Shown one piece after another: positions 1 through 41,053 of a stretch of 41,053 nucleotides of DNA. The notes beneath the pieces are model-generated. The model made no database searches. It was not told where the DNA came from and was given only the letters and a program-made list of their open reading frames with translations. The stretch lies in IMG/VR virus record IMGVR_UViG_3300028384_000549, positions 1 to 41,053 of that record; one strand, given 5' to 3'. The stretch is from a virus. Position numbers and translations under genes: made by a program. Positions within the stretch are counted from its first letter, which is position 1; every line of letters begins with the position of its first letter.

Positions 1-390
1 TGGGATAAAATCCTATCAGATGGTGGTTCAATTCAAGGAATCGATGAATTAGATAATTGGGCATATTGTGATGGTAGAGTGATGAACATAAGTGATTGTT
101 CTGAGGGTAAGGAAGTGGATAAAGTTAAGGATGTATTCAAAACATTCAAAGAAATCAATCAATTGGAATTGGTGAGACAGGCTGGTGTACGACAACAATA
201 CATCGACCAATCAGTATCACTTAATCTTGCGTTCCCATCGCAAGCAACACCAAAGTGGTTGAATCAAGTCCATATGGAGGCTTGGAAGCAAGGAGTTAAA
301 ACGTTATACTACACACGAACAGAATCAGTTCTCAGAGGTGATATCGCAGCACAAGCGATGGACCCTGATTGCTTGTCGTGTGATGGTTAA
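1..390 (+). CDS. nrdA: Ribonucleoside-diphosphate reductase large subunit, C-terminal part
   Basis: The frame is open from base 1, so this is the 3' end of a gene that begins before the window. It makes the catalytic subunit of class I ribonucleotide reductase, which reduces NDPs to dNDPs for phage DNA synthesis. About 129 residues are visible. Diagnostic parts are the SVSLNL segment, the KTLYYTRTES strand with the tyrosine pair of the radical-transfer chain, and a C-terminal tail ending DCLSCDG. In this family the tail cysteine pair is re-reduced by thioredoxin, and a thioredoxin gene follows 20 bases downstream. The partner small subunit (nrdB) is not in the window. Confidence 0.92.
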   Translation, partial: WDKILSDGGSIQGIDELDNWAYCDGRVMNISDCSEGKEVDKVKDVFKTFKEINQLELVRQAGVRQQYIDQSVSLNLAFPSQATPKWLNQVHMEAWKQGVKTLYYTRTESVLRGDIAAQAMDPDCLSCDG

Positions 391-410
391 ATCAATAAAG
401 GAGTAATAAA

Positions 411-650
411 ATGAAGTATTTGTATTTTTCAGCACAATGGTGTGGTCCGTGTAGAATGTTAGGGCCGGTAATGAATGAGGTATCAACTGAGGTTCCTGTT
501 CAAAAAGTAGATGTAGATAAGGAATATGAGTTGGCACAAAAGTTCAATGTAAAAAACATACCAACCGTTGTATTGGTAAATGGTGATTCTGAAGTTAAAC
601 GCTTTATTGGAGTAAACCCAAAACAGGCATATTTAGATGCTGTAAAATAA
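411..650 (+). CDS. Thioredoxin-like protein
   Basis: A 79-residue thioredoxin fold protein with the active site WCGPC at residues 10-14 and the cis-proline segment NIPTV in the second half. It is shorter than bacterial thioredoxin (about 105 residues), as is common for phage versions that lack the first strand and helix. The start is fixed by a clear Shine-Dalgarno AAAGGAG at 397-403. Its place directly behind nrdA makes it the likely electron donor for the reductase. A glutaredoxin role is less likely because the motif is CGPC, not CPYC. Confidence 0.9.
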   Translation: MKYLYFSAQWCGPCRMLGPVMNEVSTEVPVQKVDVDKEYELAQKFNVKNIPTVVLVNGDSEVKRFIGVNPKQAYLDAVK

Positions 651-682
651 TTTGGAATTTTCAAAATAATTTCGTATATTAG
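651..682 (+). promoter_or_regulatory. Bacteroidota-type promoter P1
   Basis: TTTG at 651-654, exactly 20 bases, then TATATTAG at 675-682. This matches the Bacteroidota -33 TTTG and -7 TAnnTTTG elements except for one base. The -33 element lies in an imperfect inverted repeat, TTTGGA-N3-TTCAAA (651-665). The next ATG is at 688, only 6 bases past the -7 box, so the transcript should be leaderless or nearly so. Confidence 0.75.
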
Positions 683-687
683 TAGTT

Positions 688-1016
688 ATGGAAGAAGTAT
701 TAAATAAGCTAAAAGAATTTCATTTGGTATATGGGCACCCAATCGAGTCCGAACCCACAACTTGGCAGACCAACTATATATCCTATTGGGAACGATGTTA
801 GCACATGGAATGCAAAATGTAATCGCAGAAGTGTTCGATGAGGTACATCGTTCTAATATGTCAAAGTTGGGTGAAGATGGTAAACCAATCAAAAGAGAAG
901 ATGGTAAGATTCTAAAAGGACCAAACTACTTCAAACCTGATTTGGGTAAAATCATCAATAAGGAGTGGGAACGAAAACGACTTCAATCCAAAATACCATT
1001 TGATGAAGAGGTTTAG
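688..1016 (+). pseudogene. MazG-like nucleotide pyrophosphohydrolase, internally deleted and frameshifted
   Basis: Two pieces of one phage MazG/PRA-PH-like family are visible in different frames. The frame of ATG 688 reads MEEVLNKLKEFHLVYGHPIE and runs to a stop at 799-801. A second frame, open through the same region and ending at 1016, carries the conserved tail with VFDEVHRSNMSKLGEDGKP and KGPNYFKPDL. The junction is near 757-763. Compared with my recollection of the family, roughly 35-40 residues are missing between the pieces, including the helix with the metal-binding EExxE motif. Such enzymes hydrolyse NTPs or dNTPs to monophosphates; this copy should be inactive. A translated C-terminal fragment starting at TTG 762 is possible. 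A sequencing or assembly error cannot be excluded. Confidence 0.75.
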
Positions 1017-1017
1017 G

Positions 1018-1137
1018 ATGGCTCTAAGAGGAGAATCACATCCAGCGCATAAACTTACTGAGGAACAAGTAAACACTATCAGAAAACTATGGAAGATTGG
1101 GCATAGGAAAGTGGGTGAGTTTGATAAATACCAATAA
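1018..1137 (+). CDS. 39-residue HTH remnant of homing-endonuclease type
   Basis: A 39-residue ORF whose middle, GESHPAHKLTEEQVNTIRKL, resembles the start of the helix-turn-helix DNA-binding tail found in phage HNH homing endonucleases (KLTEEQV-x-IR-x-L). The expected second half of that domain (A-xx-FGVS-xx-TI-xx-I) is absent, so it looks like a fragment. It starts one base after the MazG-like stop and its TAA overlaps the ATG of the next gene (TAATGA at 1135-1140). Whether it is translated for function is unclear. Its position next to the deleted mazG gene suggests debris of a rearrangement. Confidence 0.5.
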   Translation: MALRGESHPAHKLTEEQVNTIRKLWKIGHRKVGEFDKYQ

Positions 1138-1895
1138 TGAAAGAAGAAGGAAAGAACTATTGTGATACATCTAAACTATCAATCCGACCGATTTCCAAAT
1201 CGGTAGCAAAGGATATCATAATCAACAATCACTACAGCGGATTGTGGACAAAGGTATCATACGCATTGGGGTTGTATGTTGAAGATGATTCACATCAGTT
1301 CTTTGATTCTACAGATAAATTGATTGGAGTTGCATGTTATGGTGACCCAATTGGTAGATTGACTGGGCAATCCATATCAGAAACGTTAGATAGAACTGAA
1401 GTACTAGAACTGGTTCGGTTATTTGTTTTTGATGGGTATGGTTCAAATATTGAAAGTTGGTTCTTATCCCAAACATTTGATTGGTTGAGAACAAACGCAC
1501 CAAAGATAAAAGCACTCATATCCTACTCAGACCCAAAAGAGGGACACGCTGGAACAATCTACCAAGCAACAAACTGGATTTATCAGGGGAACAAACTCAG
1601 ATTCAACGATAGTTGGAGTTTTAAGTTTGAAGAAGATGGGAGGTGGATACATGGTAAAACCATATTCCCACAATACAAAACAAACGACCCTAAGAAAATA
1701 CAAGAGCAGGTAAACAAACCATTTTGGATTCGTAAAGAACCAAGAAAACACAGATACGTTTACATATTGGCTAAAGGTGGTGAACGTAGGAAACTGCTGA
1801 AGAATTTGAAACACCCAACATTTCCATATCCAAAGGGGAGTGAAGATGTTGAGATGGAAGTACATAAATTAGAACCAATTGAAAGAAAAGGATAA
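1137..1895 (+). CDS. Mom-like DNA modification protein, copy 1
   Basis: A 252-residue protein resembling the phage Mu Mom family, GNAT-fold enzymes that convert adenine in DNA to N6-methylcarbamoyl-adenine and block restriction enzymes. Landmarks are AKDIIINNHYSG near residue 25, the strand LELVRLFVFDGYGSNIESW near residue 90, and the core ISYSDPKEGHAGTIYQATNW near residue 125, followed by YQG. The C-terminal half (SWSFKFEEDGRW...PRKHRYVYIL) adds a lysine-rich tail. It overlaps the HTH remnant by one base and the next gene by 17 bases. The next gene is a diverged paralogue that aligns over most of its length. The modification chemistry is inferred from family; I cannot see which base is used. 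Confidence 0.72.
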   Translation: MKEEGKNYCDTSKLSIRPISKSVAKDIIINNHYSGLWTKVSYALGLYVEDDSHQFFDSTDKLIGVACYGDPIGRLTGQSISETLDRTEVLELVRLFVFDGYGSNIESWFLSQTFDWLRTNAPKIKALISYSDPKEGHAGTIYQATNWIYQGNKLRFNDSWSFKFEEDGRWIHGKTIFPQYKTNDPKKIQEQVNKPFWIRKEPRKHRYVYILAKGGERRKLLKNLKHPTFPYPKGSEDVEMEVHKLEPIERKG

Positions 1896-2679
1896 AATAT
1901 ATTGTGATGTATCCAAAGTGCATATAGCACCAATCGCCAAATCGATTGCTAAGGATATAATTGTTAAGAAACACTACACTCACGCTTGGACGGCGTGCAG
2001 ATACGCATTGGGTGTTTACTACAAAACTGATGGTGAATCATTTCAGTTCGGAGAAGATAAACTTATCGGCTGTGCAATATATGGATTCCCAGTTGGAGCA
2101 CGGGCAGCAACTTCTGTATGTGAGGGGTTAACTAAGGATAACGCATTGGAGTTGACCAGATTGTACATCGATGATGGGTATGGTTCGAATATCGAATCAT
2201 ATGCCATGGGACAAACATTCAAATGGTTGAAGGAAAACGATAAAAACATTAAGTTATTGATATCGTATGCTGATGCGGGACAAGAACACTTAGGTAAGAT
2301 TTATCAGGCAACAAATTGGATTTATCAAGGGTTATCAACTGATATCGCACTAATGCCAAACTATGGTATCTCACTTACGAAAGACCCGTACAATTGGATT
2401 CATAGTAGAACGGTATATTCACTTTGGGGTAGTTCAAATTTAGACCACCTTAAAAACGAAATTGGTAAGGAGGGGCATAGTGAATTTTGGAGGAGAATGG
2501 AACCGCCAAAACACAGATACATCCAACTATTACCACAAAACAAAAAAGAGAAGAAAGATTTGATTAAACGATTGAAGCATGAAATCAAACCATATCCAAA
2601 GAATACGGATGATTTCAATACAGAGGTTGTGAATCATAAAACTACTTATGTAGCTGAGAATACTGAAAGTTTCTGGTGA
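1879..2679 (+). CDS. Mom-like DNA modification protein, copy 2
   Basis: A 266-residue paralogue of the preceding gene. Matching blocks are YCDVSKVHIAPIAKS at the N-terminus, LELTRLYIDDGYGSNIES, LLISYADAGQEHLGKIYQAT and the C-terminal PPKHRYIQLLP. The start is TTG at 1879: a stop lies just upstream in frame (1870) and the predicted N-terminus MKEKDKIYCDVSK mirrors MKEEGKNYCDTSK of copy 1, which supports this unusual start. The HNH nuclease gene begins at its stop codon (TGATG). Two diverged copies could mean two sequence specificities, two substrates, or a heterodimer; the sequence does not decide. Confidence 0.7.
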   Translation: MKEKDKIYCDVSKVHIAPIAKSIAKDIIVKKHYTHAWTACRYALGVYYKTDGESFQFGEDKLIGCAIYGFPVGARAATSVCEGLTKDNALELTRLYIDDGYGSNIESYAMGQTFKWLKENDKNIKLLISYADAGQEHLGKIYQATNWIYQGLSTDIALMPNYGISLTKDPYNWIHSRTVYSLWGSSNLDHLKNEIGKEGHSEFWRRMEPPKHRYIQLLPQNKKEKKDLIKRLKHEIKPYPKNTDDFNTEVVNHKTTYVAENTESFW

Positions 2680-3170
2680 TGAATAAAGTATTAGTTTTGA
2701 ATTCGGATTACACTCCGTTGAATGTAACGAATATGAGAAGAGGATTTATCCTTGTAATGAAGGGTAAAGCTGAGATTGTGAAAGAGGATGTGAATAAAAT
2801 CGTAACAACGATTGGTGAATTCGCAAAACCAATAATCATACGATTACTCAATTATATCGGATATCGGAATAAGGGTATAAAAGTGAATCGTAAACGAATT
2901 ATGAAGCGTGATGGATATGCGTGTGGGTATTGTAAATCCAAAAAGAATCTTACAATAGACCACATCATTCCAAAATCCAGAGGTGGTAAAAACACTTGGG
3001 ATAATTTGGTAACGTGTTGTAATCGATGTAATACAATTAAGGATAACAAAACACCAAATGAAGCGGGTATGACCTTAAAGGTTAAACCATACCAACCATC
3101 CATATTCTCATCAGTAATATCAGATGAGGTAGAGGTTGAATGGTCTTTGTACAAAAAAAGTTTTCAATGA
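2679..3170 (+). CDS. HNH endonuclease
   Basis: A 163-residue protein of the McrA/HNH type. The N-terminal segment VLVLNSDYTPLNVTNMRRGF is typical of the bacterial chromosomal HNH family rather than of intron-homing enzymes. The catalytic zinc-bound fold is C-x2-C (CGYC), LTIDHIIPKSRGG with the DH pair, N in WDNLV, and C-x2-C (CNRC). The ATG at 2679 overlaps the stop of the second Mom-like gene, so it is translationally coupled to the modification genes. A modification enzyme plus nuclease pair suggests that it cuts unmodified (host or competitor) DNA; that is inference. Confidence 0.85.
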   Translation: MNKVLVLNSDYTPLNVTNMRRGFILVMKGKAEIVKEDVNKIVTTIGEFAKPIIIRLLNYIGYRNKGIKVNRKRIMKRDGYACGYCKSKKNLTIDHIIPKSRGGKNTWDNLVTCCNRCNTIKDNKTPNEAGMTLKVKPYQPSIFSSVISDEVEVEWSLYKKSFQ

Positions 3171-3171
3171 A

Positions 3172-3203
3172 TTTGGTAGTTACGGAAATATTTCGTATAT
3201 TAG
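3172..3203 (+). promoter_or_regulatory. Bacteroidota-type promoter P2
   Basis: TTTG at 3172-3175, a 20-base spacer, and TATATTAG at 3196-3203, starting right after the HNH gene's stop. The first downstream gene starts at 3229, leaving a leader of about 20 bases that is A-rich and has no Shine-Dalgarno sequence. It should drive the GHKL-nuclease gene and what follows. Confidence 0.75.
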
Positions 3204-3228
3204 TAGTATAATAAATGAAAAATAAATT

Positions 3229-4749
3229 ATGGCTGAAGTTTTAGAACCACAAGTTATTAATAAACGCACAATCGCGGGAAAAAACTATGTGGGTTTGTGG
3301 AAAGGTTTGGGTAGAACTGACCGTCAATTCTACCAACTTATATCAGAGTTGATTGATAATACAATGACCCTTGATGGTAAAACTCATTGTAAAGTAACAA
3401 TAGATATTCCTAATAAGGAAATCACTATTACCGATGACTCAATTGGTATTCCTGATGGTAATTTGGAGGAGGTTATCTCAATGGGAAAAAAAGTAAATCA
3501 AGGTAAACAATTGTTTAGTTTTAGTGGGATTGGTATGAAAGCCGCTATTGCATCATTGGGTAATACTTTTTATTTACAAACAAAACCAAGAATCGAAGAG
3601 GATGTTGTTTATACATTGACTCCCAAATTTTCATTAACTGACCCATCTGAAAAGATTGCAACGTTTGATGAGGAACGAACGATATGTAATAGCACTCCAT
3701 ATGGTACTACATTAATAGTACGAGATATAAAAACATATCCAAAAAATATCACATCTTTCAATAGTATGGTCAGATACATTGGCGCTACTTATGCTGATTA
3801 TTTAGATGATGGAGATTTAAAGTTAACATTTAAGTATATACATGAGAATGGTAAAGTAACTCGTGAAGATGTTAAATCTCACCGACCAACATTATCTGAT
3901 AAAAATAATATCATAGATAGTGATTTGATGTTGGGCAAAAATCAACCCGAATTTAAAAATGTACCTTTAAAGGGTAACGGGTGGGAAGTATTGGTAAGTG
4001 CTGGTAGGAAAGCTCACCCATCAAGCGCAAAAGAATACTACGAAAACACATCACCCAAATTATACAATGATGTGTATGGCACTGAATCATCACCATATGG
4101 TTGGAGTGCATCTACATCAGGAGTTCAGTTTAAATCATCTGGTATCGGTAAAGATGCTACAAAGGGTAAGATTTTATTATTCCACCAATTGACCGCCAGC
4201 AGTAGGGCTGAAAGTTTTTGGTGTGAGGTTAGTTTGGTATCGGGTATAGAGCCGGGTATGATGAAATCCACATTAAATGAAAACACACAAACCTTTCATG
4301 AGATGAGAAGCGCATTAGATGAGTGGTTGAAGGATAGGGGATTTAGACAACGAAATCTAACAAAAACATTACACTATGGTGAAAGTAAAGAAGTTAGAGA
4401 TAAATGGAAATCATCTCTTAAAAATGATGATAAATTAAGACACGAATATGGTATATCTTTAGATAACTTTGACCAGCAAGTATCTACTGAAACTGAACTA
4501 CCCATTGGTCGTCCTGATATTTTTATAGAAACTGAAACTAGAACTATTATTGTAGAATGTAAGAAAGAAGAAATTAAAGCATTGGATGTAGCTCAAGCGG
4601 CCGGATACGCAGTTAATACTGATGCTGATTCTATCATATTAGTTGCTCAAAGAATGACTCCTGGTGGAATCAAAGCACAGGAGATGTGGTCGGATAAATT
4701 AAACATTCCAATTATATTTGATGCAATTCAGAAGAAGTATATGGTATGA
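3229..4749 (+). CDS. GHKL (MORC/Hsp90-like) ATPase fused to a PD-(D/E)XK nuclease domain
   Basis: A 506-residue two-domain protein. Residues about 10-200 form a GHKL ATPase: N-box ELIDN at 40-44, the metal/ATP-lid strand TDDSIGIPDG around 68-77, and the glycine-rich FSFSGIGMKAA at 96-106. The middle resembles the transducer of MORC/MutL-type ATPases. The last 80 residues form a restriction-like nuclease core, GRPDIFI with D430 and IIVECKK with E443 and K445, then an amphipathic helix. Prokaryotic MORC-type ATPases are known from restriction-modification neighbourhoods. The gene follows two Mom-like genes and an HNH nuclease. It probably loads on DNA using ATP and cleaves it; target choice is unknown. 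It overlaps the next gene by 4 bases. Confidence 0.75.
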   Translation: MAEVLEPQVINKRTIAGKNYVGLWKGLGRTDRQFYQLISELIDNTMTLDGKTHCKVTIDIPNKEITITDDSIGIPDGNLEEVISMGKKVNQGKQLFSFSGIGMKAAIASLGNTFYLQTKPRIEEDVVYTLTPKFSLTDPSEKIATFDEERTICNSTPYGTTLIVRDIKTYPKNITSFNSMVRYIGATYADYLDDGDLKLTFKYIHENGKVTREDVKSHRPTLSDKNNIIDSDLMLGKNQPEFKNVPLKGNGWEVLVSAGRKAHPSSAKEYYENTSPKLYNDVYGTESSPYGWSASTSGVQFKSSGIGKDATKGKILLFHQLTASSRAESFWCEVSLVSGIEPGMMKSTLNENTQTFHEMRSALDEWLKDRGFRQRNLTKTLHYGESKEVRDKWKSSLKNDDKLRHEYGISLDNFDQQVSTETELPIGRPDIFIETETRTIIVECKKEEIKALDVAQAAGYAVNTDADSIILVAQRMTPGGIKAQEMWSDKLNIPIIFDAIQKKYMV

Positions 4750-5879
4750 ACTTTTGGGAAAGTATAGATTATAACAATGCTAGGAAAGTGTTGGTGATAC
4801 CTAATATCACCAACTCTTCTAACATTGAAAAAGATTCATTCATTGATGTGATTCATAACCACATTAAAGGATTGGAAAAATATGGTGAATACTATTGGCA
4901 TGTTTTAGTACCAAAAGGTAAGGTTACTAAGAAACTAAACCTACCAAACGTAAAGCAACATCAGATTGATATTCCAGGTGATATGATGAACCAACGTTCA
5001 TTCCCATCTGATAATTTAATCAAACTTCTAAAAGATATTGATTACGATGTAATCTATTCACATCTACCAGATTGGCCTCAAGTTGGTAGATACAAAAATG
5101 ATATCAACACTAAGATAGTTGGATACTGCCATTGGTGGGAAATGAAATCCTGTAATGGTGTAGACCGTAGACCTGGTAAAGCAAAGTGGTTGTGGTTACC
5201 TATCGAACTATTGGGTATATCTCAGATGGAAACCTGCTATCTAAATACGCAAGACCAGAAGAATAGAGTGTTAGAAGAGGCAAGAGAAACATTCAATGAA
5301 GAGTTTGTTCAGAAGTTGGATGATATTCTCACTGTTTGGAACTTAGGATTGGAAGAATCCAAAATAGTATCCGAACCAAAACCAGAAAAGGAAAAGGTAA
5401 TCGTATTCAACCACAGAGCAGCTGCATACAAAGGGTATCCTAAATTTATGGAGTTGATGGAAGAATATCGTAAACAACGGCAGGATTTCAAAGTTTGGAT
5501 TCCACAATTAAACGGTAAACCACCACATGGTTGGGTGGATAATACGAAAGTACCAAAGCACGAATACTATAAGAGATTGCAGGATTGTACAGTTGGTGTA
5601 CAGATGCGGCAAACCAATTATGGTTGGAGTGTAAGTGGTACTGATTGTATGATGAATGGAACTCCAATGATTTGGCAGGAATCCGATTGTTATCACGAAA
5701 TAGACCCGAATGGTATGTTCTTCAAATACAAAAAAGAATTCTTTGAGTATTTGGATAGAATGTTGGATGATGAATCATTCAGAAAAGAGCAGGAATTGAA
5801 ATCAGTAGATAGAGCAAAACAACTATCAAAAAATGAAGGGGTAATGCTTGGAGAACTACACAAAAAGTTGTATATTTAA
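4746..5879 (+). CDS. GT-B type glycosyltransferase
   Basis: A 377-residue protein with the two Rossmann-like halves of a GT4-like glycosyltransferase. The N-terminal half has KVLVIPNITN and DYDVIYSHLPDW; the C-terminal half has KVIVFNHRAAAYKGYP and the donor-site region VSGTDCMMNGTPMIW. The usual E-x7-E motif is not obvious, so the family assignment is loose. ATG 4746 overlaps the nuclease stop (ATGA), and the polymerase gene starts 3 bases after its end. The position between DNA-modification and replication genes makes glycosylation of modified DNA bases a possibility, as in T4; a protein or surface-glycan acceptor is equally compatible. Confidence 0.7.
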   Translation: MNFWESIDYNNARKVLVIPNITNSSNIEKDSFIDVIHNHIKGLEKYGEYYWHVLVPKGKVTKKLNLPNVKQHQIDIPGDMMNQRSFPSDNLIKLLKDIDYDVIYSHLPDWPQVGRYKNDINTKIVGYCHWWEMKSCNGVDRRPGKAKWLWLPIELLGISQMETCYLNTQDQKNRVLEEARETFNEEFVQKLDDILTVWNLGLEESKIVSEPKPEKEKVIVFNHRAAAYKGYPKFMELMEEYRKQRQDFKVWIPQLNGKPPHGWVDNTKVPKHEYYKRLQDCTVGVQMRQTNYGWSVSGTDCMMNGTPMIWQESDCYHEIDPNGMFFKYKKEFFEYLDRMLDDESFRKEQELKSVDRAKQLSKNEGVMLGELHKKLYI

Positions 5880-5882
5880 CTC

Positions 5883-8399
5883 ATGTATCAGAACGCATAT
5901 TATGAAAAAGAAGGGGGTATCATCCATTGTTGGGATGACGAGAAAGGTTATTTCACTAAGAAATATCGTAACTATGCTTATGTAAGAGATGGGAATGGTT
6001 CGCATGAATCCATTCATGGTGAGAGGCTGAAGAAAATCAATTATTGGAACAAAGAGGATAATCTGAAGTTATACGAATCTGATGTAAATGAGATGACTCG
6101 TTTTCTGATTGATGAGTATGGTGATTCAGATGAGGTATCGACTGGGCATACTATTCTAACCTTTGATATTGAGGTTGAGATGAATAGTGGGTTGCCGGAT
6201 ACTGAGAAAGCAGAGAATACAATCACTTCGGTTGCATTCCACGATTCAGTAACAAATGATTACACCGTTTACGTTCTTAATGAGGGTGATGAGATAGATA
6301 AAACCATTAAGGGGGCAAAGGTACGTTCATTTAAAAATGAAGAGGCGATGTTGAGCGCATTCCTCAATAGTTGGGAAGAGATTTCACCGACTATCATTAC
6401 TGGGTGGAATATCGATTTCTTTGATGTTACCTATCTTTACAATCGATTGAAGCGGTTGTTCGGAACTTCAGTAGCAAACCGACTATCGCCAATCAAAAAG
6501 GTACATTGGAACAAATATCGTAAACGTTACATTATTGCGGGTGTATCTGCGTTGGATTACATCGCATTGTTTAAGAACTTCACATATACTGAGTACCCAA
6601 ACTACCGATTGGATACCATCGCTCAGATGGAGTTGGGTAGAGGTAAGATTGAATATGAGGGAAACCTAGACCAATTGTTTAGAGATGATATTGAGAAATT
6701 CATCGAATACAACTTAGTAGATGTGGAGTTGGTTGTGGAGATGGATAAGAAACTTCAGTTTATCGAATTGGCTAGAGCAATCTGTCATGCAGGTCACGTA
6801 TTTTATGAGGATTTCTTATTTTCATCAAAGTGGTTGGAGGGTGCTATTTTGACATTCCTAAGAAGGAGTGGTAGGATTGCACCCAACAAACCCGCTCGTA
6901 AACAAAAGAATGCGGATGGTTCTGATGGTGAAGGTAAATTCACTGGTGCATATGTAAAAGAGCCGAATCCTGGTTTGTATAAGTGGGTTTACGATTTGGA
7001 TTTAACATCACTATACCCATCCATCATTATGAGTATCAACATCTCACCTGAAACTAAAATGGGTAAGGTTAAAGGATATACTGCTGAATCTCATATGAAG
7101 GGTACAATGGGTTCATATAGTATCGTTGATAACAATGGTGGTGAATCAAAACCATTACCAAAAGAACAATTTGATAATTTCATTAAGAAGATGGAGTTAT
7201 CAGTTGCATCAAATGGTGTTTTGTATCGACAGGATAAGATTGGGGTAATTCCTGAGATTTTGAATGTGTGGTTTGATAAGAGGGTTGAGTACAAAGACCT
7301 AATGAAGAAGTATGGTAAAGAGGGTAACGACGAATTGTATAAGTTCTACTCTCAGCGCCAGTTAGTGCAGAAGATTATGTTGAACTCACTCTATGGAGTA
7401 TTGGGACTCCCATCGTTCCGATTCTATGATGTGGATAATGCAGAGGCGGTTACGTTAACGGGTCAGACAGTAATTAAAACTACTGAGATGATTGCTAACC
7501 AATACTACATTAAAAACATTGGTAAAGATGCTGACTATAATGTGTACACAGATACCGATTCTGTATTCTATCAGGCAGGTCCGCTTGTTAAGGCGAGAAA
7601 TCCAAATATCAATATGGAATCTGATGAGGAAATGATTCCTGCAATTCTATCTGTGGCTAAAGAAGTTCAAGACCATATTAATATGGTGTATGATACTATG
7701 GCTAAGAAGATGTTCAATATCGATTCACATCGATTTGATATTAAGCAGGAAACTATCGCTAAGGGTGGGTTTTGGGTATCGAAGAAAAGATATGCTCAAT
7801 GGATTATCAACGATAATACCGTAAATTGTGATAAGTTGGATGTGAAGGGATTGGATGTGAAACGTAGTTCGTTTCCAACTTACTTCAAAGAGGTGATGAG
7901 TACTGTATTGATGGATATTCTAAAGGATGAACCGAAGGATGATATCGATGATAAGATTCTAAAGTACAAAGATGGTATGACCGACCAATACTTCATTGAT
8001 ATCGCAAAGAACTCAGCGGTGAAGGATATGAGTAAGTACACATTTAAGAATCAGGCATTAGGGGAGTTTATGAAAGGAACACCAGCGCACGTTAAAGCAG
8101 CACTTACTTACAACCAACTACTGAAGTATTATGATGCACCATACAAATATGAACCAATGAAAGATGGTGATAAGATTAAGTGGGTGTATCTGAAGAGTAA
8201 TCCATTGGGATTAGATTCGGTTGGATTGACTGGGTATAACGACCCTAAAGAGATTTTGGATTTAGTACAACAATACATTGATTATGATTTGATTTGGCAG
8301 AAGGAGTTGGAGAATAAACTCGATGATTTCTACAAAGCAATGAATTGGGAGAAACCAAATCCAAACTTAGCAAAAGCATCACAATTTTTTGGATTTTAA
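5883..8399 (+). CDS. 43: DNA polymerase, family B, T4 gp43 type
   Basis: An 838-residue replicative polymerase (T4 gp43 is 898). The 3'-5' exonuclease has FDIEVE at 94-99 (ExoI), TGWNIDFFD (ExoII) and YNLVDVELV (ExoIII). The polymerase has motif A DLTSLYPSII near residue 375, motif B KIMLNSLYG near 497 and motif C YTDTDS near 555. The last residues, KASQFFGF, resemble the C-terminal clamp-binding peptide of T4-like polymerases, and the clamp gene follows directly. All catalytic aspartates are present, so the enzyme should be active with proofreading. Confidence 0.97.
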   Translation: MYQNAYYEKEGGIIHCWDDEKGYFTKKYRNYAYVRDGNGSHESIHGERLKKINYWNKEDNLKLYESDVNEMTRFLIDEYGDSDEVSTGHTILTFDIEVEMNSGLPDTEKAENTITSVAFHDSVTNDYTVYVLNEGDEIDKTIKGAKVRSFKNEEAMLSAFLNSWEEISPTIITGWNIDFFDVTYLYNRLKRLFGTSVANRLSPIKKVHWNKYRKRYIIAGVSALDYIALFKNFTYTEYPNYRLDTIAQMELGRGKIEYEGNLDQLFRDDIEKFIEYNLVDVELVVEMDKKLQFIELARAICHAGHVFYEDFLFSSKWLEGAILTFLRRSGRIAPNKPARKQKNADGSDGEGKFTGAYVKEPNPGLYKWVYDLDLTSLYPSIIMSINISPETKMGKVKGYTAESHMKGTMGSYSIVDNNGGESKPLPKEQFDNFIKKMELSVASNGVLYRQDKIGVIPEILNVWFDKRVEYKDLMKKYGKEGNDELYKFYSQRQLVQKIMLNSLYGVLGLPSFRFYDVDNAEAVTLTGQTVIKTTEMIANQYYIKNIGKDADYNVYTDTDSVFYQAGPLVKARNPNINMESDEEMIPAILSVAKEVQDHINMVYDTMAKKMFNIDSHRFDIKQETIAKGGFWVSKKRYAQWIINDNTVNCDKLDVKGLDVKRSSFPTYFKEVMSTVLMDILKDEPKDDIDDKILKYKDGMTDQYFIDIAKNSAVKDMSKYTFKNQALGEFMKGTPAHVKAALTYNQLLKYYDAPYKYEPMKDGDKIKWVYLKSNPLGLDSVGLTGYNDPKEILDLVQQYIDYDLIWQKELENKLDDFYKAMNWEKPNPNLAKASQFFGF

Positions 8400-8431
8400 T
8401 TTGGAAGTTCCAAAATAATTTCGTATATTAG
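8400..8431 (+). promoter_or_regulatory. Bacteroidota-type promoter P3 with palindromic operator
   Basis: TTTG at 8400-8403, 20-base spacer, TATATTAG at 8424-8431. The -33 element is half of a perfect 6-base inverted repeat, TTTGGA-AGT-TCCAAA (8400-8414), a plausible regulator-binding site. The sliding clamp starts at 8466, giving a leader of roughly 30 A-rich bases. Confidence 0.78.
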
Positions 8432-8465
8432 TATCACTAAACAATAAATAATTTAACAACGTCTT

Positions 8466-9161
8466 ATGAAAAAAGCAAGTATTGAGAGTTTCATCAATCG
8501 ATACAATCTCGGTGGTGAAGTTGAATCAGTAAAGATTACATCTTCTGATTCTGAAATGAATGTTAGTTTTATCTCAGATGATAAAACTCTGCTTGGTGAG
8601 GTAACTTCGAAAGAAGGTGAATTTCCAAATGGAGAATTTGGTGTTTACACCACATCACAACTAAAAGCACTATTGGGTGTACTGGAATCAAACGTAGAAG
8701 TAGCATCTACTGATTCTTACATTAAGTTTTCAGATAAGGGTACATCAGTAAACTATATGTTGGCTGACCTTTCAGTTATTCCCGTGGTTCCTGATTTGAA
8801 GCAAGTTCCACCATTCAATGTTGAAATCACTTTGGATGATGAGTTTACATCTAAGTTCATCAAATCAAAAGGTGCATTGAGTGAATCAGATACATTTACC
8901 TTTAGCTGTGTTGGTGGTAAGGGTGAAGTAGTTTTGGGTTATTCTACCATTAATACCAACCGAATCTCTATCTCAGTAGATTGTAAGTGTGATGGTGATG
9001 TTCAACCGATTTCATTCTCAGCGAAGTATTTGAAAGAAATCCTAAATGCTAACAGAGGTTCTAAATCTGCTACATTGAAGATTTCATCGCAGGGATTATC
9101 ATACATTGAGTTTGAAACAGATACCATCACAGCAAAATACTACTTGGTAGAGATTAAATAA
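8466..9161 (+). CDS. 45: Sliding clamp, T4 gp45 type
   Basis: A 231-residue processivity clamp, almost the length of T4 gp45 (228). It forms a trimeric ring that tethers polymerase to DNA and, in T4, activates late transcription together with gp55 and gp33. Features are an N-terminal SIESFINRYN helix, FGVYTTSQLKALLGVL around residue 60, and a C-terminal ISFSAKYLKEILNA strand-helix and YYLVEI strand, giving the two repeated clamp domains. The assignment is supported by its place between polymerase and clamp-loader genes. It has its own promoter, consistent with a high demand for clamp protein. Confidence 0.9.
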   Translation: MKKASIESFINRYNLGGEVESVKITSSDSEMNVSFISDDKTLLGEVTSKEGEFPNGEFGVYTTSQLKALLGVLESNVEVASTDSYIKFSDKGTSVNYMLADLSVIPVVPDLKQVPPFNVEITLDDEFTSKFIKSKGALSESDTFTFSCVGGKGEVVLGYSTINTNRISISVDCKCDGDVQPISFSAKYLKEILNANRGSKSATLKISSQGLSYIEFETDTITAKYYLVEIK

Positions 9162-9168
9162 GGAATAT

Positions 9169-10377
9169 ATGAGTTTTTGGGATACCGAACCAGCCAAACC
9201 AGTCTTTGACTTTGAAACTCAAAAGAGAGAGCTAATCGAAAATATGGATTACCTCTCTCAAATGAGTGTAGAGGAGCAAACCCTATACAAAAAGTGGGTG
9301 GAGTTGCAAGACCCATCTATGATTAGGGATAAATCACAGATTGCCGAATTGTATGATACACAATGGGCACCAAGTGATATCAATAATGTTGAACAAACCA
9401 TTAAGGAAATTGAGGCATTAGAACCCTACGTTGAAATTATCGAAGATAGTAAGGATTCTACAAAGTGGACGTATCTCAGACGAATGATTCATACTATGGG
9501 ATTTACCGCAAATCCAGGTCGTAACGTTAAGATTAATGTTAAGGATAGGGTTACGGGTAAACTCTTAGGGCAAATATCATTGGCATCGGATGTAACATCA
9601 ATGAAAGTTAGGGATGATTATATTGGATGGAGTAAAGATGATAAGTTTAAAAAAGGTAAACTCAACCATACCACAATCGCATCGACTATTGTTTGTACCC
9701 AACCATTGGGTTACAACTTCTTAGGAGGTAAGTTGGTTGCTATGATGACTACTGTTCCTGAAGTAAGAGAGTTTTGGAAAGAGAAGTATGGCCAGACCCT
9801 TATAGCAGTTGGAACTACATCTCTATATGGGATTCACTCTCAATACAATGGGATACCTCATTTCAAAACATTGGGTGAATCAGCAGGAAAGATTTCTATT
9901 AAACCAGATGATAAGTATTACGAACCTTGGCATCAATGGTTGAAAGAAGAAAGGTCAGAGTGGTACACCGAAGCAATCACAAATGAAAGAATCCGAAATG
10001 GAAAAAGTATGGGTGTTGCTAGTGGACCTGTGAGTGGTATCAAACAAAAGATATTAGGGCAGATTTTCAAAGAATGTGGTATCAAGCAATCTGATTACCA
10101 CCACGGATTTAAGAGAGGTGTATATCTCGCTATGATGTATGAAAACGGACCTGAGTTTTTGCGTGATGAAATCGGAGAAGATGATTTGAAGATGAAGCAA
10201 AAGTTCGAAGAGGGTGTGGATTATATCAGTAGATGGTGGAAGAAGAAAGCGATAAAACGATACACAAAACTACATTCAGAGGGTAGATTAAAGCCAGAAC
10301 ATTTGTTCTATATCGATGCGATTGGTATGAGTTGGGATGAAATGAAAAATAAGTATTTGAAAGAAGTTGGTAGATAA
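9169..10377 (+). CDS. DUF4338/DruA-like protein
   Basis: A 402-residue soluble protein. Its central part looks like DUF4338, the domain of DruA from the Druantia anti-phage system: LLGQISLASDVTSMKVRDDY, then IGWSK, an asparagine-poor middle, and WKEKYGQTLIAVGTTSLYG followed by Q/YNGIPHFKTLGESAG. The last pattern (target W-x4-YG, then G-x-P/Y-x-x-x-G-x-x-x-G) also recalls the core of Mom-like proteins, so a distant fold relation is possible. It sits inside the clamp/clamp-loader cluster behind a Shine-Dalgarno-like AAGGA, so it is expressed with the replisome. A role in DNA modification or protection is inference; function is unknown. Confidence 0.55.
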   Translation: MSFWDTEPAKPVFDFETQKRELIENMDYLSQMSVEEQTLYKKWVELQDPSMIRDKSQIAELYDTQWAPSDINNVEQTIKEIEALEPYVEIIEDSKDSTKWTYLRRMIHTMGFTANPGRNVKINVKDRVTGKLLGQISLASDVTSMKVRDDYIGWSKDDKFKKGKLNHTTIASTIVCTQPLGYNFLGGKLVAMMTTVPEVREFWKEKYGQTLIAVGTTSLYGIHSQYNGIPHFKTLGESAGKISIKPDDKYYEPWHQWLKEERSEWYTEAITNERIRNGKSMGVASGPVSGIKQKILGQIFKECGIKQSDYHHGFKRGVYLAMMYENGPEFLRDEIGEDDLKMKQKFEEGVDYISRWWKKKAIKRYTKLHSEGRLKPEHLFYIDAIGMSWDEMKNKYLKEVGR

Positions 10378-10621
10378 TATATACGATATATCGGAATTTG
10401 AATGGGTAGCTGAAGAAAATACATTTTATAGTCATAATGACTATGTAATCTATTCTATTAACAATAAACCCAATTATGCCGATGGTAGACGCCAATTTTA
10501 TATATTAAACCCTAAAACCAACAATAGACATAGGTTTAGATTCAAAAAACAAATTGATGGTTATAACCTATTTGTATCTGAAACGGGGTTTAGCTGTAAA
10601 ATAAAACTAAAAGGTAAATGA
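10367..10621 (+). CDS. Small hypothetical protein (84 aa)
   Basis: Not recognised. It encodes 84 residues, acidic and aromatic at the N-terminus (DISEFEWVAEENTF) and basic in the middle (TNNRHRFRFKKQ), with alternating strand-like hydrophobics. The best start is TTG at 10367, overlapping the previous gene by 11 bases; no ATG is available in the N-terminal part. The stop overlaps the clamp-loader ATG (ATGA at 10618-10621), which supports translation of this frame. Confidence 0.6.
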   Translation: MVDNIYDISEFEWVAEENTFYSHNDYVIYSINNKPNYADGRRQFYILNPKTNNRHRFRFKKQIDGYNLFVSETGFSCKIKLKGK

Positions 10622-11547
10622 ATAGCACAGAAAATACATTATGGGTTGAGAAGTACCGCCCAGACACATTAGAGGGTTACGTTGGTAACGAACACATTCT
10701 TGAGAAGGTAAAGATTTACATTGAGAATGAAGATGTTCCCCATCTTCTATTGTACGGACAAGCGGGTACTGGTAAAACCACATTGGCTAAAATCATCACT
10801 AATCAGATTGATTGTGATGTGATGTACATCAACGCATCGGATGAAAACAATGTTGATACGGTAAGGGATAAGATTAGGGGATTTGCATCTTCTATGGGAT
10901 TCCGTAAGTGGAAAGTGATTATTTTGGATGAGGCTGATTACCTTACACCAAACGCTCAAGCGGCACTTCGTAATCTGATGGAAACGTTCTCTCGAACAAC
11001 CAGATTCATTTTGACGTGTAATTACGTTGAGAAAATCATTGACCCGATTCAGAGTAGGTGTCAAACATTCGGAATCACCCCACCTTCTAAGAAAGAAGTT
11101 GCGATTCGCTTGAAAGAAATCTTAGATATTGAGGGAGTGAACTATGAGATGGGTGATTTGGCTATTTTGGTGAATAGTGGGTATCCTGATATTCGTAGAG
11201 TTCTAAACGCAGGACAACGCCAAGTTATTGGTGGTGATTTGAAGATTGATAAAACATCTACAATTCAGGCGAACTATATGGATGAGGTATTGACCGTACT
11301 CAAATCAGATGGTAATGTGAAGGAGTTGTTCCTAAAAACCAGACAGATTATTGCAGATTCTAAAGTGAAGGATTTCACACCATTCTATAGATTCTTATAT
11401 GATAATGTGGAGGATTTTGCAAATGGAAAGGTGGGTAACACCATACTTAAAATTGCAGATGCACAATACAAAGATGCATCGGTTGTAGATAAGGAAATCA
11501 ACATCGTGGCTATGTTGTTGGAAATTTTAATTGATATAAAAGGATAA
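10618..11547 (+). CDS. 44: Clamp loader large subunit, T4 gp44 type AAA+ ATPase
   Basis: A 309-residue AAA+ ATPase related to replication factor C small subunits. It has the RFC-box start LWVEKYRPDTL, Walker A GQAGTGKT at 47-54, Walker B ILDEAD ending at residue 107, sensor 1 ILTCNY, and the SRC arginine-finger motif at 146-148. T4 gp44 is 319 residues. With gp62 it opens the gp45 ring and loads it at primer ends. The start ATG is coupled to the preceding small ORF. Confidence 0.95.
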   Translation: MNSTENTLWVEKYRPDTLEGYVGNEHILEKVKIYIENEDVPHLLLYGQAGTGKTTLAKIITNQIDCDVMYINASDENNVDTVRDKIRGFASSMGFRKWKVIILDEADYLTPNAQAALRNLMETFSRTTRFILTCNYVEKIIDPIQSRCQTFGITPPSKKEVAIRLKEILDIEGVNYEMGDLAILVNSGYPDIRRVLNAGQRQVIGGDLKIDKTSTIQANYMDEVLTVLKSDGNVKELFLKTRQIIADSKVKDFTPFYRFLYDNVEDFANGKVGNTILKIADAQYKDASVVDKEINIVAMLLEILIDIKG

Positions 11548-11553
11548 TTTGTT

Positions 11554-11817
11554 ATGGCAAAAGGTAAAAGTAAAGTAGTAGGAATGGGTGGTCAGAAACC
11601 ACCACAAGCACAAATGCAGTTAGACCCGACTAAATTGGATACTGTTCGTTGTGAGAATTGTGAAAGTATCTTCTTCGAAGAAGTTACAATGTTCAAAGAA
11701 GTACCAGCGGTACAATCACCAAATGGGCAAAAATCAATGTTACCAATCCCAGTCGTTCGTTGCGCTGAGTGTGGTAATGTATCTGAGAAATTCTTACCTA
11801 AAGAGTTGTTACCTTAA
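11554..11817 (+). CDS. Zinc-ribbon protein
   Basis: An 87-residue protein with two C-x2-C knuckles (C33/C36 and C70/C73) separated by 33 residues, the spacing of a zinc ribbon. The first 25 residues are a basic, glutamine/proline-rich tail. It has a Shine-Dalgarno-like AAAGGA upstream and its stop overlaps the next ATG (TAATGG). It lies between the two clamp-loader subunit genes. Zinc ribbons of this size often bind nucleic acid or RNA polymerase; here a replisome or transcription role is only suggested by context. Confidence 0.75.
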   Translation: MAKGKSKVVGMGGQKPPQAQMQLDPTKLDTVRCENCESIFFEEVTMFKEVPAVQSPNGQKSMLPIPVVRCAECGNVSEKFLPKELLP

Positions 11818-12269
11818 TGGCTAGGAAGAGTGATACTGGAGTAAAAGCCAAAACCATATTCGAACATTTGAGTGGTATAAAGGAGAAAAAGGTTGCTTGG
11901 GAATCTCTATCTGAGATGGATAAGAAATCATTTACTCCTTTTATCATCAATAGATGGTTGAGCATGAATTTGGATTTACTACCAATTGTTAACGTTCTTC
12001 AGAAATACACCATTGGATTACTCTCATCGAGAGATGTCTACAAAGTTTATTTGGACTTCCTACCAAAGCAAAAAACATTTGATAAGTACATCAAAGGTAA
12101 GAAAGAGGATAAGTACAATAAAGATTTGTTAGTACACCTTTCAAAGTGGTATGGTGTATCTCAGAGGGAGGTTATTGATTATTTGGAAATTCTACCAAAA
12201 GAAGAGGTTATTACAATATTGATGAAATATGGTTTAACCGATAAAGAAGCAAAAAAGTTACTGAAATGA
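11817..12269 (+). CDS. 62: Clamp loader small subunit, T4 gp62-like
   Basis: A 150-residue all-helical protein (T4 gp62 is 187). The segment SFTPFIINRWLSMNLDLLP near residue 40 and the C-terminal helix with SKWYGVSQREVIDYLEIL near 115-135 match what I remember of marine T4-like gp62 proteins. It contains no ATPase motif, as expected for the stabilising subunit. The main support is position: downstream of gp44, separated only by the zinc ribbon. It overlaps the next gene by 4 bases. Confidence 0.65.
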   Translation: MARKSDTGVKAKTIFEHLSGIKEKKVAWESLSEMDKKSFTPFIINRWLSMNLDLLPIVNVLQKYTIGLLSSRDVYKVYLDFLPKQKTFDKYIKGKKEDKYNKDLLVHLSKWYGVSQREVIDYLEILPKEEVITILMKYGLTDKEAKKLLK

Positions 12270-12676
12270 GTGAAGTATTAAGAGAATCAAAAACCAAAGT
12301 AGTTCACAGAGGTGAGCGTGTGGTTACAACAACAAAAGAAGAAACGGCAGTACAATACTGTGAACGAATGTATCCTGAAACTACAAATGAGTTCAAACTG
12401 ATTTTGGATGAGATGTACGATACGTTTTGTAAGAAACAACGAAACTATGGGCCAGGTAACATTTCGGTGGGAACTGATTTGAAAACCGATGATGATAAGA
12501 AGTTATCATTGACTGGGTTGTGGTTCAGAATCAACGATAAGGTTCAACGTTTGAAGCAATTGGTTGTATTGGGGCAGCCAGATGAAGTGGGTGAATCCGT
12601 ACAAGATACATATCAGGATTTGAGTGTGTATGGTGTGATTGCTCAGATTGTTCAACGTGGGAAGTGGGCTAAGTGA
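12266..12676 (+). CDS. Nucleotide modification associated domain 1 (DUF1599)-like protein
   Basis: A 136-residue helical protein. The core from residue 45 onward, with KKQRNYGPGN, then LTGLWFRINDKVQRLKQL, then GESVQDTYQDLSVYGVIA, resembles Nmad1/DUF1599, a domain found near phage DNA base-hypermodification genes. The arrangement (K-x2-DYG-like, then IKxxR-like helix, then E-x3-D-x3-D-x3-YG) suggests an all-alpha, metal-binding nucleotide enzyme related in style to MazG. The ATGA overlap couples it to gp62. Its presence beside Mom-like genes supports a modified-base phage genome; the exact reaction is unknown. Confidence 0.65.
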   Translation: MSEVLRESKTKVVHRGERVVTTTKEETAVQYCERMYPETTNEFKLILDEMYDTFCKKQRNYGPGNISVGTDLKTDDDKKLSLTGLWFRINDKVQRLKQLVVLGQPDEVGESVQDTYQDLSVYGVIAQIVQRGKWAK

Positions 12677-12813
12677 TGAGACTAGCATTTGTTAACATTT
12701 GGGGGCAGTTATACTTACTACCTTACATTAAAGTAACACATGATAGACAGCTCAATGGTGATTTAGAGTTTATTATTGGTTGGTTAAAATGGGAGATGGT
12801 AATCGGATATTAA
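12676..12813 (+). CDS. 45-residue hypothetical protein
   Basis: A small ORF starting at an ATG that overlaps the previous stop (TGATG) and ending 11 bases before the next gene. It is aromatic and hydrophobic (FVNIWGQLYLLPYIKV near the start, IIGWLKWEMVI near the end) without a clean membrane helix; alternating residues suggest strands. Tight packing supports it as a gene. Function not recognised. Confidence 0.6.
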   Translation: MRLAFVNIWGQLYLLPYIKVTHDRQLNGDLEFIIGWLKWEMVIGY

Positions 12814-12824
12814 TCGATTAAGTT

Positions 12825-13505
12825 ATGAGAATTTGGCACATATCAGATACACACACTTATCATAGATTGTTGGAAGTTCCAACTGATATCGATATGGTGA
12901 TTTTTAGTGGGGATTGTTCTAATCCAAAAGACCCTTATCCAAATGAAGTTGAGGTAAGGGGTTTTATTGATTGGTATCGTACACTAAAGATTCCGTATAA
13001 GATTTTTGTTGCTGGAAATCACGATACTTCGATTGAAAACAAATTCGTAACCAAAGAGGATTTTGAAAGACACAAAATTATCTATTTGGAAAACGAATCC
13101 ATTACTATTGATGGTATTAAAATATTTGGTTCACCCCATACCCCAACATTTGGATATGGTTGGGCTTTCAACAAAGATAGAACTAAGTTAGAAAGATTTT
13201 GGAGAAAAGCCATTGATGAAGATGTTGATATTGTAATCACCCACGGACCCCCAAAAGGTATCTTAGATTTATCTTTGGATAGGAGTGGTAATATAGAACG
13301 GTGTGGTGATAAATCTCTTCTGAATAGAGTAATGGAAGTAAATCCAAAGTTGTGTTTATTTGGACACATCCACAATCATCGAGATATCATCAATCAAGGA
13401 ATAATGAAGTTGAGTGGATTGGATACAACGTTCTCCAATGGTTCAGTAGTGAAGGATGGTAGTTTTGGTAAATTAACTTCAAACGGAAATGTATTAGAAA
13501 TATGA
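12825..13505 (+). CDS. Calcineurin-like metallophosphoesterase
   Basis: A 226-residue phosphoesterase with the complete dinuclear metal site: D-x-H in ISDTHTYH (residues 7-9), GD in FSGDCS near 29, GNHD near 66, H in THGPPKG near 140 and GHIHNHRD near 180. These enzymes cleave phosphomono- or diesters in nucleotides, nucleic acids or proteins. Position among nucleotide-metabolism genes (Nmad1, dCMP deaminase) suggests a nucleotide or DNA substrate. ATGA overlap with dCMP deaminase. Confidence 0.9.
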   Translation: MRIWHISDTHTYHRLLEVPTDIDMVIFSGDCSNPKDPYPNEVEVRGFIDWYRTLKIPYKIFVAGNHDTSIENKFVTKEDFERHKIIYLENESITIDGIKIFGSPHTPTFGYGWAFNKDRTKLERFWRKAIDEDVDIVITHGPPKGILDLSLDRSGNIERCGDKSLLNRVMEVNPKLCLFGHIHNHRDIINQGIMKLSGLDTTFSNGSVVKDGSFGKLTSNGNVLEI

Positions 13506-13945
13506 ATTGGCAAGAGTATTTTAGAAATATAGTACATCAGGTCAAACTAAAGTCTAAGGATGAACGTACTCAGATTGGTGCACTTATAGTTGGAGTAGAT
13601 AACGAAATTGTATCAACTGGGTACAACTCATTCCCCAGAGGTATTGTTGATTCTCGACCAGAAAGACAAGAACGACCTGAGAAATACTATTGGTTTGAAC
13701 ACGCCGAACGTAATGCAATCTATAACGCTGCTAGAATCGGAGTATCTACAAAGGGATGTACGATGTATTTGACGTGCGGGATTCCTTGCGCTGATTGTGC
13801 AAGGGGAATCATCAATGCCGGAATTAAAACAATCTATTGTGAAAGGAGTGGTGGAGCTGTTGGAGATAAGTGGAGTGAATCAGCCATTCGTTCGATGAAG
13901 ATGTTCAATGAAACCGGAGTAGAGGTAAAATTCTACGAATCGTAA
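13502..13945 (+). CDS. Deoxycytidylate (dCMP) deaminase
   Basis: A 147-residue zinc deaminase that turns dCMP into dUMP for thymidylate synthesis. The active site is HAERNA with H67 and catalytic E69, and the zinc pair C96-x2-C99 in PCADCA. The start NWQEYFRNIVHQV and KSKDERTQIGA match the family. T4 has the equivalent gene cd. With nrdA and thioredoxin it completes a small dNTP-supply set, though thymidylate synthase and kinase are not in this window. Confidence 0.93.
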   Translation: MNWQEYFRNIVHQVKLKSKDERTQIGALIVGVDNEIVSTGYNSFPRGIVDSRPERQERPEKYYWFEHAERNAIYNAARIGVSTKGCTMYLTCGIPCADCARGIINAGIKTIYCERSGGAVGDKWSESAIRSMKMFNETGVEVKFYES

Positions 13946-13962
13946 AAAAATTAACCAAATTG

Positions 13963-13994
13963 TTTGGATATTCCAAATAATTTTCTTATATTAG
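13963..13994 (+). promoter_or_regulatory. Bacteroidota-type promoter P4 with palindromic operator
   Basis: TTTG at 13963-13966, 20-base spacer, TATATTAG at 13987-13994. The inverted repeat TTTGGA-TAT-TCCAAA (13963-13977) is perfect in both arms, as at P3. The GTG start of the next gene lies 5 bases after the -7 box, predicting a leaderless message. Confidence 0.76.
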
Positions 13995-13998
13995 TATA

Positions 13999-14946
13999 GT
14001 GAAAGATAGTAAGATAAATAACATATTTGCATTAGGTGTGAAAGAACCACAACCTGATGATGCGAGAGTATCTTACTCTCAATATACAATGTACGCAAAC
14101 TGCCCTAAACAGTGGAAACTGAACTATATGGATGGCCACCGTACATTCGACCCATCACTACATTTGGTGTTTGGTACAGCAATGCACGAAACTCTTCAAA
14201 GTTGGTTAGATGTGTTGTACAACAAATCTCCCAAAGAAGCATCTGAGATGGATTTGGGTAAAATGTTGTATGATGGTATGGTGGATGAGTATAAGAAGAT
14301 GCGTGAGCAAACAGGTATAGATTTTAGTACACCTTCTGAGATGGAAGAGTTCTTAGAAGATGGTATTGAGATTCTGAACTTTGTTACAAAGAATCGATTA
14401 GATTACTTTAATACACGCCATATGAGGTTGTTAGCTATCGAATTACCTATATATGCTAAAGCTATGGAATCTCACAATGTACATATGATGGGATTCTTGG
14501 ATTTGGTGTTTGAGGATATGTATGAAAACAAACTTCAGATTTGGGATATCAAAACATCCACATTGGGTTGGAATAAGTGGCAGAAGGCTGATAAAACCAA
14601 AACTGCTCAGTTGGTTCTTTATAAGAAGTTCCTATCTGAACAATATGGGTATCCACTTGATAACATCAGTACAAAATACTTTATTGTAAAACGTAAGTTG
14701 AATGAGGGTATGATGTTCGCTCAGAAGCGAGTTCAGGAGTTTACACCAGCTAGTGGGAAACCTACAATGAATAAGATTACTAAAAGTTTCGAAGATTTTA
14801 TCAGAAACTCATTTAATGAAGATGGTAGTTACAGAACTGATTCTGAGTTCCCAGCTATGGCTGGTAAGAACAATAAGAATTGTAAGTACTGTCCATTCAA
14901 AAATGATTACGATAAATGTCCGAAAGAAAATAGACATAAAGTATGA
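13999..14946 (+). CDS. PD-(D/E)XK exonuclease of Cas4/AddB type, probable iron-sulfur protein
   Basis: A 315-residue RecB-family nuclease. The motifs are H63 in GTAMHE, D168 in MGFLDLVF, D183-x-K185 in WDIKTS, and Q204-x3-Y208. C35 in YANCPKQW plus C295, C298 and C307 near the C-terminus follow the one-plus-three cysteine pattern that holds a [4Fe-4S] cluster in Cas4 and AddB. Such enzymes process DNA ends in recombination. The start is GTG at 13999, chosen because the promoter leaves no other start upstream; the protein then begins MKDSKINNIFALG. It overlaps the next gene by 4 bases. Confidence 0.85.
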   Translation: MKDSKINNIFALGVKEPQPDDARVSYSQYTMYANCPKQWKLNYMDGHRTFDPSLHLVFGTAMHETLQSWLDVLYNKSPKEASEMDLGKMLYDGMVDEYKKMREQTGIDFSTPSEMEEFLEDGIEILNFVTKNRLDYFNTRHMRLLAIELPIYAKAMESHNVHMMGFLDLVFEDMYENKLQIWDIKTSTLGWNKWQKADKTKTAQLVLYKKFLSEQYGYPLDNISTKYFIVKRKLNEGMMFAQKRVQEFTPASGKPTMNKITKSFEDFIRNSFNEDGSYRTDSEFPAMAGKNNKNCKYCPFKNDYDKCPKENRHKV

Positions 14947-15488
14947 GAAAGTTAATTTTATTGATTCCGTTTGTGGTAGGTTTTACATCAACCTCGGAAT
15001 ACCACACAGAAACACCAATTATTAAACTTCAACCTAAAGAAATTGAGATTGAAGAGCTCGTACCTAAACCAGATTTGGTTGAGGCAAAGCGTGTGGTGGA
15101 TTTAGCTCCATTAATTGAAGCTATGATTTGGGTTGAAAGTAGAGATAATGATTCGGCTTACAACAAACGAGAAGATGCTGTCGGGTGTTTACAGATTCGA
15201 CCAATTATGCTAAGAGAGTGTAATCGAATCTTAGAACTCCAAAATGTAGAGAAACGATACACTCTTGAAGATAGATGGAGCCGAACAAAGTCGGTTCAGA
15301 TATTTTATGTAGTAAATAATTATCATCACGAAAACGCAACATATGAAGAAATCGCAAGGGCATGGAATGGTGGTCCGAACTGGGCTCAAAAGGGTGGTAC
15401 AAAAAGATATTGGAACAAAGTACAACGGAAACTCAAAAAAGAATCTAAGAAAGATGAACATAGCGATAATAGGTTCACCGAAATATGA
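14943..15488 (+). CDS. Exported lytic transglycosylase (SLT-like)
   Basis: A 181-residue protein with an N-terminal signal sequence (MRKLILLIPFVVGF) and, after a proline/glutamate linker, an SLT-type domain: catalytic E65 in MIWVESRDND, GCLQIRP at 81-87, and AWNGGPNW near 145. It should cleave peptidoglycan glycan strands after export. It could open the wall at infection or help degrade it at lysis. The gene lies apart from the endolysin at 29121, next to a nuclease, so its timing may differ from lysis. It overlaps the next gene by 35 bases. Confidence 0.85.
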   Translation: MRKLILLIPFVVGFTSTSEYHTETPIIKLQPKEIEIEELVPKPDLVEAKRVVDLAPLIEAMIWVESRDNDSAYNKREDAVGCLQIRPIMLRECNRILELQNVEKRYTLEDRWSRTKSVQIFYVVNNYHHENATYEEIARAWNGGPNWAQKGGTKRYWNKVQRKLKKESKKDEHSDNRFTEI

Positions 15489-15849
15489 AAATGTTAGAAA
15501 ACTAAGAGAATTTTTATTCACCATCAAAGAGAGGTTGGGGACTGATGTTAACATCATAACCAGAGGAAATAAAGATGGTACTGAACGATATGTTAGGAAG
15601 TACGCATTAGAATTCGGTTTAAGATATACAGAATATAATCCGGCTCATACGAGTCGGAATTTGTATAGTGGTATGACTGATGATTACTATGATAAACCAT
15701 TTCACCCAACCCAAACACTACACCAATATGATTGTGTAGTAAAACACGCTGATAAGATATTCTACTTTGGTGGAATAAAAGTATCAGAGCAAAGACACTT
15801 TGAAAAATTGTTACAACGATTTGGAAAACGTGTTACATATATGAATTAA
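15454..15849 (+). CDS. SLOG-superfamily (YspA/DUF2493-like) nucleotide-binding protein
   Basis: A 131-residue Rossmann-like protein starting IAIIGSPKYENVRKLREFL, then VNIITRGNKDGTERYVRKYA near residue 35, and DKIFYFGG near 108. This is the GS-x-n-G-x-D/T arrangement of the cpYpsA/DUF2493 group of SLOG proteins, which bind nucleotides or nucleotide-derived signals. A longer frame begins at 15343, but ATG 15454 gives the conserved N-terminus at residue 1. Function in phages is unknown. Confidence 0.6.
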   Translation: MNIAIIGSPKYENVRKLREFLFTIKERLGTDVNIITRGNKDGTERYVRKYALEFGLRYTEYNPAHTSRNLYSGMTDDYYDKPFHPTQTLHQYDCVVKHADKIFYFGGIKVSEQRHFEKLLQRFGKRVTYMN

Positions 15850-15864
15850 TTAAACTGAGTTAAA

Positions 15865-15872
15865 TACTTATA
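15865..15872 (+). promoter_or_regulatory. Candidate late promoter, TACTTATA
   Basis: TACTTATA in the 41-base gap before the first glycosyltransferase of the glycan island, followed by AAAGGA and ATG 15891. It is one of seven similar TANTTATA boxes found in gaps upstream of genes. No TTTG-N20-TATATTAG promoter is present in this gap. Assignment as a late promoter is inference by analogy with the single -10 box of T4 late promoters. Confidence 0.4.
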
Positions 15873-15890
15873 TACAAAGGAAAAAAAGTT

Positions 15891-17288
15891 ATGACCAAAC
15901 AGAGAAAAAAGCCTCTGATACTTTTACTATCAGATGATTTAAGGTTACATAGTGGTATCGCCACAATGTCAAAAGAGCTGGTACTACACACCGCTCATAA
16001 ATTCGATTGGTTGCAAGTGGGTGCGGCCGTAAAACATCCCGATGAAGGAAAGTTTTTTGATGTATCAGATGATATCAATAAAGAAGCAGGTATCACAGAT
16101 GCAAGTGTTAGAATCATACCATCGAGTGGTTATGGTAATCAACAGATGCTTCGGCAGATAATCACTACTGAAAACCCAGATGCAATCCTACACTTCACCG
16201 ACCCTCGCTTTTGGGGGTGGTTGTATTCTATGGAAGATGAGATTCGTAGACACATTCCAATTTTCTACTATAACATTTGGGATGATTTGCCAGACCCGAT
16301 GTGGAACGCACCCTTCTATGGAAGTTGTGATTTACTGATGGGTATCTCAAAACAAACGTATGGTATCAACAAACGTGTTATGGAAAAGTTTGGTATGGCA
16401 ATGGAAGATTGGCAGATTCGCTATGTACCACATGGTGTATCTGAACGATATAAACCAATCTCTGAAGATTCCGAAGAATACCAATCGGTATTGAATATGA
16501 AAAAATCATTGGGAATTGAAAATAAGAAATTTGTGATATTGTACAACAACAGAAATATCCGTAGAAAGAATCCTGGTGATGTAGTATTAGCATACAAAGA
16601 GTTTTGTGATACACTTACACCTGATGAGATTAAGGATGTAGTATTGTTGTTCCATACTCAGGAAGTAGACCCGAATGGTACTGATTTACCTGAGGTTATT
16701 AAGAATGTTTGTCCTGATTATGATGTGGTGTTCACCAATAGTAAATACTCAACTAATGACTTGAATTTGGTTTATAATCTTGCTGATGTTACAATTAATA
16801 TGGCATCTAATGAGGGATTTGGTTTGGCAACTTGTGAATCGGTAAACGCAGGTACACCAATCATTGTAAATGTAACTGGTGGTATGCAAGACCAATGTAA
16901 TTTTACAATCGATGGTAAATATATTACACCCGAACAATATGTTGAATTAGGTTCACTTCACAATCGTAAGAAACTACCTGAAAATCTAAGTTGGGGTAGT
17001 TGGGTAAATCCTATATGGCCATCGAATCGCTCATTACAAGGTTCACCAGCAACACCATACATTTTTGATGATAGATGTTCATACGAAGATGCTGCTAAAG
17101 CTATTAGACAGTGGTACGATACTCCAAAGGAACGTAGAATTGAATGTGGATTAGAAGGTTCTAAATGGATGAAATCAGAAGAAAGTGGAATGAGTGCTTC
17201 CCAAATGGGTAAACGTTTTGTTAAATGTATGGAAACCGCATTAGAAAAGTGGCAACCAATAAATGAAGTAGTATTATGGAAGATATAA
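15891..17288 (+). CDS. GT4-type glycosyltransferase
   Basis: A 465-residue GT-B enzyme. N-terminal half: PLILLLSDDLRLHSGIATMS, where the glycine-containing loop binds the acceptor. C-terminal half: KFVILYNNRNIRRKNPGD and the donor-site E-x7-E motif in ASNEGFGLATCESVNAGTP. A long acidic/aromatic insertion follows before the final helix. It transfers an unknown sugar. It opens the glycan island and overlaps the next glycosyltransferase by 13 bases, so the two probably act in sequence. Confidence 0.85.
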   Translation: MTKQRKKPLILLLSDDLRLHSGIATMSKELVLHTAHKFDWLQVGAAVKHPDEGKFFDVSDDINKEAGITDASVRIIPSSGYGNQQMLRQIITTENPDAILHFTDPRFWGWLYSMEDEIRRHIPIFYYNIWDDLPDPMWNAPFYGSCDLLMGISKQTYGINKRVMEKFGMAMEDWQIRYVPHGVSERYKPISEDSEEYQSVLNMKKSLGIENKKFVILYNNRNIRRKNPGDVVLAYKEFCDTLTPDEIKDVVLLFHTQEVDPNGTDLPEVIKNVCPDYDVVFTNSKYSTNDLNLVYNLADVTINMASNEGFGLATCESVNAGTPIIVNVTGGMQDQCNFTIDGKYITPEQYVELGSLHNRKKLPENLSWGSWVNPIWPSNRSLQGSPATPYIFDDRCSYEDAAKAIRQWYDTPKERRIECGLEGSKWMKSEESGMSASQMGKRFVKCMETALEKWQPINEVVLWKI

Positions 17289-18604
17289 AAAAGTTTTGTG
17301 TAGTAAGTTGTCCAATTTCCACTCGTAGTGGATATGGCGCAAGGAGTAGAGATTTTGTTAGAGCTCTAATTAAATCAAAGCCAGATTGGGATATCAAAAT
17401 CCTATCACAAAGATGGGGTGAAACCGCAATGGATGTTTTGGAGCCAGGCGCTGATGATGATTTGTTGAATAGAATTATATTCAAAAAAGAGAATAGAAAG
17501 CCAAATGTTTGGATTCAAATTACTGTACCAAATGAATTTCAACCCGTTGGGGATTACAACATTGGGGTAACTGCTGGTGTGGAAACCACAATCATGCCAC
17601 CTGCGTGTTTGGAAGGGATTAATCGAATGGATAAGGTTTTGGTATCATCTGAGTTTACTAAGAAGGTAATCGAAAGTACTACATTTGATAAGAAAGACCA
17701 GCAGACAAATCAAATGGTTGGACAATTAAAATGCACAACTCCAGTAGATGTTTTATTTGAAGGTATTGATATCAACATATATAATAATAAAGCTGAGTCT
17801 GAGGTGGGTATCAATGATGCACTAAAAGATGTTAAAGAACCATTTGCATTTTTGTTTGTTGGGCATTGGCTCAAAGGAGATTTTCAACAAGATAGAAAGA
17901 ATGTAGGTGGTTTGATTTGGACATTCTTAAACGCGTTTAAGAATAAAACAAAACAACCAGCTCTAATTCTAAAAACAAGTGGTGGTAGTACATCATTGGT
18001 AGATAGAGTTCGAATTAAAAAAATGATTGAACAGATTAAATCACAATGTGATTCTGCCAGATTACCAAACATCTACTTACTTCATGCCGATTTAACTGAT
18101 GAAGAAATGAACGCATTGTATAACCACCCGAAGGTTAAAGCACACGTTTCATTTACAAGAGGTGAGGGATTTGGTAGACCTTTGTTGGAAGCAACAATTA
18201 GTGGTAAACCAATGGTAGTATCGGCATGGTCGGGTCATACGGATTTCTTAAATCCTGAAATGGTAACTTTAGTTGGGGGTAATCTAACAAAAGTACATAA
18301 ATCGGCAGCAGATAAACAATTCTTATTAGAAGAGGCTGAGTGGTTTGAGATAGATTATGGTATTGCTGGTGGTGTTATGAAGGATATGTTTGATAATTAT
18401 AAGAAGTATTTGGAGAAGTCCAGAAAGCATAGACAATACACTAAAGATAGGTTTACATTTGAACATATGGTAACTCTATTGGGAACTCAACTTGAAGATG
18501 TTAACTCTAAACCACAAACTGTTGGATTGACATTACCAAAGTTGAAAAAGAAAGAAGAACCGAAAAAAGTAGAACTACCTAAATTAAAAAAGGTAACTGA
18601 GTAA
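17276..18604 (+). CDS. GT4-type glycosyltransferase
   Basis: A 442-residue GT-B enzyme. The N-terminal strand and loop are KFCVVSCPISTRSGYGARSR; the E-x7-E motif is in FTRGEGFGRPLLEATISGKP. The last 40 residues are a lysine/proline-rich tail (KLKKKEEPKKVELPKLKK) unlike the catalytic core, possibly an anchoring or interaction tail. ATG 17276 lies inside the end of the preceding glycosyltransferase, and its stop overlaps the next start (TAATG). Confidence 0.85.
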   Translation: MEDIKKFCVVSCPISTRSGYGARSRDFVRALIKSKPDWDIKILSQRWGETAMDVLEPGADDDLLNRIIFKKENRKPNVWIQITVPNEFQPVGDYNIGVTAGVETTIMPPACLEGINRMDKVLVSSEFTKKVIESTTFDKKDQQTNQMVGQLKCTTPVDVLFEGIDINIYNNKAESEVGINDALKDVKEPFAFLFVGHWLKGDFQQDRKNVGGLIWTFLNAFKNKTKQPALILKTSGGSTSLVDRVRIKKMIEQIKSQCDSARLPNIYLLHADLTDEEMNALYNHPKVKAHVSFTRGEGFGRPLLEATISGKPMVVSAWSGHTDFLNPEMVTLVGGNLTKVHKSAADKQFLLEEAEWFEIDYGIAGGVMKDMFDNYKKYLEKSRKHRQYTKDRFTFEHMVTLLGTQLEDVNSKPQTVGLTLPKLKKKEEPKKVELPKLKKVTE

Positions 18605-19125
18605 TGCCAGGATACTATAATACTCATTTGAGGAAAACATCAGACCCCACTCCAATTACGAAAAGTAAGATGGAGCGGGGTATGGTGGTTAAAATTAAGT
18701 ACAAAAAGGATACGGGTACAAAATTGTATCTCGTATTTGTACTACAACCAAAATGGCCCAATACCACCGACGGTAAGTTGCATGGGTTATCTTTAGATGC
18801 AGTAAGTCCATCCAAACTTCAGGAAATTTCAGAAATTTACAATGAGGTTATATCCAAATCATCAAAGGTTAAAAGATTAGATTTGGCTAAGATTCAAATT
18901 AATGAAGCATCTAAAGTGTTTTATACATCAGAAATCAAAACTGAAAAGCAATTGAAAGCAGCATATCGTACATTCAATCTATTGGACATCAAATCAATTC
19001 AAGCAGTAAACTACGATTGGGGTAGATACGATAAGGTAGCGGATAGAGATTCCAGAAGAAGGAAGATGGAAGAAGAAGCGGAACTCAGAAGATTGGAAGC
19101 TGAACAAAAGAAAAATCGTAACTAA
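18604..19125 (+). CDS. Conserved-looking phage protein, function unknown
   Basis: A 173-residue protein I do not recognise with certainty. It has a strand-rich N-terminal half (GMVVKIKYKKDTGTKLYLVF, then KLHGLSLDAVSPSKLQ) and a helical second half ending in a strongly charged helix (RRRKMEEEAELRRLEAEQKK), likely a coiled coil. The YRTF-NLLDIKSIQ stretch resembles recurring phage proteins near structural or replication genes. Coupled to the upstream glycosyltransferase by TAATG. No catalytic motif is visible. Confidence 0.55.
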   Translation: MPGYYNTHLRKTSDPTPITKSKMERGMVVKIKYKKDTGTKLYLVFVLQPKWPNTTDGKLHGLSLDAVSPSKLQEISEIYNEVISKSSKVKRLDLAKIQINEASKVFYTSEIKTEKQLKAAYRTFNLLDIKSIQAVNYDWGRYDKVADRDSRRRKMEEEAELRRLEAEQKKNRN

Positions 19126-19183
19126 CTGAGTATCAACACGTTGGTTATGATAGTGGAGCAGTAAGAAAAAAAGAAGGATAATG

Positions 19184-19215
19184 TTTGTTTAAATGAACAA
19201 TTTTTCGTATATTTG
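19184..19215 (+). promoter_or_regulatory. Bacteroidota-type promoter P5, consensus match
   Basis: TTTG at 19184-19187, 20-base spacer, TATATTTG at 19208-19215: an exact match to TTTG and TAnnTTTG. It lies in the 108-base gap before the sialic-acid operon, whose first ATG is at 19234. The rest of the gap (19126-19183) holds nothing I can identify. As the only exact copy, it may be the strongest host-type promoter in the window. Confidence 0.8.
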
Positions 19216-19233
19216 TTTTAATATAGATACATT

Positions 19234-19854
19234 ATGAAGATTAGTTACGCAGTTACAGTATGTAATGAGTTTGTAGAAATCCAAAAACTCATCCCCTTTC
19301 TTTTAGATAATAAGAGAGCTGGTGATGAAGTTGTCGTGTTATTCGACTCTAAGAATGGAACAAAATCCGTAGAAGATTATCTACGAAGTAAATCAGTAAA
19401 TGGTGGATTTTTATGGTTTCCATATGAGTTCGATGGACATTTTGCGGATATGAAAAATAAACTCACCGAAATGTGTAGTGGTGATTACATCTTTCAGATT
19501 GATGCAGATGAAATTCCACATGAAGTTTTGATGGAGAACTTACCCGCCATTCTAAAAGAGAACGCTATTGATGTAATCTTAGTACCCAGAGTGAATACGG
19601 TAGATGGGTTGACGCAAGAACACATCAATAAGTGGAGATGGAATGTAAATGAAAAAGGTTGGGTAAATTGGCCTGATATGCAATATCGTATCTACAAAAA
19701 ATCAGATGATATTAAGTGGGTAAATAAAGTACATGAGGTTTTGGAGGGATTCCAAACTTTATCACATTTACCAATGCAAGAAGAGCTAGCACTATATCAT
19801 CCAAAGGATATTGTTAGACAAGAGAAACAAAACGCATATTACGAAACGTTATGA
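19234..19854 (+). CDS. GT2-family (GT-A) glycosyltransferase
   Basis: A 206-residue inverting-type GT-A enzyme. It begins ISYAVTVCNEFVEIQKLI (the donor-binding strand and loop), has the metal-binding D-x-D as D90-A-D92 in FQIDADEIP, and an acceptor-side segment with KVHEVLEGF. It is short but complete for this family. First gene of the operon under promoter P5; its stop overlaps the dioxygenase start (ATGA). Confidence 0.85.
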   Translation: MKISYAVTVCNEFVEIQKLIPFLLDNKRAGDEVVVLFDSKNGTKSVEDYLRSKSVNGGFLWFPYEFDGHFADMKNKLTEMCSGDYIFQIDADEIPHEVLMENLPAILKENAIDVILVPRVNTVDGLTQEHINKWRWNVNEKGWVNWPDMQYRIYKKSDDIKWVNKVHEVLEGFQTLSHLPMQEELALYHPKDIVRQEKQNAYYETL

Positions 19855-20552
19855 AAAAAGAAATATTAGATAATTTAAAGTCAATAGGAATCTGTGTGGT
19901 TGAAGATTATTTTTCACCAGAGTTCTGTGATTCCGCCATCAAAGATATAGAAGATGGTTTGGTAACATATTCTGATAAGGTACAATCAGAAACGCATGAG
20001 GGAACTTCTGGAGATTTTAGATTGTTTAAAATGGAAAATCGTTACCAAAGTGCTAATGATTTCGCTAATGATTCCTTTTTATTAGATGTGGCATCAGAAT
20101 ACTATGGGTATCCGATGGTAAGTCATTTTGTATTAGGTGGTAAAGTACAACACAATCCGAATCAAATTACGAACAGTGGCGGTGGTTGGCATCGTGATAA
20201 CAGAGCCAAACAAATCAAAACTATAGTGTATTTATCTGATGTGGATGAACACAGCGGACCTTTTTCATTCTTACCTGGTTCTAATAATTACGATTTACCA
20301 ACTAGAGATGGAATCGGTAAAGCAACTCGATATGAAGATGATGTGGTAGACTCCTTTTGTACATCAAATAGTGTAGAACCATTCAAAGTAATCGGTAAGA
20401 AGGGGACTGTTGTTTTTGTAGATACATCACACATACATCGTGGATTGAACATTGAAGAAGGTGTTAGATATACACTAACAAATTATTATTTTGAGAACCA
20501 CCCCCAACGACTTCAAATGAGTGAAGATAAGTGGGGTAAATACTACATATAA
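19851..20552 (+). CDS. Phytanoyl-CoA dioxygenase (PhyH)-like Fe(II)/2-oxoglutarate oxygenase
   Basis: A 233-residue double-stranded beta-helix oxygenase. The iron triad is H114 and D116 in GGWHRDNRAK plus H196 in DTSHIHRG, and R206 is the probable 2-oxoglutarate-binding arginine. The family hydroxylates small molecules, lipids or sugars. Its place between two glycosyltransferases in the sialic-acid operon suggests hydroxylation of a sugar or acceptor, for example converting an N-acetyl to an N-glycolyl group, but no known enzyme of this family does that to my knowledge. Stop overlaps next start (TAATG). Confidence 0.8.
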   Translation: MKKEILDNLKSIGICVVEDYFSPEFCDSAIKDIEDGLVTYSDKVQSETHEGTSGDFRLFKMENRYQSANDFANDSFLLDVASEYYGYPMVSHFVLGGKVQHNPNQITNSGGGWHRDNRAKQIKTIVYLSDVDEHSGPFSFLPGSNNYDLPTRDGIGKATRYEDDVVDSFCTSNSVEPFKVIGKKGTVVFVDTSHIHRGLNIEEGVRYTLTNYYFENHPQRLQMSEDKWGKYYI

Positions 20553-21607
20553 TGGCACATATTTTTAAACAACCTGAAAATGGTAATAAAGGTATTGTAG
20601 TGTTTACCCATAAAGAGTGGCCGTGGTTGTTACAAAATGCGCAATCGGTACTTTCTGATTTAAAACAATATTTCTTTTTGGGATGGAATCAGGGTACATA
20701 CTTTGGGAACATTCAAATGCCAGATGTTGTTGATTTTGCTTTTACAAGTCCAAATTGTATTTCATTTCCAGATAATGGTAACACTCAGAGTATAGAATTA
20801 TTAGATAGAAACTTTATCAATTCTGAGTTTAGAGATTTGGGGATAGGGGATAGATACTTTGATTTCATTACTGTAGCGAGAACAATCAAACTAAAGAACT
20901 TACCAGCTTTTATGCGTGGAGTTAAGAATTTGTATAATAATGGTCACAACTACAAAACACTGTTAGTTATTCCTAAATCGGAAAACGAAACTCCTGAAAA
21001 GTACGATACTGATATTGTAGACTTATATAGAGATTTGTTCACCGAAGAAGAACGAAACAACATTACACTTCTTAGATTATCCAGTGAGCTTGGGTTTATG
21101 GGTATCTCTCCAGAAACACTTAATTGGTTGTACAATAATACAAAGGTATTGTACATAGGTTCTGATTCAGAGGGTGGTTGTAGGGTTGTACACGAAGCTC
21201 TTTTAGCGGGCTGTGATGTTGTATATTGGAAAGACCACAGAGGTCCACTAAAAGATTATTTGAACAATAATAATAGTGTTGCGTTTGATACATACGATAC
21301 TATAGATGTGGCTCTGAAGGAATCTATTGATAAGTACAAATATCACATTGGGAAGGGTACACAATACAATGAGCTGTTAAGCGAAACATTTCATATGGAA
21401 AAGTTAACCCCACATTTTGAAAAATTATACGATAGGCATAATCAGAAGTTTGATGGTAAGTTGATAAATTGTAACAAACTAGCCAACAGATTACCAGCAC
21501 ATCACCTAGATGTGCCGTGGTATGATGATGAGTTTCCAACGGCAGATATATTAAGTGTATCACGACTTACAAAATTTATAAATTATTTGAATGAACAACT
21601 ACATTGA
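20552..21607 (+). CDS. GT4-type glycosyltransferase
   Basis: A 351-residue protein whose C-terminal half has a clear GT-B donor site: YIGSDSEGGCRVVHEALLAG, with E-x7-E. The N-terminal half is less typical (GIVVFTHKEWPWLLQNAQSV). The C-terminal tail from about residue 300 contains HHLDVPWYDDEFPT and may be a separate small domain. It overlaps neuB by 17 bases. Confidence 0.75.
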   Translation: MAHIFKQPENGNKGIVVFTHKEWPWLLQNAQSVLSDLKQYFFLGWNQGTYFGNIQMPDVVDFAFTSPNCISFPDNGNTQSIELLDRNFINSEFRDLGIGDRYFDFITVARTIKLKNLPAFMRGVKNLYNNGHNYKTLLVIPKSENETPEKYDTDIVDLYRDLFTEEERNNITLLRLSSELGFMGISPETLNWLYNNTKVLYIGSDSEGGCRVVHEALLAGCDVVYWKDHRGPLKDYLNNNNSVAFDTYDTIDVALKESIDKYKYHIGKGTQYNELLSETFHMEKLTPHFEKLYDRHNQKFDGKLINCNKLANRLPAHHLDVPWYDDEFPTADILSVSRLTKFINYLNEQLH

Positions 21608-22631
21608 AATAGCAGGACGTAAGATTGGTTTGGATTACAAACCATTGGTTATAGCTGAAATTGGTATCAATCACAATGGTGATTTATCCATAGCTAAGGA
21701 AATGGTAGATGCTGCATATGAGAGCGGTGCGGAAGTAATCAAACATCAAACTCATATTGTTGGGGATGAAATGTCCTCTGAAGCAAAGAACACAATACCA
21801 GGCAATGCTACAGATTCCATATATGATATTATGGAACGTTGTGCGTTGAACGAATCCGATGAACTTGAACTTATGAGATATGTTGAGAGTAAGGGTATGA
21901 TATTTATATCCACACCCTTCTCCAGAGCAGCAGCAGATAGGTTAGAATCATTCGGAGTATCGGCATATAAGATTGGTTCTGGTGAATGTAACAACTACCC
22001 ATTGATAGAACATATATGTAAGTTTGGTAAACCCATCATACTATCAACGGGTATGAATACCATTGAATCTATCAGACCCTCAGTTGATTTAATGAAAAAG
22101 TACAACATTCCATATGTTTTACTACATTGTACAAATCTATATCCGACGCCATTTGAGTTGGTTAGATTGGGCGGTATGCAGGAATTACAAGACCACTTTC
22201 CAAATGCTGTGGTTGGATTATCAGACCATACAATCAATAACAATGCGTGTTTAGCCGCAACGGCACTTGGGGCTTGTGTTCTTGAGAGACACTTTGTTGA
22301 TACAAAGAAGAGAGTTGGGCCAGATATCCTATGTTCTATGGATAAAGATGAGTTAAAAGATTTGATTCAATCTTCAAATGAAATATCTATGATGCGTGGT
22401 GGTAGTAAGGGCCCTGCCGTAGAAGAGCAAGTTACAATGGATTTTGCATTCGCAACAGTTGTTACAATTGATGATATCAAAGAGGGTGATATACTTACGA
22501 TGGAGAATCTGTGGGTTAAACGACCCGGTACAGGTGAGATAAAGGCAAAGGATTACCATCAATTGTTGGGTAAGGTTGTAAATACGAATATAGCTAAAGA
22601 TACACATTTAGAATGGAATATGATTCAATAA
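21591..22631 (+). CDS. neuB: N-acetylneuraminate synthase NeuB
   Basis: A 346-residue enzyme that condenses N-acetylmannosamine with phosphoenolpyruvate to sialic acid. The TIM barrel has IAEIGINHNGD at 21-31, VIKHQTH, FISTPFS, YKIGSGE and GLSDHT. The last 60 residues form the SAF (antifreeze-like) domain with VKRPGTGE that closes the active site in NeuB. Length and domain order are normal. LegI and PseI belong to the same family; the absence of legionaminic or pseudaminic precursor genes beside it favours sialic acid. Confidence 0.92.
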   Translation: MNNYIEIAGRKIGLDYKPLVIAEIGINHNGDLSIAKEMVDAAYESGAEVIKHQTHIVGDEMSSEAKNTIPGNATDSIYDIMERCALNESDELELMRYVESKGMIFISTPFSRAAADRLESFGVSAYKIGSGECNNYPLIEHICKFGKPIILSTGMNTIESIRPSVDLMKKYNIPYVLLHCTNLYPTPFELVRLGGMQELQDHFPNAVVGLSDHTINNNACLAATALGACVLERHFVDTKKRVGPDILCSMDKDELKDLIQSSNEISMMRGGSKGPAVEEQVTMDFAFATVVTIDDIKEGDILTMENLWVKRPGTGEIKAKDYHQLLGKVVNTNIAKDTHLEWNMIQ

Positions 22632-23752
22632 AAAATATTGTATTTGTAACTGGAACTCGTGCGGATTTTGGTAAGTTGAAATCTCTAATAAAAATTTTGG
22701 AGAAAAATCCAAAATTCAACACAAAGGTGTTTGTAACGGGAATGCATACAAATCCAAGGTATGGGTTGACTTCGTTGGAGGTTAGAAAAAATAACATTCA
22801 AAACATATTTGAATATATCAACCACACTAACGAAACTCCAATGGATATGATTATGTCCAAAACCATAGAGGGGTTTTCAGATTATTTGAAGAGAGAAAAC
22901 AACGAAGTTGACTTGATTGTAGTACATGGTGATAGGGTAGAAGCATTGGCGTGTTCTATAGTTGGCAGTTTGAACAACATATTGGTAGCTCACATTGAGG
23001 GTGGTGAGGTATCGGGTACTATAGATGAACTTATTAGACATTCTGTTACAAAAATGAGCCATGCCCATTTTGTATCAAACGATGATGCAAAGAACAGAAT
23101 CGTTCAGTTAGGTGAAAACCCAGATGATGTGTGGGTTATTGGTTCTCCTGATTTGGATTATATGACTCCTGATAAAATGGTAGATGTCGATACAGCTAAA
23201 AGATACTATGATATACCATATGAGAATTATGGAATATCACTGTTCCATCCAGTAACAACCGAACATCAGAATATGAAGAGATATACAAAGCAATACTTTG
23301 AAGCACTTTGTAAATCAGATTTAAACTATGTGGTAGTTTATCCAAACAACGATTTAGGTTCAAATTACATTATCGATGAAATCTCAAAATTAAATTCTGA
23401 TAAGTTCAAAGTTGTGAAATCTTTAAGGTTTGAGTACTTCCTATCACTACTAAAGAACTCAGATTTTATGATTGGAAACTCATCTGCTGGTATTCGTGAG
23501 GCTCCCTTTTTTGGTGTACCAACGATTGATGTGGGAACTAGACAAAGTAATCGTTCATTAGATGATTCGGTGTTCAACTGTGGGTATGATGTAGATGAAA
23601 TATTAGAATGTCTGTTTACCAACAAAGATAAGAGGTTCTCAGATAATCAGCAAAACTTTGGTGATGGTAGAAGTGATATTCGATTTGAATCAATTCTTAT
23701 GGATGGTCGTATATTTGATATCCCAAAACAAAAAGTATTCAATAAGGTATGA
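22613..23752 (+). CDS. neuC: UDP-N-acetylglucosamine 2-epimerase (hydrolysing) NeuC
   Basis: A 379-residue epimerase that converts UDP-GlcNAc to ManNAc and UDP, the first step of bacterial sialic acid synthesis. Landmarks are VTGTRADFGKLKSLI at the N-terminus, VVHGDRVEALA near residue 103, HIEGGEVSGTIDELIRH near 125, and GNSSAGIREAPFFGVP near 287. It overlaps neuB by 19 bases and neuA by 4. A hydrolysing epimerase next to neuB, rather than a non-hydrolysing WecB, fits this route. Confidence 0.9.
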   Translation: MEYDSIKNIVFVTGTRADFGKLKSLIKILEKNPKFNTKVFVTGMHTNPRYGLTSLEVRKNNIQNIFEYINHTNETPMDMIMSKTIEGFSDYLKRENNEVDLIVVHGDRVEALACSIVGSLNNILVAHIEGGEVSGTIDELIRHSVTKMSHAHFVSNDDAKNRIVQLGENPDDVWVIGSPDLDYMTPDKMVDVDTAKRYYDIPYENYGISLFHPVTTEHQNMKRYTKQYFEALCKSDLNYVVVYPNNDLGSNYIIDEISKLNSDKFKVVKSLRFEYFLSLLKNSDFMIGNSSAGIREAPFFGVPTIDVGTRQSNRSLDDSVFNCGYDVDEILECLFTNKDKRFSDNQQNFGDGRSDIRFESILMDGRIFDIPKQKVFNKV

Positions 23753-24378
23753 TTAGAGTATTGATTCCAGCAAGAGGTGGTAGTAAACGTATTCCAAATA
23801 AAAATCTACTAAAGGTAGATGGACATAGTTTGGTCGGCCGTGCCATAATGGTTGGTAAGAAAATTACCGATAATGTTTGGGTAAGTACGGATTCTGATAA
23901 GATAAAATTAGAATCTTTCAAATATAATTCGTATATTCACAACAGAAAGAATGAACATGCTACTGACCACTCACCAACGATAGATACAATACTGGATTTC
24001 TTATCTGAGTATAAAGATACAACCACATTGGTACTACTACAGTGTACTACACCATTTACAAACTATGAAGATGTTCTCAGAGGGATACGTGAAGTGCAAA
24101 GTGGTGAATATAATAGTGCTGTATCCGTATTTGGTGAGCGGTGTTTTTATTGGAGTGGTGATAATCAACCACAATATGATACAAAAAACAGAACCAGAAC
24201 GCAAGATATGAATCCTTACTATAAAGAAACAGGTGGGTTCTATGTGATTAATGTGAGTGAGTTTTTAAAGAACCCCATAGTAACTACAGAACCAACAAAG
24301 CTCATAGATGTATCGTTGAAGAGTAGTTTTGATATAGATACATTCGAAGAATACGAACTAATAAAAGAGATGAAATGA
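23749..24378 (+). CDS. neuA: CMP-sialic acid synthetase NeuA
   Basis: A 209-residue cytidylyltransferase that activates sialic acid with CTP. The nucleotide-binding start IPARGGSKRIPNKN, STDSDK near residue 45, LLQCTTPF near 85 and the C-terminal SFDIDTFEEYE are all characteristic. It is a single-domain form without the esterase tail of E. coli NeuA. With NeuC and NeuB it completes the route from UDP-GlcNAc to CMP-sialic acid, and the next gene is a sialyltransferase. Confidence 0.9.
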   Translation: MIRVLIPARGGSKRIPNKNLLKVDGHSLVGRAIMVGKKITDNVWVSTDSDKIKLESFKYNSYIHNRKNEHATDHSPTIDTILDFLSEYKDTTTLVLLQCTTPFTNYEDVLRGIREVQSGEYNSAVSVFGERCFYWSGDNQPQYDTKNRTRTQDMNPYYKETGGFYVINVSEFLKNPIVTTEPTKLIDVSLKSSFDIDTFEEYELIKEMK

Positions 24379-25034
24379 TACCTGAGGTAAAGATAAATGA
24401 TAAATCATTTCCTATATTTTCAAATAGGAATTCAAACTTAGATTTCTTCCACATTAACAATGTAGCATTGGTGGCTAGTAGTGGTACTTTGTTAGATAAT
24501 GAATTTGGAAAGCAAATCGATGAGCATGATATGGTTATTAGATTTAATGCGGCTAGAGTAGATGGATATGAGAAGTATGTGGGTTCTAGAACAGATATCC
24601 GTATCTTAAACGGACACGCATTTAATGGTTCTACAAAAAAAGATGTTTGTTTGAATCACGACCCGAATTTCTTATCTAATTTAGAAAATGAAACATTTTT
24701 GATTAAATCATTCAATGCCGTTGAATTTATTGAAGGTGTGTTGATGAATGTTAACAAAACTCCTCTTAACTTTTTACACCCAAACTTTTTAATGTATTGT
24801 AATGGATTGGTATCTAAGCCAGAAGCTAGCGCCGGTTTAGTTGGGGTTATGTTAATGGTTACGTTGGGAATAAAACCAACATTGTATGGATACGGATTCT
24901 ATTCAGAACCCAACGATAGAGTACATTATTGGGAAGAGGTAAATCCTAATTGGAAAACAGGACATGGTTTTGATGAAGAACGTAGAATTATCGAAGAATT
25001 GGAAAGTAGAGAACTAATAAAGGTAGTGAAATGA
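24375..25034 (+). CDS. Sialyltransferase of GT29 type (sialyl motifs L, S, III and VS)
   Basis: A 219-residue protein carrying the sialyl motifs known mainly from animal sialyltransferases. Motif L spans residues 30-79: VALVASSGTLL, then IDEHDMVIRFNAA, then VGSRTDIRILN. Motif S is at about 150-173: ASAGLVGVMLMVTL followed by LYGYGF. Motif III is HYW at 184-186 and motif VS is H197-x3-E201. The cysteine pair that links motifs L and S in the eukaryotic enzymes is missing (positions hold valine and glycine). There is no signal or membrane segment, so it works in the cytoplasm. Directly behind neuA, it should transfer sialic acid from CMP; acceptor unknown. Confidence 0.85.
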   Translation: MIPEVKINDKSFPIFSNRNSNLDFFHINNVALVASSGTLLDNEFGKQIDEHDMVIRFNAARVDGYEKYVGSRTDIRILNGHAFNGSTKKDVCLNHDPNFLSNLENETFLIKSFNAVEFIEGVLMNVNKTPLNFLHPNFLMYCNGLVSKPEASAGLVGVMLMVTLGIKPTLYGYGFYSEPNDRVHYWEEVNPNWKTGHGFDEERRIIEELESRELIKVVK

Positions 25035-26146
25035 CTGAACACAATAATAAAGAAAATAAAATGAATTACACAAATGATAATGGTTATGCATTAACCTACG
25101 ATGATATTCAACTCGTACCAAAATTCTCAGAAATCAAATCGAGAAAAGGAATCAACTTAAATACTAAGTTGAGTAGAAGATATGGATTACTACGACCAAT
25201 TGTAGCATCACCTATGGATACCGTATGTGAATTTGATATGGCATACAAAATGGCAGAACTTGGTGGTGTGGGATGCATCCACAGATTTATGAGTATCAAA
25301 AAGCAATGTGATATTGTGAGTAGATTAAAGGAATCATTTTACTCAGATGATTTTGGTTTAGCTGAGAGCTGGGGTGTGATGTACGATGATTGGCATACTG
25401 AAGAACGTAGGATTCCGATTATGGCCGCCATCGGTGTTCAGGAAGAGGATAAGGATAGAGCTAACGCTCTTGTTAATGCAGGAGCAAATGTTCTTCTTAT
25501 TGATGTAGCACATGGTGACCATCAGAATGTTTTAGATATGGTTATTTGGTGCAAGCGGATGTTATCATCTCACGTTGATATTATCGCTGGAAACATTGCA
25601 ACAGCTGAAGCAGCAGAAAGATTAGAAGAGGCTGGTGCTGATGGATTGAGAGTTGGTATTGGTGGTGGTTCACTTTGTACAACCAGAGTTAAGACTGGAT
25701 TTGGTGTTCCAAACGTAACATCTTTAAAAGAAGTTGATTTGGTAGCAACCACACCAGTTATGGCTGATGGGGGAATCAGAAGTAGTGGTGATATCGCAAA
25801 AGCATTGGCTGTTGGTGCTGATTGTGTAATGCTGGGTTCTTTATTAGCAGGAACAGATGAAGCACCTGGTCAGATTGTAGAAACACCAAATGGGTTATAT
25901 AAGAGATACAGAGGTTCTGCTTCGTTGGAAACCAAAGTAACACATGGGCAAGAAGCAAGAAATGTTGAGGGTGAATCCACTACAATTCCATATAAGGGGG
26001 GTGTTAAGTTCATCATCAACGGATTGTTGGATGGTGTTAAATCAGCACTATCTTATGCCGGAGCAGAGAATCTGAGAGAATACATGCCACAATATGTGAT
26101 TGTAACGAATAGTGGTATTAGCGAAGCTAAACCACATTTATTGTGA
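25031..26146 (+). CDS. guaB: IMP dehydrogenase-like enzyme without CBS domains
   Basis: A 371-residue TIM-barrel enzyme. The catalytic loop is GGGSLCTTR with C216; VMADGGIRSSGDIAKAL and LYKRYRGSAS are IMP dehydrogenase-like. The CBS pair normally inserted near residue 100 is replaced by a short linker (DDFGLAESWGVMYDDWHTEE), so allosteric control by purine nucleotides should be lost. TRVKTGFGVP and EGESTTIPYKG look more like GMP reductase, so direction of the reaction is not certain. Start may be ATG 25031 (ATGA coupling) or ATG 25061 after an A-rich leader. Likely role: raise guanylate supply. Confidence 0.8.
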   Translation: MTEHNNKENKMNYTNDNGYALTYDDIQLVPKFSEIKSRKGINLNTKLSRRYGLLRPIVASPMDTVCEFDMAYKMAELGGVGCIHRFMSIKKQCDIVSRLKESFYSDDFGLAESWGVMYDDWHTEERRIPIMAAIGVQEEDKDRANALVNAGANVLLIDVAHGDHQNVLDMVIWCKRMLSSHVDIIAGNIATAEAAERLEEAGADGLRVGIGGGSLCTTRVKTGFGVPNVTSLKEVDLVATTPVMADGGIRSSGDIAKALAVGADCVMLGSLLAGTDEAPGQIVETPNGLYKRYRGSASLETKVTHGQEARNVEGESTTIPYKGGVKFIINGLLDGVKSALSYAGAENLREYMPQYVIVTNSGISEAKPHLL

Positions 26147-26151
26147 TAAAA

Positions 26152-26183
26152 TTTGGATATTAAATAAGTTATTCGTATATTAG
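26152..26183 (+). promoter_or_regulatory. Bacteroidota-type promoter P6
   Basis: TTTG at 26152-26155, 20-base spacer, TATATTAG at 26176-26183. The next ATG is at 26189, 6 bases beyond the box, exactly as at P1 (both read ...AGTAGTTATGG), so a leaderless transcript is predicted. Confidence 0.75.
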
Positions 26184-26188
26184 TAGTT

Positions 26189-28222
26189 ATGGATGCAAAT
26201 ACCACATATACAACTGAAGAGTTTGAGTTAGGTGATTATAAATTTACATATGCACATTGGGGACATCGTGCTGTACACAAAAAGAAATTCACCTTAGAGG
26301 ATATCCTAACTCAGACGGGATACCTGAAAGAAGGTGATATTGTGATAGATATTGGTGGGTTTTCTGGAGATACACCCATCTTATATTCAAACGCAGTTGG
26401 AAGTAGAGGTAAGGTAATTGCATTTGAACCAAATCCATATTCATATGCGGTATTAGAGGTAAATTCTCAGTTGAATCCACATTTGAATATACAAACTGTA
26501 AACAAAGCGATAACCGAAGAAGATGGTGAATACACATTTCATTATTCGGATAATGAGTATTGTAATGGTGGGTTTGCTAGTGATATTGATTTTGGTATAG
26601 GGGCTACTGGACACACAGTACCTCTAAACGTTAGTGGTGTTAATCTAACAAAATGGATTGATTCAAACTTAACGGATGAGGAAGTAGATAGAATCTCCTT
26701 TATAAAAATAGATACCGAAGGGTATGATTATAAGATATTACGTTCAAATAAAGAATTATTCAAACGTATCAGACCTATACTTGAAGTCGAATTGTATCCA
26801 GCACTAACTTTAAGAGAAGTAAAGGAGATGTACTCCATATTAACTGAAATTGGATATGGTGTATTTAAACAAAACAAATCGAGAGACTGTTCGGCCGGTT
26901 CATTAGATAGGAGATTATCAGAATCACAATTCATAAGATTATTCAATAATATAAAAAGTGGTGAGGATATAGTAGCATATCCGACCGAATTAATACCTAA
27001 AGATAAAAATATGTTAAGTAAAAAAGATATTTCATTCATTCAACCAAGCAGAAACAATCTAAAGTATCTGAAATGGTCGTATGAATCAATTAGAAAGAAT
27101 GGTGGAGATGAACCAACCATTTGCGTAGCTGATGATTTCAGTAGCGATGGAACTTGGGAGTGGTGTCAGGAGATGATGAAAAAAGACCCGAACTTCAAAG
27201 CAATCCGAAACGAAGGACCAACTCGATTAGGGCATACAATCCTATATGATAGATTGATAAATGAGGTAGCAACCACACCCATCGTAGGAATCTATCATGC
27301 GGATATGTACCTTTGTCCTGGCGCATTGGAATCTGTATTGGAACATATAGCACCATTAAGTGTTGTTTCGTTGACTCGAATCGAACCACCACTCCATCCC
27401 GATGGGCCTGAGAAGATTTTGATGGATTTTGGTATTGAGCCGGAAGAATTTGTGGAGATGGAAGATGAGTTACTACATCAGATTCCATCATTGAAGCAAG
27501 GTAGAACTACAGAGGGTATCTTTGCACCTTGGTTTTTGTTCAAAGAAGATTTTACATCAATTGGTGGACACGACCCTCTATTCGCACCACAATCAAAAGA
27601 GGATACTGATATATTTAACAGATTTCATTTGAATGGTTATAAGTTCATTCAGACTTGGGATGGGTTTGTATATCATATGACTTGTAGAGGTAGTAGATTT
27701 GCAGATGGAGCAAAAAGAAATCCAAATGGTGAAGTGTTTATGAAGAACAGAGAAACAGATGAGTGGTTAACTCAGAACCAGCGTTCTACTCGAAACTTCC
27801 TTAGAAAGTGGGGGCATTATTGTAAACATGATAGTTTGATGAAACCAATTGTACCACCTAAGTATGATGTACAATTCAGAATATTCAACGCAAATGAACT
27901 TATCCTAAGTATGCTTGAACCGTGGTGTGATAACATCTATGTGGATATTGAACAAAGCAAAATAGATGAGTATATTGAAAAAGAACAACCCGATACAGAT
28001 TATGATTTGACTCAGAGAATTAACAAAGATGGGGTGGATTCTGATATCATTTTGAGGTTTGATGCAAATAAATTTACTCAAAATTCATATAACATCATAC
28101 AACAACTATCTGCCATACTTGAGTCTAATGAAATTGAGGTTGGAACGTTCGAATTGGACATATTTGAGATAACGATAAACAAAGTAAAAACATACGAGCA
28201 CAACTTAATTCGATTGAATTGA
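26189..28222 (+). CDS. FkbM methyltransferase fused to GT2 glycosyltransferase
   Basis: A 677-residue multidomain protein. Residues about 1-245 are an FkbM-type SAM methyltransferase: VIDIGGFSGD at 52-61, VIAFEPNPYS near 75, IKIDTEGYDYKIL near 172. Residues about 280-520 are a GT-A glycosyltransferase: SFIQPSRNNLKYLKWSYESI, VADDFSSDGTW, and a D-x-D-like HADMYL. The last 120 residues are not recognised. Such a fusion would add a sugar and O-methylate it or a neighbour. It has its own promoter behind the sialic acid operon, and closes the glycan island. Confidence 0.85.
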   Translation: MDANTTYTTEEFELGDYKFTYAHWGHRAVHKKKFTLEDILTQTGYLKEGDIVIDIGGFSGDTPILYSNAVGSRGKVIAFEPNPYSYAVLEVNSQLNPHLNIQTVNKAITEEDGEYTFHYSDNEYCNGGFASDIDFGIGATGHTVPLNVSGVNLTKWIDSNLTDEEVDRISFIKIDTEGYDYKILRSNKELFKRIRPILEVELYPALTLREVKEMYSILTEIGYGVFKQNKSRDCSAGSLDRRLSESQFIRLFNNIKSGEDIVAYPTELIPKDKNMLSKKDISFIQPSRNNLKYLKWSYESIRKNGGDEPTICVADDFSSDGTWEWCQEMMKKDPNFKAIRNEGPTRLGHTILYDRLINEVATTPIVGIYHADMYLCPGALESVLEHIAPLSVVSLTRIEPPLHPDGPEKILMDFGIEPEEFVEMEDELLHQIPSLKQGRTTEGIFAPWFLFKEDFTSIGGHDPLFAPQSKEDTDIFNRFHLNGYKFIQTWDGFVYHMTCRGSRFADGAKRNPNGEVFMKNRETDEWLTQNQRSTRNFLRKWGHYCKHDSLMKPIVPPKYDVQFRIFNANELILSMLEPWCDNIYVDIEQSKIDEYIEKEQPDTDYDLTQRINKDGVDSDIILRFDANKFTQNSYNIIQQLSAILESNEIEVGTFELDIFEITINKVKTYEHNLIRLN

Positions 28223-28224
28223 TA

Positions 28225-28232
28225 TAGTTATA
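28225..28232 (+). promoter_or_regulatory. Candidate late promoter, TAGTTATA
   Basis: TAGTTATA fills the 16-base gap between two genes. If it acts like a T4 late -10 box, transcription would start at about 28238, at the next ATG (28239). Confidence 0.35.
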
Positions 28233-28238
28233 TGTGTT

Positions 28239-28478
28239 ATGATGTACTATATTTTACTTCCAGATGATTCGGATGATGGGGTTCAATACTCAACAAACGT
28301 ATTGGGTGAAATCTCATTTAAAAACTTTTGGGCAGACCAAGGATTCGAAATATTTCAAAGAATGGTTCATAAGTATCCTGATACGTTGGAACATATAAAA
28401 ATTAAAGATGAAAAGAGTAAAGAATACACACCAGAAGAGTTTTTGGATGTGATATCTAAGCTAAATATAATCCGTTAA
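28239..28478 (+). CDS. Small conserved-looking phage protein (79 aa)
   Basis: A 79-residue protein starting MMYYILLPDDSDD with LGEISFKNFWADQGFEIFQ in the middle and an acidic C-terminal helix (YTPEEFLDVISKL). This pattern recalls a small protein I have seen repeated in marine T4-like phages, but I know no function for it. The start may be either of the two adjacent ATGs at 28239 and 28242. Confidence 0.65.
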   Translation: MMYYILLPDDSDDGVQYSTNVLGEISFKNFWADQGFEIFQRMVHKYPDTLEHIKIKDEKSKEYTPEEFLDVISKLNIIR

Positions 28479-28483
28479 TTATA
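28476..28483 (+). promoter_or_regulatory. Candidate late promoter, TAATTATA
   Basis: TAATTATA overlaps the stop codon of the previous gene, and is followed by an A-rich leader with AAAGGA and ATG 28499. Weak on its own; counted because it fits the TANTTATA series. Confidence 0.3.
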
Positions 28484-28498
28484 CAAAAAAAGGAACAC

Positions 28499-28705
28499 AT
28501 GGGTAAGATTAGGATGAACGATTATGCATCCGACGAGTGGGATGATTTGGATGAACTACATGGTGGACGAGAGAAAATAAAAAGAAAAAACAATGGAAAA
28601 TCAAAAAACACGAATGAAGATGACCTTCACGAATCACAACGGCTGCCTGCCGGTTGGAGAGAGGGTGATAGTTTTATCGGTAGACGAAAAAAAGCAAGAA
28701 ATTAA
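28499..28705 (+). CDS. Small charged protein (68 aa), overlaps next ORF
   Basis: A 68-residue hydrophilic protein: acidic first part (DEWDDLDELHGG), then lysine-rich, then a C-terminal RLPAGWREGDSFIGRRKK. A Shine-Dalgarno-like AAAGGA precedes the ATG. More than half of it overlaps, in another frame, the ORF at 28593. No function recognised; composition suggests a disordered nucleic-acid or virion protein. Confidence 0.55.
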   Translation: MGKIRMNDYASDEWDDLDELHGGREKIKRKNNGKSKNTNEDDLHESQRLPAGWREGDSFIGRRKKARN

Positions 28706-28769
28706 ACTTGCTGACCCATTTGATAGAGAATGGGTTGTACCGATGGCATATGTTTTTCTTCCTGAATAA
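28593..28769 (+). CDS. Small protein (58 aa) in an overlapping frame
   Basis: A 58-residue ORF starting inside the previous gene in a different frame and ending one base before the next TACTTATA box. The second half, VGERVIVLSVDEKKQEIKLA and FDREWVVPMAYVFLPE, has the alternating pattern of a small beta-barrel, more protein-like than chance. It overlaps the upstream ORF by 113 bases. One of the two might be spurious, but this one alone explains the coding-like stretch 28706-28769. Confidence 0.5.
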   Translation: MENQKTRMKMTFTNHNGCLPVGERVIVLSVDEKKQEIKLADPFDREWVVPMAYVFLPE

Positions 28770-28777
28770 TACTTATA
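28770..28777 (+). promoter_or_regulatory. Candidate late promoter, TACTTATA
   Basis: TACTTATA directly after the stop codon at 28767-28769, with a 22-base A-rich leader before ATG 28800. Same octamer as at 15865 and 33106. Confidence 0.4.
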
Positions 28778-28799
28778 CAAAAGAACACTAAGGATTATT

Positions 28800-29108
28800 A
28801 TGCCAGCAAAATCAAAAGCACAACAAAAGTTTATGAGTTTGGTTTACGCTCTTAAAAAGGGTGATGTAAAACCTTCAGATGTATCGCAAGATGTGAAGGA
28901 TGCAGCTAAATCAATGAAAACAAAAGATGTAAAAGATTTTGTTGATACTAAGCAATCTAATTTACCTAACAAAGTTGAGGTAGCATTAGAGGAACTTATC
29001 AAAAAGATAGATGAAGAGTGGAGTGATAAGTACAAGCGGAGTATCGATTGTAATAATCCAAAGGGGTTTTCACAAAAAGCACATTGTGCTGGTAAAAAGA
29101 AAAAGTAA
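28800..29108 (+). CDS. DUF3008-like small basic protein
   Basis: A 102-residue protein beginning MPAKSKAQQKFMSLVYALKK, the signature of a small DUF3008-like family common in phages and bacteria, followed by helices ending SMKTKDVKDFVDTK. The C-terminal IDCNNPKGFSQKAHCAGKKK recurs, as I recall, at the ends of diverse phage proteins and may be a packaging or binding tag. Function unknown. A Shine-Dalgarno for the next gene follows at once. Confidence 0.7.
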   Translation: MPAKSKAQQKFMSLVYALKKGDVKPSDVSQDVKDAAKSMKTKDVKDFVDTKQSNLPNKVEVALEELIKKIDEEWSDKYKRSIDCNNPKGFSQKAHCAGKKKK

Positions 29109-29120
29109 TGGAGGAAATAA

Positions 29121-30002
29121 ATGTTATTAAAAGTTGGTTCACGTGGAAATGAAGTAAAATTATTACAAGAATTTCTTGGGATTGGAGCAGATGGGATTTT
29201 CGGTAAGGGAACTGAAGCAGCAGTTAAAGAGTTTCAAAAAATCAACGGTCTTACTGCTGATGGTATTGTTGGCCCTGCCACTTGGGATTGTATGGGTATC
29301 GCTACTACTGATGATTCTGAGAAGGCGTATGAAACGGAAAATGGTTTAATCGTAAACAGACATTTCCTTCCAGTTGGGGAATACAAATCAGGCCCAACAA
29401 ATAAAGAATATTGTTTCTTACATCATACTGCTGGATGGCACAATCCATACAATTGTATAGACCAATGGGGTAGAGATTCTCGTGGTGCTGTTGCAACTGA
29501 ATTTGTATTGGGTGGGCCATCGGTAAAAGGAAACGATGAATCATACGATGGTGTAATGGTTCAAGCATTTCCAGAAGGTGCATATGGATGGCACTTGGGA
29601 AAGAATGGTTCACAACACATGCATACACATTCAGTAGGTATCGAAGTATGTAACTTTGGATACGTTAAGGATGGTAAAACATATGCGGGAACCAGAGTAC
29701 ACGAATCACAATTGGTTGAATTAGATAAACCATTTAGAGGATTCAAAACTTGGCATAGATATTCGGATGACCAAATCGAAGCACTGAGATTATGGATTCT
29801 TTGGATTGGTGAAAGAGATGGTATTGATATCAGAGCTGGATTACCATCATTGGTTAAACAAAAAGGTGCAGATGCATTTGAGTTTAATGAGGATGCATAC
29901 TATGGTAAAGTGAAGGGTGTGTGGACTCACACAAACACTCGTAAAGATAAATTTGATATGTTTCCACAACAAGAGTTGTTGGATATGTTAGTGGGGTTAT
30001 AA
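29121..30002 (+). CDS. Endolysin: peptidoglycan-binding domain plus N-acetylmuramoyl-L-alanine amidase
   Basis: A 293-residue lysin. Residues 1-58 are a PG_binding_1 domain (LLKVGSRGNEVKLLQEFLG, DGIFGKGTEAAVKEFQ, DGIVGPATW). Residues about 85-260 are a PGRP/Amidase_2 zinc amidase: H101-H102 in FLHHTAGWH, SVGIEVCNFG with E175, and a C-terminal histidine in the GVWTHTNTR region. There is no signal peptide, so a holin is needed; two holin-like genes lie at 34121 and 34381. The start follows a strong GGAGG at 29110-29114. Confidence 0.93.
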   Translation: MLLKVGSRGNEVKLLQEFLGIGADGIFGKGTEAAVKEFQKINGLTADGIVGPATWDCMGIATTDDSEKAYETENGLIVNRHFLPVGEYKSGPTNKEYCFLHHTAGWHNPYNCIDQWGRDSRGAVATEFVLGGPSVKGNDESYDGVMVQAFPEGAYGWHLGKNGSQHMHTHSVGIEVCNFGYVKDGKTYAGTRVHESQLVELDKPFRGFKTWHRYSDDQIEALRLWILWIGERDGIDIRAGLPSLVKQKGADAFEFNEDAYYGKVKGVWTHTNTRKDKFDMFPQQELLDMLVGL

Positions 30003-30003
30003 T

Positions 30004-30117
30004 ATGAATCAGTTAGAAGATATATTTGATACGGACTGGTTCAAAGAACTTCCGTGGAAAAATAGAATATGGATTAGAATCAAAGTTGCATTCTTTGGAT
30101 TTATGGAGATGATGTAA
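30004..30117 (+). CDS. 37-residue hypothetical protein
   Basis: A short ORF, acidic first half (LEDIFDTDWFKELPW) and a basic amphipathic second half (NRIWIRIKVAFFGFMEMM). It fills the gap between endolysin and a small membrane protein, with its TAA overlapping the next ATG (TAATG). Packing supports it; function not recognised, possibly a peripheral membrane peptide. Confidence 0.5.
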   Translation: MNQLEDIFDTDWFKELPWKNRIWIRIKVAFFGFMEMM

Positions 30118-30305
30118 TGAAAAATTGGACTTCAGTAAGAGCAGTGTATCTACTCATGTCAATCGTACTATTATCGGCAATGGTGTTAGATAATTGGTGG
30201 GTAGTGGTATTTGTTATCGCTATGTTAAATGTTGGGGTATGGACTAAGTTTTGTCCATCTAAGTGGTTGTTTGAGAAGATTGGGTTAAGAAAGACGGAGC
30301 TCTAA
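30117..30305 (+). CDS. Small two-helix membrane protein (DUF2892-like)
   Basis: A 62-residue protein with two membrane helices (VYLLMSIVLLSAMVL and WWVVVFVIAMLNVGVW) and a C-terminal CPSKWLFEKIGLRK. The layout resembles DUF2892 inner-membrane proteins. The next gene, a sensor kinase, carries a similar CPPTLFLAKFGW after its first membrane helix, so the kinase membrane anchor may be related to this small protein. Confidence 0.65.
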   Translation: MKNWTSVRAVYLLMSIVLLSAMVLDNWWVVVFVIAMLNVGVWTKFCPSKWLFEKIGLRKTEL

Positions 30306-30306
30306 A

Positions 30307-31557
30307 ATGAGCGCTCTTTCTGGCATTTCGCTAAAATCAAAAATAGCACTGGCAGTAGCTGGTGTTATTATGTTAACCTTTTTTGTGGTTCAAACTTGTA
30401 TAGTATTTGAGTTATGCCCACCCACACTCTTCTTAGCTAAGTTTGGGTGGGGTTGTGTTGTTGCGTTTATGCCACCATTCTTTATGGTTGTTTCTGAGTT
30501 CATTGGAAACATCAAACTGAAGGAAGAGAGGATTGATTCTCAATTAGCAGGTATTAGCCAATCCAACTTAGTAGTAAAACTAACAATGGATGGTTACATT
30601 TTATCGGCAAATCCAAACTTTTGTACTCTTATGGGATGTGCTGAGGGTGAGGTTACAAAACAACCCCATAGTAGGATGGTTACACCTGAATATGCTAAAA
30701 GTAAAGAATATTTAGAGTTTTGGGAAAAATTAAGGAGAGGTGAGAGTATTACTGGTGAGTTTGAGAGGGTAGCTAAAGATGGTTCAAAAAGATGGTTATA
30801 TGGTAACTACACTCCAATCAAAAACAAAGATGGAGAGTACGATACAATTCTGAAAATAGCCACAGATGTTACAGCACAACATAAAGCAGAAGAAGTGGTA
30901 ACACAAAAGAATGCGTACTTAGAACACGCCGCAAAGATACTCAGACACGATATGCACAGTGGTATCAATACTTATATTCCTCGTGGGTTATCTTCACTAC
31001 GACGTAGGTTAGATGATGATAAAATCAAAGAGTTAAGAATAGGCGCACCACTACGAATGTTAGAGGAGGGGCTAAAGCATACACAAAAAGTATATGCTGG
31101 TGTTAAAGAGTTTACCAATTTGGTAAAAGAAGATGTTCAGCTCGATAAATCGGATTACGATATTAGACAAATACTTAAAGAATATTTATCATCTACATCT
31201 TACTCAAAGCAAGTGATGATTGATGAGTTACCAACTATATCAGTTAATCAGGCACTGTTTTGTACAGCTATCGATAATTTAATTAGAAATGGTTTGAAAT
31301 ATAATGATAGTTCCACTAAAATGGTCACTATTTATATGGAGAACGATTCTACGCTATGTGTAGAAGATAATGGTAGAGGATTGACATCTGAAGAATTCAA
31401 TGAGTTATCCAAACCATATGTAAGAAAGAAAGGACAAAAGGAAAGTGGTTCTGGATTGGGATTGAATATATGTATTTCGATTCTGAAAGAACATGGTTTT
31501 GAAATAAGTGCAGAGAAAGTTAACCCAGGAACTAAATTAAGGATAAAGGTAAAATGA
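30307..31557 (+). CDS. Membrane PAS-domain sensor histidine kinase
   Basis: A 416-residue kinase. Two membrane helices (about 14-33 and 47-66) enclose a very short outer loop. A PAS domain spans about 80-195 (SNLVVKLTMDGYILSANPNF to ILKIATDVTAQHK, the latter a PAC segment). The phospho-acceptor is H214 in LRHDMHSGIN. The ATP-binding domain has N-box DNLIRNGLKYND (324-334), G1 DNGRG (354-358) and G2 GSGLGL (381-386). All catalytic motifs are intact. It overlaps the response regulator by 4 bases. With almost no periplasmic part, it probably senses the membrane itself or a cytoplasmic cue through PAS. Confidence 0.92.
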   Translation: MSALSGISLKSKIALAVAGVIMLTFFVVQTCIVFELCPPTLFLAKFGWGCVVAFMPPFFMVVSEFIGNIKLKEERIDSQLAGISQSNLVVKLTMDGYILSANPNFCTLMGCAEGEVTKQPHSRMVTPEYAKSKEYLEFWEKLRRGESITGEFERVAKDGSKRWLYGNYTPIKNKDGEYDTILKIATDVTAQHKAEEVVTQKNAYLEHAAKILRHDMHSGINTYIPRGLSSLRRRLDDDKIKELRIGAPLRMLEEGLKHTQKVYAGVKEFTNLVKEDVQLDKSDYDIRQILKEYLSSTSYSKQVMIDELPTISVNQALFCTAIDNLIRNGLKYNDSSTKMVTIYMENDSTLCVEDNGRGLTSEEFNELSKPYVRKKGQKESGSGLGLNICISILKEHGFEISAEKVNPGTKLRIKVK

Positions 31558-32000
31558 GCGATATGATTAACTCAATTTTGTTGGTGGATGATGAAGATTT
31601 ATTCCACTTAGTATTCGAAGATGCGTGTAGCATTTTGGACATCACACTATCTCTTGAAGCACTCAACTCTTCCGATGAGGCGGATAGAAAATTCCGTGAA
31701 TGGTTTCCCGATGACCCAAATCATGAAAGGCCCGAATGTGTATTCGTTGATTTGAACATCATTGGCTCATCGTTTGATGGAATTGAATTGATTAGAAAAA
31801 TCAACTTTGATTATGGTAATGGTTGTGTGATTGGTATCATATCATCATCCGATGATAACCAAGAAATTGAAAAAGCAAAAGCAGCTGGTGCTCAATTTTG
31901 GATTATTAAGTCTGATGATATTGAACCAAGATTAGAAGAGTTCCGTAACGATTACGATGGATACTTAAATAAAACAAATCCATTTAAAGTTTATAAATGA
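31554..32000 (+). CDS. Stand-alone response regulator receiver domain
   Basis: A 148-residue receiver with the acid pair D12-D13 (LLVDDED), phospho-acceptor D66 (CVFVDLNI), switch serine near 98-99 (IISSSDD) and K119 (WIIKSD). No DNA-binding or enzymatic output domain follows, so it must act through protein contact, like CheY. The ATGA overlaps on both sides put it in one translational unit with the kinase and a coiled-coil membrane protein. Confidence 0.92.
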   Translation: MSDMINSILLVDDEDLFHLVFEDACSILDITLSLEALNSSDEADRKFREWFPDDPNHERPECVFVDLNIIGSSFDGIELIRKINFDYGNGCVIGIISSSDDNQEIEKAKAAGAQFWIIKSDDIEPRLEEFRNDYDGYLNKTNPFKVYK

Positions 32001-32497
32001 TAAAAAAATTAGGACATATCTTAACATACCACGATTCAGAACCAACTGAGGTTCTGCAAGGATTAATATGGTTCATATTTGCACCTATTGTATTAGAAGC
32101 AGAATTCTTTCCACAATTATGGTATGTTGCCATTATTAGTGTTCTCATTGGGATGGGTACATTATATTCGGTAGTATATCGTAGTTTAGAAGTAAGAAGA
32201 TTGTTTGGATATGGGTACGCCTCACTGGCTGTATTGTTTGTTATGATACACTTTTTGAACAAAGATTTAGTGTGGACTCCTATGAATTGGGGGTGGGTTG
32301 TTATAGCTATTAGTGGTATAAGTAATATCCGAAGAATCACTCAAAAAATTCAATCTAAAAAAAGTGATAAAGTAAAAGATGATATCTCCCAAATGTACAG
32401 AGAAGATTTGGAAAAAAAGATTGAAGAGTTACAAAAACAAAATTTTGATTTGAGACTGGAGAAAATAAAGCTCAATGAGAAATTATTAGATGAGTAA
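31997..32497 (+). CDS. Membrane protein with cytoplasmic coiled coil
   Basis: A 166-residue protein with about four membrane helices (GLIWFIFAPIVLEA, LWYVAIISVLIGMGTLYSV, YASLAVLFVMIHFL, WGWVVIAISGI) followed by a charged heptad-like helix of about 45 residues (DLEKKIEELQKQNFDLRLEK). Its start overlaps the response-regulator stop, and I infer a functional link: the coiled coil could receive the signal. A holin-related role is another option. No family recognised. Confidence 0.7.
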   Translation: MIKKLGHILTYHDSEPTEVLQGLIWFIFAPIVLEAEFFPQLWYVAIISVLIGMGTLYSVVYRSLEVRRLFGYGYASLAVLFVMIHFLNKDLVWTPMNWGWVVIAISGISNIRRITQKIQSKKSDKVKDDISQMYREDLEKKIEELQKQNFDLRLEKIKLNEKLLDE

Positions 32498-32503
32498 TGT
32501 GTT

Positions 32504-33100
32504 ATGAAACTAAATGAGTTATCCAAAGAAAACATACTGAAACTAGCATCGGAAAAGAGAATATATTTAGAAGGTAATATTCTGAAAGTATTGAAAGCAT
32601 CCGATGGTGATACTGAGGTGATTGAATATCTGAAGCAATGTAAGGATAAGGATACAACTGCTCGTAAAAAGAGATTACAGGTCACAAAGCAAGTTCAGAA
32701 ACAAAACAAAGAGTTAGTTACCAAACAAAAGGAAACTGATGACTTGATGGTTGAACTTCAAAACGCATTGGATTCTGCCAAAAAATCCGAAGAGGAGGCA
32801 AACAAACTCAGAGAAGATGCTGAGAAATCAAAGGATAAGGCATTAGAGGATTTGGACCTGATGCAGAAAAAATCTCAGTTTGAGTTGATTGGTACGATTG
32901 TAAGAGTTGCACTTTGGGTAATTATTGGGGTAGGTACGTTAACCACACTAATGTATGGGTTTGCTATAGTGAATGATAAGGAAACACAAATCATCGGTAG
33001 TACTTGGTCAAATATGTTTGGTATCCTTCTTACGAACGCGTTCTCAATTGTAGGTACGATTATGGGTGTGAAGTATGCATCCGAGTCTGATAAAAAATAA
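32504..33100 (+). CDS. Coiled-coil protein with C-terminal membrane hairpin
   Basis: A 198-residue protein. A long charged coiled coil covers about residues 50-125 (QVQKQNKELVTKQKETDDLM, SEEEANKLREDAEKSKDKAL), followed by two membrane helices (LIGTIVRVALWVIIGVGTLT and FGILLTNAFSIVGTIMG). The topology, cytoplasmic coil then hairpin, mirrors the preceding gene in reverse order, so the two coils could pair. Possibly a lysis or signalling scaffold; not recognised. Confidence 0.65.
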   Translation: MKLNELSKENILKLASEKRIYLEGNILKVLKASDGDTEVIEYLKQCKDKDTTARKKRLQVTKQVQKQNKELVTKQKETDDLMVELQNALDSAKKSEEEANKLREDAEKSKDKALEDLDLMQKKSQFELIGTIVRVALWVIIGVGTLTTLMYGFAIVNDKETQIIGSTWSNMFGILLTNAFSIVGTIMGVKYASESDKK

Positions 33101-33105
33101 TTCTA

Positions 33106-33113
33106 TACTTATA
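33106..33113 (+). promoter_or_regulatory. Candidate late promoter, TACTTATA
   Basis: TACTTATA just after the previous stop; ATGs follow at 33117 and 33120. A T4-like late box here would start transcription near 33119, at the ATG. Confidence 0.4.
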
Positions 33114-33119
33114 TGTATG

Positions 33120-33350
33120 ATGTTAAGTTGGAATGACTATAAAAGATTAAATGAGAATATAAATCTGAATGAAAATGTGGTACTGAAGAAGTATCAGATT
33201 TATTTGGGTAATTTCCACTTACAAGAATTTTTAAAAGACCCAATAGATGGTGGTGATGTTCAACCTACACCAACACAAACCTTTTTCTTACTTCAAGAAA
33301 ATGGAGATTATATATTACAAGAAAACAACGATAAAATAAGATTAGAATAA
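33120..33350 (+). CDS. Small protein with FLLQENGDYILQEN repeat tail
   Basis: A 76-residue protein starting MLSWNDYKRLNENINLNEN. The frame is open back to 33075, but that start lies inside the upstream gene; ATG 33120 (or 33117) follows the candidate promoter. The C-terminus repeats a short block (LLQENGDY then ILQENNDK), a pattern seen at the ends of phage tail-tip and collar proteins. The N-terminal helix holds L-N-E twice, resembling prohead protease sites. Its stop overlaps the next ATG (TAATGG), so the two products may work together. Confidence 0.55.
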   Translation: MLSWNDYKRLNENINLNENVVLKKYQIYLGNFHLQEFLKDPIDGGDVQPTPTQTFFLLQENGDYILQENNDKIRLE

Positions 33351-34030
33351 TGGCAGACTCTAAAATTTCAGCATTACCAGCAGCAGCATCATTAGATGGC
33401 TCAGAATTGTTTGCTACCGTACAAAGTAGTGTAACTAAGTATACTACATTAGATGATGTTTCTAATTATGTAACAGGTTCATTTACACTAAACTCATCTG
33501 GCAGCAATGTCGATGATTTAGGAGGTACATCAGTAAGAACCTTATACACAAGAACTAATACAATAGCTCATACAGATTCAGTAAATACTGATTTTCTATC
33601 AGGTTCAAGTGAAGCATTTGGTTCAAGAAATATACCTTCTTCCTTTTTAACAAATACAAACTTTAAATCTAAAACATTACATTTTAGAGTATTTGGGGCC
33701 TTCACTTCTAATAATACAGATTGCGATGTTTACCTCCAAATAGGAAATGATATTTTAACCCATTCAAATATAGGTGCAACTCTTTCCCAACCCAATAATC
33801 ATCCTTTTGAAATTTTAGGAGAAGTATATTTTACTGATGGTGATGCTAGAGTTTGCTATTCAATAGGACACTGTGATAATAGTGGAGATTATAAAAGATA
33901 CCCACTATCAGATGCAACACAATTACAAGACGTAACTTCTTTTGGAGGTGGAGATTTTAAACTAATAATATCAGGTTCAGGCGATATAGATTTAACATCT
34001 TACGGAGGATATTTACAAGTTTGTAATTAA
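33350..34030 (+). CDS. Putative tail-fibre or virion surface protein
   Basis: A 226-residue protein beginning MADSKISALPAAASLDGSEL, a start common to phage fibre and tip proteins, then TTLDDVSNYV, a likely short trimeric neck. The remainder is serine/threonine/asparagine-rich with many short strands (KTLHFRVFGAF, CDVYLQIGNDI, FKLIISGSGDI), consistent with a jelly-roll head that could bind a receptor or be glycosylated. No enzyme motif. The exact structural role is inferred. Confidence 0.6.
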   Translation: MADSKISALPAAASLDGSELFATVQSSVTKYTTLDDVSNYVTGSFTLNSSGSNVDDLGGTSVRTLYTRTNTIAHTDSVNTDFLSGSSEAFGSRNIPSSFLTNTNFKSKTLHFRVFGAFTSNNTDCDVYLQIGNDILTHSNIGATLSQPNNHPFEILGEVYFTDGDARVCYSIGHCDNSGDYKRYPLSDATQLQDVTSFGGGDFKLIISGSGDIDLTSYGGYLQVCN

Positions 34031-34068
34031 TTAAATGGATAACCCAATCAGTTTCTCATAAATCAAAC

Positions 34069-34076
34069 TATTTATA
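34069..34076 (+). promoter_or_regulatory. Candidate late promoter, TATTTATA
   Basis: TATTTATA in a 90-base gap, at the centre of a short palindrome (AACTA-TTTA-TAGTT, 34067-34079). The gene downstream starts at 34121 after a strong Shine-Dalgarno AGAAGGAG (34108-34115). The rest of the gap holds nothing identifiable. Confidence 0.4.
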
Positions 34077-34120
34077 GTTGAAAAAGTTTAACCCAAAATA
34101 AGTTTGTAGAAGGAGTTCCA

Positions 34121-34369
34121 ATGTTACAAAAGATTAGGAGTAATTGGATGGCTTTTAAAGATATATTCAAAGACGACAACGATGTTAATGAGAAAAACGT
34201 AATTGGTTTCCTTTCGTTCGCAGTAATGGTAATATTTGCATTGGCAGATTTGGTAACTGGCTACTTCGGTAAAGACTTAGTGGTACAGGAGTTTATTTAC
34301 AACTCATTCGTCATAATCACATTAGGTTCATTTGGTATTGCTGGATTAGAGAAGTTCGCAAAAAAATAA
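34121..34369 (+). CDS. Small two-helix membrane protein, holin-like
   Basis: An 82-residue protein with a charged N-terminal part (FKDIFKDDNDVNEKN) and two membrane helices (VIGFLSFAVMVIFALADLVTG and FIYNSFVIITLGSFGIAG), ending in lysines. Size and topology fit a class II holin. It has the best Shine-Dalgarno in the window (AGAAGGAG, 5 bases before ATG) and directly precedes a second holin-like gene. Confidence 0.6.
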   Translation: MLQKIRSNWMAFKDIFKDDNDVNEKNVIGFLSFAVMVIFALADLVTGYFGKDLVVQEFIYNSFVIITLGSFGIAGLEKFAKK

Positions 34370-34380
34370 ATCTATGAAAA

Positions 34381-34833
34381 ATGAATTTGTTAGGTGATAA
34401 AATGATATTATTGAAATCAACAACGACTCAGCTCGCTATGGGTATTTCTGCGTTTTGTGGATTTATGGGTAGTTACTTTATGAATTTGACTGCCAATAAC
34501 ACAGAGCAGTATTTGGCAGTAGTAGCTGTGATGTTGTTAGATGGGTTCTTCGGAGTAATCGCAGGAATCAAAAGAGAAGGTTTCAAAACCTACAAAGCAT
34601 TAAACGTACTAAAAAATATATTCGCGTGGGAATTAATTCTCACAGTAGTTCTATCAATTGAATTAGGATTCAAAGGAACTTCTTGGTTATCCGAAACAAT
34701 ATTAGCACCATTTATGGTATTCCAAATGGTATCTGCGTTAAAAAACGCATCAATGGCGGGATTCATTAAGAACGAATTACTTAATGAAATCTTAGATAGA
34801 ATCGATTCTCACAAAGGAAAACGCCAAAAATAA
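34381..34833 (+). CDS. Phage holin-like protein (holin 4_1 type)
   Basis: A 150-residue membrane protein with about three to four helices. The stretch VVAVMLLDGFFGVIAGIKRE, then a TYKALNVLKNIFAWELILT helix, matches the D-x2-x-G-v-x-A-i-k...S-x-k-x-x-G-x-x-K pattern of the holin_4_1/toxin-secretion holin family. The C-terminus is charged (RIDSHKGKRQK). ATG 34402 is an alternative start giving 143 residues. It probably forms the membrane lesion that releases the amidase at 29121. Confidence 0.7.
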   Translation: MNLLGDKMILLKSTTTQLAMGISAFCGFMGSYFMNLTANNTEQYLAVVAVMLLDGFFGVIAGIKREGFKTYKALNVLKNIFAWELILTVVLSIELGFKGTSWLSETILAPFMVFQMVSALKNASMAGFIKNELLNEILDRIDSHKGKRQK

Positions 34834-34859
34834 TCATTTATTAGTAACAATACCATATT

Positions 34860-34867
34860 TATTTATA
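34860..34867 (+). promoter_or_regulatory. Candidate late promoter, TATTTATA
   Basis: TATTTATTTATA at 34856-34867 contains two overlapping versions of the box, the second touching the ATG at 34867. If it is used, the start of the next small gene is at or upstream of the transcript end, which makes that start uncertain. Confidence 0.3.
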
Positions 34868-35031
34868 TGAATGGTATAAGAGAATATGGTTGGAAAGATT
34901 GGATTAGCGTTCCTAAAAACAAAGAACTCTATAATAGAGATATGAATGAGGGAATGCGTCAGTTCAAACTTGAACAACAAAGAAGGAAAAGACTTGCGCA
35001 AAATGCAAGTTTTAACCTAAGAGGACTTTAA
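34867..35031 (+). CDS. Small basic protein (54 aa)
   Basis: A 54-residue ORF filling most of the 197-base gap between two larger genes: NGIREYGWKDWISVPKNK, then GMRQFKLEQQRRKRLAQNAS, a basic helix. Its TAA overlaps the next ATG (TAATGG), which supports translation. The basic helix suggests DNA or capsid binding; function unknown. Confidence 0.55.
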   Translation: MNGIREYGWKDWISVPKNKELYNRDMNEGMRQFKLEQQRRKRLAQNASFNLRGL

Positions 35032-35393
35032 TGGATAGATTAGAAAAACTAATGGAACTTCTTGAGAAGAAGTATGGTAGTGTTTCCGTTGAAGGAACTA
35101 ATAAATCACGAATCAGAGAAATAGTACGTGAAGAGATAGAAAGGGTGAAAGAATCCCTTGAAGAAGTTGATGATTCGCAAATCTCGATGACGTTCGCATC
35201 ACTTGAAAGAGCGATGAAATACTCAAAAGGTATTTATGGCAAAATGAAAGAGAGTGGTGTTAAGGATGTTGATGGTTGGGTATTTGCTAAAATTACTCTT
35301 GCTGAAGATTATCTGAAATCGGTTTATAGTTACTTAGATGGTAAAGATGGGTTAGATGATACACCAAACACACCAGATGATGTAGGGGGATAA
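35031..35393 (+). CDS. Phage protein with helical WVxxKITLAxDY domain (120 aa)
   Basis: A 120-residue acidic, mostly helical protein. The N-terminus (MDRLEKLMELLEKKYGSVSV) is an amphipathic helix. The core ERAMKYSKGIYGKMKESGV and DGWVFAKITLAEDYLKSVYS resembles a small domain I recall from many phage virion or head-associated proteins, in which a tryptophan-valine pair precedes K-I-T-x-A-x-D-Y. The tail is aspartate-rich. Function not known; the context suggests a virion component. Confidence 0.55.
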   Translation: MDRLEKLMELLEKKYGSVSVEGTNKSRIREIVREEIERVKESLEEVDDSQISMTFASLERAMKYSKGIYGKMKESGVKDVDGWVFAKITLAEDYLKSVYSYLDGKDGLDDTPNTPDDVGG

Positions 35394-36778
35394 TGCCGAA
35401 CTTTAACAGAAAAGATATGCCGCAAGTTAGTACTCAGAATATGAGTAAAGCGTTGGATAGAGTTGCTGATAGGGTAAGAGTATCCAAAGAATCAATTCGT
35501 GCTTCAAAGTTAAAGAAATCTCAGAAAGAACTTTACAAAAATAAAGTAAAGGGAATCGCATCAAAATTCAGTTCTCCAAATTCAATGAAACCATTGGTGA
35601 TATCAAAAGATAATCACATTGTAGATGGACACCACAGATGGGCAGCCGCAATCTACAAATGGGGTGAAGATGTGAAAATACCAGTTCATCGAATCAATCT
35701 TACTGCTGTAAATGCCATCAAACTATATAGTATGATTGCTAACTCTATTGAGGAAATGGTTAGTGAACTAAAAGAAGGTGTGTGGTCTAAATCAGCACTA
35801 GCGGCAATGCATCGTAAACCAATGCCGGGTAGATACTTTATCTCAGATGAGAATGGTAATGTAGTAGAAAAGGGTTTGAAAACTCGCCGTTCTTGGGTTA
35901 CTTATTTGCACAGAATGGGTAAGATTGGCGGTTCATTGAGTTATCACGGAATACCAAAAGTAGTTAACATCCACGATGGTAAGAAGAACAACGAAGTCGT
36001 TGACCAATACTATTGGAGAGATAAGTATGGTAAGGGTAGATACTCAATTGATATCGATAACCCAACTCTTGGAAGCTTCGATAAGATTGACCCTAAATAT
36101 GTAAACTATAAAGAGATTGAGAAGCAACTTGGTTTGAAAGAAGCCATCACCATTCCGATTGAGATTGGTGATACTGTTTTGGGTGGTAAGTTCAAAAACA
36201 AACCAATCGTAGTGAAATCAATCGATAAGAATGAGAAGGGTGATATCACAATCAATGGTAAACCACTACTTAAATTCAGATTGATGAAAGAGGGTAACGA
36301 CCAATTAGAAATGATGAAGTTACTCAGTAAGGCAATGAAAGCAATGCCGGGTTCACCAAAACAGAAGAAGATTAAGCAGGAGTTGAACAAACTCAGAATC
36401 AAAAATGGGTTAGAACCTATTCCTGAGGGATTAATGAATGAAATTCCTATGGATGACCTTCAGAAGATTGATACATTCGCAGATAAGAAGCTTAATCCAG
36501 TTGATGTGGTAATCACCGATAAACACTTCTTCGATAGATTGAATGACCCTCGAAATGGAAAAGAGATTACCTCAGCAGAGTTGATTGGATTCTTCAAAAG
36601 ATTATCTAAGCATAAGAAAGATTTTGTTGAGTTCCTAAACAAGTACAATTCAGTAGTCGCTGTGGATGATAGAACGAACATCAATATTCCATTTATGAAG
36701 CAGGCTAACAAGGCAATCGCTAAGACAGTGATGAGAAAAAAAGATTTCAAAACACCCGACCAAAAGTTGGATATTTAA
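35393..36778 (+). CDS. Multidomain phage protein with ParB-like N-terminal domain
   Basis: A 461-residue mosaic. Residues about 60-100 hold a ParB/sulfiredoxin-type motif, PLVISKDNHIVDGHHRWAAA. A second segment (120-240) includes RKPMPGRYFISDENG and VVDQYYWRDKYGKG. A third is strand-rich (IGDTVLGGKFKNKP). The C-terminal domain, with DKHFFDRLNDPRNGKEIT and ending AKTVMRKKDFKTPD, resembles a recurrent cyanophage/T4-like domain with an H-x-x-x-R-x-N-x-x-R-N signature. The segments are separated by LKEG, LKEA, LMKEG and PEG-LMNE stretches that look like prohead protease sites. The ParB-like part may bind or hydrolyse nucleotide; activity is unproven. Confidence 0.6.
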   Translation: MPNFNRKDMPQVSTQNMSKALDRVADRVRVSKESIRASKLKKSQKELYKNKVKGIASKFSSPNSMKPLVISKDNHIVDGHHRWAAAIYKWGEDVKIPVHRINLTAVNAIKLYSMIANSIEEMVSELKEGVWSKSALAAMHRKPMPGRYFISDENGNVVEKGLKTRRSWVTYLHRMGKIGGSLSYHGIPKVVNIHDGKKNNEVVDQYYWRDKYGKGRYSIDIDNPTLGSFDKIDPKYVNYKEIEKQLGLKEAITIPIEIGDTVLGGKFKNKPIVVKSIDKNEKGDITINGKPLLKFRLMKEGNDQLEMMKLLSKAMKAMPGSPKQKKIKQELNKLRIKNGLEPIPEGLMNEIPMDDLQKIDTFADKKLNPVDVVITDKHFFDRLNDPRNGKEITSAELIGFFKRLSKHKKDFVEFLNKYNSVVAVDDRTNINIPFMKQANKAIAKTVMRKKDFKTPDQKLDI

Positions 36779-36797
36779 CAAAAAATTCGTATATTAG
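36766..36797 (+). promoter_or_regulatory. Bacteroidota-type promoter P7
   Basis: GTTG at 36766-36769 (one mismatch to TTTG), 20-base spacer, TATATTAG at 36790-36797, spanning the stop of the previous gene. The ATG at 36799 is only 2 bases beyond the box, which is too close for the usual start site; either transcription starts unusually near or this gene is mostly translated from read-through messages. Confidence 0.6.
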
Positions 36798-36798
36798 A

Positions 36799-37563
36799 AT
36801 GATAAAGTTAAAAAACATATTATTGGAAGGTAGATACGATAGATTGGTTGGTACTATTAACAAAGCAGTTTTCAAATCGATGAGAAGTGCGATTGCTGGT
36901 AGTGGTACACAGGAAAAACCTAAGAAGTATAAGGGTTATGAGGTTCGTAAAGACCCCATCCCCACACAAAATCTTTCTGATATGTTTGAAGCTGAGACTC
37001 GGACCATTTACGTTGGTGAATTCGCAGATTCAAAAGCGGGAATGGATGTGGATGTTGAGTTAAAATTGGCTGTATCTGAAGATAGTGTTAAGCCGGGCAA
37101 ATTCTACATTGATGGAAACGCTGAGGGGGGAGATTTCCCAAGTATTGAGATTATGATTGGGTTACATCCTGAAGATGCAGAGAGTGGTAAGGTATTCTCA
37201 AAGATACAACCTGTATTGAGAGATTTGGTACGACATGAAATAGAACACGTAACACATGGTAGAGGTGCTTCAGGAGCTAAATACTCAAAGATAATGAGGG
37301 GTGATTTAGCAATGAGGAAGAAGATTCGTTCTAATCCTGAGTTGTACTACAAATACTTCTTACTACCAAAGGAGGTGGATGCTAATATCCACGGATTGTA
37401 TTCAAAGGCAAAAACTATGAAACAACCTTACCAAAAAGTGGTTGATGATTATTTAGATTCATTGGTTGATGATGGGGTAATTACAACTGAGAAGAGAAAA
37501 GAAATTTATAAGAAATGGAAGAAACGAATCCCAAAGATTGGTGGAATTCCAACGTTGAGATAA
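36799..37563 (+). CDS. Zincin-type metalloprotease with cleavable-leader-like N-terminus
   Basis: A 254-residue protein. The zinc site is H146-E-I-E-H150 in VRHEIEHVTHG, with a candidate third ligand or active residue at E192 (LLPKEVDANIHG). The N-terminus MIKLKNILLEGRYD is a short amphipathic helix ending L-L-E before glycine, like a T4 prohead protease site. This combination suggests a protease packaged in the capsid and delivered with the DNA, or a protease acting in head maturation itself; it does not look like the T4 gp21 serine protease. Two bases separate it from the next gene. Confidence 0.7.
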   Translation: MIKLKNILLEGRYDRLVGTINKAVFKSMRSAIAGSGTQEKPKKYKGYEVRKDPIPTQNLSDMFEAETRTIYVGEFADSKAGMDVDVELKLAVSEDSVKPGKFYIDGNAEGGDFPSIEIMIGLHPEDAESGKVFSKIQPVLRDLVRHEIEHVTHGRGASGAKYSKIMRGDLAMRKKIRSNPELYYKYFLLPKEVDANIHGLYSKAKTMKQPYQKVVDDYLDSLVDDGVITTEKRKEIYKKWKKRIPKIGGIPTLR

Positions 37564-37565
37564 CT

Positions 37566-38168
37566 ATGAATAAGAAAGAATTTATATCAAAGGTATTCAA
37601 ATCTGAAATGAAGCAACTTAGCGAAGGTAAAACTCTACGGGTGTTTGATTTTGATGATACCCTAGCTACTACAGATTCTTATATCTATGTTAAGCATAAG
37701 GATGGTTCAGAAACCAAATTAGACCCAGCGGAATACGCGAAGTATAATGGTAAATCGGGTGATAGTTATGATTTCAGAGATTTCAATAAGAAGCTCAACA
37801 ACCCTAAAGTAATCAAAAAGAATGTTGATTTACTTCGTAGAATGTTAGATTCTGGTGATAAGAAAGTAACCATTCTAACTGCAAGAGCACTTGCGTTTCC
37901 TGTGAGATATTGGTTCAAAAAAGAACTTGGAATGAATGTGTATGTAGTTGCACTTGGAAGTAACAACCCAAAGGATAAATCGGATTGGATTGAGAAACAC
38001 ATTAAGAAAGGATATACCGATATCGCATTTATGGATGATTCTTCAAAGAACATCAAAGCGGTTGATACGTTGAAATCTAAGTATCCTGATGTTCGTATAA
38101 AAACCCACTTAGTGAGGGAATTCACCGAACAAGATGTTCAGAAATATGTACAAAAGATAATTCACTAA
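37566..38168 (+). CDS. HAD-superfamily phosphatase with leader-like N-terminus
   Basis: A 200-residue HAD enzyme. Motif I is D28-x-D30-x-T32 (VFDFDDTLATTD), motif II VTILTARAL near residue 100, motif III the lysine in SNNPKDKSDW, and motif IV DIAFMDDSSKNI near 155. It is closest in style to polynucleotide 3'-phosphatase-like or 5'-nucleotidase HADs; T4 Pnkp has a similar half. The first 20 residues, MNKKEFISKVFKSEMKQLSE, form an amphipathic helix ending L-S-E before G-K, like the leader of the neighbours. The frame extends upstream to 37515, but ATG 37566 follows the previous stop by 2 bases and is the better start. Confidence 0.8.
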   Translation: MNKKEFISKVFKSEMKQLSEGKTLRVFDFDDTLATTDSYIYVKHKDGSETKLDPAEYAKYNGKSGDSYDFRDFNKKLNNPKVIKKNVDLLRRMLDSGDKKVTILTARALAFPVRYWFKKELGMNVYVVALGSNNPKDKSDWIEKHIKKGYTDIAFMDDSSKNIKAVDTLKSKYPDVRIKTHLVREFTEQDVQKYVQKIIH

Positions 38169-38179
38169 TTTTAATCTAA

Positions 38180-38187
38180 TATTTATA
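38180..38187 (+). promoter_or_regulatory. Candidate late promoter, TATTTATA
   Basis: TATTTATA in a 24-base gap; a T4-like late start would fall at 38193, exactly on the next ATG. Confidence 0.4.
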
Positions 38188-38192
38188 ATCAA

Positions 38193-38435
38193 ATGAACTA
38201 CGAAAAGAAAGTAATGGAAATGGCATACAACATCCTAATGAAACGGGATTTTGAATGGAGCGCTGAATTTAGTGATGAGATGAGAGCTCAGTTACTAAAA
38301 TTACTTCTTGAGTACTTTACTGATATTGAACATTATGAAAAATGTGCTAATATTGTAAAGTTGCAAAACAAAAGTTTGGAGATTATGAATGGAAATATTA
38401 GCAAAGCAAATATCACCGGAAGTAACATCAGTTAA
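38193..38435 (+). CDS. Small hypothetical protein (80 aa)
   Basis: An 80-residue helical protein (EKKVMEMAYNILMKRDFEWS, RAQLLKLLLEYFTDIEHYEK). No family recognised. Its 3' end overlaps the next small ORF by 47 bases in another frame. The helical, acidic composition suggests a protein-binding role. Located at the start of a cluster of small genes that includes the ClpS-like adaptor. Confidence 0.6.
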   Translation: MNYEKKVMEMAYNILMKRDFEWSAEFSDEMRAQLLKLLLEYFTDIEHYEKCANIVKLQNKSLEIMNGNISKANITGSNIS

Positions 38436-38550
38436 GGGGTGGTTAGTTTACGTTATGGATGTAACAGGAAGACCTATTCAGGCAGAGGTATGTGAACTTG
38501 ATGATTTAGTACCTACAATCAAAAAATTCGAATCGATTTTTAATTTATGA
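38389..38550 (+). CDS. Small protein (53 aa) overlapping both neighbours
   Basis: A 53-residue ORF: MEILAKQISPEVTSVKGWLV, then YVMDVTGRPIQAEVCELDDL and a C-terminal helix. The alternating strands with a V-x-D-x-x-G-R-P-I turn look protein-like. It overlaps the previous gene by 47 bases and the ClpS-like gene by 4 (ATGA), which explains the 111 bases otherwise empty between them. Confidence 0.55.
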   Translation: MEILAKQISPEVTSVKGWLVYVMDVTGRPIQAEVCELDDLVPTIKKFESIFNL

Positions 38551-38768
38551 AACTATTTATACTAAATGATGATGTAAATTCTTTCGACCACGTCATTCGG
38601 TGTATTCAGAAATATTTGAATTACCCATATATGCAAGGTTGTTCAATCGCAGATATTGTACACAACACTGGAAAGTGTTTGATTAAAGAATCTGATGATG
38701 AAGAACTGATTAAGGGTATATATGAGATGTTGGTTAAAGAGGGACTACATTTAAGAATTGAAGGATAA
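38547..38768 (+). CDS. clpS: ClpS-like protease adaptor
   Basis: A 73-residue protein matching the core of ClpS, which binds N-degrons and delivers them to ClpAP. N7-D8-D9 in LFILNDDVNSFDHVI and H39 in IADIVHNTGKC have the spacing of the E. coli residues that hold the substrate amino group (D35, D36, H66, quoted from memory). FDHVI, GCSIADIVH and GKCLIK are the Bacteroidota form of the family. The N-terminal extension that bacterial ClpS inserts in the ClpA pore is absent, so it might bind ClpA without normal delivery. Possible roles: redirecting host proteolysis or blocking N-degron degradation. Confidence 0.8.
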   Translation: MKLFILNDDVNSFDHVIRCIQKYLNYPYMQGCSIADIVHNTGKCLIKESDDEELIKGIYEMLVKEGLHLRIEG

Positions 38769-38769
38769 T

Positions 38770-38949
38770 ATGGCAAACACTAATGAAAAATCAAAAGGCT
38801 TGGGAGATTCAATCGCCAAAGTAACCGCAGCAGCGAAGTTAGATGTTCTTGCTGAAAAGATAGCTAACAAATTGGGAAAAGAAGATTGTGGGTGTTCAAA
38901 ACGCCAAGAAAAGTTAAATAAAATATTCCCATACAATCGTGGAAGATAA
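38770..38949 (+). CDS. Small protein with CGC motif (59 aa)
   Basis: A 59-residue protein: an amphipathic helix (GLGDSIAKVTAAAKLDVLAE) then CGCSKRQEKLNKIFPYNR. I recall this C-terminal pattern in small proteins of Bacteroidota phages. The two cysteines could bind metal or form a disulfide. ATG 38770 is preferred to the TTG at 38758, which lies inside the previous gene. Its stop precedes the next ATG by one base. Confidence 0.65.
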   Translation: MANTNEKSKGLGDSIAKVTAAAKLDVLAEKIANKLGKEDCGCSKRQEKLNKIFPYNRGR

Positions 38950-38950
38950 G

Positions 38951-40291
38951 ATGAATCTAAGAGAATTTATACAAAACGAAATCAATTCTGTACTATCAGA
39001 AGATGTGGAGTTGGACCAGGAGTTTAACAGAGCTGAACCTGTAGATGAGGGTTGGGTTGATTGGAAAGATGCACAAGAAGGTGATTCAGCGTTAGTAACC
39101 AAAGAAAATAAACTTGGATTAATTGTTAAAGCATATGGTAGAAAGTTCCATCTAAAATTTGTTGATGGTACTATGAAAACCTACGATGCAAAGGATTTAA
39201 AGTTTATGAAAGATGAATCCATAACCGAAGGTAAGGTTAAAGTGTTTATGAAAAAGATTTTAGGTAAAATGGTTGATGGTGGATTAGGTATCCACACACC
39301 ACCTAAAATGAGAGATGAAATCAAAAAAGATATTGAAGATTCAATACGGAAGATTATGCAGAAGTACGATTACATTGTAGAATCTGAAGAGCAAATAGAT
39401 GAAAAACTAATCACATTCTCAAACAGAGCACCATATGGACAGGTTGTATTTATGGCAGGTGGCGCTGGTAGTGGTAAAGGATTCGCAATTGATAATTTCA
39501 TAGATTCGGCAGGATTCAAAGTGAGAGATGTTGATGAAATGAAAAAAGCAGTTGGTAAATTAGACCAATTGGGTAAATTCTCAGTAGATGATTGGTATAA
39601 GAAATTCGGTAGTAAACTATCAGATAGTGATAGAGCTCACATCGAAGAGTTTGTATTAGGTAAGGGGATGAGTATTGCAGATGTTGCCGCAGATTTGAAA
39701 AACCCAAACAACGTAATGTCTCTACACTTAATCGTAGATGCAATGGGATTGAAGGATAAGTGGTTAATCGGTATGTTAAAGGGTAAAGAAAACAAAGAAA
39801 CCCTACCAAACCTATTGTTCGATATTACAGCAAAGAAGGTTGGTTCAATCACATCTGTAATCAAACCATTGTTAGATGCGGGATATGAGGCTAACAACAT
39901 TCACTTGATTTGGGTATTAACAAACTACCATTTGGCAGTTGCTCAGAATAAGAGTAGAGCGAGAGTAGTGCCTGATGATATCCTATTGTTAACACATGAA
40001 GGTGCTGCTAAAACGATTTGGAGTATCTTAACTGGTGGACTACCAAAAGGATTGAATGGTAGAATCGATGTGATTCTGAACAATAGAGAAAATACAGTAA
40101 TGTTCAAAGATTCTAAAGGAAATGAAATGAAAGGTGCTGTGAAAGGATTCAAATCACTTCCTGTTAAGAAGCAGGGTGGGGGTATAATGCCAGAGAAGGT
40201 ATGGAAAAAGATACTTTATGGTTGGATTTCAGATAACGGACCTAAGACTGTTGATTTACGCAAACCTTTAGACCAACAAATGAGTAAATAA
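38951..40291 (+). CDS. P-loop (zeta-toxin-like) ATPase with leader-like N-terminus
   Basis: A 446-residue protein. The leader MNLREFIQNEINSVLSE is an amphipathic helix ending L-S-E before D. Residues about 30-90 form a small strand-rich domain (GWVDWKDAQEGDSALVTKEN), then ESITEG, a second possible cleavage site. The ATPase domain has Walker A GGAGSGKG at 170-177 after VVFMA, and LHLIVDAMGLKDKW and NIHLIWVLTNYHLA later, resembling phage zeta-toxin or kinase-like P-loop proteins. A phosphotransferase acting on host targets after injection is one possibility; a packaging or structural role is another. The start at GTG 38939 is possible, but ATG 38951 gives the typical leader. Confidence 0.7.
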   Translation: MNLREFIQNEINSVLSEDVELDQEFNRAEPVDEGWVDWKDAQEGDSALVTKENKLGLIVKAYGRKFHLKFVDGTMKTYDAKDLKFMKDESITEGKVKVFMKKILGKMVDGGLGIHTPPKMRDEIKKDIEDSIRKIMQKYDYIVESEEQIDEKLITFSNRAPYGQVVFMAGGAGSGKGFAIDNFIDSAGFKVRDVDEMKKAVGKLDQLGKFSVDDWYKKFGSKLSDSDRAHIEEFVLGKGMSIADVAADLKNPNNVMSLHLIVDAMGLKDKWLIGMLKGKENKETLPNLLFDITAKKVGSITSVIKPLLDAGYEANNIHLIWVLTNYHLAVAQNKSRARVVPDDILLLTHEGAAKTIWSILTGGLPKGLNGRIDVILNNRENTVMFKDSKGNEMKGAVKGFKSLPVKKQGGGIMPEKVWKKILYGWISDNGPKTVDLRKPLDQQMSK

Positions 40292-40292
40292 A

Positions 40293-40430
40293 ATGGCTAA
40301 GTACAATCCAAACCCAACTAAAATAGATAACCCAAAGGTATCGAGACCTGGAGTTCACGCTAAGACGAGACACTCTAATAACAAAAACTCTAAAAACTAC
40401 AAAAAGAAATACAGAGGGCAGGGAAAATAA
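40293..40430 (+). CDS. Small basic protein (45 aa)
   Basis: A 45-residue, strongly basic ORF starting one base after the previous stop: MAKYNPNPTKIDNPKVSRPG, VHAKTRHSNN, ending YKKKYRGQGK. The pattern VHAKT-x-x-S...NYKKKYRGQG recurs, as I recall, in Bacteroidota phages. Likely disordered and nucleic-acid binding. A terminator hairpin follows at once. Confidence 0.7.
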   Translation: MAKYNPNPTKIDNPKVSRPGVHAKTRHSNNKNSKNYKKKYRGQGK

Positions 40431-40433
40431 TTG

Positions 40434-40464
40434 AAAGGGGACTTGTGAAAGTTCCCTTTTTTTT
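40434..40464 (+). terminator. Intrinsic terminator with GUGA tetraloop
   Basis: An 11-pair stem, AAAGGGGACTT (40434-40444) with AAGTTCCCTTT (40449-40459), with one G-T wobble, closed by a GTGA (GNRA-class) tetraloop, then a run of T to 40464. It lies right after the small basic gene and ends the operon that includes the P-loop ATPase. It is the only clear intrinsic terminator I found in the window. Confidence 0.85.
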
Positions 40465-40473
40465 GTATATTGG
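40442..40473 (+). promoter_or_regulatory. Bacteroidota-type promoter P8, overlapping the terminator
   Basis: CTTG at 40442-40445, 20-base spacer, TATATTGG at 40466-40473. Both elements are one mismatch from the set. The -33 element lies inside the terminator stem, so termination of the upstream operon and initiation of the next share sequence. The next start codon used is probably ATG 40484. Confidence 0.55.
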
Positions 40474-40483
40474 TGGATGGTCG

Positions 40484-40594
40484 ATGGGTGAAGCAGCACA
40501 TCACGTAGGTAAGCGAATGACTCAACAGACTGTAAAGAGCAAAAAAACCTACACTCGAAAAGAGAAACACAAAAAAGATTTAACAATTTCTTAA
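40484..40594 (+). CDS. Small basic protein (36 aa)
   Basis: A 36-residue ORF, GEAAHHVGKRMTQQTVKSKK then TYTRKEKHKKDL. The VKSKK-x-Y-x-RK-x-x-K core is found, from memory, in many small phage proteins of Bacteroidota hosts. Promoters flank it on both sides. The ATG at 40477 is followed by a stop after four codons, so 40484 is the start. Confidence 0.6.
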   Translation: MGEAAHHVGKRMTQQTVKSKKTYTRKEKHKKDLTIS

Positions 40595-40603
40595 CATTGA
40601 AAA

Positions 40604-40635
40604 TTTGGAAATGTACCATATTTTCCTTACTTTAG
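40604..40635 (+). promoter_or_regulatory. Bacteroidota-type promoter P9
   Basis: TTTG at 40604-40607, 20-base spacer, TACTTTAG at 40628-40635, which fits TAnnTTTG with one change. The following ATG is at 40655. Confidence 0.65.
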
Positions 40636-40654
40636 TACTGTAAGATTAAGAGAT

Positions 40655-40822
40655 ATGATTAAAGAGTACAAAAATTATCAATGTGAGCTGAGTGGCTCGA
40701 TGGTTATCATCCGTAAGGATGGTTCAATGATTAAAGCAATCGAAGTTAACCCTCTCAATGCTGTTGAGAAATGGCAGGAGTTGTGTTCTAAAGTTCAAAA
40801 AATTAGTATCGTTAATTCCTAA
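40655..40822 (+). CDS. Small hypothetical protein (55 aa)
   Basis: A 55-residue ORF driven by P9: YKNYQCELSGSMVIIRKDGS, then IKAIEVNPLNAVEKWQELCS. It looks like a small strand-turn-strand followed by a helix. No family recognised. Three bases separate its stop from the next ATG. Confidence 0.6.
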   Translation: MIKEYKNYQCELSGSMVIIRKDGSMIKAIEVNPLNAVEKWQELCSKVQKISIVNS

Positions 40823-40825
40823 GTT

Positions 40826-41053
40826 ATGAGTAAACAAAATCCAAACATCGAAGTAGATTTTCAGGGTAATCGTTATAAGGTTCGTAAGAAAGCTCTCCGA
40901 ACATATACCTATGGTGAAAACAAAGGTAAACGTTACCTAAACATTGGCCCAACTGAAGCTGGCCAAATGGTTAAACAATATGTGAAAACCATCAACAAAA
41001 ATTATCTGTGTAAGGTAAAGGCTGAGTGGTTCTCAATGGGTAACTCCCTTAAT
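40826..41053 (+). CDS. Hypothetical protein, cut by the window end
   Basis: At least 76 residues, open to the last base. It begins SKQNPNIEVDFQGNRYKVRK and includes KRYLNIGPTEAGQMVKQYVK, a basic strand-rich and helical mix that could bind nucleic acid. The end is outside the window. Not recognised. Confidence 0.65.
   Translation, partial: MSKQNPNIEVDFQGNRYKVRKKALRTYTYGENKGKRYLNIGPTEAGQMVKQYVKTINKNYLCKVKAEWFSMGNSLN

Follow-up and report, generated by a model that had tools for sequence, protein, structure and literature searches.

The virus record IMGVR_UViG_3300028384_000549 from IMG/VR (41 kb; its whole length was analyzed and is referred to as the window) carries three genes encoding a membrane sensor histidine kinase (HK), a single-domain response regulator (RR), and a 198-residue protein with a membrane hairpin (T198). 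The catalytic residues of HK and RR are intact, and the genes are under purifying selection and strictly linked over many viral backgrounds. The best explanation, which we consider moderately probable, is that they form a self-contained phage three-component module with a membrane hairpin as an output that tunes lysis or membrane takeover; that the three proteins belong to one pathway is highly probable. An earlier note on this DNA had read HK and RR as a pair by themselves; the pair stands, while T198, a key part of the system, had been missed.

The kinase and the receiver have intact catalytic sites

HK (416 aa; 30307..31557, plus strand) consists of two transmembrane (TM) helices (aa 9–33 and 41–66), a PAS_3 domain (aa 88–187), a DHp domain with H214 (codon at nt 30946–30948), and a CA domain. 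Pfam detected PAS_3 (4.9e-13) and HATPase_c (1.3e-13), both above cut-off, and the AF2 model (mean pLDDT 82) contains TM helices at aa 9–33 and 41–86 together with the PAS, DHp, and CA domains; searched with Foldseek, this model matched PAS/LOV histidine kinases with E-values down to 4e-18. Because the two TM helices are linked by a very short loop in the AF2 model, HK has no extracytoplasmic sensor. Residues H214, D215, N324, N328, D354, G356, G358, G381, G383, and G385 are invariant in 74 of 74 HK homologues, as is the H-box motif RHDMHSGIN. The DHp domain resembles known kinases by AF2 and Foldseek; Pfam HisKA (PF00512) gave no match on HK at E ≤ 0.1, and because of this missing score we regard the domain as divergent. 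The claim of an intact membrane PAS histidine kinase with H214 and N and G boxes is thus borne out, and its coordinates and residue numbering are right.

RR (148 aa; 31554..32000, plus strand) overlaps HK by 4 nt (ATGA). Pfam placed a Response_reg domain (3.4e-7, above cut-off) at aa 8–120 and found no further domain. D12, D13, the phospho-acceptor D66 (codon at nt 31749–31751), S98, and K119 are invariant in 75/75 homologues and in 145–146 of the 146 proteins of a wider set. The residue that follows the receiver lysine is usually a proline; in RR, it is S120. Identity among receivers is 80–95% over the 80 nearest viral loci, and 78 of the 148 residues are near-invariant. An intact receiver with D66 and without an output domain therefore overlaps the kinase as the earlier note had described, with correct coordinates and overlap. 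As for its broader proposal, a functional-looking phage two-component system is strongly supported, while a free CheY-like messenger is probably not what RR is, because RR is genetically tied to the membrane effector T198. No chemotaxis genes were seen among the neighborhood families examined.

A third gene encodes a membrane-hairpin protein

T198 (198 aa; 32504..33100, plus strand) is proposed as the effector on the basis of gene linkage, AF2 modeling, and domain homology. The protein is composed of an N-terminal domain and a long coiled coil (aa 1–128) followed by a C-terminal TM hairpin of two hydrophobic helices (aa 129–192); in the AF2 model, a 120-residue helix (37–156) is followed by a second helix (162–195). 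The hairpin carries the near-invariant motif WSNxFGILLTNxFSIxGTIMGVKxA. Conservation within the protein peaks in TM2, with a mean column identity of 93% among 143 proteins, and polar/small residues line up as a stripe along this helix (helical moment p = 0.012). No matching family was found in Pfam, NCBIfam, PHROGs, or PADLOC, no PDB fold matched significantly, and the single significant match among viral structures is an uncharacterised phage protein. We considered and rejected that T198 is a known holin, given that Phage_holin_9 was matched only at 0.019, below threshold, with neither a holin family match nor a significant PDB fold match. T198 is an undescribed protein family, present in hundreds of viral records.

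The main argument for T198 as the output is an apparent domain exchange behind the receiver. A cassette in the Bacteroidota MAG RH-18aug17-329 (L131) has the order HK (with three PAS domains), RR, and a second kinase, HK2, whose first ~90 residues are homologous to the N-terminal ~90 aa of T198 (hhalign probability 98.9%, BLASTP 8e-15) and are followed by HisKA-HATPase. This cassette resembles the module in its order, its kinase core (51–52%), its receiver (67%), and the N-terminal domain of its third gene (32%), and differs in that the third gene ends in HisKA-HATPase with no TM hairpin and that the kinase is soluble with three PAS domains. The homology suggests that the N-terminal domain stays with the receiver, whereas the part that follows this domain as output is exchanged. 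Because the phage protein has a membrane hairpin in place of the kinase domain, T198 is probably the output of the module.

The module is conserved across hundreds of viral sequences

Single-protein scans of IMG/VR yielded relatives of HK in at least 549 stretches, of T198 in at least 526, and of RR, with a Bacteroidota receiver as query, in 503; the carriers are hundreds of uncultivated phage sequences, mostly aquatic. Median dN/dS, taken over pairs with pS 0.1–0.6, was 0.19 for HK, 0.07 for RR, and 0.15 for T198. When neighboring genes were clustered for 104 distinct receiver loci, exactly three genes were near-universal: RR (103), HK (98), and T198 (95). Among loci with enough sequence, HK adjoins RR in 84/85 and RR is followed by T198 in 72/73 (72/72 if only viral loci are counted, the sole exception being the chromosomal locus L132), and RR lies upstream of T198 in 94/94, with the reservation that these loci are related by descent and cannot be counted as independent cases. 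T198 also follows RR in 92/92 loci of a more distant second set, which has some contigs in common with the first, and all 92 complete third genes there encode a TM hairpin. A survey of related phages for the same gene order, as proposed in the earlier note, thus finds the order kept and the pair present in hundreds of viral records.

The order is maintained despite inserts of 0.5–1.7 kb of other genes. In locus L048 (9245–10870), for instance, a 541-aa repeat-rich ORF lies between HK and RR and overlaps both by 4 nt. The module is found in several unrelated gene neighborhoods. The window itself carries T4-type replication genes (DNA polymerase, clamp, and clamp loader, by PHROGs), and T4-type Gp23 capsid was found in 13 of 26 large carrier records, which reach 430 kb. 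The 50,697 deposited phage records searched contained neither RR nor T198, and kinase matches in them were partial at most. Five near relatives (169–178 kb) have no kinase and no intact T198 in a search that included positive controls; because these relatives live without it, the module is dispensable cargo. A 169-kb relative with 85% polymerase identity (L245) contains a deletion remnant at the site of the module (2990–3291), in which 28 codons of the upstream membrane gene are followed by a 70-codon T198 hairpin ORF with a TTG start, HK and RR being gone.

Neighboring genes and proximity to lysis genes

In the window, the module is flanked by the genes of an amidase endolysin and of a holin-like protein, both of which we regard as neighbors rather than core components. 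The endolysin (29121..30002, plus strand) has PG_binding_1 and Amidase_2 domains by Pfam, in agreement with its earlier assignment as an amidase, and a homologue lies near the module in 29/104 loci. The holin-like protein (34381..34833, plus strand) matches Phage_holin_4_1 at 2e-4, just under cut-off, and the holin family PHROG 199 at 1.7e-4, with homologues near the module in 47/104 loci. Two further genes are accessory. Immediately upstream of HK, a 62-aa membrane protein (30117..30305, plus strand) with the conserved motif WTKFCPSKW is present in 44/104 loci; it had been called DUF2892-like, a label that was not recovered, a sub-threshold match to DUF4395 being the best obtained. Between RR and T198, a 166-aa protein (31997..32497, plus strand) with hydrophobic N-terminal segments and a coiled-coil C-terminus occurs in a subset of 22/104 loci, in which the gap from RR to T198 is ~500 nt. 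The coupled run recognized earlier therefore continues further, through this gene to 33100.

Homologues of lysis genes (three unrelated endolysin types, or holin) were located within 5 kb of the module in 16/38 loci and within 6 kb in 29/62 other loci, whereas the share of the genome lying that close to lysis genes is 0–9% in six whole records; the loci are related by descent, and detection is by similarity to four proteins only. By the same similarity, no lysis gene was recognized in the vicinity of the majority of loci, and other neighborhoods contain nrdA/nrdB, baseplate genes (gp25, gp6), or putative capsid/scaffold genes, the nrd and capsid labels being read from the sequences. The enrichment makes a role in lysis plausible. 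The link to lysis suggested in the earlier note is thus suggestive on statistical grounds (42–47% of loci versus 0–9% of genome length) but not universal.

Several other genes in the window were recorded. A 38-aa ORF (MNQLEDIFDTDWFKELPWKN...) at 30004–30120, between the endolysin and the 62-aa membrane protein, is kept in L245 (75% over 20 aa). Downstream of the holin-like gene lies a ParB-like gene (35393–36778; PHROG 2859, 2.1e-21). Tandem genes at 1137–1895 and 1879–2679 encode Mom-like DNA modification proteins (PHROG 1384, 1.6e-51 and 1.7e-46); such a duplication is unusual and points to hypermodified bases. Two consecutive overlapping genes at 15891–17288 and 17276–18604 are glycosyltransferase-like (PHROG 2170).

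The sensor part varies while the core is constant

Among 96 unique kinases, 73 have TM helices and a PAS_3 domain of the window type, 15 have TM helices and no PAS, and six have a FAD-type PAS; two Bacteroidota kinases carry both PAS types. On the kinase-core tree, the viral sensor type switches at least eight times. Across the module, the kinase core, the receiver, and the hairpin are thus constant and the sensor part is variable. A separate arrangement is seen in a 237-kb record (L295, 3899–6004), in which two successive kinases, one without a membrane hairpin and with an unrelated N-terminus and the other membrane-bound without PAS, precede a single receiver and T198.

By sequence, the nearest PAS domains are those of MmoS (9.6e-16) and Aer (2.9e-8). 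The flavin in Aer is contacted by H53, N85, and R115 (PMC9668731). Equivalents of all three are kept in the FAD-type PAS of the sibling kinases (8/8 domains), and these siblings likely sense redox, judging from these residues. In the window-type PAS, H53 is kept in 75/76 and the W70 equivalent is also conserved, whereas N85 is replaced by R in 75/76 and R115 by A in 74/76. With two of the three contacts lost, we rejected FAD binding by the window PAS as an established property. Because 15/96 kinases have no PAS, redox sensing cannot be the common input; given the variety of sensors, a common input would have to act through the membrane hairpin or the kinase core. Sensing of energy or membrane state by HK is plausible.

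Bacterial relatives and likely host

A scan of 84,980 species genomes returned three loci only. Two of them are on Bacteroidota MAG contigs with bacterial neighbors, and the third, which has PhoH and other phage-like genes beside it, is probably a phage contig. Sampling of Bacteroidota revealed no homologues beyond the two source MAGs. On the Bacteroidota chromosomal locus L132 (6114–9080), tandem repeats of FAD-type and PAS_3-type domains, divided between two ORFs, precede the kinase core, and a third gene is absent. Judged by the baseplate gene, Microcystis phage Mel-JY01 (43%) and Flavobacterium phage immuto (39%) come closest among isolates, and the nearest named isolate by the amidase is Tenacibaculum phage PTm1; based on these relationships, the host is likely a member of the Bacteroidota.

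Proposed mechanism and alternatives

In our working model, HK would sense an intracellular or membrane variable via its TM hairpin and exchangeable PAS domain and autophosphorylate on H214, from which the phosphate would move to D66 of the receiver. The receiver, either loaded or unloaded, would then bind the N-terminal domain or the coiled coil of T198, and the long helix of T198 would relay the change into the two-helix membrane hairpin. The hairpin would most likely oligomerise and alter the inner membrane, either as a pore or by controlling the phage holin, and lysis or membrane takeover would thereby be tuned to cell physiology. We infer the phosphotransfer, the binding of RR to T198, and the effect on the membrane or lysis; for the binding, the basis is synteny together with the domain exchange. 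Where a separate holin-like gene is present, T198 is not the sole candidate pore. That the output bears on lysis timing is a tentative suggestion, to which we give somewhat less than even weight.

The module could instead result from chance capture of bacterial genes with no function in the phage, and the five near relatives without the module and the deletion remnants in one relative might be taken to favor this. The earlier note had named absence of the pair from all related phages as a sign of such capture; apart from the five near relatives, the opposite was found. Purifying selection across at least 500 viral stretches, strict linkage of three genes, and the occurrence of bacterial relatives in only 3/84,980 species genomes, one probably a phage contig, leave this explanation a vanishingly small probability, and dN/dS, invariant sites, and gene linkage likewise rule out decayed genes. 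A hijack of host signaling deserves more weight and yet is unlikely. Here host kinases or regulators would be the targets of HK and RR, which would serve as a phosphate sink or CheY-like messenger and redirect host stress, motility, or metabolic responses, and T198 would be a membrane anchor or scaffold and not the output. This reading has arguments on both sides: it would fit a single-domain receiver with no output, a whole receiver surface that is very strongly conserved (78/148 near-invariant), and related cassettes on Bacteroidota chromosomes, but apart from the kinase T198 is the one gene constantly associated with the receiver, its most conserved element is the membrane hairpin and not an anchor of variable sequence, and the module is present in diverse phages, probably with different hosts.

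Given that T198 combines a TM hairpin with a large cytoplasmic domain and that many neighborhoods feature nrdA/nrdB, capsid, or baseplate genes and are remote from lysis genes, we also considered that T198, under the control of HK/RR, serves in superinfection exclusion or membrane stabilization and not in the regulation of lysis. The enrichment near lysis genes of unrelated kinds argues against this, as does the lack of likeness to known exclusion proteins in Pfam, NCBIfam, and PADLOC, and we find it quite unlikely. Nor do we attach much probability to a redox or energy auxiliary set, in which the input (respiration, redox, light, or oxygen) is central and host metabolism is adjusted. The similarity of the PAS to MmoS (9.6e-16) and Aer (2.9e-8) and the complete H53/N85/R115 equivalents in the sibling FAD-type PAS (8/8) point in that direction, whereas in the window PAS R stands in place of N85 and A in place of R115, 15/96 kinases have no PAS at all, and no metabolic output gene is linked to the module; this explanation is distinctly improbable. 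We therefore retain the three-component module with a membrane-hairpin output as our preferred reading.

Comparison with known systems

In the usual account, tailed phages time lysis via holin accumulation or listen via quorum sensing or arbitrium peptides. The conserved trio suggests that its carriers monitor the condition of the cell they infect and respond at its membrane; if it works in this way, many phages would take a direct reading of their host cell, and their action at the membrane would be post-translational. In the open-access literature, we found no report of a phage that combines a complete two-component system with its own membrane effector. A broader reading, in which tailed phages of a widespread class, T4-type and jumbo phages among them, make a physiological decision during infection through their own complete phosphorelay, with a receiver-gated membrane protein as output (a phospho-switched holin/antiholin), is doubtful at present; if true, the module would be the first two-component pathway from sensor to membrane known to be encoded by a virus. 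The module opens the T198 family to study and offers a wiring scheme that can be tested, with two phosphorylation sites known.

Compared with canonical bacterial two-component systems (VicK and HK853-RR468 by fold), the module has the same H/N/G boxes, DD/D/S/K site, operon with a 4-nt overlap, and full-length fold match, and it differs in being virus-encoded, in a DHp domain that Pfam HisKA misses, in a receiver with K-S/T instead of K-P, and in having as output a membrane-hairpin protein of its own where the canonical systems have a DNA-binding domain. The FAD-PAS proteins Aer and MmoS (8DIK, 3EWK; PMC9668731) provide the nearest PAS of known structure and share the H53 and W70 equivalents; because the window PAS has R for N85 and A for R115, FAD binding cannot be assumed, and, as in MmoS, a kinase forms the output in place of chemoreceptor signaling. 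Phage phiCDHM1 is reported to encode an AgrC membrane histidine kinase near its lysis genes with no response regulator in the phage (PMC3901668); its AgrC/AgrB/AgrD are a quorum-sensing kinase and peptide genes, whereas the module is complete, with a PAS-type kinase, a regulator, and an effector, and has no AgrB/AgrD peptide genes among its neighbors. The cREC domain of jumbo phages, whose definition excludes any co-occurrence with histidine kinases and includes a link to NAD+/ADPr enzymes (PMC7824862), is likewise a receiver-like domain in large phages, but the receiver of the module lies beside a kinase in 84 of 85 loci.
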